A stretch of DNA of 52,652 nt, taken from positions 1-52,652 of the forward strand of contig DAIDKH010000027.1 of assembly GCA_027450145.1 (NCBI GenBank), written 5' to 3'. Below, one piece after another: positions 1-52,652 of this stretch. The stretch's first letter is position 1; every line of letters begins with the position of its first letter. The stretch comes from Chthonomonadaceae bacterium (GTDB lineage Bacteria > Armatimonadota > Chthonomonadetes > Chthonomonadales > Chthonomonadaceae). The notes under the pieces were generated by a model. The model worked only from the letters and a program-made list of their open reading frames with translations. It was not told where the DNA came from and made no database searches. The position numbers and the translations under genes were made by a program.

Positions 1-691
1 TTGCGCCATCGGCTCCTAACGATATTATCGCGTATTTGCATCCGTATCGATCCAGCATAGTGTTCACGGCCCATACCACTTCACCTTCGGAGACCAAAGA
101 CTTTTCCAAGAGGTACTCAGCCTCTCGACGATTCGGCTTTAGGAGCCAGGGGGCTGCCCCAGCGCCCAATTTGAGCGGTTCACCGCTAGAGTCCAAACAG
201 CACGGAATCTCATGCAGTTTGGCAATACGCTGCATCTCCACGTAAATGTTCGGTGGTGTCCCAGGTGGAAGGCTACCGCATAGTGCCACCATTCTTAACG
301 GGTACGTTGTTACTAGACGTTTGAACTGTATCAACAGTTCTCTGGTCTCGCCAGCGTCTATTTGGGGACCGCACTCGTTAATCTCTGTTTGTGTTCCGTC
401 GTCGGGGTTAATAACTGCAATACAAGTGCGCGTTTCGCCCTGCACCTTAACACACTCTTCGGTCATACCTTCTTTGTGCAACGCGTTGACTAACGTTGCA
501 CCTGTGAGCCCCCCTTGAAAACCCGTAACAATTGCTTCCCCGCCCAAAGTGCGGTAGGCACGAGCAGCGTTCACACCCTTTCCGCCAGCCATAGTGTGCA
601 CAAGAGACGGGCGGTTGACGATGTCTATCGTGAACCCGGGAATCTTGTATGTCTTATCCATGCAGAGGTTAGGTGTAACCGTAAGAATCAT
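1..691 (-). CDS. PfkB-family sugar kinase, 1-phosphofructokinase-like (3' end cut by window)
   Basis: Reading the minus strand from an ATG at 691 gives an uninterrupted frame that runs off the window start, so about 230 N-terminal residues are visible. The protein opens with MILTVTPNLCMDKTY, the usual first strand of 1-phosphofructokinase/tagatose-6-phosphate kinases, and carries the first PfkB signature, GGKGVNAARA, near residue 40. A typical core segment, CGSLPPGTP, follows near residue 137. The second signature (DTTGAGD region with the catalytic Asp) would lie beyond the window. A weak purine-rich ribosome site (AGAAGA) precedes the ATG. The family phosphorylates fructose-1-phosphate or related ketose phosphates in the cytoplasm. 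Which sugar is used cannot be decided here, because no PTS or transporter gene is adjacent. Confidence 0.9.
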   Translation of the reverse strand, partial: MILTVTPNLCMDKTYKIPGFTIDIVNRPSLVHTMAGGKGVNAARAYRTLGGEAIVTGFQGGLTGATLVNALHKEGMTEECVKVQGETRTCIAVINPDDGTQTEINECGPQIDAGETRELLIQFKRLVTTYPLRMVALCGSLPPGTPPNIYVEMQRIAKLHEIPCCLDSSGEPLKLGAGAAPWLLKPNRREAEYLLEKSLVSEGEVVWAVNTMLDRYGCKYAIISLGADGA

Positions 692-948
692 TAAATCTTC
701 TGGCCGCGTTGGTACCGGATTTTTGTGAAACTAATAATGCATTGTACCATACGTGTAGGGACTACCATTACTGTTCTGTGTACCTCTTACGTGTGTGGAT
801 CCGCCACTAATCGAGGGATTGCTCTTGTTTTAATAATTCTGTGCGTCGGTTATACAGACATACAAATTACCTGCCGATAATAGAACCGCATGGTCGAAAG
901 TGGGTTTGATTCTCGTGATATTCTGTGCAGATTGAGAGCAGGTGTACT

Positions 949-1590
949 ATGTGGATGGATTGGGATGAAGCCAACAGTGAACGTAGCGGGGAACCCGTAA
1001 CCGCCGACAAACCTAGGTTCAGCCAGCCTATTGGCCGGTTCGATATGTTATTGCCATCAGATGAAGAGTCGAATGCCGTAGAAGAGAATGCTTCGTCTAT
1101 CTATTTGCGCGCAATGATTGACATGGTAGGACGAGTTCAGCAGCCTCTCACCCTTGCGTGTGTTGCTGCCGACGAATTACCCTTGTTGACCTTTTTAGGC
1201 CCCGATGCAACAGCTCTTATAGGTAAGGCCATGGTGAGGTGCATACGGCAGGAAACACGGGATTATGACGTGGTTTCCCGTATACGCGTCCCAGGAATTC
1301 CCCTGGTGTTCATGATCATTTGCCCTATGCAGGGTGAGGAGCAGGTTAAACAGATGACACATCGCCTGCAGTTGGCTATGACTGCGGTTTCACCTCGAGG
1401 TGATACTCCCTGGTTATCGGTTAGCGCAGGAATCGCGAGCCTCTCGCTAGACGCGTCGGACGCGGAGGCATTACGAAGCAGGGCGGTTTCGTCGCTTCGC
1501 CGGGCTCGAAATTCTGGTTCAGGCAGGGTGTGGACACACAGCGACACCGTCAAAACGATAATAGCGGACGAAACCTATCCGCAGGAATAG
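949..1590 (+). CDS. Degenerate GGDEF-domain protein
   Basis: The last ~130 residues follow the GGDEF (diguanylate cyclase) fold pattern: a strand DYDVVSRIRVPG, then a helix, then WLSVSAGIASL and a final helix with RARNSGSGRVW, matching the usual 'vSiGvA ... AK..GrnrV' end. The catalytic GG(D/E)EF loop itself is replaced by residues around VPGIPL, so cyclase activity is unlikely (inference). The N-terminal ~80 residues look unstructured. ATG 949 is preferred over GTG 925 because an AGCAGGTG ribosome site sits just before it. The gene ends 11 bases before the HD-GYP regulator at 1602, so the two are probably co-transcribed. A role as a c-di-GMP or GTP sensor, or as a partner of that phosphodiesterase, is a guess. 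Confidence 0.7.
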   Translation: MWMDWDEANSERSGEPVTADKPRFSQPIGRFDMLLPSDEESNAVEENASSIYLRAMIDMVGRVQQPLTLACVAADELPLLTFLGPDATALIGKAMVRCIRQETRDYDVVSRIRVPGIPLVFMIICPMQGEEQVKQMTHRLQLAMTAVSPRGDTPWLSVSAGIASLSLDASDAEALRSRAVSSLRRARNSGSGRVWTHSDTVKTIIADETYPQE

Positions 1591-1601
1591 TAAAGCGCTC
1601 T

Positions 1602-2723
1602 ATGTACCAACCAAAACATCGTGTACTTAGCTCTAATATTGATCTGCCCGGTCGCAGCGGTACAGGGGACATTCACGATTCATTGTTGTGCGTGGATATG
1701 GATGCATTGGATCGGCCCGATAGGTCAACTGGGCTAAAGACATTGGTTGTAGATGATGACGACCTAGTTCGTGAAACTTTCGCTGCGGTTCTCAACGATG
1801 AGGGATATTGCACCGAGACCGCTGCTAGTGGTAAAGAAGCACTAGCCTGTTTGAGCGACAGCAAGTTTGATCTCGTTCTTAGCGACGTATTCATGCCGGA
1901 TATGAATGGGCTGGAGCTTCTAAACCGAATTCGGCAAGACTACGACGACTTGCCAGTGATTATGATCACAGGTTATGGTAACACGTCTATGGCGCGCGAA
2001 GCCCTGGAACATGGCGCATGCGACTTCGTGACCAAACCATGCGGGCCTGGTGAATTGCCTATCGTGGTAGAAAGAAACCTGCTTCGTAAAGCGATGCAGA
2101 GCAAGACAACAGAGCTTTATCAACAGGCCTTGCTCTCAAGTCATGAAACTGTGCTAGATGCCCTGTTAACCGCTCTCGACACGCGTGACACGGAGACCCA
2201 TGGACATTCCGAGCGTGTTACTGCTTACACTATTCAGCTTGCAGAACGCCTACGGCTATCTTCCGACGAAATGTACCACGTAGAGCGAGGCGCCTTGCTA
2301 CACGATATTGGCAAGATTGGCGTTCCAGACAGAATATTACTCAAGCCGGGCAAACTTACCCCGGAAGAGTGGGTAGAGATGCGCAAGCATCCTATTATCG
2401 GATATGCCATGTGCAGCAGGATTGAGTCCTTACGGCAGGCCGCGCAGATAGTGCTCCACCACCATGAGGCATGGAACGGCAGCGGATATCCCTACCACCT
2501 CCATGGAACGGATATTCCGCTTGGCGCTCGCCTTTTCGCAGTGGCAGATACCCTGGATGCCATTACCAGCGATCGTCCGTACAGAGCCGCATTACCCTTT
2601 GCAGCCGCCCGTGCAGAGATCGTTAGCCATGCAGGCAAGCAGTTTGACCCCACTGTGGTCGAAACGTTTCTGAAAGTGCCGGAATCGCGATGGGTCGAAC
2701 TAAAGAAGAGGGCAACTCCGTAA
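1602..2723 (+). CDS. Response regulator with HD-GYP phosphodiesterase domain
   Basis: An N-terminal receiver domain has the acidic cluster VVDDDD, phospho-acceptor Asp in LVLSDVFMPD (about residue 95), MITGYG and the conserved Lys in VTKP. It is followed by a complete HD-GYP domain: HSERV, the HD pair in LLHDIGKIGVPD (about residues 235-236), KHPIIG, HHHE and GSGYP, then IPLGAR. All metal ligands expected for the family are present, so cyclic-di-GMP hydrolysis controlled by phosphorylation is likely. The frame is open back to 1530, but ATG 1602, after CAGGAA, avoids overlap with the GGDEF-like gene upstream. No cognate kinase is adjacent. The nearest histidine kinase is at 4460-6202 and has its own receiver partner. 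Confidence 0.9.
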   Translation: MYQPKHRVLSSNIDLPGRSGTGDIHDSLLCVDMDALDRPDRSTGLKTLVVDDDDLVRETFAAVLNDEGYCTETAASGKEALACLSDSKFDLVLSDVFMPDMNGLELLNRIRQDYDDLPVIMITGYGNTSMAREALEHGACDFVTKPCGPGELPIVVERNLLRKAMQSKTTELYQQALLSSHETVLDALLTALDTRDTETHGHSERVTAYTIQLAERLRLSSDEMYHVERGALLHDIGKIGVPDRILLKPGKLTPEEWVEMRKHPIIGYAMCSRIESLRQAAQIVLHHHEAWNGSGYPYHLHGTDIPLGARLFAVADTLDAITSDRPYRAALPFAAARAEIVSHAGKQFDPTVVETFLKVPESRWVELKKRATP

Positions 2724-2770
2724 CGACCCATTCGATGTGATTGGTATATAGTTTTTGACGGTTTGATCTG

Positions 2771-3514
2771 TTACATTGCCTGTTCAGTAGGGCGCATGAG
2801 TATCTCATTCACGTTAACGTGAGAAGGCTGTGTCGCCGCGTAAAGGATCGCCCTTGCAACGTCCTCTGGTGTGAGCTGGGTGATGCTGCTGGCAAGAGTT
2901 TCTATGCTAGACTTGGCCTGCTGATGCGTTATATGGTCCCGTAGCTCCGTGGCAACTATGCCGGGCTCTACGATGGTGACACGGATGTTGTTGGAGTACA
3001 CCTCTTGTCTTAGAGCTTCACTAAATGCATTTACGCCCCACTTGGTAAGGTTGTAAACTCCCGCGCCAGCACGCACTGTACGTCCGGCAGTGGAGGAGAT
3101 ATTAATTATGTGACCGCTTTTTGCGGCCGTCATATAAGGTAGCGCCGCGTGAGTGCAGTAGAGCAGCCCCATAACGTTTGTCTCCACCATGCGGCGCCAA
3201 TCCTGGGTATTTGCTTCGTGGATAGGGCCGAGCAGCATGACACCTGCATTGTTAACGAGAATGTCCAAGCTTCCGAAGGTATCGGCGGCTCGGGCTACAG
3301 CATTTTTGCAATCCTCCTCTACGGTAACATCCATCTCCAGCGCAAGTGAAGTGCCACCTCGCGAGGCAATACTCGCAGCCGTCTCTTCTAGGCGATCAGC
3401 CCGCCGGCCACAAATTGCCACAGAAGCCCCCTGCTCGGCGAGTAAAATTGCAGTTGCCTTACCGATTCCTGAAGTCGCGCCAGTGACAAAGGCGGTTTTA
3501 CCTGTAAGTTGCAT
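2771..3514 (-). CDS. Short-chain dehydrogenase/reductase (SDR)
   Basis: This is a 247-residue classical SDR. It has the cofactor motif TGATSGIG at residues 11-18, an Arg pair after strand 2 (CGRRADR) that suggests NADP(H), NNAG near residue 90, the catalytic Ser in NISSTAG and the YNLTK (YxxxK) active site, followed by PGIVATEL. Length and motifs resemble the YdfG-like 3-hydroxy-acid dehydrogenase group, but substrate cannot be inferred. A GGAGA ribosome site precedes ATG 3514. It is convergent with the HD-GYP gene (47 bases between stops), and nothing else on its strand is close enough to suggest an operon. Confidence 0.92.
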   Translation of the reverse strand: MQLTGKTAFVTGATSGIGKATAILLAEQGASVAICGRRADRLEETAASIASRGGTSLALEMDVTVEEDCKNAVARAADTFGSLDILVNNAGVMLLGPIHEANTQDWRRMVETNVMGLLYCTHAALPYMTAAKSGHIINISSTAGRTVRAGAGVYNLTKWGVNAFSEALRQEVYSNNIRVTIVEPGIVATELRDHITHQQAKSSIETLASSITQLTPEDVARAILYAATQPSHVNVNEILMRPTEQAM

Positions 3515-3710
3515 CCGTGTTCTCCTACTGCTAACAATATAAGGTTGTTGTGCTAACTGGCAGGAATACGAACTAGCAAGTTACATTGGTTTCAATGCCT
3601 TGTAAGGGCTTGGGGCCAAAAGCAGGTACTAACACTGATGAGGCTGAAAAGGGTGTCAACCGTATAATTGAAACCGACGGAACCTTGGTTCAGGTCAGGA
3701 GGGAAAAACG

Positions 3711-3956
3711 GTGAAATTACACGAGGCAAAAGAGTTTATCAATAAGCTGTGCGAAGTGCGATGGCTCGATCGATCTGGCACAGAGCAGTCGTGCGTATCG
3801 CTCATCTATGATGTAACCTTTGTACCGCTTTACGGGGGATACGTCGTGACAGACACCGACGATATCCGACTTGATAAAATCGTTGATATTGTTGCCGCAG
3901 AGACAGCAACGCCAGTAGCTGCTGTGTACTCAGAATCGATGAAAATAGCTGCCTAA
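3711..3956 (+). CDS. Small hypothetical protein
   Basis: An 81-residue soluble, acidic protein with no recognised family. The GTG start at 3711 is well supported by AGGAGGG eight bases upstream, and the gene ends just before a strong hairpin terminator at 3986, so it looks like a self-contained transcription unit. Alternating short strands (CEVRWLD, SCVSLIYDV, GGYVVTD) suggest a small beta-rich domain. Function unknown. Confidence 0.65.
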   Translation: MKLHEAKEFINKLCEVRWLDRSGTEQSCVSLIYDVTFVPLYGGYVVTDTDDIRLDKIVDIVAAETATPVAAVYSESMKIAA

Positions 3957-3985
3957 AGAGCAGTAGCGTTGGAAGGTGAACCAAG

Positions 3986-4024
3986 ATACCCGACGGCTAT
4001 TTCGGATAGCTGTCGGGTATTTTA
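3986..4024. terminator. Hairpin terminator shared by convergent genes
   Basis: Arms 3986-4000 and 4006-4020 form a 15-bp stem with one G-U pair around the loop TTCGG, followed on the plus strand by TTTTA. It sits between the stop of the small plus-strand gene and the stop of the minus-strand response regulator, so it probably ends both transcripts. Confidence 0.85.
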
Positions 4025-4456
4025 TGCTGCGCTGCCCAGCCGGAATGTGGGGCCAGACCCGGATCGACGTTCACGAACCTGTTGTGCTGCGCGGTTTGCC
4101 TTAAGGGTGATAAGTTCAAAAACATCCACATCAGGAATGTTCTTCTCCACGTAATCGTATGCGCCCATTTGCATGCAGGTCACGGCGTTTCTCACGTTCC
4201 CATAAGCAGTGAGAATTATGACTGCAGAAAGGCTGTCGCGATGAAGCGCAGCTTGCAGTATTTCAACGCCGCTGTTTTCACTCTCCATTGACATATCTGT
4301 GATAATGACGTCGAACGCCGGACCGCCAGCCACCAACATCGTTAGTGCGTCTTCTGTTGAACTCGCACAGTGAACTGAATGGTCTGCGCGTTCAAGGCGT
4401 CTCTTGAGTGCATCTTGTACATCTGGTTCGTCGTCAACTACTAAAACTCGTGCCAT
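4022..4456 (-). CDS. Receiver-only response regulator
   Basis: A 144-residue protein made almost entirely of a CheY-like receiver: VVDDEPD near the start, phospho-acceptor Asp in VIITDMSME (about residue 53), ILTAYG and the conserved Lys in YVEK. About 25 C-terminal residues are basic and probably disordered. No DNA-binding output domain is present, so it acts through protein contact or phosphotransfer. It begins 3 bases after the stop of the histidine kinase at 4460-6202, its obvious partner. Confidence 0.9.
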   Translation of the reverse strand: MARVLVVDDEPDVQDALKRRLERADHSVHCASSTEDALTMLVAGGPAFDVIITDMSMESENSGVEILQAALHRDSLSAVIILTAYGNVRNAVTCMQMGAYDYVEKNIPDVDVFELITLKANRAAQQVRERRSGSGPTFRLGSAA

Positions 4457-4459
4457 GGG

Positions 4460-6202
4460 TTATATCACCTCTTCTGTTGTCATTGCCGGCAATACGATTT
4501 CAAACATCGCACCCATTCCAGGTTTACCAATTTCTCGTATCGTGCCATGGTGGGCTTCAATCACTCCTTTAACAATCGAGAGGCCCAGTCCCATGCCGCG
4601 TGATCGGGTGGAAAAAAACGGACGGAATATCTGCTCCTTAATTTCCGTGGGTACACCATTGCCGGAGTCAGCGATGACGGCTGTTACAAATAGCTGCACT
4701 GGCATGGACGTGTTTCCTGTACTTGGCTTCATCTCATCAACAGTTGTGCTTATGCTAACGGTACCGCCGCAGGGCATAAACGACACTGCGTTCTCAAGTA
4801 GCTCGCCAATAGCACGCTTTAGGCGCGAAGCATCTGCCATGATAGCAGGCAATAGTTCACTGTAATGCTCATGTAGGTTCACTGATTGATGATGCAGGAA
4901 GCATTCGTTTGCTGCTTCGTGAAGCAGTGTATTGAGCGAGCAGCACCTGGTGTTAAGCTGAGTTGCCGTGAGGAAATCACGGAATTCGGTGAGGATGTCT
5001 TCCAGGCGATAGATGCTCTGTTCTAAGCCGTTTGTCAGTTGAACGAGCGGCTGCTGGTGACGGTGCGGTAGGCTTTGTAGATGGTGTTTAATCTCGTTAA
5101 CATGGCCCTTGATAGCAAATGTCTTATTGCCCACCATGTGAACTGATCGTGCAGAAAGCTCTCCCCACGCTGCCATACGTTCATTGCGAAGGCGCGCGTC
5201 GAAGGCATTGTGCGTTTCCAGGGCGGAGCCCAATTGGGCTCCCGTGGCGCAGAGGATGCGCTCATCGGTCTCGGTAAATCGTGCTTGAAACCAGCTTGGA
5301 GTATTACGAGGGCGCGATACGCGAAGCACCCCCAGTACTCGGTCACGGAAATAAACCGGTGCTGCCAAAAATGCTCCCATGGCGTCTGGCGTCATTTCCG
5401 AGAACCTACCTCGCCAGCGGGCGTCCTGTCGTGGATCCTCAAGACGTATCGCACAGCCAGTGCTAGCTACTGATCCTGTAAGCCCCTCACCAATGTTGTA
5501 TGCGGCTTCGCCAACCTTTTCTTGTAACGATCCTCGCGCGGAGTGCAGAACCAGCTGAGTGCGCGCATCGTTCATAAGGAACAGTGAACAGGCTTGACAG
5601 TGAAGCGTAGATACCACAAGGTCGAGGACTTTGCGCGTAAGGTGTTCGCGGGTAGTTGCTGCCGCGAGTTCTAAACCAATTTGACCCAGTGCACGTTCTC
5701 GCCGAACGAATGTCTGCGTAACAAGGGCAGTACCAATCACGTTAGCCAGCGTTTGTAACACAGCCACGCGTTGAGGGTTATACCAGGCCGCTTCGCCGCT
5801 CTGCACATTTAGAACCGCCTGAACCAGGCCCTCCGAATCGAGAACCGGCAGCGCAACCTCACTCATCACGTCCGTAAAGTGGCTTACGTAATACTGATCT
5901 GTCAACACATTCTGGGCGACGTATGGTTTAGAGGTGATAGCCGCTCTGGCGGTTATTCCACTCTGTGTTGCGTTGTGGACTGTGAGACGGCTGTCCTTGT
6001 CTTGAGGTGACCAGTCTAGACCCTGCGCTGCAAGTACCTCCAAAAGGCCAGTCGCCGGATCTATCCCTGCTACGAAGGACCTTAGCGAGTCCGTGAACTC
6101 CAGTGCTGCTTTCAGCGCGTCATTAATGACCAATTCACTCTCGTGGTGCAGCACGGCCCGCGACATGAGCGCGTTTACACGATCCACATAGTCTGTAGTC
6201 AA
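4460..6202 (-). CDS. Sensor histidine kinase with two GAF domains
   Basis: A 580-residue cytoplasmic protein with no membrane segment. Two GAF-like domains occupy about residues 20-165 and 170-330. A dimerisation helix containing SVHMVGN (presumed phospho-acceptor His) follows, then a HATPase domain with N box ELLENA, G1 box IADSGNGVP, F box FRPFFSTR and G2 box GMGLGLSIV. It therefore senses a soluble ligand or redox signal and phosphorylates the receiver protein encoded 3 bases downstream. The start at 6202 is a TTG with only a weak ribosome site. The gene lies head-to-head with the small protein at 6303, leaving about 100 bases for divergent promoters. Confidence 0.9.
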   Translation of the reverse strand: MTTDYVDRVNALMSRAVLHHESELVINDALKAALEFTDSLRSFVAGIDPATGLLEVLAAQGLDWSPQDKDSRLTVHNATQSGITARAAITSKPYVAQNVLTDQYYVSHFTDVMSEVALPVLDSEGLVQAVLNVQSGEAAWYNPQRVAVLQTLANVIGTALVTQTFVRRERALGQIGLELAAATTREHLTRKVLDLVVSTLHCQACSLFLMNDARTQLVLHSARGSLQEKVGEAAYNIGEGLTGSVASTGCAIRLEDPRQDARWRGRFSEMTPDAMGAFLAAPVYFRDRVLGVLRVSRPRNTPSWFQARFTETDERILCATGAQLGSALETHNAFDARLRNERMAAWGELSARSVHMVGNKTFAIKGHVNEIKHHLQSLPHRHQQPLVQLTNGLEQSIYRLEDILTEFRDFLTATQLNTRCCSLNTLLHEAANECFLHHQSVNLHEHYSELLPAIMADASRLKRAIGELLENAVSFMPCGGTVSISTTVDEMKPSTGNTSMPVQLFVTAVIADSGNGVPTEIKEQIFRPFFSTRSRGMGLGLSIVKGVIEAHHGTIREIGKPGMGAMFEIVLPAMTTEEVI

Positions 6203-6302
6203 TTGGGGTGCATCTCATCTGTCATAATGGGATAATCGGCAATTTTAACAGGTATCTGAATGGCGTGAGCGAATTGATTATGACCTATTGGGGAGAGCGA
6301 CA

Positions 6303-6563
6303 ATGAAAGCAGTCATCGAGGGAATGCGACCGGGCGAGCCTGTACTCACCGACGCCGACGGTCGTCGTGTGGCCCTGGTTCTGAAGCTCGTACCAGAGAC
6401 AACGGACGAGGTGGCGGAGTTAAAGAGGTTCTGTCGCCTTACAGACGCGTTTACATTCGTGATAGATGAGGAGTATCGCCTGAGCAAGAAATATACGGCA
6501 CCTGTTTACGGAGAGCGCACGTTCGCGTTTGCCCACCGCGTTAGCGAGGAGGAACTGAGATAG
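6303..6563 (+). CDS. Small hypothetical protein
   Basis: An 86-residue soluble protein. ATG 6303 is chosen over an upstream TTG at 6288 because GGGGAG lies directly before it. The first part (GEPVLTDADGRRVALVLKL) has the strand-turn-strand look of Phd/YefM-type antitoxin N-termini, but no toxin gene follows and the resemblance is weak. The C-terminus is charged (SEEELR). Function unknown. Confidence 0.6.
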   Translation: MKAVIEGMRPGEPVLTDADGRRVALVLKLVPETTDEVAELKRFCRLTDAFTFVIDEEYRLSKKYTAPVYGERTFAFAHRVSEEELR

Positions 6564-6707
6564 TTAATTGCTTACTAGGTGATAGAATGCAATCGCTTTG
6601 CGTAATTAAATTGGTCATTAATTCAAGCAGTGTTTATGGCACAATTTATAGGGTTGGCACGCAGACAGTGTGGCCAATGTGCAATTTATCGTGGGAGTGC
6701 GTAGTTT

Positions 6708-7196
6708 ATGAATAGAAAATCGAGTGTCACACCGCTCATCCTCATCGTAGTGATGGTGGGGGCACTGTATGCCATCTCGGTACGGGTGAATCAGCCGCCG
6801 CCCCAACCGCCCAAGGAGGTACCTCAGCAAGCGCCGGTCTCTCCAGCCGACAGCAAAAATCGCCAAACGAGTATGCAGCGCAAGATGGCGGAGGAAGCGC
6901 GAAAGTCTATGGCCGCCAAAATGCACGGCAATAAGCCAGCAAAACCGCGGCCGAATCCATACTCCATTAACGTTAGCGACAACTATTGGTTCCACGGCAA
7001 AATGGGAGTCACCGGCATTAAGGCGGAGCGTGAAAAGGTGAAGAAAGAGGAAGCCTGGTTGAAGGCGCATCCGCTGGCTCCTCCGATGCCGCCTCCTGAT
7101 GCAGGACCTCCTGGAAATCCACCAGCGGCGAATCCTGGGAGGACCGCTTCACCAGTCCCGAATCCTTCAACGGCAAAGGCTGAAAAAACCAAATAG
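6708..7196 (+). CDS. Membrane-anchored proline-rich protein
   Basis: A 162-residue protein with one N-terminal helix (about residues 8-24, PLILIVVMVGALYAI) that would anchor it with the rest outside. The remainder is low complexity: Pro-rich stretches at 30-45 and 128-155, a Lys/Glu-rich middle, and one more ordered patch around SINVSDNYWFHGKMG. No family is recognised. It may be an envelope spacer or accessory protein (inference). Confidence 0.65.
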   Translation: MNRKSSVTPLILIVVMVGALYAISVRVNQPPPQPPKEVPQQAPVSPADSKNRQTSMQRKMAEEARKSMAAKMHGNKPAKPRPNPYSINVSDNYWFHGKMGVTGIKAEREKVKKEEAWLKAHPLAPPMPPPDAGPPGNPPAANPGRTASPVPNPSTAKAEKTK

Positions 7197-7210
7197 GCTC
7201 TTAAACAAGG

Positions 7211-7245
7211 AAGGCTGGTTGTGCTAAATGATAGCATCCAGCCTT
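7211..7245 (+). terminator. Possible terminator hairpin
   Basis: AAGGCTGG at 7211-7218 pairs with CCAGCCTT at 7238-7245, with extra imperfect pairing inside the loop. It begins 15 bases after the stop of the proline-rich protein gene. The following T tract is short, so termination strength is uncertain. Confidence 0.5.
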
Positions 7246-7314
7246 TCGAACATATGCCTCATAGTAACCTCGTCTTAAACTTGTAGATCCACCAGCCAAT
7301 TTCAAAATTAGGTA

Positions 7315-7343
7315 TTGACATACGCACTCATTTATGTTAAAGT
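7315..7343 (+). promoter_or_regulatory. Sigma70-type promoter upstream of the Ig-like secreted protein
   Basis: TTGACA at 7315-7320 and TAAAGT at 7338-7343 with 17-bp spacing. The leader to the ATG at 7568 would be about 220 bases and contains no convincing gene. AGGAGG at 7553-7558 is the ribosome site. Confidence 0.5.
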
Positions 7344-7567
7344 TGCAAAGCTTCGGAAAGATCATGGCGAAGGCTTTGATCATGTTCCCAATACCAATTT
7401 CCGTTTGTGGCTGCAGCGCTTTGAAACACAGTTGCAATTGCATGGAGATCCGTGTTCAGAAACGCATCAGGGTTTCACATTTTAACTCACCTGGGTTGAC
7501 CAGGAAGCCTGCCACATGGATGAATTCATCTACGGGCTCGGCAAGTTTATCAAGGAGGCAATACTGA

Positions 7568-9118
7568 ATGAAGAGGATGGCATGCGCACTGGCAGTTATC
7601 GCTGGTGCTGCTTACCCGCTAGCGGCTTCGGCGCCCGCGTCCGCGGAACAACCTGTGATTTCAAAGGCAGGTTCGTTGCAGCTGGCGGTAAGTTCGCCCG
7701 TCACGCCGCCTAACGGCGGCCCAGTGCTGTTGAAGGTGCGCTACAATGGCGGCAATATCGGTACCATTGCCCTTTACATTGACGGTTCGTTGGTGAGCCG
7801 CAAGCCATTGGTTACCCGCCTTGGGCACGGAACAATCGAGTTTCGCATAGAACCAGGTCTCATTCCTGCAGGTGATCACCGCATTACCGTTGCCGCAACT
7901 GACCTTCAGGGTAATTCGGTGGAAGCTCGCACCACCGTTCAAGGCGAGTCACCAATCGAGTCCGGTCCTGTTTCGCTAGTGTTCCCCAAGCGGGGCGCCG
8001 TGGTACAGGGTGTTATTCCCATACAAGTCAAGATTGATCCTTCAGTTAGCCAGCCTTTCGTCACCTTTCTCGTAGATAACCAGTTTCTGGATCTTACCAA
8101 CTATGCTCCATTTTCCTACAACTGGAACAGTGCCCACATTGCAAATGGCCCTCACACCATCACCATTGAGGTGATCGACGGCAATACGCAAGTACGTGTG
8201 CAGACGTTGAATATTCCTATTGTAGTCAACAATCCGGGCGGTCTTACGATGCGGCACGATTTCACTGGTACCGGAAAACAAAACCAGCCCGCCGGATTGG
8301 CATCACCGGTCAATCACATCACTAGAGGTATAACCGGGAATATGGCTGCTGCCACCCCGGACGAAGTGGCTGCTCCGTCATTCGCTACTGGCAGTGTCAC
8401 AGGGTCCGCCGCACTTGGCGCGCCCCGAATTGCCGGCTTCAATGATCCATCGCACACTATTCCCGTAGTAGCTGAGCACAATACTGGCCCGCTGCATTTC
8501 ACTGCGGTTCCCAACTCTGGCAACAGTGCTCGACCAATACATCCTGGCATTATGGGTCTTCTCGAGAATACTCATCAGAGCGTCTCATTCGAAAATGAAT
8601 CCGACCTTGCGGCCCCGGCGCTTCTAGCTCCGCACCGAGCGGGAAATTTCGCTGCAATGCCGTCCCAAGGCGTGGAGATTGCAACGGCGCAAACCAGTGC
8701 CAGAAGTGTATTCCGACCCTCCAGCCACGTGGTAGTAGGACACTCCAACGTGTTTACCAGCGCAGGCGGAATTCAGATCGCGTTTGACAGCACGCGCCTG
8801 GTGTTCGATGTGCCACCGAGAGTAGTGAATGGGATACCGCTTGCTCCGTTCCGGCAGATTTTCGAGCATACCGGCGGGGTTGTACAGTGGTTCAATCACT
8901 CCAAAACCGTGCGTGCCATTAACAGTAACCACGAGATCGTGTTCCGAATAGGGCACAAGCATGCCACGATCAATAACCAACGCGTTAAGATGCAGGTTAC
9001 GCCTTACATTGATCGAGGTCGCTCAATTGTTCCGCTGTCGTTCGTGAAGCAAGCATTGAATGTAACCGTTCATTTTGATCCTCGAACGGGTCACATCAAC
9101 ATTGAAAGTAAGCAGTAG
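7568..9118 (+). CDS. Secreted protein with Ig-like domains and C-terminal copper-amine-oxidase-N-like domain
   Basis: A 516-residue protein. The first ~26 residues form a signal peptide (basic MKR, hydrophobic core, cut near ASA). Two Ig-like repeats follow at about 38-125 and 132-222; both contain the 'v.lyiDg / fLvDn ... G.HtItv.v.D..Gn' pattern seen in bacterial Ig_7/Ig_9-type domains. A long Ala/Pro/His-rich linker covers about 225-395. The C-terminal ~120 residues (FDVPPRVVNGIPLAPFR ... RSIVPLSFVKQALNV) match the copper amine oxidase N-terminal-like domain, a non-catalytic cell-surface module. It is probably exported and wall- or surface-associated. It has its own promoter and ends at a perfect hairpin shared with the convergent carboxypeptidase gene. 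Confidence 0.8.
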   Translation: MKRMACALAVIAGAAYPLAASAPASAEQPVISKAGSLQLAVSSPVTPPNGGPVLLKVRYNGGNIGTIALYIDGSLVSRKPLVTRLGHGTIEFRIEPGLIPAGDHRITVAATDLQGNSVEARTTVQGESPIESGPVSLVFPKRGAVVQGVIPIQVKIDPSVSQPFVTFLVDNQFLDLTNYAPFSYNWNSAHIANGPHTITIEVIDGNTQVRVQTLNIPIVVNNPGGLTMRHDFTGTGKQNQPAGLASPVNHITRGITGNMAAATPDEVAAPSFATGSVTGSAALGAPRIAGFNDPSHTIPVVAEHNTGPLHFTAVPNSGNSARPIHPGIMGLLENTHQSVSFENESDLAAPALLAPHRAGNFAAMPSQGVEIATAQTSARSVFRPSSHVVVGHSNVFTSAGGIQIAFDSTRLVFDVPPRVVNGIPLAPFRQIFEHTGGVVQWFNHSKTVRAINSNHEIVFRIGHKHATINNQRVKMQVTPYIDRGRSIVPLSFVKQALNVTVHFDPRTGHINIESKQ

Positions 9119-9144
9119 CGCTTAACACGGCTAGTTGCAAGTAC

Positions 9145-9181
9145 GAAGGGCTCTGTACAGCATGAATGTACAGAGCCCTTC
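9145..9181. terminator. Perfect 15-bp hairpin between convergent genes
   Basis: GAAGGGCTCTGTACA (9145-9159) and its exact complement (9167-9181) flank a 7-base loop. It lies 27 bases after the Ig-like gene and 22 bases beyond the stop of the minus-strand carboxypeptidase gene, so it probably serves both. Confidence 0.85.
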
Positions 9182-9202
9182 TTCGCTTTCGTTGCGATTG
9201 AA

Positions 9203-12200
9203 TTACGCGGCAGCGTCAATGGCATCGCCGCTTTCATACGGCTGTTGATCAATCGTAGCGCTAGGTTTGGTCTGATTCTCTGTGGGTTCCGTTTGAGCGG
9301 GTTGGGATTGCTCTATATCCGGCATTGCAACAAGTGCCCTGCGCGCTGCGGCTCGTATGTAGGGGTCTGGGTCTAGAGTCCGTGCTTTCATGGCGTTCCG
9401 TTGCGCGTCGCCAGATTCCTGACCTAGTTCGCTAAGATGGGCCAACCTAAATTCTCTGCCGAGCTTGTCACTCCAGAACGCCGATTCATCCATTGCCATT
9501 TCACAGCCATGATGCTTTGCCAAGGACATCGCCAACTGTTCAATCCCGTCGTCTGACTTTAGCGCGCTTTGCACGGCCGAGTACACCTCGGGATGCTGGT
9601 ACGCTTGTGAAAGCTCCTGCAGACCTGCAGGTAAATCTGCTGCATTGGCTTCATCATCGGCACTGGCTCGCCTGAACGCGCGGGAGATCTCTTCGGGGGT
9701 GTAGTCACCATAACCGAGCCGGAGTGAAACGATTCTTGCTGCTGCTGTCAGGACGTTTGGCTCCTGGTTCTCAGGCTTCCAGTGCGAATGCTGCGCGATG
9801 GCCGACGCTGCAACTGCCAGGTCGTTACCGGCACCGGCAAGTTTCTGCACTTGTTCCTCCTCACCCTCGTTAAAAAGGAGCCATTTCACTATCATGATGC
9901 GAGTCTTTTCCGCGGCGTCGGCTCGTTCCTCGGCAGCGTCCAACAACTCCGTGACACTCTCAGGATTAGCGCGCATGAGGGCTGGCAGGGCATATCCACT
10001 CTTGCTGTGAAGAGCGGCATGCACCGCGTGGTGCAGTGCGACGGGATGGTCGCTCTCTAGGAACAATGCACTAATGATATTCTCTCGCTGGCGGGCCGGT
10101 AGTTCATGCAACTTACTATCTACCACTTCGTTTGCAAGGTGACCATGGACGGTAAGCACTGCCGCGATCGCTGCATCGCGCGTGTTTGTTCTCAGCACGA
10201 CTTCGCTGTCTGTCTGCAACTGCCGTTCCTGGTCCAGAACATGTTTTAATGCCTTTGTGGTGCCCTCATCCAGCCATGGGAGCGATGCGAGTGCTGCTGC
10301 GGCAGGCAGAAAGCCGTCACCCAACAGCAGCTGTACCCACGTTTTCTCATAACGGTCATTGGTATGGCGCGCCAGAGTGGCAGCACATTCTGCACGAAGG
10401 TCCGCACCGCTCTTCTCGTCTTGCATAGCGGCAAGGAGGATCTCTTCACTCTTTCGTGCAGTGTATGGCATTAGAAGAGTTGCCGCGGAGGTTCGGATTT
10501 TGGTTGTTGGTGACTGTAAAAGCGGCAATAGCGCCGCAGCATAGGCGGGTGGCACACATTCCAATACCGCACGAGCATGCCGCAGGACGGAGGGTTCCAG
10601 GAGGCGTGCAGGCGTGGAAACTAGCTTGCTCATCCAATCCTTACTGTCGCAGCGTATGGGTGGTTGTGCATCGTAGATAAGCGGCGGTGTCTCCGGTGTA
10701 GAAGATTTAGCCTTCCTAGCCGGCCGCTCCACCGGCGTCTCGACCGGTAGGAGCGGTGCCGACTGCGAGCGATTCCATGGAAATCCCTTCGTTTTCATCT
10801 TGTATCTCCATTTAGGTGCAAATGCTAGTAACCAACGTAGGGCGAACTGAAAACCAGCATACAGTCGCCGAAAATAGAGCAATAATGTCGCAACGAGCAA
10901 CAAAAGCAACATCCACCATACCCACGACGGAACTCGATGGGTTGAACGATTTAGCCTGACAGCGATGCCTCGGGACGAGGCTCCAGAATCCTGGCCCTTT
11001 ACGGTGCTGGCATGATGCGAAATGTCATGTGGATGAGTCGAGTTAACATTGGAGGGTTGCGAGCCGCTGGTGACACCGGTGGATCCCGATTCAGAGGAGT
11101 TTGTAGGTCCTGTCGATGCCTTCACGGAGTTAGGAGCGGCGCCAATGGAACGTAAGGCTGGTGTAGAGCGATCGTTTGCATTGGATGACGTGGATGTGCT
11201 ACCAGAGCCAGGAGACAATGGACTGCCCCCCGAAGGAGCCGTGTCTAGAGGGCGATTTGGGGGTGCTGTGGCAGGTTGTTCCGCCACGGGGTATTGTGAT
11301 CCTCTACTCGGGTCCCGAGTTGTCCAGTGTTTGCTGCGCGGCGCTGGCGGTGGTACTGTCGAGGCTGAGCTTGCAGCCGCGCGTTTTGAGGCCGCTGAAC
11401 TGTCAGTAAATCCACTGGGGCCGATTCCTGGTGGAGTTGCGCGGCCGATCATCGGCGAGTTGTGGGGATTTGCTTGACCACTGCGCGTGGCCGCTAGTGC
11501 GGTATGGTGTGCCGACGGGTGTTTAAGTATGCCGGCATAATGAAGTAATGAACGAGTATCCGTCTGCCAATTCGTGCTGTGCAGCACAACTGTTATGATC
11601 TGTCGGCCATGAACTAGAGCTTCACCCACAAAACAGTAACCGGCCTTCGCCGTATAACCTGTTTTGATTCCCTCCATCCCAGGTACTGACCCCAACAGCG
11701 TGTCTGTGTTGACCAACGTCTCGATGCGGCCGCCAGGAAGGTCTATTTTGGTTGAATGAGTGCCCACTGCCCGTGCAAATGCCGGGTTGTTCATCGCCAT
11801 TCGAGCGATCAACGCAAGATCCCGTGCTGTTGCAAGGTGGCCAGGCGCATCCAAACCGTCCGGATTGACAAAATGGGAATGAGTTGCACCAGCTTTGGCG
11901 GCGAGTTGGTTCATTTTGGCGCTGAAAGCGGGAATACCTGGCCCTAGTGCCTCACCCACGGCTTCGGCAGCATCATTGGCGCTTTTAAGCAACATGGCAT
12001 AAAGCAGGGTTCGAGCCGAATAGGATCTGTTGGGTTGTACGCCAAGGGCAAGTCCCGGCATTGAAGCTGCGGTGGTGGTGGCCGTGATTGGAGTTGTGGG
12101 CGGGAGTTGTGCTAAGAGGAGCGCGGTGACGATCTTTGTGGTGCTTGCTGGTGGAAGTGGCAAATCAGGGTTATGGCCGTACAGCACGGTACCCGTCTCG

Positions 12201-12325
12201 GCGTCCATCACTACCGCAGCTTTGGCGGAGATCGGCGGCGGTGCGAGAGCCAACAGTGCTGTCGGCATGAGCGAAATAACGCCTGCAACGAGGCAGACGA
12301 AAAATCCCCGATGACAGGCGACCAA
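9203..12325 (-). CDS. D-alanyl-D-alanine carboxypeptidase (S11) fused to a helical-repeat domain
   Basis: From the N-terminus: signal/anchor helix, then an S11 penicillin-binding domain with all three active-site motifs (STTK at residues 61-64, SAN at 115-117, KTG at 221-223). A ~190-residue Ser/Thr/Pro-rich linker leads to a strong membrane helix at about 467-485 (WVWWMLLLLLVATLLLY), and a ~500-residue Ala/Leu-rich all-helical region follows. That last part contains recurring 'R..AA..L' units (TSAATLLMPYT, AECAATLARH, RAAARRALVAM) typical of HEAT/PBS-like repeats. The peptidase trims the terminal D-Ala of wall pentapeptides outside. With one internal membrane crossing the repeat domain should be cytoplasmic (inference). 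TTG 12325 is preferred to ATG 12370 because AGGAGGT sits 9 bases before it and the result is a clean signal peptide. S11 enzymes are usually about 400 residues. Confidence 0.85.
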   Translation of the reverse strand: MVACHRGFFVCLVAGVISLMPTALLALAPPPISAKAAVVMDAETGTVLYGHNPDLPLPPASTTKIVTALLLAQLPPTTPITATTTAASMPGLALGVQPNRSYSARTLLYAMLLKSANDAAEAVGEALGPGIPAFSAKMNQLAAKAGATHSHFVNPDGLDAPGHLATARDLALIARMAMNNPAFARAVGTHSTKIDLPGGRIETLVNTDTLLGSVPGMEGIKTGYTAKAGYCFVGEALVHGRQIITVVLHSTNWQTDTRSLLHYAGILKHPSAHHTALAATRSGQANPHNSPMIGRATPPGIGPSGFTDSSAASKRAAASSASTVPPPAPRSKHWTTRDPSRGSQYPVAEQPATAPPNRPLDTAPSGGSPLSPGSGSTSTSSNANDRSTPALRSIGAAPNSVKASTGPTNSSESGSTGVTSGSQPSNVNSTHPHDISHHASTVKGQDSGASSRGIAVRLNRSTHRVPSWVWWMLLLLLVATLLLYFRRLYAGFQFALRWLLAFAPKWRYKMKTKGFPWNRSQSAPLLPVETPVERPARKAKSSTPETPPLIYDAQPPIRCDSKDWMSKLVSTPARLLEPSVLRHARAVLECVPPAYAAALLPLLQSPTTKIRTSAATLLMPYTARKSEEILLAAMQDEKSGADLRAECAATLARHTNDRYEKTWVQLLLGDGFLPAAAALASLPWLDEGTTKALKHVLDQERQLQTDSEVVLRTNTRDAAIAAVLTVHGHLANEVVDSKLHELPARQRENIISALFLESDHPVALHHAVHAALHSKSGYALPALMRANPESVTELLDAAEERADAAEKTRIMIVKWLLFNEGEEEQVQKLAGAGNDLAVAASAIAQHSHWKPENQEPNVLTAAARIVSLRLGYGDYTPEEISRAFRRASADDEANAADLPAGLQELSQAYQHPEVYSAVQSALKSDDGIEQLAMSLAKHHGCEMAMDESAFWSDKLGREFRLAHLSELGQESGDAQRNAMKARTLDPDPYIRAAARRALVAMPDIEQSQPAQTEPTENQTKPSATIDQQPYESGDAIDAAA

Positions 12326-12423
12326 AATGTGCCGACCTCCTGCTAAAGCGTGGATATCGCCACTTCCCATGGCGTTACCAGCATTATTGGCAGGTTAGAG
12401 GCATTTACTCATAGCGCGGCAGT

Positions 12424-12609
12424 CTATTTAGTTGTCTTGAGTTCCTCTTGGTCTCGGGCAGTTGTCGTTGGAACAGTGTACAAGTGCACCTTGTCACCGG
12501 CCGCTATCGCCAGTAGAGTACCGTCCGGAGAGAACGCAATACTGCTCACCATCTCCGGAGCGTAGAGGGTTACTAACCGTTTGAAATCGTCTTCCTTGAA
12601 ATCGGCCAT
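12424..12609 (-). CDS. Mini-protein with one WD40-like blade
   Basis: From ATG 12609 this is a 61-residue protein. Residues 20-45 (VSSIAFSPDGTLLAIAAGD, then KVHLYTV) are one textbook WD40/beta-propeller blade, but a propeller needs four or more. It lies 33 bases after the Ig-type membrane protein gene and about 100 bases before the carboxypeptidase start, all on the minus strand. It may be a remnant of a larger WD40 gene, or a short partner. An upstream TTG at 12642, directly against the previous stop, is an alternative start. Confidence 0.5.
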   Translation of the reverse strand: MADFKEDDFKRLVTLYAPEMVSSIAFSPDGTLLAIAAGDKVHLYTVPTTTARDQEELKTTK

Positions 12610-12642
12610 CAGATACGTATCTCCAGTGTGTGTTCTCAGCAA

Positions 12643-14376
12643 TTAATTCGCGCCAGGTGCACCAGGAACCTGCGGTGTAGATGGCTGCGTGGTGGTCGGA
12701 ATGCTCCCAGCAGGCGGAGTTGAGCTGCTGTTAGGGGGCGGCTGCACTGGCTGAACAGGTGTCACCGTAATAGACTGGCTTACCGTTTTACCCAGGTTAT
12801 CGGCGGCAGTTAGCTCAAAGGTGGTGGGCGTATTAACCTGTACTTGCACCGAACCGGAGGATGGCAGGTTGGTGCCCAAAGAGGCTCCTTGATCACTGGT
12901 GATAGTGACACCCTGGCTTCGAATTGCAGACCACTTAAGTGTAATGGTACTACCCGTAGTTACCTTTTTGGGTTGGTAATTAAAACCTACAATTTTGGCG
13001 ACACTTGTATCCGCGGATACAACGACAACGGTGACTCTACGCTGTGCGGGAGATCCTTTACTGCCCTGTAGCGGCATTGCTCGTAACGTGTAAGTCACGG
13101 ACGAGGGGAGAGTGGGCGGCGCGGGTTTGACATCGGTTGATAGCGTGAAACTCGATAGGTGTTTATCTCCCGGGTCCAAAATATAGCCTGAACTGTTTTT
13201 GCCCTGCCACGTGAATGTAACGGGTTCGCCCAGATGAATTTCTGTACTGTCGGCAGCAAATGACTGTAGAGACGGTGGCGGCGGCAGTGGTGCCGGGTTT
13301 ACCTGAACCTGAGCGGAAGCATCGGTTTTGCCGCCAGCTCCACTTGCTGAGAGGGTGTACCGTATTATCTCCACATGACTGCACAACTCGGGAGTAACGG
13401 TCATGTTACCGCTGCTGGTACTGGGAGGCACATCGTAGACTGACTGGTTGGTAGTCTCGCTTGCCGAGGACGGAGCGTTAGGTAAAGGAACCTCACGGTG
13501 GCTGAGCGTGAATTTAAGGTGTTCACCCTGAACATTCCACGACAAAGTGACCGGAGTTCCAGCCGTTACGACAGCAGGTGTAATGTTAAAGGCGACGATA
13601 TGAGTGGCAGGTGGTTTCGGCGGTCGGAACAGCGCGTAACCTGCGGCACCAAGCATTACAACAAGTAGAAGCAGTCCAACCACGGGCGAGAGCAGGGCGT
13701 ACCGCTCGATCTGACCCTGGGTTTTTCCCGCGACGTAGGAGTCGTCCATCGAACGCGCCCATACAGTAAAACCAAACAGGCGCGGATTACCTAGCCATGC
13801 AGATACTTTGGGACGCACAGCAAGGGGGACCGTGCGGACCTCGCTCGGTTTTAGTGTGAGCCTATCCACATCAAATTCGTAGGCACACTCGTCGTCTGGA
13901 TCGCTTGCAGATAGCTCTACAACCTGCTCGGAATTTCCAAGGTTGGTGATTTGTACGTCGAAGTCGTTTAGAGGCCGCAGGAAGGTGGCAGCGGCACGGC
14001 GCGGTGCCATGTCGGCCTGCAATGAACCAAACGGCTTAACAGTAAGCATGGCCTGCGCGAGACCCACCTCGCCAGTCTCCATGGCTTGAACGCGCACTAC
14101 AAATGGATATGAACCGGCCCTGTTTGCACTCGATCTTGCAATGCGGAAATTTACACGCTCCTCGGCAGTTGCTCCGGCAGCTACGTTCACTGCGGGAACA
14201 GGAATGTTGTACCACTCGATGTCAACGCCCTCGATCTCAATTACCAACCGATCTGGCGCCGGCTGCTGGTTGACCATCGTGACGCTTAATTTGACCGACG
14301 TTCCAGGCTCTGCGATTAGGTCTGGTTCAGATAGCGTTACAACAATTTTTTGTATCTCTGGTGTGGTAGAGGACAT
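12643..14376 (-). CDS. Single-pass membrane protein with Ig-like domains on both sides
   Basis: A 577-residue protein with no signal peptide. Residues 1-225 hold two beta-sandwich units of the COG1470/CARDB-like kind (for example VKLSVTMVNQQ and FDVQITNLGNSEQVVEL). One membrane helix lies at about 228-250 (LLSPVVGLLLLVVMLGAAGYALF). Residues 260-535 contain three Ig/PKD-like repeats with the recurring phrase 'v.aG.pvtLsW', and the end is a Pro/Ser/Thr-rich tail. With no signal peptide the N-terminal sandwiches should be cytoplasmic and the C-terminal repeats outside. It heads a minus-strand group that continues into the WD40 mini-protein and the carboxypeptidase, under a consensus promoter at 14475-14504. 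Function unknown; an envelope scaffold is plausible. Confidence 0.75.
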   Translation of the reverse strand: MSSTTPEIQKIVVTLSEPDLIAEPGTSVKLSVTMVNQQPAPDRLVIEIEGVDIEWYNIPVPAVNVAAGATAEERVNFRIARSSANRAGSYPFVVRVQAMETGEVGLAQAMLTVKPFGSLQADMAPRRAAATFLRPLNDFDVQITNLGNSEQVVELSASDPDDECAYEFDVDRLTLKPSEVRTVPLAVRPKVSAWLGNPRLFGFTVWARSMDDSYVAGKTQGQIERYALLSPVVGLLLLVVMLGAAGYALFRPPKPPATHIVAFNITPAVVTAGTPVTLSWNVQGEHLKFTLSHREVPLPNAPSSASETTNQSVYDVPPSTSSGNMTVTPELCSHVEIIRYTLSASGAGGKTDASAQVQVNPAPLPPPPSLQSFAADSTEIHLGEPVTFTWQGKNSSGYILDPGDKHLSSFTLSTDVKPAPPTLPSSVTYTLRAMPLQGSKGSPAQRRVTVVVVSADTSVAKIVGFNYQPKKVTTGSTITLKWSAIRSQGVTITSDQGASLGTNLPSSGSVQVQVNTPTTFELTAADNLGKTVSQSITVTPVQPVQPPPNSSSTPPAGSIPTTTQPSTPQVPGAPGAN

Positions 14377-14474
14377 ATGCTGAACTAAACCCCCGCATGT
14401 GGGTAAGGTGTACTCTCAGTGGCGTGCAAACACAGTATATGTACGGAGCGCGTATAAATAATGGCCATGGAGTC

Positions 14475-14504
14475 ATTATAGTAGAGTGAAGAGACGTTTG
14501 TCAA
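14475..14504 (-). promoter_or_regulatory. Consensus sigma70 promoter for the minus-strand envelope group
   Basis: On the minus strand TTGACA (14499-14504) and TATAAT (14475-14480) are both perfect, 18 bp apart. The leader to ATG 14376 would be about 92 bases. Confidence 0.8.
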
Positions 14505-15035
14505 TGTAAGTGCTTTTGCCTCTGCTTGCGCGTGGGCTACCGGGTGCTCCAACAACTGCAACCAGGAATGGTTGTGCCGCAATCGAAAACATGCACGAGC
14601 CACTTGCCGCCTGCAGTTGTCTGCACCAGCCAATGAGCCGAACTATCCACATGGTATCAGCTCAACTTGGATTAAAGACGATTATGACACCCTACCTTGA
14701 GCACGGTGCCAGATTAATCATTTGTTACCGCATCGTTTTTAGTTATTACCGCGCAACTATTTGGCTCATTTTGCAGTTCGTTATGGCGCGGGTGTCACAA
14801 GCAACTTGTCAGCCTAGAATGGTGGCTTCGTGTACTCTAAACCTCCCATCAGTTCGCTTATGCCGTAGTAGCATTGATTAATCGATAAACGCATCGCTGG
14901 CCCCTTGAAGCATGAGCACACGTTTGCTGTGATGCTACTACGATGTTTTTGTAGACTGTTGCGTGAGATATTGCCACGGTGTGGATTTGCAAAAGTAGTT
15001 GTGCAAAAAATAATCGAAATTAATTGAATAATGTA
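14505..15035. other. Intergenic stretch, no gene recognised
   Basis: Between the divergent promoters at 14475-14504 (minus) and 15036-15064 (plus) nothing convincing was seen. A 123-codon open frame at 14510-14881 has no ribosome site, no domain pattern and an unusual residue mix. The last ~60 bases are AT-rich, as expected upstream of the strong plus-strand promoter. Confidence 0.5.
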
Positions 15036-15064
15036 TTGACACTATTGAAATTATATGATAGGAT
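15036..15064 (+). promoter_or_regulatory. Extended -10 promoter ahead of the G-rich leader
   Basis: TTGACA at 15036-15041, 17-bp spacer ending in TGA, and TAGGAT at 15059-15064: a perfect -35 with an extended -10 (TGn). Transcription would begin near 15070, inside the first unit of the GGTTGGT repeat. Confidence 0.7.
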
Positions 15065-15065
15065 G

Positions 15066-15107
15066 GGTTGGTGGTTGGTGGTTGGTGGTTGGTGGTTGGT
15101 GGTTGGT
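15066..15107 (+). repeat. Tandem repeat (GGTTGGT)x6
   Basis: Six perfect 7-bp units. Each unit holds two GG pairs, so the coding-strand sequence and the RNA can form stacked two-tetrad G-quadruplexes; the spacing resembles that of the thrombin-binding DNA aptamer. It lies at the predicted transcription start and about 70 bases before the ribosome site of the cysteine-rich protein gene. Confidence 0.95.
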
Positions 15108-15175
15108 GAAATATCATCCACAATTTTGCAGCCAAGCACAACCTAGCCGTGATCATACTCAAAAGGAGACAAACC

Positions 15176-15661
15176 ATGATCAATCAACCAGGTTCTAAAG
15201 TGATTCGTACAACCCTGCTTCTTCTAAGCTTTTGCCCTGCGATGGCGATTGCGTCCGAGCCGCCGATGCCTTCCCCACCACCCACAACAACCTCGTACTA
15301 CGCTACGTGCTCGCCAATGCGAAGGTACACCTGCAAGAATATCCCGTGCGCCATTGACATGACTGTGTCCGGATATTTCAACGGGCAAGGTAAGGCAGTT
15401 ATAGCCGTTCCCGGTACCAAATTTAGTTTCAACATCTCTGGCACTGCTGGCGGAAGCTTTTCGTATCCTTTGAGCTCAAACTTCGTTCAGGATGTAAATG
15501 CAAAAGGTGCAATCTGCATGGGCACCGACGTGTCGGTTCAACAATGCGTAAGTAAAGCGCTTGTTTGCGGGCAATATGGTGATTACCTTGGCCCCAACTG
15601 TAGTATGATTATCCCGTTGGTAAATCCTATTACTTTTCCTGGTTACCTGTCCTCGTGCTAA
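15176..15661 (+). CDS. Cysteine-rich secreted protein
   Basis: A 161-residue protein starting at ATG 15176 behind AAAAGGAG; an in-frame GTG at 15149 would overlap that ribosome site. A signal peptide covers about residues 1-26 (RTTLLLLSFCPAMAIAS). The mature part begins with a Pro/Thr stretch and then contains eight Cys (ATCSP, YTCKN, IPCAI, AICMG, QQCVS, LVCGQ, PNCSM and a final SSC), enough for four disulfides. Gly/Ser-rich strands in between suggest a compact beta fold. No family recognised. Its strong promoter and G-repeat leader suggest high or regulated expression. Confidence 0.75.
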   Translation: MINQPGSKVIRTTLLLLSFCPAMAIASEPPMPSPPPTTTSYYATCSPMRRYTCKNIPCAIDMTVSGYFNGQGKAVIAVPGTKFSFNISGTAGGSFSYPLSSNFVQDVNAKGAICMGTDVSVQQCVSKALVCGQYGDYLGPNCSMIIPLVNPITFPGYLSSC

Positions 15662-15694
15662 TTAGGTGGCGAGTCTGGTTGGTAAATACGCTGG

Positions 15695-15726
15695 CAGGCA
15701 GCAGTTTAGCATCTATCTGCTGCCTG
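15695..15726 (+). terminator. Hairpin after the cysteine-rich protein gene
   Basis: CAGGCAGCAG (15695-15704) pairs exactly with CTGCTGCCTG (15717-15726) around a 12-base loop, 33 bases after the stop codon. There is no T tract, so it may be a Rho-assisted terminator or a 3'-end stabiliser. The remaining ~220 bases before the next gene show nothing clear. Confidence 0.5.
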
Positions 15727-15946
15727 GTCTAGATTGATGGCTAAGTAAAGGTCGTCGAGGATTTAGTCTCCTCAAGCCTTTGTAGCTAATTGGGAAATGC
15801 GGACCACGTAGTCCTGTTGAATTGTGTGAGCAAGTGTTGGTTTTCTACTGGGTGGATTAAGTGAAAGTTCTGCCGCGAGTACCAAGGGGCATCCTCAGCG
15901 GAAGGTTCTAACGATAGCGGCTCCTGGTCCATTAAGAGGTGCGCGA

Positions 15947-17083
15947 ATGATGTCAATTGCTCGCATGCAAATTGTTGCTTGCTTAACTGTTCTTTTTACA
16001 TTGGGGTTCTGGCCAATCGGCGCATATGCAGCTCAAACTCCAACGACCCCCTCAGCAGAGGTGCTGTTGAACTCCTGGCAGGCATGGATTCACAATGTTG
16101 GAGCGAAGTTACATTCGTATCAACTGAATGCAACTTCCAGTTGTGTTGAGGCACACTCGAAAAATCAATGGCAGGCTATTGTAGATGGCAAACAGTATCG
16201 TTGGTCCTATCAAAACCCAATAGTGAATCCCCAAGCCGCAATGCAGACGAGCGCTATATTAGCAGTGAACCGTGTGGGGTGGTCGTTTTTAACGTACCAA
16301 ACTGGCGCTAAGCCGCCAGACAAGAGTTACCTGGGCACACAGTACACGCAGTCATTCACAAGCCTCCACAGTGGACTTCATTGGTTTTATGCGCAGAATG
16401 TGCCATTCAGCCTGGCCGATTTCGCTCGGTATCCGCAAATACTATGGTCACACTTCCCTCTTGAGAACCAGTTGCCGCTCATTTCATACTATCAACGAGA
16501 GTTGGGCCACCTTACTGTAAGTGTGGTGAAACCGCGCGGCGTCTCTAAGAGCAGTAGATACCGACTCACAATGCCTCAGCGCTATATTCCATCAGACCTT
16601 GCATTGCCCAGGTACGTGGATTTTCGGGTGCTGAATGGTACATTCATCCCAGTGCGGCTCGTTGTTTATGTTGGCAATTTAAAAACAATGGGGTCGATGC
16701 GCCTCCGAGTCTACTTCACTGGCGGCGGAATGTTCGCTGGGGTTTGGTTTCCTACCCAAATTGCGGCAGACTCAGATTTTGTGTCGTATTACCGGACACA
16801 CCCGTATGCTCGGTTCTGGTCACCAACATTTCATGGTAGAGTCAGTTTGGACGTTAGCAAGGTGAACCAGCCATTTCCAGAATCGGACTTTACTATTGCT
16901 TTCCCACCTGGTACGCACGTTACGATCAACAACGTGAGTGAAGTTATCCCGCTGAACCACGTGGAACCCAAATGGAAGGTGCTTGCGGTGAGAGCCCTCT
17001 TGGCAATTAGTGCAGTTCTTGTGATCGGCATAGCGGTAATCGCATTACGTCGGGCACGATCCCGAGGCAGTTACGCCCAATAG
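15947..17083 (+). CDS. Exported membrane-anchored protein, LolA-like(?), paralogue A
   Basis: A 378-residue protein with a signal peptide (residues 1-29, ending GAYA), an extracytoplasmic domain and a C-terminal anchor helix at about 347-366 followed by a basic tail. It shares clear similarity along its length with the protein at 17511-18656: IVDGKQYRW versus IVDGTRYRW, LHWFYAQNVPF versus LHWFFAQRLPF, AGVWFPT in both, and SDFTIAFPPGT versus SDFTINFPPGT. The opening 'w..~~~sy.l......w.aivdG..yR' is reminiscent of LolA/LolB-type lipid-binding barrels, but this is only a suggestion. AAGAGGTG precedes the ATG. The gap of 245 bases separates it from the overlapping gene chain that starts at 17329. 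Confidence 0.7.
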   Translation: MMSIARMQIVACLTVLFTLGFWPIGAYAAQTPTTPSAEVLLNSWQAWIHNVGAKLHSYQLNATSSCVEAHSKNQWQAIVDGKQYRWSYQNPIVNPQAAMQTSAILAVNRVGWSFLTYQTGAKPPDKSYLGTQYTQSFTSLHSGLHWFYAQNVPFSLADFARYPQILWSHFPLENQLPLISYYQRELGHLTVSVVKPRGVSKSSRYRLTMPQRYIPSDLALPRYVDFRVLNGTFIPVRLVVYVGNLKTMGSMRLRVYFTGGGMFAGVWFPTQIAADSDFVSYYRTHPYARFWSPTFHGRVSLDVSKVNQPFPESDFTIAFPPGTHVTINNVSEVIPLNHVEPKWKVLAVRALLAISAVLVIGIAVIALRRARSRGSYAQ

Positions 17084-17328
17084 GGTGGTCGTGACTGCAG
17101 CTTGTAGTTGCCAGCGAGATTTCAGTTCCAGCCTGTTTGCAGCCGGAAAGTTGCTGGTGAACAACTTGGGCCTGGCGCCTTGTTACTGGCAGACACTACA
17201 AGCGAAATGCATTGACGTCGCACATTCTCGAGGACATTTCTTCTGAACGCGCGGAACGGTTGCCCAATTGCTTGCAGTTGTGGTCGCTGAATCAGATCAC
17301 AAACTGGATGAAACTGTAGGTGAAAACA

Positions 17329-17514
17329 ATGATTTACCGTATCATGATTGGTGTGGGCATGGCGGTTGCGATCTGTGGACTGATGTATTCTGCGTCCAAT
17401 TCACCGTTGAGCAGAGTTCCTGCCCAATACTGCGGTGTCTGTACAATGCCCCAGGTAGCGCATACCTCGGGAATTCTGACACAGTATCCTCGAAGAAACG
17501 GGGTGCGGCGGTGA
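17329..17514 (+). CDS. Small membrane protein heading the overlapping operon
   Basis: A 61-residue protein from ATG 17329 (AGGTG a few bases upstream; a GTG at 17320 is also possible). One hydrophobic helix near the N-terminus (YRIMIGVGMAVAICGLMY) is followed by a short polar tail containing a CxxC (CGVC). Its stop overlaps the GTG start of the next gene by four bases (GTGA), which argues for translation coupling. No family recognised. It could be a leader peptide that sets translation of the next gene. Confidence 0.55.
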   Translation: MIYRIMIGVGMAVAICGLMYSASNSPLSRVPAQYCGVCTMPQVAHTSGILTQYPRRNGVRR

Positions 17515-18656
17515 ACCCCCGTTCTGCGCGTACTAACACGCTGTGGATAGTAATTGTGATCAGTGAGCTGTTGCTCCCCGGTTCAACACGGGCCGCACGC
17601 CTGCCGACCGCACCATCGCCTCAGGTGTTAGTTGGTGCCTGGCAGGAATGGGCCGAGTTAGTGGTAGCAAACATGCGCTCTTACAGGCTTGATGGAACGG
17701 TGTTGGTTGCTTATTCTGCAAAGCCTGTCCAATGGCACTCAATTGTGGATGGCACACGATATCGCTGGTGGTATCGATATCCGCGGGTAAAGGGATCTCA
17801 TCAGGCCATTTGGTCCGACACACTGGCTGTTAACGGCTCACGATTCAGCTGCCTGGAGCACCAAGAGAAAACTCTTGGTGTACCCGCTCCGCTTACAGGC
17901 GCCAACTACCAGAATGATCACGACCAGCTCCAACCGTACCTGCATTGGTTTTTCGCTCAACGGTTGCCGTTTAATGTACAGGACTTTAGTCAGTATCCAC
18001 ACCTCCTGATAGCCGACTCACCAGTGGAATATCAAAAGCCCTTGGTAGATTACTACGCTGAGAACCTTAGGAACCTTGCCGTACATGAGGTGCTTTCGCG
18101 CGGTACAAATAACAATACGCGGTATCGCCTTTCGTTACCCGCTCGCCTCATCCCTTCGGGACTGGTCATGCCTTGCGACGTGGAGTTTGTTGAGAAATCT
18201 GGCACGTTTGTGCCCGTAAACTTCGTTACCTACGTCGGCGATCACACGAGCGCTTTTGGCATTCGGTATATCATCCAATTTGTGCATGAAGCACGGTACG
18301 CGGGAGTATGGTTTCCCACTGTTATCCATGTCTCCGTTGCAATGTCAACCAGTAGGAGCGCACGTCCTAGTCACAATCGGGTATGGGTGCCTCAGAAAAG
18401 CTTTGGTGGTGTGTACACAATTGCCATTAGCGACGTTAACCAGGAATTCCCTCCTTCCGACTTTACGATTAACTTCCCACCAGGGACGCAACTGGTTGGT
18501 AACTTTGCCGCTTCGTCCGGCTATGGCTACCCACCAAGGCGCAGTTTGAATGTTCGAGCAATCGTGATCATTGCAGGATTATCCATCATACTATTCGCCT
18601 GGGTTATGATGCAGATAAGCACGAAGAACGGCCGAGAGGGCAAACAACCCAAATGA
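17511..18656 (+). CDS. Exported membrane-anchored protein, LolA-like(?), paralogue B
   Basis: Starting at GTG 17511 gives a 381-residue protein matching paralogue A (15947-17083) in length and layout: signal peptide (TLWIVIVISELLLPGST, cut near RAA), extracytoplasmic domain, and anchor helix near residues 350-370 (IVIIAGLSIILFAWVMM) with a basic end. The frame is open back to 17268, but that extension has no export signal pattern and would overlap the small membrane gene entirely. The two copies differ widely outside the conserved blocks, so the duplication is old. The stop overlaps the next start as ATGA. Confidence 0.75.
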   Translation: MNPRSARTNTLWIVIVISELLLPGSTRAARLPTAPSPQVLVGAWQEWAELVVANMRSYRLDGTVLVAYSAKPVQWHSIVDGTRYRWWYRYPRVKGSHQAIWSDTLAVNGSRFSCLEHQEKTLGVPAPLTGANYQNDHDQLQPYLHWFFAQRLPFNVQDFSQYPHLLIADSPVEYQKPLVDYYAENLRNLAVHEVLSRGTNNNTRYRLSLPARLIPSGLVMPCDVEFVEKSGTFVPVNFVTYVGDHTSAFGIRYIIQFVHEARYAGVWFPTVIHVSVAMSTSRSARPSHNRVWVPQKSFGGVYTIAISDVNQEFPPSDFTINFPPGTQLVGNFAASSGYGYPPRRSLNVRAIVIIAGLSIILFAWVMMQISTKNGREGKQPK

Positions 18657-19666
18657 AAATGCGCGTAGTAACGATACTCACAGTTGGGGCACTATGGTGC
18701 TGTCTGGCGCTTCTGTGGATGCACCGCCGCGCGCCACTGGCAAATCCCGCCGTTAAGGTTGGCCTTACTTTTGTCGATCCATCATCAAAGATCCCTTCGG
18801 TGTTGCCTGGAACATATAATGACGTGGCCATTCTGCAAAACAAATCCGCTAAGCCTGTCTCTAATGTACGGCTCACAACAAGCTGCTTTTGTACCCATGT
18901 TGACGGCAATAAATCCCTCGGCACACTACAACCGGGTGCCTCAAAGAACATTAGGTTTCACTTAGATTGCATAAAGCCAGGGATAATGACGGAGAGTATC
19001 AATGCCTCTGAAGGGCCGTCGCCCTTTCCGGTGACCGAGCAACCCATTGCAGTTCGTGTACTCAATCCGATTGTATGTGACGGGAACACTCTCAGTTTTC
19101 CGATATTGCATCGATCTGTATATGGCAGCCCTACCGCCGCCCTGAAATTCACCGCGCCCGTGGCTCCCGGTATCACGAACCTCAATCTACGCACAGATAT
19201 ACCCTGGCTCCACGTACGACAAGCGTCCGTGAGGAATGGGATGTTCCACGCCATGCTCTACGCCGATGGAGATGCACCGGAAGGTACGTCTCAGACTATT
19301 GCTCGAATGGTAATTCAATATAATGGCCACAGCGCCAAGGGAGAAATGCCGTGCGTTTGCGTTGTACGGTCTGCCGTCTCCGTCAAGCCTCACAATCTGT
19401 TCTTTGGTGTAATGCATGCGGGCCAGATGAGCGGAAAGTTTCCTGTTATTTTGAGTGGTAACCTTGGGGCGTCTAAACAGGTTAGCGTACAGTGCGGCGT
19501 ACCTGGTCTTCAATGCCATATTGCCGGTTATAAAGGGGGAACGCTAACTGTTGTGGCACAGTTTTCCTCCCACATACCCGGAAACATTGCTGGTAATATT
19601 ACGGTAATGGTCGGCAAAAGAGCCGTTGCACGTGTGCCCGTCTCCGCGTTTGTAGTGCCCAAATGA
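18653..19666 (+). CDS. DUF1573-type exported protein
   Basis: A 337-residue protein with an N-terminal signal/anchor helix (residues 5-22). Residues 50-100 show the DUF1573 pattern: 'N.S.kPv.nvrl..SCfCth', a small gap, then 'gtLqPGas..i.f.ld'. A second, more divergent beta-sandwich of the same kind fills about 230-335 (NLFFGVMHAG...KFPVILSGN). DUF1573 domains are related to ASH/Ig-like sandwiches and are common in surface proteins of Bacteroidetes, Planctomycetes and relatives; a biochemical role is not known. ATGA overlaps join it to both neighbours. Confidence 0.8.
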   Translation: MKMRVVTILTVGALWCCLALLWMHRRAPLANPAVKVGLTFVDPSSKIPSVLPGTYNDVAILQNKSAKPVSNVRLTTSCFCTHVDGNKSLGTLQPGASKNIRFHLDCIKPGIMTESINASEGPSPFPVTEQPIAVRVLNPIVCDGNTLSFPILHRSVYGSPTAALKFTAPVAPGITNLNLRTDIPWLHVRQASVRNGMFHAMLYADGDAPEGTSQTIARMVIQYNGHSAKGEMPCVCVVRSAVSVKPHNLFFGVMHAGQMSGKFPVILSGNLGASKQVSVQCGVPGLQCHIAGYKGGTLTVVAQFSSHIPGNIAGNITVMVGKRAVARVPVSAFVVPK

Positions 19667-20940
19667 GTGAGCGCGGCTATTCGATAGTGACGCACGCCGT
19701 TGACTTCGCGGCTGAAGTACTTACATTAGGTTGTATACTACCGTGCCTGCTTTGGCCATACCTGCGATTTTGTCCTAATGTCGGCCACGTGCCGCTGTCC
19801 CTGCTTCTCAGCGCGACTGTCAATCGCCCAGGTATGACCGGTGTCGCGCTTGTTGTAGGTCTTCTAATTACGGTAGCCGTCTATGCGACTAAGGGGCGCC
19901 AGGCGGGCGCCCTCTCACTTATTGGACTGCTTTTCGCGGCATGTACTGCTATTCGTTACAGTTACGACAGCGCAATGATTCTTCCTTGGCTAGCATTCAT
20001 CCTCTGTTTGGCAGTTATGGGAGATGCACGTCTTACTATTGCTGCATTCCTGTATATAATGCTCATTGCGAATGTCACTGTTGGAGCCGTTGCTTATGCA
20101 ATACACCTTCACCAGTTTTCTGCAGCAGTAGTTGGTGTAAGGGCTTCTGGTCTATCCGGATCTCCAATCCTATTTAGTCCGCTTTGTATGTTAACGTTCT
20201 TCGGCAGCGCCGCGCTCCTAGGCACATCAAAACGCTGGGTGCGGTTAGCGGCACAAGTAGTTGCAATAATGTCCGTGGTCATGCTACTGTTAACATTTAC
20301 GCGCGCGGGATGGATCGCCACGGCTATTGCTAGTGCTGCAGGTATAGGCTACCTGCGTAAGTCCACAAGGTTATGGATGTTGACATTATCGGTGGTCGTC
20401 ATGGTAGGAGCCTTCCTGGTTCGCGCTGATGGAAAAGTATCACGAATTGCGCATGAGCGTTCCCTTACGGGGCGCACGAAGACCTGGGCGTTAGCAGGAA
20501 GTGCTGTCCTTCAGCATCCCATCTACGGGCTCAACCCCACTCAGCAAGAGACCCTTCAGCAACGTACCGTCATTCTCCTTACCGCACAAGGGTATAAGGA
20601 CATCTCGCTATCCGCAAAGAACACGTACCTGGATTTCGCCATAGATTATGGTGTGGCAGCTCTCATGCTGCTGGTCCTAATGTTCGCCGCGATCATGAGG
20701 AAATGCTTGCGCACGCTCAAAGTGCCATCAATGAACCATGCACACAAGATGATCGTTTGGTGGTGCCTGCTCGCGATCATCGGGCTGGGTCTTGAGTCTC
20801 TAGTGGACGACACACTGTTTTTTCACAGCGATACTCTTCCTGTAACGGTTGTGCTGTTAACACTTTTAGGTCTTGCTGGAGGTATTGCGTTTACATCAGG
20901 TTCGGGCACCACCGAGGCGGCATCACCAACTAATGACTAG
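19663..20940 (+). CDS. O-antigen ligase / polysaccharide polymerase-like membrane protein
   Basis: A 425-residue polytopic protein with about ten to twelve hydrophobic segments. Family hallmarks of the Wzy/WaaL-like group are visible: TFTRAGWIATAI (the 'sRag' helix, about residue 212), a large periplasmic loop beginning with the Arg-rich SLTGRTKTW (about residue 266), and NTYLDFAIDYGV (about residue 325, matching the usual 'HN.yl....e.G' after the loop, here with Asn-Thr in place of His-Asn). Such proteins polymerise or transfer undecaprenyl-linked glycans on the outer face of the inner membrane. ATGA overlap with the DUF1573 gene, and 8-base overlap with the next gene. Confidence 0.8.
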   Translation: MSERGYSIVTHAVDFAAEVLTLGCILPCLLWPYLRFCPNVGHVPLSLLLSATVNRPGMTGVALVVGLLITVAVYATKGRQAGALSLIGLLFAACTAIRYSYDSAMILPWLAFILCLAVMGDARLTIAAFLYIMLIANVTVGAVAYAIHLHQFSAAVVGVRASGLSGSPILFSPLCMLTFFGSAALLGTSKRWVRLAAQVVAIMSVVMLLLTFTRAGWIATAIASAAGIGYLRKSTRLWMLTLSVVVMVGAFLVRADGKVSRIAHERSLTGRTKTWALAGSAVLQHPIYGLNPTQQETLQQRTVILLTAQGYKDISLSAKNTYLDFAIDYGVAALMLLVLMFAAIMRKCLRTLKVPSMNHAHKMIVWWCLLAIIGLGLESLVDDTLFFHSDTLPVTVVLLTLLGLAGGIAFTSGSGTTEAASPTND

Positions 20941-23083
20941 TACACCTGTACGTCCCTCAATGTTAGAACATAGTCCGTCGCGTGGCCGCAATCGATTGGC
21001 TGCGACTTTTAGGCTTGGCTACCTTTTGTGGATGCTTAGCTTCATAAAGGACTGGTTCACCTCCGAGGCAACTCAATATCCAGAGAGGATATTTGCCAAG
21101 CAGGCAGTCAGCATATTGGTCGTGGGGGCCATTCTGTTATGGCCTGCCACCCGCGGTCCAAAGCTTCGTCTTCTGTGGTCAATAATTGCGGTTGGCGCGG
21201 TATGGACGCTGTCACCTCCGCTACTGGTTACGTTCGCAGGCATATGCACGGCCCTCGCACTTGATGTAGAGCTGTGCCGTCCAGGTCGGGTTGCTGCGCT
21301 CATCTGCACGATAGCTTCGTACTGTGCGCTATCGCACCTGTCGCGAACAGGTTTTGGGGCGGCCACTTTAGCTATTGTAGTGAGCTGGTTGTGCGCCGCA
21401 CCAGATATGAGGGGACGGCTACGTCGTGATGTTTTGGCGCCTCTTGTCATCGCCGTTCTTGCGCTGTTTGTGGCACTCACTTTCATGCCAGGTACCAATT
21501 GCAACGTGACAATATTGGGCCTGGGGCTAGGTCTGTCGCATTCACATCATATCGGTACGCTGCTGCTAGAAGAACAGGGTGTGATCGGACTGGTGTGCGC
21601 GTTTGCAATCAGTTACATCGCACTAATCTCATCGTTGATTTTACTGACAGATGTTGCCGTGACCAGGGAGGGTAGACAGAGTGCCGCCGTAACCTGTGGA
21701 GGGCTTGCGGGCCTAATGCTGTTAGCACATACGGGTGCTCCATTCCTGTCTGTCAGTGCTACAAGTGGAACTCTAGCCTTTTCTGTTTTAGTGGCAGCAG
21801 GGATTTTGGCGCTCGACGTTCGATCATCAGCCGAGCTTGGTAAATCGATCACTCGACTTAAGTTCATAATGCGCTTTAGCGCGGTCGCACTTACGGTAAT
21901 CGCAATACCGATAAGCCTGTGGGTGGCAACTGTCTCATTTAGGGCCTACCATCAGGTACTGCCGCTGCGAGTTAGTGGCTCACCACACAAATGGCAAAAC
22001 CACTGGGTGCCATTAGCGGCAGTATCCACGAAAATGAAGGACTCAACCATTGCGATGGAAGATAGCTCCTTTTATAGGAACTGCGGGATCGATTTTGCCG
22101 CGGAGCACTATGCTCTCCGGGCAGATTTACGCGCGGGCAGACCAGTCCTAGGTGGAAGCACGATTACCCAGCAACTTGCCCGCAATCTGTTTTTGAATAA
22201 ACGCAAGACGATTGCAAGAAAGGCTACCGAGGCGGTCTATGCGCTAGTGCTGGGGCGAATGCTGACGAAAGACAGAATTCTGGAGCTCTACCTCAACCTG
22301 GTGAACTATGGTATGGGGCGACGCGGCATCTATGCTGCCGCACTCGGCTATTTTCACCGCTTGCCCTCGCAACTGACATTAGCCCAGAGTGCGGTGCTGG
22401 TAGGCATTGTACCGCGGCCACCGCGTCTATCTACTTATACGACCAACGACGGTGAACCACCTTATCCTCCCATTGCCAGACTGGACCGTGGCCGTAATAT
22501 CGCACTTTCGCGGCTTCAAGCAACCTATCCTCAGCGGTACTCCCCTGATGAAATAACAGACGCACGGGTTCTTCCCATAACATCGCTGGTCTATCCCTGG
22601 AAGGATGCCTTGGATAGAGGGGCTGTGGATGTTATTCCACCGGTTTGGCACGGTGTGTCATTCTACTCATTTAGTGAACCATCGCAACCGATTGCCCTCA
22701 GTAATGTTTCGCCTTACCTGAAGACGCAGCTAAGGAAATTCGTATTGTTTGCTCGCAAACACCTCGGCCTTACAGGCATCGACGACCTAGGCGTCTATTG
22801 TGATCGAGCGGTTCGCGGGCATCCTACGATTCTCTCAAGTCATGCCTACGGCCAGGCCATCGATATTTCAGGTTTCCGGTTTGCGAACAACACTCAGCTA
22901 TTGGTAGCCCAGCACAGCCACAAATCCGCGTGCCAAAAGCTGCTCGCAATAGAGCAGCAATTGAGAAGATACTTCAACCCTGTGGTGGATTGGCGATCCG
23001 ATCCAAGGTGGCACAATACTCACTTTCACTGCGAAGTAAAGGGACCGCGCACCGACGATGCGCAGACCGGGAGACAGCCATGA
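20933..23083 (+). CDS. Three-part envelope enzyme: polytopic membrane domain + GT51 transglycosylase + extensin-like peptidase domain
   Basis: From ATG 20933 this is a 716-residue protein. Residues about 30-335 are membrane-spanning, with a [11 protein letters not shown] helix near 135 and [17 protein letters not shown] near 205, resembling O-antigen ligase/Wzy or SEDS polymerase signatures. Residues about 355-500 are a complete GT51 peptidoglycan glycosyltransferase: EDSSF (376-380, catalytic Glu), [12 protein letters not shown] (407-418), ILELYLN (449-455), then the YF and 'A.LvGi.prPP' endings. Residues about 585-705 match extensin-like C / LAS-type Zn peptidases: [10 protein letters not shown] (635-644) and HNTHFHCE (694-701) supply the His/Asp ligands. 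There is no PBP transpeptidase domain. Ordinary monofunctional GT51 enzymes are about 240 residues with one anchor helix. The stop overlaps the prepilin start as ATGA. Confidence 0.85.
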
Positions 23084-23919
23084 CAAAACCAGTTAACTAC
23101 AATGCATTTACCCTTATTGAGCTGCTTGTTGTCATAGCCATCATAGCGATATTAGCCGCTCTCATTTTCCCCTCCTTTATGCAGGCACGGGAGGCTGCTC
23201 GAAGGACAGTGTGTTTGTCTAATCTGCATCAGATTGGAATGGCCTCTGATATGTATACTCAGGATTTCGACGGCGTATATTTTCCGTATTATAGTGGTGT
23301 TCACAACGACGTAGGCGTAATAACCTTTGGAGCGCCATACGAGTACTGGCCACAGCTGGTGAGTGCCTACATTCAGCCTGTTACCGGGACCGGTACCCAC
23401 GGTGAAGCACTTATTACTGATTTACCGGGAATTTTCGTCTGTCCCGATACGACGCCAAACAGAAACGGTCAGCTTGCATGCGGTGGCCTTGGTAACGTGA
23501 GTTCTTATGGCGTGAGCGATGATATCGTAAACTGGCGAACTCCCTCTGCAGCGTTGCGTACCTTTCTTCCTATAGCTCAACCAGCGGTTAGCACGCCTTC
23601 TGGTACTGTACTTATCACTGAGACGTTTGACTGGCTATGCAACGGCAGTGAACCTGGCGCCGGGCTCGCCCTAAGTAATCTTGAAGGGCCTACTGGCGGT
23701 CCCGTAGCTGGGCAAGAGACCGGCGCCGCAGCCACTCTGGCAGGTAGACATAATGCACGATGGGTAAAGAACCAGATTTCAGACTTATTGCGCCTTCCGG
23801 ATCCGAAATCTCGTAACATGACGCTCTTTTGCGATGGGCATGTCGCTGCAGTTGTGACCTCTTCCCTTCTTTCGGATACGAATTATTGGTCAATAAGCGA
23901 TACAGGCAAGTGGCCCTAA
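23080..23919 (+). CDS. Prepilin-like protein, DUF1559 (H-X9-DG) type
   Basis: A 279-residue protein starting at ATG 23080. It has a class III (type IV pilin-like) N-terminus: short basic leader, cleavage expected before Phe in [18 protein letters not shown], Glu at position +5 and a ~20-residue hydrophobic helix. The segment [18 protein letters not shown] and the C-terminal [10 protein letters not shown] are the marks of the DUF1559/H-X9-DG family, abundant in Planctomycetes, Lentisphaerae and Armatimonadetes. The residue before the cleavage site is Ala rather than the more usual Gly. It is the last gene of the overlapping chain. Its role, a pseudopilus or surface subunit, is inferred. Confidence 0.9.
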
Positions 23920-24128
23920 CGGCCTCTATTCTAGGTAATACATTAGGCAAATCTACCTAGTTTGCACCCTGAATTTGCTGCTTGGGTAGACCTTTCAGAC
24001 TATCCAGGTTTAGTTGTCGTGGTCTGCTTCCTGAATGACTGTTGCCTGCTGCGCCAGAGGCTGATTAACCGGTAATAGGTATTGTATAATAGGCTGTCGG
24101 TTTTTTAATTTACGACCGGGAGGGAACC

Positions 24129-25139
24129 TTGACTGCCAATTCACGACCGTTACGTTCACTTTTCTTTGGTGACAAGGGCCGCATCGAGATGGTTTACGAG
24201 CGGAGCAGAATGCAAGAGCTGTCGAAAATATCATCTCTTTACGACGAGGTAGTGACCCGGGTAAATTTTGACCAACACCTGGGTGCGCTTCGCGAGGCAG
24301 AGGTGATTTTCAGCACGTGGGGTATGCCTCTACTTACCGAGGAACAGGTCGCCTCTCTTTCGAACTTGAAGTTACTTCTGTACGCAGCAGGTAGCGTGCA
24401 GTCCTTTGCTGCGCCTCTTATAAACGCCGGGGTACGCATCGTCAGCGCGTGGCGGGCGAATGCGGAACCGGTTGCACACTTTACATTGGGCCAAATACTG
24501 CTGTCATTAAAAGGCTATTACCGTAACGTCCGAGAATTTGACGGAAGTATAGAAGCCTTTCGCGGTGCGTGGCGCGGGCCCGGAGTGTATAGACAAACTG
24601 TTGGACTTCTTGGCTGTGGAGCTGTCGGTAGGCGCGTCATCGAATTGCTTCGCCCATTTGATCTCGATGTAATGGTTTACGATCCATTCCTTGCTGAGAA
24701 TGAGGCATCGCGGTTGGGAGTCCGTAAGGTAACTATCGCCGAGATATTCTCCCTGTCTCTCGTCGTATCTAACCATCTTCCTGACAAACCTGAAACTGTT
24801 GGTACTATAGGTTCATCGCTTCTAACAGCAATGAGGCCGGGGGCTACCTTCATTAACACTGGCCGCGGGGCTACGGTTGTTGAGCGAGAACTTGTTGAAT
24901 GCCTTGCGCACCGAAGTGACCTTACTGCTTTACTGGACGTAACATTCCCCGAACCAATGGGAGTGAACAGTGCGTTGAATTCTTTGCCTAATGCTATTGT
25001 TAGCTCTCACATTGCGGGCGCCACAAATACCGAGGTCTACCGTATGGCGGACCTTTGCCTTGAGGAATTTAAGCGGTTCGTAAATGGGGACCCACTACAA
25101 CACGAAGTAAGTGCTGAGATGCTTCGGTTGCTCGCGTGA
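24129..25139 (+). CDS. D-isomer-specific 2-hydroxyacid dehydrogenase
   Basis: A 336-residue protein with a TTG start directly after GGGAGGGAACC. The Rossmann motif GLLGCGAVGRRV (about residues 157-168) with Asp at the end of strand 2 (VMVYDPF) fits NAD. The catalytic triad is represented by Arg in SAWRANAEPVA, Glu in TFPEPM and His in SSHIAGAT, and NTGRGATV is the usual family strand. Relatives act on phosphoglycerate, glycerate or other 2-keto acids; the substrate is not evident. It stands alone between the envelope locus and the hopanoid genes, with possible TATAAT elements near 24083. Confidence 0.9.
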   Translation: MTANSRPLRSLFFGDKGRIEMVYERSRMQELSKISSLYDEVVTRVNFDQHLGALREAEVIFSTWGMPLLTEEQVASLSNLKLLLYAAGSVQSFAAPLINAGVRIVSAWRANAEPVAHFTLGQILLSLKGYYRNVREFDGSIEAFRGAWRGPGVYRQTVGLLGCGAVGRRVIELLRPFDLDVMVYDPFLAENEASRLGVRKVTIAEIFSLSLVVSNHLPDKPETVGTIGSSLLTAMRPGATFINTGRGATVVERELVECLAHRSDLTALLDVTFPEPMGVNSALNSLPNAIVSSHIAGATNTEVYRMADLCLEEFKRFVNGDPLQHEVSAEMLRLLA

Positions 25140-25459
25140 GTTTTGTATAAGATTCTGGTCGCCCGTCATGGCTTGTGCTGCTCCCTGCGTCCGTTATCAA
25201 ATCGACACTCAACGGTGCGGCTGAGGCTGTGTAGTATTGCGCGCCTACTGCCATCGCCCATTCATTCGGCACACCACAATGTTGGGCGATGTGGCAGATG
25301 GGGCGGCGGGATGTTCGTTACTCATCATGACCGCCATCGACGATCAGGTCAACTTTGTCGTTGGTAAATCGTATAACAAGGTATAATTGATGCGTTGTAT
25401 CTCAAACTTTTATTAATAGGTTTCCGCCTTATCCAATTTGTAGGAGGATCGGTTTTTAC
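25140..25459. other. Intergenic region with a hairpin and a -10-like element
   Basis: CTGCCATCGCCCA (25248-25260) pairs with TGGGCGATGTGGCAG (25283-25297) except for a 2-base bulge, forming a 13-bp stem around a 22-base loop, perhaps the end of the dehydrogenase transcript. TATAAT at 25382-25387 with TTGGTA 15 bp before it may serve hpnH. GTAGGAGGA is the hpnH ribosome site. No gene was recognised here. Confidence 0.45.
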
Positions 25460-26461
25460 ATGCGATATCCCATTGGCTTTACTATGGCCCAATACCGACA
25501 TCGGCGCAAGATGGAAAAATCGGGGCAATCCCGCTACCCAACGGTGCTCATGTTGGAGCCACTGTATACGTGCAACCTCGCCTGCCTTGGTTGTTCGGTT
25601 GAGCGGCATACGGGTAAGCTGAAAGACCGAATGTCCTTGGAGACCTGCTTTAAGGCAGTCGAAGATTGTGGCGCCCCGATCATCAACCTCTGTGGCGGCG
25701 AGCCAACCCTCTATCCTGAGTTGAAAGAGCTTTGCGAAGGGCTTATTTCACGTGGTAAGTACATAATCCTCTGCACAAATGCATTAAAGCTCGATTCCAA
25801 AGTGTTCAACGTAATTCCGCCCAGCCCCAATCTCTTCCTCATGATTCACCTTGACGGCATGAAACAAACGCACGATTTTGTATGCAATCGTGAGGGCGTT
25901 TTCGATCATGCCATAAAGATGATTGAGCAAGGCGTTAAGCTTGGCTACACCATTTACATCAACACCACAGTATTTAAGGAAACCTCGGTCGACGAGGTTG
26001 AGGAGCTGTGCCGCCTTGTAGATAAGTTGAAGGCAAAAGGTATTCTCATCTCCCCTGGTTACGAATACGAAAGCGTTGAGCGCAATATGTTCCTTACGCA
26101 GGATCAGATTCACGAGAAGTTTGGCAAGATCCGTGAGTTCTCGAGTAAATACAAGGTGAGCGCGACGCCAGCATTCCTTGAATTTGCCGCTGGTTTGCGA
26201 GAACTTCCCTGTGCCCCCTGGTCAACAGTGAATTACACGCCCATGGGTTGGAAGGCGCCTTGCTATCTGGTTGGCGAGAAGTTCATTCCTGATTGGGATA
26301 CGTTCTGGAACAAGACTAACTGGGAATATTGGGAGTCTAGGCAGGATCCCAAATGCAAGAACTGCAAGATGCATAGTGGCTTTGAGCACAGCGCGGTCGA
26401 GGAGGCCATGAAGACCCCGAAGGGGATGTTGCAGCTGGCTGCCTGGTCTCTGACGGGTTAG
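25460..26461 (+). CDS. hpnH: Hopanoid radical SAM protein HpnH (adenosylhopane synthase)
   Basis: A 333-residue radical SAM enzyme. The cluster motif reads CNLACLGC (CxxxCxxC, about residues 38-45), followed by NLCGGEPTLYPE (SAM-binding GGE). The N-terminus MRYPIGFTMAQYR and the C-terminal CKNCKMHSGFEHSA are characteristic of HpnH. In the known pathway HpnH adds the 5'-deoxyadenosyl group of SAM to diploptene, giving adenosylhopane, the first extended hopanoid. It is the first gene of a block containing hpnA, ispH and hpnG. The squalene-hopene cyclase gene is not in the window. Confidence 0.95.
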   Translation: MRYPIGFTMAQYRHRRKMEKSGQSRYPTVLMLEPLYTCNLACLGCSVERHTGKLKDRMSLETCFKAVEDCGAPIINLCGGEPTLYPELKELCEGLISRGKYIILCTNALKLDSKVFNVIPPSPNLFLMIHLDGMKQTHDFVCNREGVFDHAIKMIEQGVKLGYTIYINTTVFKETSVDEVEELCRLVDKLKAKGILISPGYEYESVERNMFLTQDQIHEKFGKIREFSSKYKVSATPAFLEFAAGLRELPCAPWSTVNYTPMGWKAPCYLVGEKFIPDWDTFWNKTNWEYWESRQDPKCKNCKMHSGFEHSAVEEAMKTPKGMLQLAAWSLTG

Positions 26462-26471
26462 GCTTGTCTAG

Positions 26472-27473
26472 ATGACATCGCTGGTGACCGGTGCGACAGG
26501 ATTTGTAGGCTTTCATACCGCTGCCTTGCTTGTCGAACGAGGTGAAAAGGTCCGCCTTCTGGTACGATCAACGAGCCGTTTGGACAACGTACGAGAGCTT
26601 TCGTCGTCATCCGCTGACGTCGTGTTCGGTGATCTTAACGACAGTGCCTCACTTGTAAAGGCTGCTGCGGGTTGTGACATGGTATACCATGTGGCCGCTG
26701 ATTATCGACTGTGGGCTGCAAATCCCACCGATCTTTACGAAGCAAATGTCACAGGCTCACTAAACGTTATGCACGCTGCACGAGCGGTAGGCGCCAGGCG
26801 CGTGGTGTATACCAGCACTGTGGGCGCGCTAGGTCACACATCAGACGGTAGTCCAGCGAACGAAGATACCGACGTTTGTGAGGCAGACATGGTGGGGCAT
26901 TACAAACTGTCGAAATATCGGGCAGAGCAGGAAGTGCTTAAATTGGCTGCCGAGGGACAGGATATAGTTATCGTTAATCCTAGCACGCCAGTGGGGGATC
27001 ACGATATAAAGCCGACTCCGACCGGGCAGATCATCGTCGATTTCCTGAACGGTAGGATGCCAGCGTACATGGATACTGGCCTGAACATCGTAGACGTGAG
27101 GGATGTCGCGCAAGGAATTCTACTTGCAGGTGAAAACGGTGTCTCGGGCCGTAAGTATATTTTGGGGTGCGAAAACCTTACTTTAAAGAATATACTGGAT
27201 ACACTTGCACGTATTTCCGGTCGACGTGCCCCCAGAGTGCGGATGCCTTATGCCGCGGCATTTGCAGCAGTTGCGCTAGAAAATGTTGTTGCCCGAGCAT
27301 GTGGCAGTGCGCCGGCACATCCGCTGGATGGTGTTAGAATGGCGCGGCATCCTATGTTTTTTGACGCCTCGCGGGCCGTTAATGAACTTGGGATGCCCCA
27401 GACACCGGTAGAGTGCGCACTTCAGAGGGCAGTGGAATGGTTTCGGTCTAATGGCTACATCAGGGCTAAGTAG
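26472..27473 (+). CDS. hpnA: Hopanoid-associated sugar epimerase HpnA
   Basis: A 333-residue extended SDR starting 10 bases after hpnH. It has the NAD motif GATGFVG (residues 7-13), the HpnA-typical VYHVAADYRLWA (about residue 75), a Ser/Thr in YTSTVGALG, and the catalytic YKLSK (YxxxK). The 'NPSTPVGDHDIKPTPTG' region is also characteristic of the family. HpnA is a predicted NAD(P)-sugar epimerase or reductase that travels with hopanoid genes; its substrate is not firmly established. No strong ribosome site precedes the ATG, suggesting coupling to hpnH translation. Confidence 0.93.
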   Translation: MTSLVTGATGFVGFHTAALLVERGEKVRLLVRSTSRLDNVRELSSSSADVVFGDLNDSASLVKAAAGCDMVYHVAADYRLWAANPTDLYEANVTGSLNVMHAARAVGARRVVYTSTVGALGHTSDGSPANEDTDVCEADMVGHYKLSKYRAEQEVLKLAAEGQDIVIVNPSTPVGDHDIKPTPTGQIIVDFLNGRMPAYMDTGLNIVDVRDVAQGILLAGENGVSGRKYILGCENLTLKNILDTLARISGRRAPRVRMPYAAAFAAVALENVVARACGSAPAHPLDGVRMARHPMFFDASRAVNELGMPQTPVECALQRAVEWFRSNGYIRAK

Positions 27474-27516
27474 CAAACGTTGACTTGGCCCGCCGGGATA
27501 ATTTCAGGAGGTTTGT

Positions 27517-28401
27517 ATGAGTGAGGGTTCACGTCGAACGGTCATAATGGCGCGCGAGGTAGGGTTCTGTTTTGGTGTAAAGCGAGCTATAAACCTTACC
27601 CGGCAGGCACTTGCAGAGCGAAATAACGTTTTCATCCTGGGGGATCTAGTTCACAACAAGCGTGTAACTGATGAGTTGGAAGAGAAGGGCTTGCGGAAGA
27701 TTGAGGATTATGGAAACGAAAAGTCCGGTACCATGATCATTCGCGCCCATGGCCTTCCTAAGGTTCGCCTGCAGGAGGCGAAAAACAGGGGCGTGGATGT
27801 AGTGGATGCCACATGCCCGATCGTTTTGCGCGCGCAGGAAGCTGCGCAGATGCTTGAGCGTGATGGCTACCAGGTTGTTATCATTGGCGATAGCAATCAT
27901 GCTGAGATTAAGGGCATTTTGGGCGCACTAGAAAACCCAGCTCTTGTCATCGACAGCATTGAGGAGCTTCACGAGGCGAAGAAGAGTTATCGCTTGTTGC
28001 GTAAAGTGGGCGTGATTTTTCAAACGACGCACGCGTTGGAGCTTTGTAACAGCATCGTTAACGAGATGCTTATGATGTGCAAAGAGATACGCATTATAAA
28101 CACGATATGCAGGCCGGTTCAAAATCGTCAAGACGATGCACTGGAACTCGCAGGCAAAGTCGATCTTATGATTGTTGTTGGCTCGCGCACTAGCGCAAAC
28201 ACAGTAGAACTGGCTGCGCTGTGCAGGTATCACAATCCGAACACGATACAGGTGCAAAACGCGGACGAGCTGGAACTGCGGGACCTGGATGGATTCAGGG
28301 TGATCGGAATTGCGTCCGGGCTTTCTACCCCCGAAGACCTCGTGGAGGCGGTACGCGTTAAGGTTGTTACCTCTGAACTTGAGCCGGCTGCAGCTAGCTG
28401 A
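27517..28401 (+). CDS. ispH: 4-hydroxy-3-methylbut-2-enyl diphosphate reductase
   Basis: A 294-residue protein with the three [4Fe-4S] cysteines (GFCFGVKRA, DATCPIV, NTICRPVQ), substrate-binding His residues in GDLVHNKR and IRAHG, and the catalytic His/Glu in SNHAEIKG. IspH makes IPP and DMAPP, the last step of the MEP isoprenoid pathway. AGGAGG lies 6 bases before the ATG. Its placement between hopanoid genes ties precursor supply to hopanoid synthesis. The frequent ATC/ATT change in the C-terminal RQ motif (RPVQNRQ rather than AT..RQ) is within family variation. Confidence 0.93.
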   Translation: MSEGSRRTVIMAREVGFCFGVKRAINLTRQALAERNNVFILGDLVHNKRVTDELEEKGLRKIEDYGNEKSGTMIIRAHGLPKVRLQEAKNRGVDVVDATCPIVLRAQEAAQMLERDGYQVVIIGDSNHAEIKGILGALENPALVIDSIEELHEAKKSYRLLRKVGVIFQTTHALELCNSIVNEMLMMCKEIRIINTICRPVQNRQDDALELAGKVDLMIVVGSRTSANTVELAALCRYHNPNTIQVQNADELELRDLDGFRVIGIASGLSTPEDLVEAVRVKVVTSELEPAAAS

Positions 28402-28426
28402 ACATAGTTTCCTATTGACTGCAAAT

Positions 28427-29131
28427 TTGTCGGAGCTTTGTATAATCTTCGCGTTGCCACAGGAGCGCGGCAAGTTCGTTGCGAATGGTAAAACAGGCGG
28501 ACCGCAGGTATTAGTTACCGGTGCAGGCGAAACCGCGGCTTACACCCGTACAAGTTCCCTGTTACGATCAGGCCATTTTGCCAGTCTGCTCATATGCGGC
28601 TACTGCGGTGCATTGTCGGATGTGCCCGTAGGATCCGTAGTTCTTCCCAACACCGTAGTGGCTGGTTACGACGGTGTAGTGTACCAGAGTCTTACACCAG
28701 ACAATGGCATGTTGAGCGCGCTGGACAAGACCTTAAACCAGGAGATCATTCGCGGAGCCGTGCTCGTTTCTGGCAGCCGGGTTCTGCTAAATCGTGAGGA
28801 GAAGCTGGCGGCTGCACGGAAATACTCGTTGGAGCACCCCGCTGTTGTCGATATGGAGTCAGCCGCATGCGCCAGGGCAGCCATGGAACTTAACGTGCCC
28901 TGGGCGGTTCTCAGAGTAGTAACAGACTCTGTGGATGACGAGATGCCCCTTGATTTTAACGCATTGAATGACCGAAACGGGCAGCCACATTTGCTTAAAA
29001 TCGTGTTAGCCTGCCTCATGAAACCCTCTTCTATTAGTGGGCTTATCCAACTTGGCCGTAGATCTAGCGCGGCAACCACCTCACTTCATAAAGCGCTAAA
29101 TGAAATCCGTAGCGCGTGCGGCAGGCCCTGA
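28427..29131 (+). CDS. hpnG: Hopanoid-associated nucleoside phosphorylase HpnG
   Basis: About 230 residues of the PNP/UDP (MTA/SAH nucleosidase-like) superfamily: FALPQE at the start, LICGYCGALSD, VDMESAACARAA (substrate-binding Met-Glu) and VTDSVDDEMP. HpnG removes adenine from adenosylhopane to give phosphoribosylhopane, directly after HpnH. The frame is open to 28310 inside ispH, but related proteins begin a residue or two before IFALP. TTG 28427 is the conventional choice and has no ribosome site. An in-frame ATA at 28442 sits 6 bases after CGGAG and would give the family-like start (M)IFALPQE. The stop overlaps the next ATG by one base. Confidence 0.88.
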   Translation: MSELCIIFALPQERGKFVANGKTGGPQVLVTGAGETAAYTRTSSLLRSGHFASLLICGYCGALSDVPVGSVVLPNTVVAGYDGVVYQSLTPDNGMLSALDKTLNQEIIRGAVLVSGSRVLLNREEKLAAARKYSLEHPAVVDMESAACARAAMELNVPWAVLRVVTDSVDDEMPLDFNALNDRNGQPHLLKIVLACLMKPSSISGLIQLGRRSSAATTSLHKALNEIRSACGRP

Positions 29132-30432
29132 TGAAACCTCTCCTTGCCCTCGGCGTGTTAACCGTGCCCATGGTTGCGCTGGGCCAGGCGCGAAGCCATG
29201 TCGTTCCGCTGAGCGAATGTATCGCCATTGCAGTTAAGCAAAGTCCGCAGATCCGCGCCTACAACGCTGAACTAAATGCCGCGCTAATCAGCGCGGAATC
29301 CGATAGACCTGTCGCGCGGCCAGTGGTCAATCTCATCGCATCCGGCGGTATACAAGGTCCCGGCAGTAAGCTTGACGTTCCTGGAATGACAGAGAACGTT
29401 ACAGTGCCCCAAACATCGGGACGGGTTGGGATACGCCTAGATCAACCTCTATACAGGGCAGGGTTGGGCGCGGCACGCTCGCGCTACATAGCAATTCGCG
29501 AAGCTGCCACGGCCAACTGGAACGAGGAAATTAGTGCCTTTGATCTCTCCGTGGCAGAGGCGTACAACAATGTAATTAAGGCACAGTGGGGAATGGTGCG
29601 GGCAACTAGGGGGCTGGCAGAGGCACAGCAGTTTCATCAGGTCGTTGCGCAACAGATCGCGGCAGGATTCGGTAAGCCAGTAGATATTGGTGACGCAGAT
29701 ACCGCAGTGGCGGAGGCTCAGGCCGGAGTGCAGCGAGCGAAGGATGGCCTACTTCTTGCGCGATACAATTTGAACAACTTAATGGGCCGTCCATTCAATA
29801 CGGCAATAACTTGTGAGATACCCGCATCACTTGTCACGACGTTTGGCAGTACCGACGAGTGCATTCAGTCAGCCTTAAAAGTGAGACCAGAACTAGTTAT
29901 ATTACGTGCGCGATTGAAGGAAGCTACAGCAGGTCGCGCTCTTGCCACCGCACAGTCGATGCCGCAATTAAGTTTACGTGCCGAGGCAGATGAACAGACA
30001 CCAACAGCACTTCAGCGGGAGCACTACGCGGCGGTCATGCTGCACTTTAAGTGGCCCTTGTTAGATGGTGGGCAGTCGCGCCGGGACACTGAGGCGGCTC
30101 AGCAGCAGATTGTACGGCTTCAGTCTCTCCTTACCACGGCGGTTAACGGAATCACACTAGACGTATTGCACCGCAAACAACAGTTGGACGAAGCTAAAGG
30201 CAATCTGCGTGCAGCTATTGTCGCTCGAGATTCTGCCGAAGCTCAGGAGCGAGTGGCGATGGTAAGCTACGAGGTTGGCAAGGGCTCTGCAATGGATCTG
30301 CAAAAAGCTCTGCATACCCTATGGGTGAGTCGCGACGCGGTTGACACGGCAAAAGTCTCTATATTTGATGCCGTTGCTAATCTGCAGCACTCAATGGGGC
30401 AGGATCTTCCAGCTAAAGAGGTGGCAGAATGA
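29131..30432 (+). CDS. TolC-family outer-membrane efflux protein
   Basis: A 433-residue protein from ATG 29131, which overlaps the hpnG stop (TGATG). A signal peptide covers about 1-21 (LLALGVLTVPMVALGQA). Two OEP repeats follow, with LSECIAIAVKQSPQI at the start of the first and a long helix pair containing VAEAYNNVIKAQWG. The second repeat starts near STDECIQSALKVRPEL, as in TolC/NodT proteins. A GTG at 29116 would fall inside hpnG and lacks a signal peptide. It forms the outer-membrane channel of a tripartite exporter with the adaptor encoded next. Confidence 0.9.
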   Translation: MKPLLALGVLTVPMVALGQARSHVVPLSECIAIAVKQSPQIRAYNAELNAALISAESDRPVARPVVNLIASGGIQGPGSKLDVPGMTENVTVPQTSGRVGIRLDQPLYRAGLGAARSRYIAIREAATANWNEEISAFDLSVAEAYNNVIKAQWGMVRATRGLAEAQQFHQVVAQQIAAGFGKPVDIGDADTAVAEAQAGVQRAKDGLLLARYNLNNLMGRPFNTAITCEIPASLVTTFGSTDECIQSALKVRPELVILRARLKEATAGRALATAQSMPQLSLRAEADEQTPTALQREHYAAVMLHFKWPLLDGGQSRRDTEAAQQQIVRLQSLLTTAVNGITLDVLHRKQQLDEAKGNLRAAIVARDSAEAQERVAMVSYEVGKGSAMDLQKALHTLWVSRDAVDTAKVSIFDAVANLQHSMGQDLPAKEVAE

Positions 30433-31706
30433 AGCTGACCGTTAGGTTTGGCGCTGGAATCGGAATTATTGTATGTATTGCTGCATCCGTTCTGTTATTA
30501 GTGCCCAGGCGGTCGCGACCGGCAGTCGTAACTCCTCGCCCGCCTGCGGTGTTTCCGGCCATCTCTAGGCCTAATTCCAAACAACAACCGGTGAGGCTTC
30601 CCAATTACTCTATCCATCTTGCCGGTACCATCGTACCCTCGGCTCAGGCATCGTTGGGGATTATTCAACCCGGCAGGGTGACTGCGCTTCTTGTACGCTC
30701 TGGCAGCATTGTCACCGCGGGACAGACGGTAGTAACCTTAGACGACAGTGCCGCGGGAGCACAGTTTCAACAGGCCATCGCAGGCGTAGCTACGGCCAGG
30801 GCGCAGTTTGCGTCTGCACAAACCGGGCTGAAAGCCGCCGTAATTAAAGGTGAAAGCGAAGTCGAACAGGCTCGTCAGGCGCTTTTCCAGGCAAAAGCAG
30901 GTGAGGCCGCCGCCCAGGAAGGCGTAAGCGCAGCGCGAAGTCAGCAGCATGCCCAACTTGTAGGTGCAGAGACTAATGTCGCCAAAGCCCAAAGCGGTGT
31001 CGCTCAGGCGAGATCTGCCTGGCTTGGGCTTAAAAAGATTGCGGCTGTTGGTGGTGCTTCTGTCATGGATGTGGCCGGGGCCAAGGCACAGTATATGAGC
31101 GCTCAACAGGACCTTTCAGCAGCGGAAGCGCAGCTTCACGCACTTAACGCTGGCTATAAGAATGGGCCTCCTTTTCAGGTCTCCCATGCTCAACAGCAGT
31201 TACAGCAGGCTAGTGCTGGGGTTAGCGCTGCAGCTAAGGGACTGGTTCTTGCCCAGAGAGGGGCGAGTGCAGCGCTAAGTGCAGCACATTCGCAACTGGA
31301 TGCTGCGCGTGCAGGCGTACAGCAGGCGGAAGCAGGGCAGGCAGGTGCGGAAGCAGCCTCAGCTATGACCAGGGTGGTGTCACCCATTGGTGGCGTGGTT
31401 ACAAGTACGGCGATTCACGTTGGCGAAATTGCCCAACCGGGCATGCCGCTCGTCACAATCGTGTCCACAACTGACCCGGGAGCGGAGGCTCTGGCGCCCA
31501 TGCGCGACATGGCTAGCCTGTTTGTGGGTGATAGCGCAATAATTCAGGTATCCGGTTACAAGCCAATTCATGCGGTAGTTAGCTGGGTTTCCCCCGTTGC
31601 CTCACCAGACGGCCGCAATTTCAGGGTGAAGTTCCGGCTTATCCGTGCACCGTTCCACCTGCCGCCAGCTTCGGGCGCAGAGATTACCGTAGATTCTCAC
31701 CGGTAG
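30429..31706 (+). CDS. Membrane fusion protein (HlyD/RND adaptor) with long coiled coil
   Basis: A 425-residue protein joined to the TolC-like gene by an ATGA overlap. One N-terminal helix (residues 9-26) anchors it. A lipoyl half-motif (GRVTALLVRSGSIVTAGQTVV) and its partner (VVSPIGGVVTSTAIHVGEI) flank about 210 residues of Ala/Gln-rich heptads. The beta-barrel part follows (LFVGDSAIIQVSGYK). The coiled coil is longer than in typical RND adaptors and suits a long periplasmic reach. No inner-membrane pump (RND, ABC or MFS) follows before the strand change, so it must use one encoded elsewhere. Export of hopanoids is a guess based on position. Confidence 0.88.
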   Translation: MKLTVRFGAGIGIIVCIAASVLLLVPRRSRPAVVTPRPPAVFPAISRPNSKQQPVRLPNYSIHLAGTIVPSAQASLGIIQPGRVTALLVRSGSIVTAGQTVVTLDDSAAGAQFQQAIAGVATARAQFASAQTGLKAAVIKGESEVEQARQALFQAKAGEAAAQEGVSAARSQQHAQLVGAETNVAKAQSGVAQARSAWLGLKKIAAVGGASVMDVAGAKAQYMSAQQDLSAAEAQLHALNAGYKNGPPFQVSHAQQQLQQASAGVSAAAKGLVLAQRGASAALSAAHSQLDAARAGVQQAEAGQAGAEAASAMTRVVSPIGGVVTSTAIHVGEIAQPGMPLVTIVSTTDPGAEALAPMRDMASLFVGDSAIIQVSGYKPIHAVVSWVSPVASPDGRNFRVKFRLIRAPFHLPPASGAEITVDSHR

Positions 31707-32061
31707 GCTGGCATTATTAGTTGCTGCTATCAAGTTTACGAGGTTTTGGGCCGACGATAATGCACAGTGCTGTACGGTGTGACATTCGTTCGTTGCTTAT
31801 TGTTGAATGTAGTCGTTACAGACAGAAGAGCGCCCGGCCTACGAGCCCATCCGATAGCCGGGCGCTTAAAATTGGCCATATCTTTGCGGTAACCCTTGAA
31901 CTAATGTCACCGTTCATTCACTGCAAATTTGAATTACTCGCCTTGCGGTTCTTAAATGGGAGTGCCAGGCGTGGCCAGTATAGTTCAGCAGTGCAAACGA
32001 GGCTGCCGGCGTACTGATGGACTGGTTGGATTTAGCATTCGCATCGAACACCCCATTGCTG
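31707..32061. other. Intergenic region between convergent genes with a GC-rich hairpin
   Basis: AGCGCCCGGC (31829-31838) pairs exactly with GCCGGGCGCT (31857-31866) around an 18-base loop, followed on the plus strand by TAAAATT. It probably ends the hopanoid/efflux transcript, although it lies 120 bases past the stop. Nothing else was recognised before the stop of the minus-strand anti-sigma gene. Confidence 0.55.
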
Positions 32062-32859
32062 TTATGGCATAGAGGTAGATCGTTGCGCGGCGACAGCGCA
32101 GGCTTCTGCTTCCGAAGCAACGTTGTCTGCAACTCCAAATCCCATTCCGTTGTACGACCACGCGTAAAGCCCTGGTTGTCCCACATTGGTTAGAGCATAG
32201 AAGTGGTTGCCGTCCATTTGAGCAGCGCTAAGAGAGCGAAGCGCAGTTTTTCCTGGTACGACATAAACCGCAGCCATACCGGCTGGGGTGTGAAAGAACA
32301 TCTGCCCGGCCTGCGTGCCGTGCAACATGACCACGGAAACGCCTACGAGGTGAGCGTTGACCAACGATAAATTCACCGGCGGTACAGGGGCGTGTAGCCT
32401 GCTACGCAGCCATTTTGCCCCATTGGCTGGATCAGTAGTTGGATAATCTGGCTGAAGTGGCTGCGTGGAAACTTGCTTATAGTTATCAAGAATCAAACTT
32501 GCAGGAAAACTTCGATCCACGGCTAGACGCGCCCAAACGACACCGAATACGCAGACGAGTAGGAGGGCCGCAACGGATGCGAACTGTAAACGGAACTGCC
32601 GTCGTGGGCGAGCATCCAATCGATTCCATTGCGCTCGAATTTCGCGAAGAACCTGTTCCGAAGGGGCCTCAGAACGCTGAGATCGCTTAAGTGAACGTAG
32701 TGCGGTAGCTATACCTTGCTGTGCTTCCACCCGCAACCGACAGCCTTCACAGCGTGAAATGTGCTCTTCGGCTCGTCGTTGTTCATCGTCGACCAATACA
32801 CCATCGGCATATGGCGCGAGAAGTTCCTGTACATCACTACATTTCATGGTCATGGCCAT
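32062..32859 (-). CDS. Zinc-finger anti-sigma factor
   Basis: A 265-residue protein. The N-terminal zf-HC2 domain has C7 and HISRCEGC (HxxxCxxC, about residues 33-40), the zinc site that holds an ECF sigma factor. One membrane helix lies at about 92-110 (VAALLLVCVFGVVWARL). The ~150-residue outer domain ends with VASEAEACAVAAQR and may sense envelope conditions. The domain order fits a membrane-tethered anti-sigma released by proteolysis. Its start lies 14 bases after the stop of the sigma gene, so the pair is co-transcribed. Confidence 0.92.
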   Translation of the reverse strand: MAMTMKCSDVQELLAPYADGVLVDDEQRRAEEHISRCEGCRLRVEAQQGIATALRSLKRSQRSEAPSEQVLREIRAQWNRLDARPRRQFRLQFASVAALLLVCVFGVVWARLAVDRSFPASLILDNYKQVSTQPLQPDYPTTDPANGAKWLRSRLHAPVPPVNLSLVNAHLVGVSVVMLHGTQAGQMFFHTPAGMAAVYVVPGKTALRSLSAAQMDGNHFYALTNVGQPGLYAWSYNGMGFGVADNVASEAEACAVAAQRSTSMP

Positions 32860-32872
32860 TAGTCCTGCTGGA

Positions 32873-33436
32873 TCAGCTTAATTCAGTATCCTGTAGTTCC
32901 CTAACAAGGGCCTGCCGGATTTGCATTCTGCCGCGGAATACGCGCGACCGTACGGTGCCAATTGGAATTTCGAGGGCATCTGCTGCCTCCTGGTACGAAA
33001 TTTCCTCGACATCCACTAAGAGCACGGCGACTCTAAAGTCCTCGGTAAGACTGTCTAATGCGGCTTCAATTTGATGATCGATAACCTGGTTCATCACAAT
33101 TGATACCGGGTTGGTGGAATCCTCCGGTGCTGCGAAGTCCCACAACCTGCTTTCTGGTCCTACTGCATCAAACGACGTCGTAAGAGGGCGTCTCCTCCCC
33201 TTATCCAAATCGTTAAGATAACAGCGCGTCAATATAGTTAACAGCCATCCTTTGCAGTTGGTTCCCGGCTTAAACAATTCAAATCGCTCGTAAGCGCGAA
33301 CCATGGTCTCTTGAAGGAGGTCTTCCGCCCATTCGCGCTGGCGAGTAAGCCTGTACGCAGCCTGAAAGAGTGATTTGTAGAAGGGCATGGCAACTTTTTC
33401 AAACTGCCTGCGTTTACTTGAGCTGAATAAAGACAT
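32873..33436 (-). CDS. ECF-type RNA polymerase sigma factor
   Basis: A 187-residue sigma70-family protein with region 2 (LFQAAYRLTRQREWAEDLLQET, then AYERFELFKPGTN and GWLLTILTR) and region 4 (FRVAVLLVDVEEISYQEAADALEIPIGTVRSRVFRGR). Regions 1 and 3 are absent, as in ECF (RpoE-like) factors. It is controlled by the zinc-finger anti-sigma encoded immediately downstream. The target regulon cannot be read from the window. The ribosome site before ATG 33436 is weak. Confidence 0.94.
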   Translation of the reverse strand: MSLFSSSKRRQFEKVAMPFYKSLFQAAYRLTRQREWAEDLLQETMVRAYERFELFKPGTNCKGWLLTILTRCYLNDLDKGRRRPLTTSFDAVGPESRLWDFAAPEDSTNPVSIVMNQVIDHQIEAALDSLTEDFRVAVLLVDVEEISYQEAADALEIPIGTVRSRVFRGRMQIRQALVRELQDTELS

Positions 33437-33836
33437 TGGTGGCCATCTACTAGGTAGCGCCTTTCAGCTTTGGAATGGTGAAAGGCCGCACGTACTCTTA
33501 AAGCAGTCGGGCTCCCACGGTGATTGGTTCGCGACACCGCAGGATACCTTCGGTATGAAACGGTCATACAATAATACCCACATGATTTATAAGGTCCGCA
33601 TGCATACCTTAGAGACGAGTTCATGTTTGGTACTATTCAATAAAGTTTGCAATATAGTCACGAAGTTTCGCCGGCGTAGTCAACACAGATGGTTAATGCT
33701 TCCGTGTTACGGGCAGAAGGAATATCCTCCATCTTTGAATAAGCATGTGAGCGTAGCACGCGCACAGGCTCATTGTGCGATTGATTGAACAAAAAGCCGT
33801 GCGCGGCTTTAATTTGAAAATGTCAGGAGATTCGTG
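33437..33836. other. Intergenic region between divergent sigma and rhamnosidase genes
   Basis: No gene was recognised; the 133-codon frame at 33387-33788 overlaps the sigma gene antisense and has no domain pattern. A small hairpin, AAAGCCG-TGCG-CGGCTTT (about 33793-33810), sits 15 bases before the rhamnosidase ribosome site and has T-rich flanks on both strands. It could be a minor terminator or a leader stem. Confidence 0.4.
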
Positions 33837-36476
33837 ATGTCTGAGCTCTCTGTGGAAGCATTGCGTTGTGAATATCGTGAAAACCCTATAGGTATCGATC
33901 GATCTAAACCACTGCTCTGCTGGAAATTGGTGACAGATAGGCGCAACGTGGTTCAGTCTGCCTATAGAATTACTGCGGCAAGTACGGCGCAAAAGCTTGC
34001 AGAGTCTCAATTTGACCTGTGGGATACCGGCAAGGTCCAAGATGCTACGTCTATCGCTCTGGAGTACGCTGGTCAGGAGCTGAATTCGCGAGCGCAAGTC
34101 TACTGGCAGGTTGAAGTATGGGATAACAGCAACATCTGCGCCAAATCCACGGTGGCATTCTGGGAGATGGGGCTGCTAAAAAAAGACGACTGGAAAAGCA
34201 GCTGGATACGGTCGTGGCTAGCCGGGGCACCTCGAAACATCGTGCCATCGCCGCTATTTAGAAAGCCGTTCCACATCCACGGTGCAGTTACCCAGGCGCG
34301 GCTCTATGTGACTGCACTTGGACTGCACGACTGCTGGATCAATGGCTATAAGGTTTCCAATGACCGCCTGGCTCCCGGGTGGACTGATTACCGAGTACGC
34401 GTCCAATACCAGACGTATGACGTAACGGAGCTTGTTAAACCAGGAGAGAATGCAGTAGGGGCCATGTTAGGTGACGGCTGGTACTGCGGCTATGTGGGGT
34501 GGCGAGAACGGCAGTTTTTTGGGGAGCAGCCTGCCTTAATGATGCAGCTTGAGGTTGTTACTGATGACGGCAAGCGCACCATAGTGGGTACGGACGACAG
34601 TTGGTCGTTTGCTCTTGGGCCCATTTTGGGTGCCGACATCCTAATGGGTGAAAGCTATGACGCGCGTAAGGAATTAGCGCACTGGAGTGAGCCCCAGAAG
34701 CCAGCCGGTACCTGGGTCCCGGTTGAAACGACAGACGATCCCGGCATTGAAATTTGCGCTCAAGTAGGGCCAACCGTACGACCGATTGAGGAAGTGCTGC
34801 CAGTTGCCGAACCACGGAATGTGAACGGTAAGTGGATATACAACATGGGCCAAAACATGGTTGGAGTTGTTCGGCTGCGATTGAAAAACCAGCCTCGTGG
34901 CACTGTAGTGAAGGTGCGCCACGCGGAGATGCTAAATGACGACGGGTCCCTTTACACTGTCAATTTGAGAGGGGCTTTGCAAACTGATCTCTATACCGCA
35001 CGCGGCGACGAGCAGGAGGTCTACGAACCGCGGTTCACGTTCCACGGTTTTCAGTACGTCGAAATCAGCGGGATTCATGGTACACCTGATCTTGAAACAG
35101 TAACCGGCGTGACGCTTCATTCCGAAATGGCAGTCACCGGCACCTTTGAATGCTCCGACGCCCTGGTAAATCAGCTACAGCACAACATTTTGTGGGGACA
35201 AAAAGGAAACTTCGTTGACGTGCCAACCGATTGTCCTCAACGTGATGAGCGCCTTGGATGGATGGGGGATGCCCAGGTATTTATCCGCACCGCCGCCTAC
35301 AACATGGATGTAGAAGGATTCTTTAATAGGTGGCTGCAGACGGTCGAAGACTCCCAGGGCGATCACGGGGAGTACCCGATGTTTGCTCCGAACATAGCCG
35401 AACACAATTCCGACGGAGGACCGGCCTGGTCAGATGCGGGCGTCATCTGTCCGTGGACGATCTACCTGTGCTACGGCGACAAACGCATTTTGCGTGATCG
35501 ATATGCAAGCATGCAGCGATTTATGCTCTGGCTACGGGAAACGTCACTCAATTTTATACGGTGTAATCCCGATGGGCCAAATTACCACTGTTTCGGTGAC
35601 TGGCTAAACATTCAGGCTGGTACTCCTCATGACCTGCTAGGAACGGCATTTTATGCCTACTGTCTCGATTTAATGCGGCAAATTGCAGCGGTCTTAGGCC
35701 ATGCGAGTGACGCCAAAGCGTATGGTGAAGAGTGGAACCAGGTACGAGACGCGTACATTGAGCGATTTCTGATGGGCGATGATCCCATTGCTCTCAAATC
35801 ACAGACTGGTTGCATTTTGTCGCTGCACTTTAATCTGGTGCCCACACATTTGAAAGAGTATGTTACCGGGGCGTTGATAAGCGACATTGCTGGCCGCAAC
35901 GATCATATATCCGCAGGTTTTGTTGGATCACCTTACGTACAACAAGTGCTAACGGCCGGGGGGCAAATTGCCGTAGCCTACAAGCTGCTTGCACAAACCA
36001 CCTGGCCGTCGTGGTTGTATTCGGTGACTCGCGGGGCTACGACCATTTGGGAGCGATGGGATGGCTGGACAGAGGAAAACGGCTTTCAGGATCCAGGCAT
36101 GAACTCTTTCAACCATTACGCGTACGGAGCTGTGGGCGATTGGCTGTACACCGATGTGGCCGGTATTGATATCGACAAAGAACAGCCAGGTTACAAGCGT
36201 ATCGTGATGGCGCCAAAACCAGGTGGAAATCTCTCATATGCTCGCGGCACTATACAGTCCGCGTACGGCACTGTGGGATCTTCCTGGCGGATAGAGCAAT
36301 CCAGGTTTGTTTGGACTGTGATTATTCCTCCTAACTCTACCGCGGTACTGATTCCACCGTGTTCTAACGTAAAGGTAGATGGCAGCGCTGTTTCTGCATT
36401 TAGCGCGGATCCGTCAGACCGGAGTTTCATATTGGGATCAGGCACCTATGAGGTCACGGGTGAGCTAGTGATTTAA
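33837..36476 (+). CDS. Alpha-L-rhamnosidase (GH78)
   Basis: An 879-residue protein with the GH78 layout: N-terminal beta domains (CEYRENPIGID, then W..WI near 120), an accessory carbohydrate-binding domain with TALGLHDCWINGYKV and APGWTDYR, the (alpha/alpha)6 catalytic barrel, and a C-terminal beta domain. The catalytic region contains DVPTDCPQRDERLGWMGDAQ and, later, TTIWERWDGW and FNHYAYGAVGDW, which carry the acidic residues used for hydrolysis. It has no signal peptide, so it probably cleaves rhamnose from imported oligosaccharides or glycosides in the cytoplasm. ATG 33837 follows AGGAG at 7 bases. A hairpin terminator follows the stop. Confidence 0.95.
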   Translation: MSELSVEALRCEYRENPIGIDRSKPLLCWKLVTDRRNVVQSAYRITAASTAQKLAESQFDLWDTGKVQDATSIALEYAGQELNSRAQVYWQVEVWDNSNICAKSTVAFWEMGLLKKDDWKSSWIRSWLAGAPRNIVPSPLFRKPFHIHGAVTQARLYVTALGLHDCWINGYKVSNDRLAPGWTDYRVRVQYQTYDVTELVKPGENAVGAMLGDGWYCGYVGWRERQFFGEQPALMMQLEVVTDDGKRTIVGTDDSWSFALGPILGADILMGESYDARKELAHWSEPQKPAGTWVPVETTDDPGIEICAQVGPTVRPIEEVLPVAEPRNVNGKWIYNMGQNMVGVVRLRLKNQPRGTVVKVRHAEMLNDDGSLYTVNLRGALQTDLYTARGDEQEVYEPRFTFHGFQYVEISGIHGTPDLETVTGVTLHSEMAVTGTFECSDALVNQLQHNILWGQKGNFVDVPTDCPQRDERLGWMGDAQVFIRTAAYNMDVEGFFNRWLQTVEDSQGDHGEYPMFAPNIAEHNSDGGPAWSDAGVICPWTIYLCYGDKRILRDRYASMQRFMLWLRETSLNFIRCNPDGPNYHCFGDWLNIQAGTPHDLLGTAFYAYCLDLMRQIAAVLGHASDAKAYGEEWNQVRDAYIERFLMGDDPIALKSQTGCILSLHFNLVPTHLKEYVTGALISDIAGRNDHISAGFVGSPYVQQVLTAGGQIAVAYKLLAQTTWPSWLYSVTRGATTIWERWDGWTEENGFQDPGMNSFNHYAYGAVGDWLYTDVAGIDIDKEQPGYKRIVMAPKPGGNLSYARGTIQSAYGTVGSSWRIEQSRFVWTVIIPPNSTAVLIPPCSNVKVDGSAVSAFSADPSDRSFILGSGTYEVTGELVI

Positions 36477-36491
36477 CCAGGTATCCGCCGG

Positions 36492-36522
36492 CCAGACGTC
36501 GGTTTCTGAAGCTGACGTCTGG
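36492..36522 (+). terminator. Hairpin after the rhamnosidase gene
   Basis: CCAGACGTC (36492-36500) pairs exactly with GACGTCTGG (36514-36522) around a 13-base loop and is followed by TTCATTTG. It lies 15 bases after the stop codon. Confidence 0.75.
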
Positions 36523-36586
36523 TTCATTTGAGAGGTATATAAGCAGGTATACTACACCCAATACGCGGGGTAAAGGGAGTAAGACA

Positions 36587-37126
36587 ATAGAACGGTTATG
36601 CCCTAATTGCGGCGAACCCAATGACGATAGTCGATCAATTTGTAAGAATTGTGCGAGGCCGCTCAACAAATATGGCGGACAGGTTGGGCAGGAGGAAGTG
36701 TTTGACCGCAAGCTTGCTGGACAGGTGGAGTCGCTCACCGTACGACCAGCGGCCGTCTGGGCTGCCACAGTGCTTCTACTTCTGTTTATCCTGTTTGTTC
36801 CTGTGTATATAGGAATGAATTCCGTTCACAACTGGCAAAGTACGGCAAGTAGCCCTAACTATATGGCTCATGCCGTAAGCGTTGTGGTACCCATATTTAC
36901 TCTTGCGTTGATGATTCCACTGTCCGTAGTCGTCGGTATACTAGCTTGGGCGATGTTTGCTCAAAAGCCGGTAGCATGGAAGCCTGGAATCGTTGCCATG
37001 TTGGTTACCATACCAGCATGTTGGCAAACTCATGGGGCGGTTTTTGCAGTTATCTGGCTGATCGCTGCAATTGGCATCACAGTACTCTTTTCACTTGGCA
37101 ACGTAAAGGCGTGGTACGGCCTTTAG
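36587..37126 (+). CDS. Zinc-ribbon membrane protein with probable AUA start
   Basis: The conventional start is GTG 36698, but the same frame upstream encodes a clean zinc ribbon: LCPNCGEPND, then SICKNCARPLNKYGG (two CxxC pairs 12 residues apart), running without a stop into the membrane part. No ATG, GTG or TTG exists in frame between the rhamnosidase terminator and this ribbon. An ATA at 36587 lies 7 bases after GGGAG, so the start is taken there (179 residues). The rest has three or four hydrophobic helices (VWAATVLLLLFILFVPVYI, IFTLALMIPLSVVVGILAW, FAVIWLIAAIGITVLF). GTG 36698 has AGGAGG only two bases before it, too close for normal use. Function unknown; zinc-ribbon DUF-type membrane proteins of this kind are common and uncharacterised. 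Confidence 0.7.
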   Translation: MERLCPNCGEPNDDSRSICKNCARPLNKYGGQVGQEEVFDRKLAGQVESLTVRPAAVWAATVLLLLFILFVPVYIGMNSVHNWQSTASSPNYMAHAVSVVVPIFTLALMIPLSVVVGILAWAMFAQKPVAWKPGIVAMLVTIPACWQTHGAVFAVIWLIAAIGITVLFSLGNVKAWYGL

Positions 37127-37204
37127 CTTAGTTGATTACGTACCATAGCTCATTGTAATTCATGTGCGCCGTGCCCGCAGCAGGCGCGTTGAAAGGACCA
37201 GTAA

Positions 37205-38467
37205 ATGGCAACGCTCTCAACCTCAGCTATGACACGCAAGGAGGTGCTGCTTGCTGAGCTTGCAGCACAGATACACAACCCGCCTGCGCGCGTGGCCGCG
37301 CCTGCATCTGATCCGGCGTTAGCCAGGCTAAATGCGCTAGGAACAAGCTGCTGGCTCGATACAGGGAATCTAGAAGAGGCGGCCGCACTTTGGCGCGCGG
37401 AGACATCTGCACTCACTACGAATAATACATTAGCCAATCAGGTAGTTCAGTCCGGCATTATGGATGAGGATATAAAGGAGGCTGTAAAGCGTATTAAGGA
37501 CCTCGAGCCAGGTATTGCAATCGATGAGCTTGTACTAGATGTGGTCTTCGTCGTCAACTGTCATATCGCGTTGCGTCTGGTTCATGCGTTTGGAGCCAAG
37601 GTCAGTGTTGAACTTCATCCTGCCGTGGCTCACGATATCGAAAAGACCGTGCGATATGCAGAGCGATACTTTGCGATTAACCCAGAGCACTTTATCGTCA
37701 AAATTCCACTGACTCCTGAGGGTTATTGTGCCGTTGCAAGGGCTAGGGCACGCCGAATTCCAATCAACTTTACGCTTGGTTTCTCTGCGCGGCAAAACTA
37801 TCTAGCTGCACTTATTTCCTCGCCCGATTTTGTAAACGTATTTTTGGGAAGGCTAAATGCGGTAGTATCCGACAACCAGCTAGGCGATGGTAAGTTTGTT
37901 GGAGAGAAGGTAACCTTAGCCTCGCAAGCAGCGCTGCATGAGGTTCGCGCGGCGCATGCATCCATTCATACTCGCCAGATTGCGGCTTCTATGCGTAATG
38001 GTGAGCAGTTAGTTTCGCTTGCCGGTGTTGATGTATTCACGATCCCTCCAAAAGCGCTAAAAGAGTTCAACGACCAAAAACATGATCCTCAGTCCCTGGT
38101 TAGTCGAGTCCAGGAAAATTACCACGTTTCACTGGCGAACGGGGTGGATCGCGGATGGGTCGAGCGGCTTTGGGAAGTGGATGATAATTTCAAGCAAATG
38201 GCCAAAGAACTGGCTGAATTGGGTGGTGACAAGCTAACAGGATATGACCTTCGCCAGGCAGACAGCCATCATCGCACGCGGCTGTTCAGTCACTTCACGC
38301 CAGAGGAGCAGTCAACGATTAAATCCGATGGCAAGATACCGGTGGCTTCGAAATGGCAGAAACGGGCGGAGCTTGATGATTTGATGACGGAGTCCGCGCT
38401 ACAGTCGTTTATTGTCGATCAAAATGCGTTTGACTCTCGCATTCGTGAGCTTATTGCTTCTGCCTAA
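37205..38467 (+). CDS. tal: Transaldolase family protein
   Basis: A 420-residue protein. LGTSCWLDTGN opens the barrel and LTTNNTLANQVV is the usual strand after it. The Schiff-base Lys lies in HFIVKIPLTPEG (about residue 165), and INFTLGFSARQ follows. Transaldolase moves a dihydroxyacetone unit between sugar phosphates in the pentose phosphate pathway. The length exceeds the ~320-residue classical form, owing to the extra C-terminal helical region after about residue 300; longer forms exist in several phyla. AAAGGA precedes the ATG. A strong terminator follows. Confidence 0.9.
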   Translation: MATLSTSAMTRKEVLLAELAAQIHNPPARVAAPASDPALARLNALGTSCWLDTGNLEEAAALWRAETSALTTNNTLANQVVQSGIMDEDIKEAVKRIKDLEPGIAIDELVLDVVFVVNCHIALRLVHAFGAKVSVELHPAVAHDIEKTVRYAERYFAINPEHFIVKIPLTPEGYCAVARARARRIPINFTLGFSARQNYLAALISSPDFVNVFLGRLNAVVSDNQLGDGKFVGEKVTLASQAALHEVRAAHASIHTRQIAASMRNGEQLVSLAGVDVFTIPPKALKEFNDQKHDPQSLVSRVQENYHVSLANGVDRGWVERLWEVDDNFKQMAKELAELGGDKLTGYDLRQADSHHRTRLFSHFTPEEQSTIKSDGKIPVASKWQKRAELDDLMTESALQSFIVDQNAFDSRIRELIASA

Positions 38468-38477
38468 AACCGAACCG

Positions 38478-38532
38478 AGGTGGTGTATGCTGTCCTTGTT
38501 TAACCATGCACCACCTTGATTAAAATTTTTTT
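38478..38532 (+). terminator. Intrinsic terminator of the transaldolase gene
   Basis: AGGTGGTGTATG (38478-38489) pairs with CATGCACCACCT (38505-38516) with one G-U pair, followed after a short gap by seven T at 38526-38532. Confidence 0.85.
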
Positions 38533-38589
38533 GAAACCGATTATTTCCTTGTCCGTAAGATATAGCGAAGCTAAGGTAATGGCTTAAAT

Positions 38590-38748
38590 ATTCTCTGAAT
38601 TCTTGACGATTTGGATGCTAAAAGCCGCTGGGTTACGTTGTAAAGCGTTCACCTCCCGTGTAGGTTGCATCCTCAAATGTGTGCGCCCCGACAAGAGGGC
38701 GTGAGTTTGTACCCTCCACTGGGCAGCGTATGCTGCCCGTTTTTTTTT
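38590..38748 (+). ncRNA. Possible small RNA between two plus-strand terminators
   Basis: About 160 bases follow the transaldolase terminator, carry no plus-strand gene and end in a second, very strong intrinsic terminator. The inner part (about 38650-38720) folds as a long imperfect hairpin: CCTCCCGTGTAGG against CCCTCCACTGGG-side sequences, CAAATG against GAGTTTG, and a GCGCCC/GGGCGT tip around CGACAAGA. The next downstream gene is on the opposite strand, so this is not a leader. No convincing promoter was found (TTGTCC-17-TAAGGT near 38550 is weak). It does not match 6S, SRP or tmRNA signatures that I can recognise. The 5' end is a guess. Confidence 0.35.
38721..38748 (+). terminator. Strong intrinsic terminator
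   Basis: GGGCAGC (38721-38727), tetraloop GTAT, GCTGCCC (38732-38738), then G and nine T (38740-38748). It points along the plus strand although both plus-strand neighbours are far away. The last bases overlap the stop of the minus-strand gene. Confidence 0.9.
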
Positions 38749-38989
38749 AGAACATACCGCGCAGGGCAACCACTGTAAACACTATTGCAGCAGCACAAAG
38801 CGCAAGCGTTCCCCAAACTGCTGCGGTGCTTGCGGTTCCATGTTTCTGGGTGCCTTCATCCGGTGTAGTTGAGACCACATTCGAGCCGTACGTAATAACG
38901 GGATTTGTGGTCATGGTCTCATAACTGCCGCCGCGAGGGGCACTTGGAGCATGTGGTCCGCCAACTGGCGGTATAAGCGATTGAGGCAT
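38747..38989 (-). CDS. Small tail-anchored-type membrane protein
   Basis: An 80-residue protein: a Pro/Gly/Ser/Thr-rich N-terminal half and a single hydrophobic helix at the C-terminus (VWGTLALCAAAIVFTVVALRGMF). No signal peptide. It starts 4 bases after the stop of the 172-residue protein gene, so the two are co-transcribed. No family recognised. Its low-complexity exposed stretch next to one helix is the sort of layout seen in rhomboid substrates, and a rhomboid gene lies upstream on the same strand (inference only). Confidence 0.6.
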   Translation of the reverse strand: MPQSLIPPVGGPHAPSAPRGGSYETMTTNPVITYGSNVVSTTPDEGTQKHGTASTAAVWGTLALCAAAIVFTVVALRGMF

Positions 38990-38993
38990 AACG

Positions 38994-39512
38994 CTAGAAA
39001 CCTCGGAGATATTTCACGCGAGCAAGAAATTCGTGTGCCGATTCTTCGCCCTCTGGCGTGCAAGCGGTAAGCAGCGTCGTTGCTGGAAAGCTGTGATACA
39101 TGCAAGCCTTAAACACAAACGGCTGGTCAGTGCTGGGTTCCAGCCAGGTTTCTTCAACGTTCATTACCGAGGCTAAGGGCGTGCTGTGCATTCGGATACC
39201 ATTGGTGAATGCAAGGAATTCAAATAAACACTCACCTTCAAGGGCAAGTGCCTGCAGCTTGCCTCGGGCGCCTGCTTCCCATCCGCATTGTCCGTTTGCG
39301 AAATAGCTAGGGTCGACCTCCCGCGAGATATATGACCCACGAAGGTTAGGATGCAGGTCCGCAAATTCATTGAGCAACTGCGTGGTTTTGTAATACGTTC
39401 CTGGCTGCTGGCGCAGTTCATGAAGTGCGTTTTCAAACCTGCGGACAAATTCACTGCCGGCAGTCCTATGAAGTCTGTCGGCCAATTCCCTCCCTGGTTT
39501 ATCGACAGACAA
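38994..39512 (-). CDS. Hypothetical protein
   Basis: A 172-residue soluble protein, alpha/beta in appearance, with four Cys (GQCGWEAG, EGECLFEF, KACMYHS, LTACTPEG) not arranged as a known metal site. The first third is helical and charged, the middle holds strands such as FLAFTNGIRMHST. TTG 39512 is supported by AGGAG 9 bases before it; a second TTG nine codons in also has GGGAGG nearby. No family recognised. Operon with the tail-anchored protein downstream, and 136 bases after the rhomboid gene. Confidence 0.6.
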   Translation of the reverse strand: MSVDKPGRELADRLHRTAGSEFVRRFENALHELRQQPGTYYKTTQLLNEFADLHPNLRGSYISREVDPSYFANGQCGWEAGARGKLQALALEGECLFEFLAFTNGIRMHSTPLASVMNVEETWLEPSTDQPFVFKACMYHSFPATTLLTACTPEGEESAHEFLARVKYLRGF

Positions 39513-39648
39513 TTTCGTAATCTCCTAGATACTTCCTTTGGCGTCATCTCTGTGTAGCGCTGCAACAGCGATAGAGTAAGAGATGCAGGGATTATTATCG
39601 GTGCAAAACTGTCAACCTTAAGGGGTTTAGGGAGTGATTTGTCCGCGG

Positions 39649-40836
39649 TTAGGGGGAATTGGGATGTAGAAGGCGGATGCTCGCCAATGCCGTATTGTAG
39701 GTCGCAACTGACGCATTATAGGCGTTTATAGGACTAATTAGCATGACGATTACGGTGTTGCTGGATGAATTGAATACCGTAATAATCTGTCGGGATGTTT
39801 TGTGATTCACGGTCACGTTGAATGCTGGTAGATTTGCCACCGTGACAGGGCGCGTTGTTAGTCCGCGGGATGCAAATGCTTGCTGAAACGACGCCAAAGA
39901 ACCATCGGCTTTTACCTCTTTCACAGTGATCACCGCACCGTCGGCATTGCGCCATGCACTCTCGTTGGTGCCGGGGAGCACGCCGGCCTGCCATGTAGCA
40001 GGAAGCCTAAAGCTCCAGTTGCGATGCGGTGAGCGATATTCCACGGTAGGCGCGGGCTGCATTGAGCCACTCCCAATGTTCTTGCCTACCCGATACTGAA
40101 TGATCCCTGCGGCCACGGCTACAAGCACAAAGAAAATTGCCAGTGCTGTCGTCATGGTTTCACGGTTTTTATTTAGTGGTCTACCGTCCAGAGCTTCTGG
40201 AAGGATAAAGAAACCGATCACTGCTCCAGCTGCCAGGCCGCCTATGTGAGCCCAGTTATCAATACCGGGGATCGAAGAGTCGATGGCCAGGTTAAGGACC
40301 GTGATGATCGTAAGCTGCGTAAGAATAGACCTGCGTGCGCGCTCGTTAACTAGGCTCCGCCATCGAATTGGGAAGATGAGTCCTGCACCAACAAGACCAA
40401 AAATGGCGCCGCTCGCTCCGAGGCTGGGTTCCTTTAGGTGCACGAAGCTTACGATGTTCGCCAATATGCCGGTGGCCATGAAGAGGATGAGAAACTTTCG
40501 GGATCCGAATATGCGTTCGATGGAGGCGCCAAACCAGTACAGAGATAGGCCGTTCATGGCGATGTGCATGATACTGCCATGCAGAAAAATGGAGGTTACC
40601 AGCAACTGCCATTGTCCATCGTGGATGAGTTGAGGATCGCTGACACCCCATCTATACGCTACAGCGTTGGTGATTTGGCCGTGTCCCTGATACATCATCA
40701 CCACGAATATGGCAACCAGCACCGCTAACAACCCCACGGTTGCGGGAATATCCTGAACTACCGACGACTGAGGCGGCGTGCTTGGTGGACGCTGTTGATA
40801 ATAATCCGGAGGCATTGAACCGTGACTGTTCGTCAA
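39649..40836 (-). CDS. Rhomboid intramembrane serine protease with C-terminal soluble domain
   Basis: A 395-residue protein. A Pro-rich cytoplasmic start is followed by six or seven membrane helices. The catalytic Ser lies in LGASGAIFGLVG (about residue 140) and the catalytic His in NWAHIGGLAAG (about residue 198); HGSIMHIAMNGLSLYWFG is the conserved loop and helix 2. Rhomboids cut substrates within the membrane. After the last helix (about 229-247) a ~145-residue domain follows (YRSPHRNWSFRLPATWQ ... ASIRLLHP), with the beta-rich look of PsbP/DUF1795-like modules, probably outside the cytoplasm. TTG 40836 has only a weak ribosome site; ATG 40815 is the alternative. Confidence 0.88.
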   Translation of the reverse strand: MTNSHGSMPPDYYQQRPPSTPPQSSVVQDIPATVGLLAVLVAIFVVMMYQGHGQITNAVAYRWGVSDPQLIHDGQWQLLVTSIFLHGSIMHIAMNGLSLYWFGASIERIFGSRKFLILFMATGILANIVSFVHLKEPSLGASGAIFGLVGAGLIFPIRWRSLVNERARRSILTQLTIITVLNLAIDSSIPGIDNWAHIGGLAAGAVIGFFILPEALDGRPLNKNRETMTTALAIFFVLVAVAAGIIQYRVGKNIGSGSMQPAPTVEYRSPHRNWSFRLPATWQAGVLPGTNESAWRNADGAVITVKEVKADGSLASFQQAFASRGLTTRPVTVANLPAFNVTVNHKTSRQIITVFNSSSNTVIVMLISPINAYNASVATYNTALASIRLLHPNSP

Positions 40837-40875
40837 ATTTTTACTCTACTAGGCAATCAATTTGGGATATAGACG

Positions 40876-40920
40876 GAGGATATTTCTGGGCTCACAATTA
40901 GCAACCCAAGATATATCCTC
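40876..40920 (-). promoter_or_regulatory. Leader hairpin of the rhomboid gene
   Basis: GAGGATATTTCTGGG (40876-40890) and CCCAAGATATATCCTC (40905-40920) form a 14-bp stem with one mismatch and one bulge around a 14-base loop. It falls inside the predicted leader, 40 bases upstream of the start. No T tract follows on either strand, so a regulatory or stabilising role is more likely than termination. Confidence 0.5.
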
Positions 40921-40942
40921 TCGTTTTTACAAAACTATTCAG

Positions 40943-40972
40943 GTTATACCCCGTATGATATAGTTATATCAA
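40943..40972 (-). promoter_or_regulatory. Rhomboid promoter with overlapping palindromic operator candidate
   Basis: On the minus strand TTGATA (40967-40972) and TATAAC (40943-40948) are spaced 18 bp. The perfect palindrome TGATATA-GT-TATATCA (40956-40971) overlaps the -35 and spacer, a usual place for a repressor. The BlaI-type regulator encoded just upstream is an obvious candidate, although the palindrome is not the TACA..TGTA form of classical BlaI sites. Confidence 0.5.
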
Positions 40973-41058
40973 CTTGGGCCAGCCTCCAGAGCTGCTGTCT
41001 AAAGAGAGCGAACGGTGCAGTTTGGCTTAATGGTGTCGCAAGAGTTACAATTCACGAT

Positions 41059-41541
41059 CTAGCCAACAGCTGCGAGTTTTACCAGTTCAGCGAGGACATC
41101 GTCGATGATGGGCTGTTGTCGCTCAGGGTTAACACTGCGGTCGCGACCAATTTCTTGCGCGTCAAGTCGGTCAATAATGCAAGAGAGCGGTTTGCCAGTC
41201 AGTCTGCGAGAAACGTCGTCGATGACTCTGCTTACAACTTGTGCACGAGATTGTGTGGGGGTGTAGTATCCCTTGCCGGTGCCTGTCTTGCGGTTGACCG
41301 AGAGCAAGCCTTTTTCAACCATTCGGCTTAGCGTGACTGCCACAGTGGAAGGCGATTGCATTTCGCGTTCCTCTGTGCGACGAAGCTGAAACATAGCCTC
41401 ATAGACTTCTACCGAGGACTGGGGCTTGCCAGCATCCCACAATATTCGCAGAATGTCTCCCTCTAAAACACCCAACGATGGTACGTGGTCACCACCTACG
41501 CCAAGGTATTTCCTTCGACGGTCTTTTGTTGCTGCGGCCAT
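41059..41541 (-). CDS. BlaI/MecI-family transcriptional repressor
   Basis: A 160-residue winged-helix protein: LGVLEGDILRILWDAGKPQSSVEVYEAM, then STVAVTLSRMVEKGLLS (recognition helix) and GKGYYTPT (wing), as in penicillinase repressors. The C-terminal helices serve for dimerisation. Classical BlaI/MecI is inactivated by cleavage by the membrane protease BlaR1/MecR1, but no such gene is present here; the adjacent protease is a rhomboid. AAGGGTG precedes ATG 41541. It is divergent from glnE with 255 bases between them. Confidence 0.88.
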   Translation of the reverse strand: MAAATKDRRRKYLGVGGDHVPSLGVLEGDILRILWDAGKPQSSVEVYEAMFQLRRTEEREMQSPSTVAVTLSRMVEKGLLSVNRKTGTGKGYYTPTQSRAQVVSRVIDDVSRRLTGKPLSCIIDRLDAQEIGRDRSVNPERQQPIIDDVLAELVKLAAVG

Positions 41542-41796
41542 ACATTCACCCTTCCAGTTCGATGTATTGTTACCACTTGCGCGGCTGTTTGATCGCCGGT
41601 GTTAGTTACAAGCGGTTAACGCGATAGATGATTAACTGGCAAGATTTATTTAGTGTGTTAATCCCGAACTTACATGCGCGTGCTTTATATACGTAAACTG
41701 CGGGTTTCGTTGTTAACAGCTAGGGTACAATTTAAATAAATAGTTCCGGAATTTTTTGCGAGGGAAGTTGCCATAGTCGAGGATGTCTACATCGAC

Positions 41797-44787
41797 GTGA
41801 GCCTTGTTAACACCGCACGTGCAACGGCTCTATTTGAGGGCCTGGCAGGCCGTGGGGTCACTGATGATGATGTGGCGGAACTTACGCCTCACCTCTTGGC
41901 CGCTCTGAAACTAGCACCGGATGCCGACATGGCCCTCGAGGCGTTTGCCCGCTGGTTTTCTGCTCTTTCCGCTCCCGCCGCGTATCGCAATCTATTGATG
42001 AGCCACAGCGCTGCATTAGACATCTTCTGCATTGTTGCTGGCAGCAGCGCGCTTTTTGCCGACATGCTGGTGCATCAACCTGAACTTTTTGATATTCTTG
42101 CGGACCCGCACCTTCGAGACTCCTCCCGCTCTGCCCCCTGGTTTATCCGCGAAATAAGCGAGCTACTGAATGCCTGCCGCATGCCAGAACTAAAAATTGA
42201 GGCGCTACGCCGCTGGAAAGCTCGCGAGATGTTGCGGATTGGTGCGCGGGACCTCGCTGGTCTTACGAACATGAGCTCGGCCGCGATGGAGTTCTCGAAC
42301 CTTGCCGATGCCGCGGTTGGCGCCGCATTATCGATTGCATGCAACATGGTCGGCACTGAGTGTCTGCCACAAGTTGCCGTAATCGCGATGGGTAAGCTGG
42401 GAGGACGGGAACTCAACTATGCCAGCGATATTGACCTCATTTTCGTAAGTGGCGACAACCTACCTGCTACAACAACAACTGCCGATGGCCGAGTATGGGA
42501 GACCTCGGCTTTCATGGCGAGATTGTGCGAAACCATCAATCGGGTGCTCACAGGTCAGGGAACCGGTGGAACGGTTTTTCGAGTCGATCTACGCCTTCGA
42601 CCCGAAGGGCGCTTCGGACCTATCGTTCGAAGCGTTGCAAGCTACAAATCCTACTTTGAAAGCTGGGCTGAAACGTGGGAACGGCAAGCCATGCTGAAGG
42701 CACGATTTGTTGCTGGTGCACGAACCGTTGCTGAATCGTTTTTTAGCACAATTAGCCCATTTGTTTTTGCATCGTCGGCCTCTGGTGCGTTGTTGCTCGA
42801 AATGGAAGAGAACAAGCGCCGAATTGAGAACAAAGCGCATATTCAAGGTGAGTGGTTTACTAACGTGAAAACGGGATTTGGCGGTATACGTGATGTTGAG
42901 TTTATTGTGCAGCGTCTGCAGCTTATTCATGCCGGCCGACTGCACTCACTTCGCACACCAAACACGTTAGCCGCCATTCGCCGGTTACAGCGTGCACGGT
43001 TAATCTCTGAGGAAGATGCTGCGATGCTTACGGACAACTATGTCTTCCTTCGAAACGTAGAGCACCGTCTGCAGCTCGTTCACGGCCACCAAACTCAGGT
43101 TCTCCCCACGGAGGAGCAAATTGGAGAGTGGCGACTGTTAGCACGAAGTATGAACCTGCCCGACATTCGCACGTTTCGCGAAGAATTTACTGCCAGAACA
43201 ACGGCTGTTCACCAGGCGCTGGATCGGCTCTTCTATCACCAGAACTCACACCCAACGCCGGTTGTAAGCGAATCGCAATGGGACAGGGTAAGGGACCTTC
43301 TTGACGCAATGGATACAGCCGGTGCGAGGGAAATATTGCAGGATAAACTTCGGGCTGCTGGCTTTACCAATGTTGACGACGCCCTCGTGATTCTGTCGCT
43401 AGCGGTAGAGGGAAATCAATTTGGTCGGGCTCAGCCAGAAAATGCTAGAACCTTCAAGTTATTAGCACCGGAGCTTTTGCGCAAGGCAAGTGCTACTCCG
43501 GATCCGGATGCGGCATTAGCCGGCTATGACGCACTGGCTCAAGCACATCCAAACAGATCAGCTTTAGACGGTGCTTGTCTTGAATCGCCAGATATGTTTG
43601 ATCGTCTACTCGCAGTAGCCGGTGGTTCACCTCACCTAATGCAGCTACTAGTTCGACATCAGGAATGGACCGAGGTGCTGCTCAATCCGGAGGTTGACCC
43701 CGGCTCCCTGCCCGTGCCTCCCAGCGGTGCGCCGAAGGATAGCTCTAGCTTCTACCAGTGGCTCGCCAGGTGGATTTTGCGTGAGCGAATGGTTACGGCT
43801 GCGCAGGATATTTGGGGCGAGGTAACAGCTGAGCAGGTACAGCTGCGATTGACAGAGATTGCAGACCTGGCAATTGGCGCGCTTTTGGCGCACCAGCCAG
43901 ACAAGGATAACGTACAAATTTGCATTGTGGGACTAGGTAAAATAGGCGGAGCAGAACCTGGATATGCAAGCGATTGGGATGTGGTAACAGCCTATGATGG
44001 GCGCAAGGCTGCTTGTATTGACGCGAGCACGTTAGCACAGGGAATAGTAGAAAGCGTACTAGCAGATGCCCATGCTGTTGAGGGAGCAGGTGCCGCAGTG
44101 AACCTGGATATGCGGCTGCGCCCGTGGGGCAGTGACGGTCTGCTATGCCTTACACCGCATGCTTACGCACGTTACCATCACAGGGGTGCCGAGATTTGGG
44201 AGCGTCAGGCTGCTCTCAAAGCCAGGCGTATAGCAGGGAATGTTACGACGGGCAACAGATTGGTGCGGGTGCTTAAAGCAGCCGCGTGCGGCCGCGAGTT
44301 CACTGCACTTGATCGCGACACGGTGATACAGATGAAAAAGCGTATAGAAACAGAGCGGTTGCAGCCCGACTTTCGTTATAGTGATTTGAAGCTCGGTTAC
44401 GGTGGACTTAGCGATATTGAGTGGCTCACACAGCTGCTTCAGCTTCAATTCGCCAGGAAGTATCCAGCTATCTGTCATAGTAATACCATCGTTGCCATGT
44501 CGCAGATTGCAGAATGTGGACTCTTGGATCACGCAGAAGCTGATACCCTGTGCGACGCATACAGGTTGTTATATCGGGTCCGGAATGCGTGTTGGTTATA
44601 CACCGGAGCCGCCCAAGATACCATTCCCGAGGTTGGCAAGGAGCTTGTGGCCATTGCGCGCCTTCTTGGATACCTTCACTCAGATGGTAATTGCGGCAAC
44701 TTGCTTCAAGCGGACTTGCGGGCCACTATGGCCACCGTACGTGCGATTTTCGTGCGGCGCTTCTATCAGGGTAGCGCACCCGTTTAG
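41797..44787 (+). CDS. glnE: Bifunctional glutamine synthetase adenylyltransferase/deadenylase
   Basis: A ~996-residue protein with two nucleotidyltransferase halves. The first has GKLGGRELNYASDIDL (about residues 197-212) and RPEGRFG; the second has GKIGGAEPGYASDWDV (about 712-727) and RLRPWGSDG. This is the GlnE architecture, in which the C-terminal half adenylylates and the N-terminal half deadenylylates glutamine synthetase. GVRDVEF-like GIRDVEFIVQRLQL and GLSDIEWLTQLLQL close each half. The GTG at 41797 lies 13 bases after GAGG. An in-frame ATA at 41773 sits 9 bases after GAGGG and may be the true start. No glnA or glnB is nearby. Confidence 0.94.
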   Translation: MSLVNTARATALFEGLAGRGVTDDDVAELTPHLLAALKLAPDADMALEAFARWFSALSAPAAYRNLLMSHSAALDIFCIVAGSSALFADMLVHQPELFDILADPHLRDSSRSAPWFIREISELLNACRMPELKIEALRRWKAREMLRIGARDLAGLTNMSSAAMEFSNLADAAVGAALSIACNMVGTECLPQVAVIAMGKLGGRELNYASDIDLIFVSGDNLPATTTTADGRVWETSAFMARLCETINRVLTGQGTGGTVFRVDLRLRPEGRFGPIVRSVASYKSYFESWAETWERQAMLKARFVAGARTVAESFFSTISPFVFASSASGALLLEMEENKRRIENKAHIQGEWFTNVKTGFGGIRDVEFIVQRLQLIHAGRLHSLRTPNTLAAIRRLQRARLISEEDAAMLTDNYVFLRNVEHRLQLVHGHQTQVLPTEEQIGEWRLLARSMNLPDIRTFREEFTARTTAVHQALDRLFYHQNSHPTPVVSESQWDRVRDLLDAMDTAGAREILQDKLRAAGFTNVDDALVILSLAVEGNQFGRAQPENARTFKLLAPELLRKASATPDPDAALAGYDALAQAHPNRSALDGACLESPDMFDRLLAVAGGSPHLMQLLVRHQEWTEVLLNPEVDPGSLPVPPSGAPKDSSSFYQWLARWILRERMVTAAQDIWGEVTAEQVQLRLTEIADLAIGALLAHQPDKDNVQICIVGLGKIGGAEPGYASDWDVVTAYDGRKAACIDASTLAQGIVESVLADAHAVEGAGAAVNLDMRLRPWGSDGLLCLTPHAYARYHHRGAEIWERQAALKARRIAGNVTTGNRLVRVLKAAACGREFTALDRDTVIQMKKRIETERLQPDFRYSDLKLGYGGLSDIEWLTQLLQLQFARKYPAICHSNTIVAMSQIAECGLLDHAEADTLCDAYRLLYRVRNACWLYTGAAQDTIPEVGKELVAIARLLGYLHSDGNCGNLLQADLRATMATVRAIFVRRFYQGSAPV

Positions 44788-44835
44788 AGTTTTACGTACC
44801 GGTTTTTACTATTTAGGAAGCGAATTACTACTTCA

Positions 44836-45459
44836 TTGACTGTTTACCTTTTACTTATAGGAAGTTACTTCCTGGGATCATTGCCGTTTGGTCTTTGGAT
44901 TGCATTTGCTGCCCGGGGCATAGATATTCGCACGGTAGGTAGCGGAAATATCGGCGCTACGAATGTTTGGCGAGTTTGTGGCGCCAAGGCTGGTAGTGCT
45001 GCTTTTACCCTGGATGTTTTAAAGGGCCTGCTCCCCGTTATGGCAGGCAGATTTTTGGTACACGGTAATGATCTGGTGCCTATTCTTGCCGGAATGCTTG
45101 CGATTTTGGGGCACACGTTCTCCATTTTCTTAAAGTTCAAAGGCGGCAAAGGCATCGCCACCAGCCTTGGAGTTTTAATAGCGGCAGCACCTAAGATTAT
45201 CCTTCCTTCTGCAGCGATTTTCGTGCTAGAAATGCTATTGTTGGGGTACGTATCGTTGGGTAATATAATCGCTGCACTGGTTGTTCCGCTGCTTATCCAC
45301 GTAGAATATCCTCACCATCCTTATTTACTTACTATGGGAATCTGCGCAAGCCTTCTAACAATATATAAGCATCGAGCGAATATTCGTAGGCTGTTAGACG
45401 GTACCGAACCGAAAGCTCGCATGCCGTGGAGAAGACACGCAAGCAAAAGCGATGAATGA
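44836..45459 (+). CDS. plsY: Glycerol-3-phosphate acyltransferase PlsY
   Basis: A 207-residue polytopic protein with the three PlsY motifs: GSLPFG near the start, GSGNIGATNVWR (about residues 36-47), and HTFSIFLKFKGGKGIATSLG (about 95-114). It transfers the acyl group from acyl phosphate to glycerol-3-phosphate, the first step of phospholipid synthesis in most bacteria. The TTG start gives the family N-terminus, although the AGGAAG upstream is rather distant (15 bases). The end overlaps priA by 8 bases. Confidence 0.94.
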   Translation: MTVYLLLIGSYFLGSLPFGLWIAFAARGIDIRTVGSGNIGATNVWRVCGAKAGSAAFTLDVLKGLLPVMAGRFLVHGNDLVPILAGMLAILGHTFSIFLKFKGGKGIATSLGVLIAAAPKIILPSAAIFVLEMLLLGYVSLGNIIAALVVPLLIHVEYPHHPYLLTMGICASLLTIYKHRANIRRLLDGTEPKARMPWRRHASKSDE

Positions 45460-47947
45460 AGTCAGTTCAACAGTTGGCACGTGTACAGTCAATGTAGTAA
45501 TTAACCACGAAATACCGGACTTGGAGCCGTTCTATACGTACTCCGTGCCCGATCACCTGGTAGACCAGGTAAAGCCCGGTCGTTTGGTGCATGTTCCATT
45601 TGGATCGGCAGAGGTGATTGGAACCGTTTGGACCCCTATTATCTGGGGGGATGTAAATGCTGGTTCAATGCGTCTGCGTCCGCTCAAAGCGGTGTTAGAT
45701 GATGCGCCTCACCTTGAACCCGAACAGCTTGATATGGTAGCATGGCTGGCGCAGGAGTGTTGCTGCGATATTGGGACAGCGATGAAGTGTGTAACGCCGC
45801 CATGGATGGGGGCGCGTGTAGAAATTACCACGTCGCTAGTTGATCCATATCTTGATCCGGATACACTCGGGAGTTCGGTTGCTAGGCGCCACCTGGCCGC
45901 TACGCTCATCAATTTGGGTGGTACTGCCAAATACGATGAGATCAAGAGAGCTTGCGATATTCCTACCTTCGGCAATACCTACCGGCAGTTGCTTCAGCAA
46001 CGTGTCTTCGTTGAAACACGGCGTATCGTGCGCACCGGTGTAAGTGCGAAAACCGAGCGAGTAGCCGTTCTTCAAGCGGACTCCACAACCTTAAAAAGCG
46101 CTATGCTAACCGAAAAGCAACGGAACCTCATTTCGCAGCTTGCGGAATGGGCAACCGAAGGTGTTGCCCAGGTCTCGGTTAGCAGACTTTTAGAGCAGGT
46201 CGACGTAGGACCGTCTGTGCTTGCGGCTGTTGTCAATAAAGGGCTGGTTACAGTCGACAATCGCCAAGTGAGACGCGCGCCGCTCACACACATTGGTCCT
46301 TTTACCACTACGCCGAAATTGACCGCCTGCCAAGCGACTGCCGTGGGCGAAATCGATAAGGCCCTGAATGTAGGCGAATACAGTAAAATCCTACTTTTTG
46401 GAGTGACGGCCAGCGGCAAAACTGAGGTTTACCTTTCCGCAATATCGAAAATACTTCAACAGGGTAAGAGTGCAATGGTGTTGTTACCCGAAATTGCGTT
46501 GACTGCCCAGGTAGCCGATGTCTTCGTTGCCCGGTTTGGTGACCGGGTTGCGCTTCTTCACTCAAACCTAAGTGAAGGTGAACGGCTGGATGAGTGGCAC
46601 CGGCTACAGAAGAATGAGGCACAAATCGTTGTAGGTGCCAGGTCCGCTGTATTTGCCCCCGTTCAGAATCTGGGTTTAGTTATTGTAGACGAGGAACACG
46701 AAACCTCCTACAAACAGGAATCCACCCCGCGGTACAATGCGAGAGCTGCCGCGCAGTGGCGGGCGCAGAAAGACCGGGCCGTACTTGTACTTGGCAGCGC
46801 AACGCCTTCCCTCGAATCATTCTATCAAGCGGATGAAACCGAGGCAGTTGCTGAAGCTGAACCGCAGGCTGCACTGGTTGAGATGCCAGAGCGCGTAAGC
46901 AATCGACCCCTTCCCGCAGTATATATTGCGGACATGCGTGAAGAGTTCAAGAACAAGCCGGTCATGTTTTCTGCGCGACTGTTGGACGAAATGGCACATA
47001 GGTTTGCGAAACGAGAGCAAGTAATTCTGTTCTTAAACAGGCGCGGGTATGCACAGTTCATATTATGCCGAGACTGTGGCTGGACAGCGCGATGTGCTTC
47101 GTGCGATGTTAGCCTTACATACCATGCCCATGATAGGAGCCTAAGGTGTCATCACTGTGGGTTTATAGGACCCGCACCATCCCTTTGTGCCGTTTGTGGT
47201 GGGAGCAGAGTGAGAGGTTTTGGCATTGGCACCGAGCGTGTGGAAGAGGAAGTGCGTGCGCTATTTCCAGAGATCACCACGCTAAGAATGGATCGTGATA
47301 CCACCTCTCGCCGGGGTGATCATGCGCGGTTAATACGAGCGTTCCGGCAACGCGAGGCCGACGTTCTCATTGGAACCCAGATGGTCGCGAAGGGGCTGGA
47401 TTTTCCGTTTGTAACGCTGGTGGGAGTTATAAGTGCGGATACCACACTCAACATGCCTGACTTTCGCGCTGCCGAGCGTACGTTTCAACTGCTCGCCCAG
47501 GTAGCGGGAAGGGCAGGGCGCGGTGAACTGCCTGGGGAGGTGTTTGTTCAAACTTTTACACCTGAGCACTACGCTATACGGTGCGCGCTAAGCCATGACT
47601 ACCGTCAGTTCTACAACACTGAAATGTTATATCGCCGGGAGTTAAAATATCCACCCTTCAGCAGGTTTGTCAATCTAATCGTTGCGGGAACCAACGAGGC
47701 CGCAACATGCGCTCAAGCAGGTGAACTTGCGCGGCTGGTCAGGCGTGTTACGGATGAGAAGGCAGACGTCATTGGGCCAAGCGCCGCACCGCTCGCAAAG
47801 CTGAAAGACCTCTACAGGTTTCACTGCGCATTGCGCGCACCACTAAGTGTGAATGTACCTGACCTTATGCGCGATGTTCTTTCAGCGGCGCCGCGAAGTT
47901 TAAAGCAAGGACTGACGGTGGATATTGACCCATATTCTATGCTTTAA
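45452..47947 (+). CDS. priA: Primosomal replication protein / helicase PriA
   Basis: An 831-residue superfamily 2 helicase. The N-terminal DNA-binding domain (YTYSVPDHL ... GRLVHVPFG) is followed by Walker A GVTASGKT (about residue 317), VDEEHE (DEEH box), GSATPSLE, and the zinc cysteines CRDCGWTARCASC and CHHCG...CAVCG. FGIGTERVEEE and VAGRAGRG close the helicase core. PriA restarts stalled replication forks. It overlaps plsY and precedes tyrS by 56 bases. Confidence 0.96.
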   Translation: MNEVSSTVGTCTVNVVINHEIPDLEPFYTYSVPDHLVDQVKPGRLVHVPFGSAEVIGTVWTPIIWGDVNAGSMRLRPLKAVLDDAPHLEPEQLDMVAWLAQECCCDIGTAMKCVTPPWMGARVEITTSLVDPYLDPDTLGSSVARRHLAATLINLGGTAKYDEIKRACDIPTFGNTYRQLLQQRVFVETRRIVRTGVSAKTERVAVLQADSTTLKSAMLTEKQRNLISQLAEWATEGVAQVSVSRLLEQVDVGPSVLAAVVNKGLVTVDNRQVRRAPLTHIGPFTTTPKLTACQATAVGEIDKALNVGEYSKILLFGVTASGKTEVYLSAISKILQQGKSAMVLLPEIALTAQVADVFVARFGDRVALLHSNLSEGERLDEWHRLQKNEAQIVVGARSAVFAPVQNLGLVIVDEEHETSYKQESTPRYNARAAAQWRAQKDRAVLVLGSATPSLESFYQADETEAVAEAEPQAALVEMPERVSNRPLPAVYIADMREEFKNKPVMFSARLLDEMAHRFAKREQVILFLNRRGYAQFILCRDCGWTARCASCDVSLTYHAHDRSLRCHHCGFIGPAPSLCAVCGGSRVRGFGIGTERVEEEVRALFPEITTLRMDRDTTSRRGDHARLIRAFRQREADVLIGTQMVAKGLDFPFVTLVGVISADTTLNMPDFRAAERTFQLLAQVAGRAGRGELPGEVFVQTFTPEHYAIRCALSHDYRQFYNTEMLYRRELKYPPFSRFVNLIVAGTNEAATCAQAGELARLVRRVTDEKADVIGPSAAPLAKLKDLYRFHCALRAPLSVNVPDLMRDVLSAAPRSLKQGLTVDIDPYSML

Positions 47948-48003
47948 CGCCTGTGTTGGTTATACGGTATCATGTTTGGGCTGAAGGTTAAGGAGGAGTT
48001 AAT

Positions 48004-49254
48004 TTGGAGTCTAATATTTCGGAGCCAGATTTGGAGATTAAGGCTCAGGCGGAGCAGCTAAGACGGGGTGTTCAGGCAATAGTTCCAGAAAATGGGCTAG
48101 AGGACAAGTTAGCACTTGCCAAGCGCGAAGGTCGTCCGCTCCGAATAAAGTTGGGACTTGACCCGACGGCTCCGGACATCCATCTGGGCTTTGCTGTGGT
48201 GCTTCGCAAGTTGCGCCAGTTTCAAGACATGGGGCATCAAGTTGTAATCATCATAGGCGACTACACGGCGCTCATAGGTGATCCTAGCGGCAGGTCCGTA
48301 ACTCGACCGATGCTGTCGTCGGAGGAGATTAAAAAGAATGCGGAGACCTATGTCGATCAACTCGCTCGGATATTGCAGCGCGAACGCACGGAAGTTCGGT
48401 TTAACGGTGAATGGCTTGGTGAACTCGACTTCGCTGCGGTGGTTAAACTTGCAGCCCGCATGACCGTCGCCCAAGTACTACAACGAGACGATTTTGCAAA
48501 TAGGTTTAGTACACACCAACCAATAAGCCTGCACGAGCTGCTGTATCCACTTGCACAAGCGTACGACTCAGTTGCCATCAAGGCAGATATTGAGATGGGT
48601 GGACAAGATCAAACATTTAATATTCTGGCCGGTCGAGACCTTCAACGGGAAATGGGGCAAGCTCCTCAGGCCGCTATGTTTATGCCGTTACTCGTTGGGC
48701 TGGATGGCCATAAGAAGATGAGCAAGTCTCTCGGCAATTATGTCGGCATATCAGAAGATCCGTTGGTTATGTTCAGCAAGGTTATGTCTCTTTCCGACGA
48801 GGCGATGAAAGAGTATTTTGTACTGTGTACGGACGTCGATTTAGAAGAAGTAGACACACTTCTAACGGAAGCGTCATCCGGTAAAAGCAATCCACGGGAC
48901 GTAAAGCGGCGCCTCGCACGCGAGATTGTTTCGATTTACCACGGCGTGCCTTCTGCATCATACGCGGACGACGAGTGGATGCGAGTTCATTCCTCAGGCG
49001 AAGTTCCTCAGGAAATGCCGCTCGTATCCTACGAGAGCGCGATTAGTAAGACAGGTACTGTTTGGGTCTGCAAGCTTCTTGTTGCAGTGGGACTCGCCAC
49101 CGGGACAGGTGATGCTCGCCGGTTGGTACAGCAGGGAGCAGTCTCGGTTAATGGTGAGAAGGTATTAAGCCCGGATTGGGAACCCGCCGAAGGGGTACTG
49201 GAGGGTGCAGTGCTAAAAGTGGGCGCAAAACGGTACGTCAGATTGAAACGCTGA
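48004..49254 (+). CDS. tyrS: Tyrosyl-tRNA synthetase
   Basis: A 416-residue class I synthetase. HLGF (in TAPDIHLGF) is the HIGH motif, KKMSKSLGN the KMSKS motif, and IGDYTALIGDPSGRS and EMGGQDQTFN are family-typical. A C-terminal S4 RNA-binding domain begins near residue 350 (VCKLLVAVGLATGTGDARRLVQQG). The KFRKL-type spacing and length fit the TyrZ-like subgroup. TTG 48004 follows AAGGAGGAG. It charges tRNA-Tyr. No T-box element was seen in the short upstream gap. Confidence 0.95.
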   Translation: MESNISEPDLEIKAQAEQLRRGVQAIVPENGLEDKLALAKREGRPLRIKLGLDPTAPDIHLGFAVVLRKLRQFQDMGHQVVIIIGDYTALIGDPSGRSVTRPMLSSEEIKKNAETYVDQLARILQRERTEVRFNGEWLGELDFAAVVKLAARMTVAQVLQRDDFANRFSTHQPISLHELLYPLAQAYDSVAIKADIEMGGQDQTFNILAGRDLQREMGQAPQAAMFMPLLVGLDGHKKMSKSLGNYVGISEDPLVMFSKVMSLSDEAMKEYFVLCTDVDLEEVDTLLTEASSGKSNPRDVKRRLAREIVSIYHGVPSASYADDEWMRVHSSGEVPQEMPLVSYESAISKTGTVWVCKLLVAVGLATGTGDARRLVQQGAVSVNGEKVLSPDWEPAEGVLEGAVLKVGAKRYVRLKR

Positions 49255-49264
49255 TTAACTACGC

Positions 49265-50527
49265 CTACCGCACGTGAGAAATCGTCGCATTGTTGGGAGG
49301 CCACGGGTGGTAGGAAAGCGCAAACTTTATGCGGCTGTCCAGTGTCGGATGTGTCCCGTACCACCATTGCAGTATGGCAGGAGGGTTAGGGTCTGCGTAG
49401 TCTCGCTCAGCGAAGCCTACAAATAGCTGGGCCATCGGCACATTTAGGTGCGTCAGCCTTAGGCCAAATGCATCCGCTCGGTGCTCAAGCATGCGGCTTT
49501 CCGCGTTCGCTACAGGCATCTGCAGTTGCATGAGGACAAAGAGGGCAGTAAGAAGCAGAGGAAGTGCGCGAATATCTAAAATGGAGGTGAGCCCCATTTT
49601 TTGCTTAGCGAGTACGTCGAGCCACGGAATTAAACGGGCTAGCAACCACAACAAAAATCCGCTGCCAATCACATTCGAAATAAACAGAATCCAGATGTGG
49701 TGTTCAACATAGTGACCCATCTCGTGTCCAACCATCGCGAGTATCTGTTCCTGAGGTAAGAGCCGAAGCGCATTGTCATCAATCACGATCCTGGCCGAGG
49801 GGCCTAATCCGGTAACGTAGGCATTTACATGGTTAGACCTAACGCTGGTGTTCTCTACGAGGATAGTTGAATGTGGAATTCCTGCACGTTGGGCAAGTTG
49901 CTCGATTCGCAAGCGAAGCGTTCCATTTTGCAGAGGGGTGAAACGGTAGAAAATTGGTGCAATAAGTATGGGGGATAACACAATGGCAGCAAACTGTATC
50001 GGAATAAGTACAACAAATACCCACTTCCACCAGCTTGCGCCGCACTTACTATAAATGCGGTAGCTGCCCCAGATCAGAACAATTTTGGAGAGGTTCAAAA
50101 GCCAGTTTATAAATTCGTTTCTGCTATAAAGCAGCCAGGACTCGTTTGAGAAGCCGTAATGACGTTCTACTAGGTGCCCGGATATCGATATCGGCAACAT
50201 CCAGATAAGTTGCCAAAGCGAGAATAGCAGGTAGTATACGGCAACTACCCTGATTTGCGGGGCGTTACCTTCCCCCGGGTTGCGCCTTGTGCCTTCAGCG
50301 ATCGCACCAGATCGAGATGAAGCGCCAGACTTCACGAACGCCCAAATGCCAATTAACAGCCACAGCAATGAAAACAGCCCTAGTGCTTCTTCAATGCGCT
50401 GGTACGTAATAGCTCGCGCTGGCACATGTGGTATGAACTGAGCGGGCAATTTCCCACTGGCCATCGCCCTGTGGCCCGTTAGAGTTAGCAAAACCGCGAG
50501 CAATATCCACGGTCGCAGTTTCGACAT
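49265..50527 (-). CDS. M48-family (Ste24-like) membrane metalloprotease
   Basis: A 420-residue protein with an N-terminal signal/anchor (LRPWILLAVLLTL) and about six membrane helices. The zinc site is HEMGH (about residue 268), with the third ligand Glu in ESRMLEHRADAFGL (E...AD). IVIDDNALRLLPQEQILAMVGHE is the family sequence leading into it. Ste24/HtpX relatives clear misfolded membrane proteins or process lipoproteins. ATG 50527 overlaps the stop region of the ABC ATPase gene; the frame extends to 50614, but that part lies inside the upstream gene. Convergent with tyrS. Confidence 0.88.
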   Translation of the reverse strand: MSKLRPWILLAVLLTLTGHRAMASGKLPAQFIPHVPARAITYQRIEEALGLFSLLWLLIGIWAFVKSGASSRSGAIAEGTRRNPGEGNAPQIRVVAVYYLLFSLWQLIWMLPISISGHLVERHYGFSNESWLLYSRNEFINWLLNLSKIVLIWGSYRIYSKCGASWWKWVFVVLIPIQFAAIVLSPILIAPIFYRFTPLQNGTLRLRIEQLAQRAGIPHSTILVENTSVRSNHVNAYVTGLGPSARIVIDDNALRLLPQEQILAMVGHEMGHYVEHHIWILFISNVIGSGFLLWLLARLIPWLDVLAKQKMGLTSILDIRALPLLLTALFVLMQLQMPVANAESRMLEHRADAFGLRLTHLNVPMAQLFVGFAERDYADPNPPAILQWWYGTHPTLDSRIKFALSYHPWPPNNATISHVR

Positions 50528-50528
50528 A

Positions 50529-51197
50529 TTATGCCGCCGGTCGCGCGATGTGGTGAAGCTGCCCATCATCCATGTGATATACACAGTCTGCGCCTGCAAG
50601 CATCGTTTCATCATGCGTTACTACTATAACAAGTCCCTTATCGCGGTAGCTTTTGAGCAGTTCCATAACGGCTAGCCCGTTTGTACGATCCAGCGCAGCA
50701 GTGGGTTCATCCGCAAAGATCACACGGGGAGTATTAACCATTGCCCGGGCGACAGCAATTCGTTGTTTTTCACCGCCCGAAAGGTGTGCTGGCACTCTGT
50801 CGGCAAGATGCAGGATGGATAGGCTGGAAAGTATTTCATCAACGGATGTAGTGGCGGCGACGCCCTGAGAAGCCGCAGTAAGTACGTTCTCGCGGGCAGT
50901 GAGGTAATTAAGCAAAAAGGGCTGCTGAAAAACGAAACCAAATTCCTTACGGCGCAAAATAGCTAGATCCCGGCTGGACATGGCAGAGACACACTGATCA
51001 CCGTAATGAACGGTGCCCTCGGTTGGCCTCTTTAAGCCGCTCATTAAGTAGAGCAAAGAACTCTTACCCGAACCGGAGGGGCCCATAATGCCAAAGAAGC
51101 CCGTTGCCGGTACCTCCATAGTTACATTGCGCACAGCATAGGTTAGCGTATCTCCGTCACCGTATCTCAAGCTAATACTATGTGTGCGCAACAACAT
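50529..51197 (-). CDS. ABC transporter ATP-binding protein, LolD/MacB type
   Basis: From ATG 51197 it is a 222-residue ATPase: Walker A GPSGSGKSS, Q-loop FQQPF, signature LSGGEKQR, Walker B VIFADEPTA and switch His in VVTHDE. Sequence style (YAVRNVTMEVP, GLVIVVTHDE) matches the LolD/MacB/FtsE group, whose partners are FtsX-like permeases. No such permease is in the window; it lies between a sugar-type ABC ATPase and the M48 protease, with 4-base or smaller gaps on either side. The upstream frame to 51299 would overlap the neighbouring gene and lacks domain content. Confidence 0.9.
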   Translation of the reverse strand: MLLRTHSISLRYGDGDTLTYAVRNVTMEVPATGFFGIMGPSGSGKSSLLYLMSGLKRPTEGTVHYGDQCVSAMSSRDLAILRRKEFGFVFQQPFLLNYLTARENVLTAASQGVAATTSVDEILSSLSILHLADRVPAHLSGGEKQRIAVARAMVNTPRVIFADEPTAALDRTNGLAVMELLKSYRDKGLVIVVTHDETMLAGADCVYHMDDGQLHHIARPAA

Positions 51198-51201
51198 TAA
51201 A

Positions 51202-52353
51202 CTAGTAGATGGCCTGTTCCGTCTCTTTATCGAACAAGTGCGATTTTTCCAAGTCGAGGATGACCCGAATACTGTCGCCGGTCTTCGCGGTGGAAGCACT
51301 GTCGATTATACCTATGAAGTTCGTATCCCCAGCCTTAAGGTACATGACTACGTCGCTTCCTAAAGGCTCAACCACATCCACATCAACAGCAATGGTATTT
51401 GTGTCTGTGGCGGCTATAAGCCCGGGTAACGTGCTGTCATAGATATCTTCTGGCCTAATTCCGAACAAGCAGGTTTTACCTACATGCGAGCGAGCAGCTT
51501 CAGCGCGCGAGGGAGGAAGGGTCACCTTAAAGCTGCCGCCATCAATGATGACATCCGAACCAATGCTTGTCACGTTTACGGTAAGGAAGTTCATAGCAGG
51601 GGAACCAATGAAACCTGCTACAAACAGATTGGCAGGATGATGATACAGGTTAAGCGGCGTATCACACTGCTGTATGATTCCATTGGACATTACGGCAATG
51701 CGATCGCCCATCGTCATGGCCTCTACCTGATCGTGGGTAACATAGACAGTAGTGATGCCGAGCCTTCGGTGCAATTTAATCAGCTCTGCGCGAGTCTGAA
51801 CACGCAGTTTCGCGTCCAGGTTGCTCAAGGGTTCATCCATCAGGAAGACCTTTGGCTCACGCACAATTGCACGGCCCAATGCGACACGCTGACGCTGACC
51901 ACCCGAAAGTTCCTTAGGTTTTCGCTGCAGAAGTGGGCGTAAGCCAAGCATTTCTGCTGCTTCCTGAACTCTGCGATCGATTTGTTCGTTTGTAAACGCA
52001 CGCTTTTGGTTCAGCAGCGGTACATTTGAGCCTGTAGGTACTTTCTTTAGCCGCAACCCAAAACTCATGTTCTCATAAACGCTCATGTGCGGATACAGTG
52101 CGTAGTTCTGGAACACCATGGCAATGTCACGGTCTGCGGGTGAAACATCATTTACCACGCGGTCGCCTATCCAGATCTCGCCACTCGTGGATTCCTCTAG
52201 TCCGGCAATCATTCTTAGCGCTGTTGTTTTGCCGCATCCAGATGGGCCAACGAGAACCATGAATTCCTTGTCTCGAATTTCAAGATTGATATTATTGACC
52301 GCATTGACCTTGTTAAAGGTCTTGCACAAACTTTTTAGGACCACACTGGCCAT
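51202..52353 (-). CDS. ugpC: Carbohydrate ABC transporter ATPase (UgpC/MsmK/MalK type)
   Basis: From ATG 52353 a 383-residue protein: Walker A GPSGCGKTT, signature LSGGQRQR, Walker B FLMDEPLSNLDAKLR, VYVTHDQVEAMTMGDRI, and a C-terminal TOBE/OB regulatory domain (FGIRPEDIYD, VVEPLGSDVVMYL). This is the shared ATPase of sugar or glycerol-phosphate importers; the permease and binding-protein genes are not here, so it may serve several systems. AGGAGAG lies 9 bases before ATG 52353; the frame extends to 52395. An insertion of about 10 residues (VPTGSNVPLLNQKRAF) precedes the signature. Promoter at 52414-52443. Confidence 0.94.
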   Translation of the reverse strand: MASVVLKSLCKTFNKVNAVNNINLEIRDKEFMVLVGPSGCGKTTALRMIAGLEESTSGEIWIGDRVVNDVSPADRDIAMVFQNYALYPHMSVYENMSFGLRLKKVPTGSNVPLLNQKRAFTNEQIDRRVQEAAEMLGLRPLLQRKPKELSGGQRQRVALGRAIVREPKVFLMDEPLSNLDAKLRVQTRAELIKLHRRLGITTVYVTHDQVEAMTMGDRIAVMSNGIIQQCDTPLNLYHHPANLFVAGFIGSPAMNFLTVNVTSIGSDVIIDGGSFKVTLPPSRAEAARSHVGKTCLFGIRPEDIYDSTLPGLIAATDTNTIAVDVDVVEPLGSDVVMYLKAGDTNFIGIIDSASTAKTGDSIRVILDLEKSHLFDKETEQAIY

Positions 52354-52413
52354 TGGCTGGCACTCTCCTGTACGACATACGCTTGGCTGCCGCATGTACT
52401 AAAGTATTAAGCC

Positions 52414-52443
52414 ATTATAGAAAAAGCTTGGTACATGTGTCAA
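52414..52443 (-). promoter_or_regulatory. Consensus sigma70 promoter of the ABC ATPase gene
   Basis: On the minus strand TTGACA (52438-52443) and TATAAT (52414-52419) are perfect and 18 bp apart. Immediately upstream of the -35 the 7-bp unit GAAGCTT is repeated in tandem, which could be an activator or repressor contact. The leader to ATG 52353 is about 55 bases. Confidence 0.8.
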
Positions 52444-52652
52444 GCTTCAAGCTTCAATTTGTTCCGCACGAGGCCATTTCAGCCAATGTAACCACGGTTA
52501 AGAAGCATTTAACATGCCAATAAGAACCTGCGTACAGGGTGAATGAGAGCACACCTGGGATTGTTCGCGCGTATTTGCCGTCAATACTGACCATGACCTT
52601 CTTCTGCGGTTATAATATAAAACCATTAATGGTACTGTTGTCTTAAGCTTTC
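52444..52652. other. Window end, possible promoter of a gene beyond the edge
   Basis: No gene was recognised. TTATAATATAA at about 52610-52620 looks like a -10 region reading towards the right edge; no clear -35 was seen. Confidence 0.35.

Follow-up and report, generated by a model that had tools for sequence, protein, structure and literature searches.

The window analysed here is a stretch of 52,652 nucleotides of contig DAIDKH010000027.1 from a member of the Chthonomonadaceae (Armatimonadota). Its minus strand carries an open frame at 9203-12370 (1055 codons counted from ATG 12370) in which a peptidase S11 domain is followed by a low-complexity linker, a hydrophobic helix and a large helical domain (Table 1). 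The TTG at 12325, which yields a product of 1040 amino acids, was preferred as the start over the ATG at 12370, which would add 15 residues, because AGGAGG lies 10 nt 5' of the TTG and because an identical AGGAGGTCGGCACAT precedes a GTG at the equivalent position in two congeners (L014 and L019). Residue numbers are counted from ATG 12370 throughout.

Table 1. Features of the fusion gene and its upstream region, in window coordinates
Feature	Position	Strand	Basis
CDS, S11-linker-TM-HEAT protein	9203..12325	-	open frame; conserved Shine-Dalgarno and start position
Shine-Dalgarno AGGAGG	12336..12341	-	kept in L014, L019
N-terminal hydrophobic segment, probable signal peptide (FVCLVAGVISLMPTALLAL)	12245..12325	-	hydropathy 2.38
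Peptidase S11 D,D-carboxypeptidase domain, residues 43-275	11546..12244	-	Pfam PF00768; solved S11 chains
Active-site SxxK (STTK)	12134..12145	-	invariant 8/8
Active-site SxN (SAN)	11975..11983	-	invariant 8/8
Active-site KTG	11657..11665	-	invariant 8/8
Low-complexity linker, ~204 residues	10934..11545	-	19% mean identity among orthologues
Predicted transmembrane helix 480-498 (VPSWVWWMLLLLLVATLLL)	10877..10933	-	hydropathy peak in 8/8 and charge
Basic juxtamembrane segment	10661..10876	-	sequence; charge count
HEAT-type alpha-helical domain, residues 571-1010	9341..10660	-	HEAT_2 8/8; alphaRep profile match; low-confidence all-helical model
Variable C-terminal tail, Ala-Ala end	9206..9340	-	AA terminus in 7/8 orthologues
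Promoter-like element CTGCCAATAAT, 5' of fusion gene	12383..12393	-	related element ahead of 6/8 orthologues
61-residue ORF, single WD40-like blade, directly upstream	12424..12609	-	kept in L014, L019, L017
Upstream membrane protein, FixG_C-type Ig-like domains	12643..14376	-	Pfam PF11614; neighbour in L014, L017, L019

Peptidase_S11 (PF00768) matched residues 43-265 with E=3.2e-43 and 148.4 bits against a curated cut-off of 27.6. The three motifs that the initial annotation had read from the sequence, STTK (76), SAN (130) and KTG (236), lie in that order and are invariant in all eight orthologues. The nearest solved chains are 4RYE, 4PPR (DacB1) and 4P0M (E ~1e-35), named as the D,D-carboxypeptidases Rv3330 (DacB1) and Rv2911 (DacB2) of Mycobacterium tuberculosis. 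On this evidence the protein is an S11 D,D-carboxypeptidase of the exported type with intact motifs, and is presumably both exported and catalytically active.

Besides its catalytic domain, PBP5 (DacA) of Escherichia coli has another that is rich in beta structure; it is anchored by a C-terminal amphipathic segment and lacks a cytoplasmic domain. The fusion protein has the S11 catalytic domain and its motifs in common with PBP5 and its relatives, but gave no Pfam match to the PBP5 C-terminal domain; the linker and the membrane helix stand in place of the PBP5-type C-terminal parts. The initial view that S11 enzymes normally carry an amphipathic anchor does not fit this family. Rv3330 departs from it too, with a signal peptide, a single C-terminal transmembrane helix and an S11 domain that lacks the PBP5 C-terminal part (PMC4281109). 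Within the family, several ordinary S11 paralogues have a membrane helix and a short basic tail at the C-terminus. These paralogues (G000:C16, L001 among them) have frames of ~400-514 aa and lack the HEAT domain. In a tree, the S11 domains of the fusion proteins formed one clade with 100/100 support, separate from 13 ordinary paralogues, which on sequence evidence makes the S11-HEAT fusion an event of single origin. An ordinary paralogue was found above the cut-off in six of the eight fusion genomes, and not in G002 (74% complete) or G005. As membrane anchoring is common among the ordinary paralogues, the novelty of the fusion lies in the long linker and the HEAT domain.

The linker, for which a disordered segment of ~190 residues had been proposed, is about 204 residues long in the window protein and 70% S, T, P, G, N, Q or A; its length among the orthologues ranges from about 111 to 207. 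The internal membrane helix noticed at the outset was placed at 480-498 (mean hydropathy 2.15) and is followed by a basic stretch. Rv3330 ends with its transmembrane helix region, whereas the fusion protein has the long linker before the helix and ~557 residues, including the HEAT domain, after it. Each of the eight orthologues has one strong hydrophobic peak between the linker and the HEAT domain, and in all eight the net positive charge of the 30 residues after the helix exceeds that of the 30 before, by a small margin in two of them (5 vs 4 and 3 vs 2). The helical part holds between three and eight cysteines per orthologue, none of them invariant. The signal-like N-terminal segment and the charge asymmetry at the helix together predict an S11 enzyme outside and a C-terminal HEAT domain inside. 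The protein thus very probably crosses the inner membrane and ends in a large cytoplasmic HEAT-repeat domain, the orientation suggested initially and now favoured by the homologues, the family profiles and the charge pattern.

Synthesis of the HEAT part as a separate internal translation product was considered and rejected, as no Shine-Dalgarno and start just after the membrane helix were shared among the orthologue matches listed. The Chthonomonas calidirosea orthologue (L013) alone has an ATG at 483, right after the helix, with GATAGGAGGAAT upstream; production of a soluble HEAT protein from this codon is conceivable in that organism.

The identity of the helical domain was established at the level of the family. 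HEAT_2 matched the whole window protein with E=0.1 and the domain alone with E=0.024, both below the Pfam gathering score, so that the window protein by itself is only suggestive. The same Pfam family matched all eight members at E<=1 (best 7.3e-12), and a profile of the eight members matched designed HEAT proteins (alphaRep) among solved structures with E=1.6e-14, at both domain ends (profile positions about 44-160 and 378-471). It is on these family results that the HEAT assignment is firm, and the profile search called for in the initial annotation bears out its description of a HEAT-like C-terminal region. A single-sequence AlphaFold2 model of the domain was all-helical, with 28 helices and low confidence (pLDDT 52), and a model of its first 190 residues was no better (pLDDT 54). 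A Foldseek search with the low-confidence model returned mostly armadillo and HEAT proteins as best matches, at non-significant E-values of 0.2 and worse. From its sequence profile, the domain can be accepted as being of HEAT type at its two ends, with a middle part that is helical but unassigned. Binding of proteins is an established function of HEAT domains.

A first search of relatives found the C-terminal half in 8 of 31 genomes. A profile search then placed the full-length domain in 8 of the 17 family genomes, from six genera (g1, g2, g4, g5, g9 and g11), so the fusion sought in relatives does recur; a short, weak match in genus g3 was not an orthologue and was left out of the count. All full-length matches are contained in single open frames, 924-1068 aa long, that have S11 at the N-terminal end. 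The genome of carrier G003 consists of a single contig; its match region contains one TAG, at the end of the profile, and the L013 frame is open for 984 aa to its stop. Among 291 genomes of the phylum no full-length HEAT domain was found elsewhere, the one further match (G289) being short and weak. A single-sequence query of genome contigs gave only an irrelevant match, in a Prevotellaceae record, to the transmembrane helix of the query. The domain layout is, by these comparisons, real and conserved in the family. As about half of the family's genomes lack the fusion, its function is not a core one in this family.

Within the genus of the window, dN was 0.16-0.17 for the S11 domain and 0.15-0.20 for the helical domain, whereas the linker reached 0.9-1.05 and the tail 0.8-0.9. 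As dS was saturated for most regions, dN/dS ratios are not given. The similarity of the first two values and the far higher values of the other regions indicate that the helical domain is under selection and make the linker look like a spacer. Mean identity across genera is 54% for the S11 domain, 37% for the helical domain and 19% for the hardly alignable linker. Residues R573, W579, R824, W830, S882, R884, L885, F965 and W966 of the helical domain are invariant.

The variable tail ends in Ala-Ala in seven of the eight orthologues (IDAAA, INEAA, IDEAA, IDQAA, LDQAA, YSEAA and SKRAA), the exception being that of C. calidirosea. Eight of the 118 ORFs in the stretches examined, a set outside which G002 falls, end in this way; six of them are fusion genes and two are others. 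ALAA is a classic ending of cytoplasmic degrons, and the tmRNA tags of six fusion genomes end in it. The C-terminal Ala-Ala of the fusion protein is thus a possible cytoplasmic degron, with A, E, Q or R at position -3, the site of Leu in the tag.

Candidate partners were sought in the surrounding genes. The fusion gene lies downstream of the FixG_C-type membrane protein and the 61-residue ORF in two genera (the window, L014 and L019 in one and L017 in the other), the FixG_C-type neighbour being 52-93% identical in L014, L017 and L019. In three genera it lies downstream of a radC-type gene, and in L015 neither arrangement is present. The 61-residue ORF matches Pfam WD40 with E=7e-4, below the cut-off of that family; a lone WD40 blade, found here between the FixG_C protein and the fusion gene, is odd. 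The neighbours change between genera: no division or elongation gene adjoins the fusion in the stretches examined, and no partner gene linked to it across the whole family was found in these neighbourhoods. All 17 family genomes contain MreB, whether they carry the fusion or not, so that it does not discriminate carriers. Bactofilin was rejected as the inner partner, having been detected in no fusion carrier and only in four family genomes that lack the fusion (G004, G007, G013 and G015, of genera g3 and g6). This pattern involves four genomes of two genera and may reflect nothing but phylogeny.

The explanation that best accommodates these observations, and that is held to be probable, is that the protein is a bitopic D,D-carboxypeptidase whose positioning or regulation takes place from the cytoplasmic side, by way of the HEAT domain. 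Exported by means of the signal peptide, the S11 domain would act in the periplasm by removing the terminal D-Ala from peptidoglycan stem peptides, and the disordered linker would give it reach into the wall. The single membrane helix would stop transfer and return the chain to the cytoplasmic side, where the HEAT domain of ~440 residues would dock on a protein partner, and this partner would position or regulate the enzyme. Because enzyme and HEAT domain form one membrane-crossing protein, a partner in the cytoplasm could steer the trimming of the wall outside. More tentatively, and less likely than not, the HEAT domain may be a platform dedicated to docking, through which information on position or cell cycle crosses the membrane to the carboxypeptidase; it would have a partner inside the cell, and the C-terminus would supply a degradation signal of its own. 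If so, peptidoglycan trimming would be controlled from the inside out, in a way not previously described for S11 enzymes. Of the initial proposal, that wall trimming may be coupled to an inner scaffold or to the division or elongation machinery, coupling to a scaffold is a reasonable idea; the neighbourhoods examined offered neither a partner nor an adjoining division or elongation gene.

Against control from the cytoplasm through a docked partner stand the lack of a family-wide linked gene (FixG_C and the 61-residue ORF accompany the fusion in two genera and radC does so in three, with neither present in another), the absence of the fusion from about half of the genomes, a topology drawn from hydropathy and charge, and the pLDDT of 52-54 of the HEAT models. 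The main rival is control by proteolysis, in which the cytoplasmic part is a control handle: degradation via the C-terminal Ala-Ala would set the abundance of the protein, and the HEAT domain would be a sensor or adaptor and not a scaffold. The retention of Ala-Ala in seven of eight proteins after a poorly alignable tail, its rarity among the other ORFs examined and the ALAA ending of the tmRNA tags all favour it, but the Leu of the tag is not shared, the C. calidirosea protein lacks the ending and the eight tails are not independent, and this explanation is considered unlikely. It is also possible to reverse the roles and regard the S11 domain as a wall-linked anchor for a HEAT domain with a cytoplasmic task of its own. 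The two domains are equally constrained within the genus, and the ordinary S11 paralogue in six of the eight fusion genomes means that the trimming activity of the fusion may be redundant; invariance of all three catalytic motifs, and of many further positions in the S11 domain, would not, however, be expected if it were a mere anchor, and the reversal is quite unlikely.

The two remaining alternatives concern the layout itself. The HEAT domain would be extracytoplasmic if 480-498 were not a stop-transfer helix or if the chain made further membrane passes, as an aromatic, partly hydrophobic stretch after the helix (about 504-520) in the genus of the window might suggest. The one strong hydrophobic peak per orthologue, the excess of positive charge after the helix in 8/8 and the lack of an invariant cysteine argue against this arrangement, which is very improbable. 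An artefactual joining of two genes through a frameshift or an assembly error, the latter named at the outset as a possible refutation, can be discounted almost entirely: the window comes from a 168-contig draft and nothing else was found in its favour, but eight separate assemblies, one of them single-contig, contain the same single-frame protein, and the matches listed show no conserved start after the helix.

Recruitment of a bitopic wall hydrolase from the cytoplasm has a precedent. The M23 endopeptidase LmdC of Hyphomonas and Rhodospirillum is bitopic, and its cytoplasmic tail binds the bactofilin BacA (PMC10945521). It is an analogue and not a homologue, a wall hydrolase placed by its cytoplasmic segment, as proposed for the fusion protein; it differs in enzyme family and in having a 38-residue N-terminal tail in place of a C-terminal HEAT domain, and bactofilin went undetected in the fusion carriers. 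PomY of Myxococcus xanthus, part of a cytoplasmic division-site complex, combines a coiled coil, six HEAT repeats and a disordered region (PMC10307791); the analogy is through the HEAT repeats, and its described architecture, unlike that of the fusion, includes neither a wall enzyme nor a membrane helix. The enzyme and the repeat are of known kinds, and it is their joining across the membrane that is new and restricted to this lineage. No account of an S11-HEAT fusion came up in a full-text search confined to open-licence papers, which speaks only weakly for novelty; the one hit had the two key terms in unrelated passages.

Little is understood of how D,D-carboxypeptidases are placed, partly since the enzymes commonly investigated lack a large cytoplasmic part. 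A natural carboxypeptidase with a cytoplasmic protein-binding domain would make the question directly testable, with the HEAT domain as a ready bait for an inner partner, and C. calidirosea T49 has been isolated in culture. Few studies deal with the cell envelope of the Armatimonadota: no paper emerged from a full-text search that combined peptidoglycan, cell division and penicillin-binding proteins for this phylum.

An element of the form CT(A/G)CC(A/G)ATAAT precedes six of the eight fusion orthologues. CTGCCRATAAT occurs 19 times in the genome, against two occurrences of a reversed control pattern, and about half of the copies lie inside frames; the window contains two, at 12383-12393 (-) and 871-881 (+). 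Its use as the mark of a regulon was rejected, since the intergenic copies precede several unrelated genes and are more simply read as a core promoter element. The motif is similar to a core promoter or to a -10 element of sigma-28 type.

Several other loci in the window were noted. At 20873-23083 (+), 8 kb from the fusion gene, a GT51 transglycosylase and an Extensin-like_C domain share one frame, an unusual combination of wall enzymes. Two adjoining paralogues at 15947-18656 (+), with frames of 378 and 462 aa and no Pfam match, are kept in the congener L014 and, in comparisons involving L014, are about 35% identical across the pair. The genes at 25460-28401 (+) follow a hopanoid-type order (radical SAM with DUF3463, epimerase, LytB), and this region is syntenic with L017, in which hopanoid-type genes adjoin the fusion locus.
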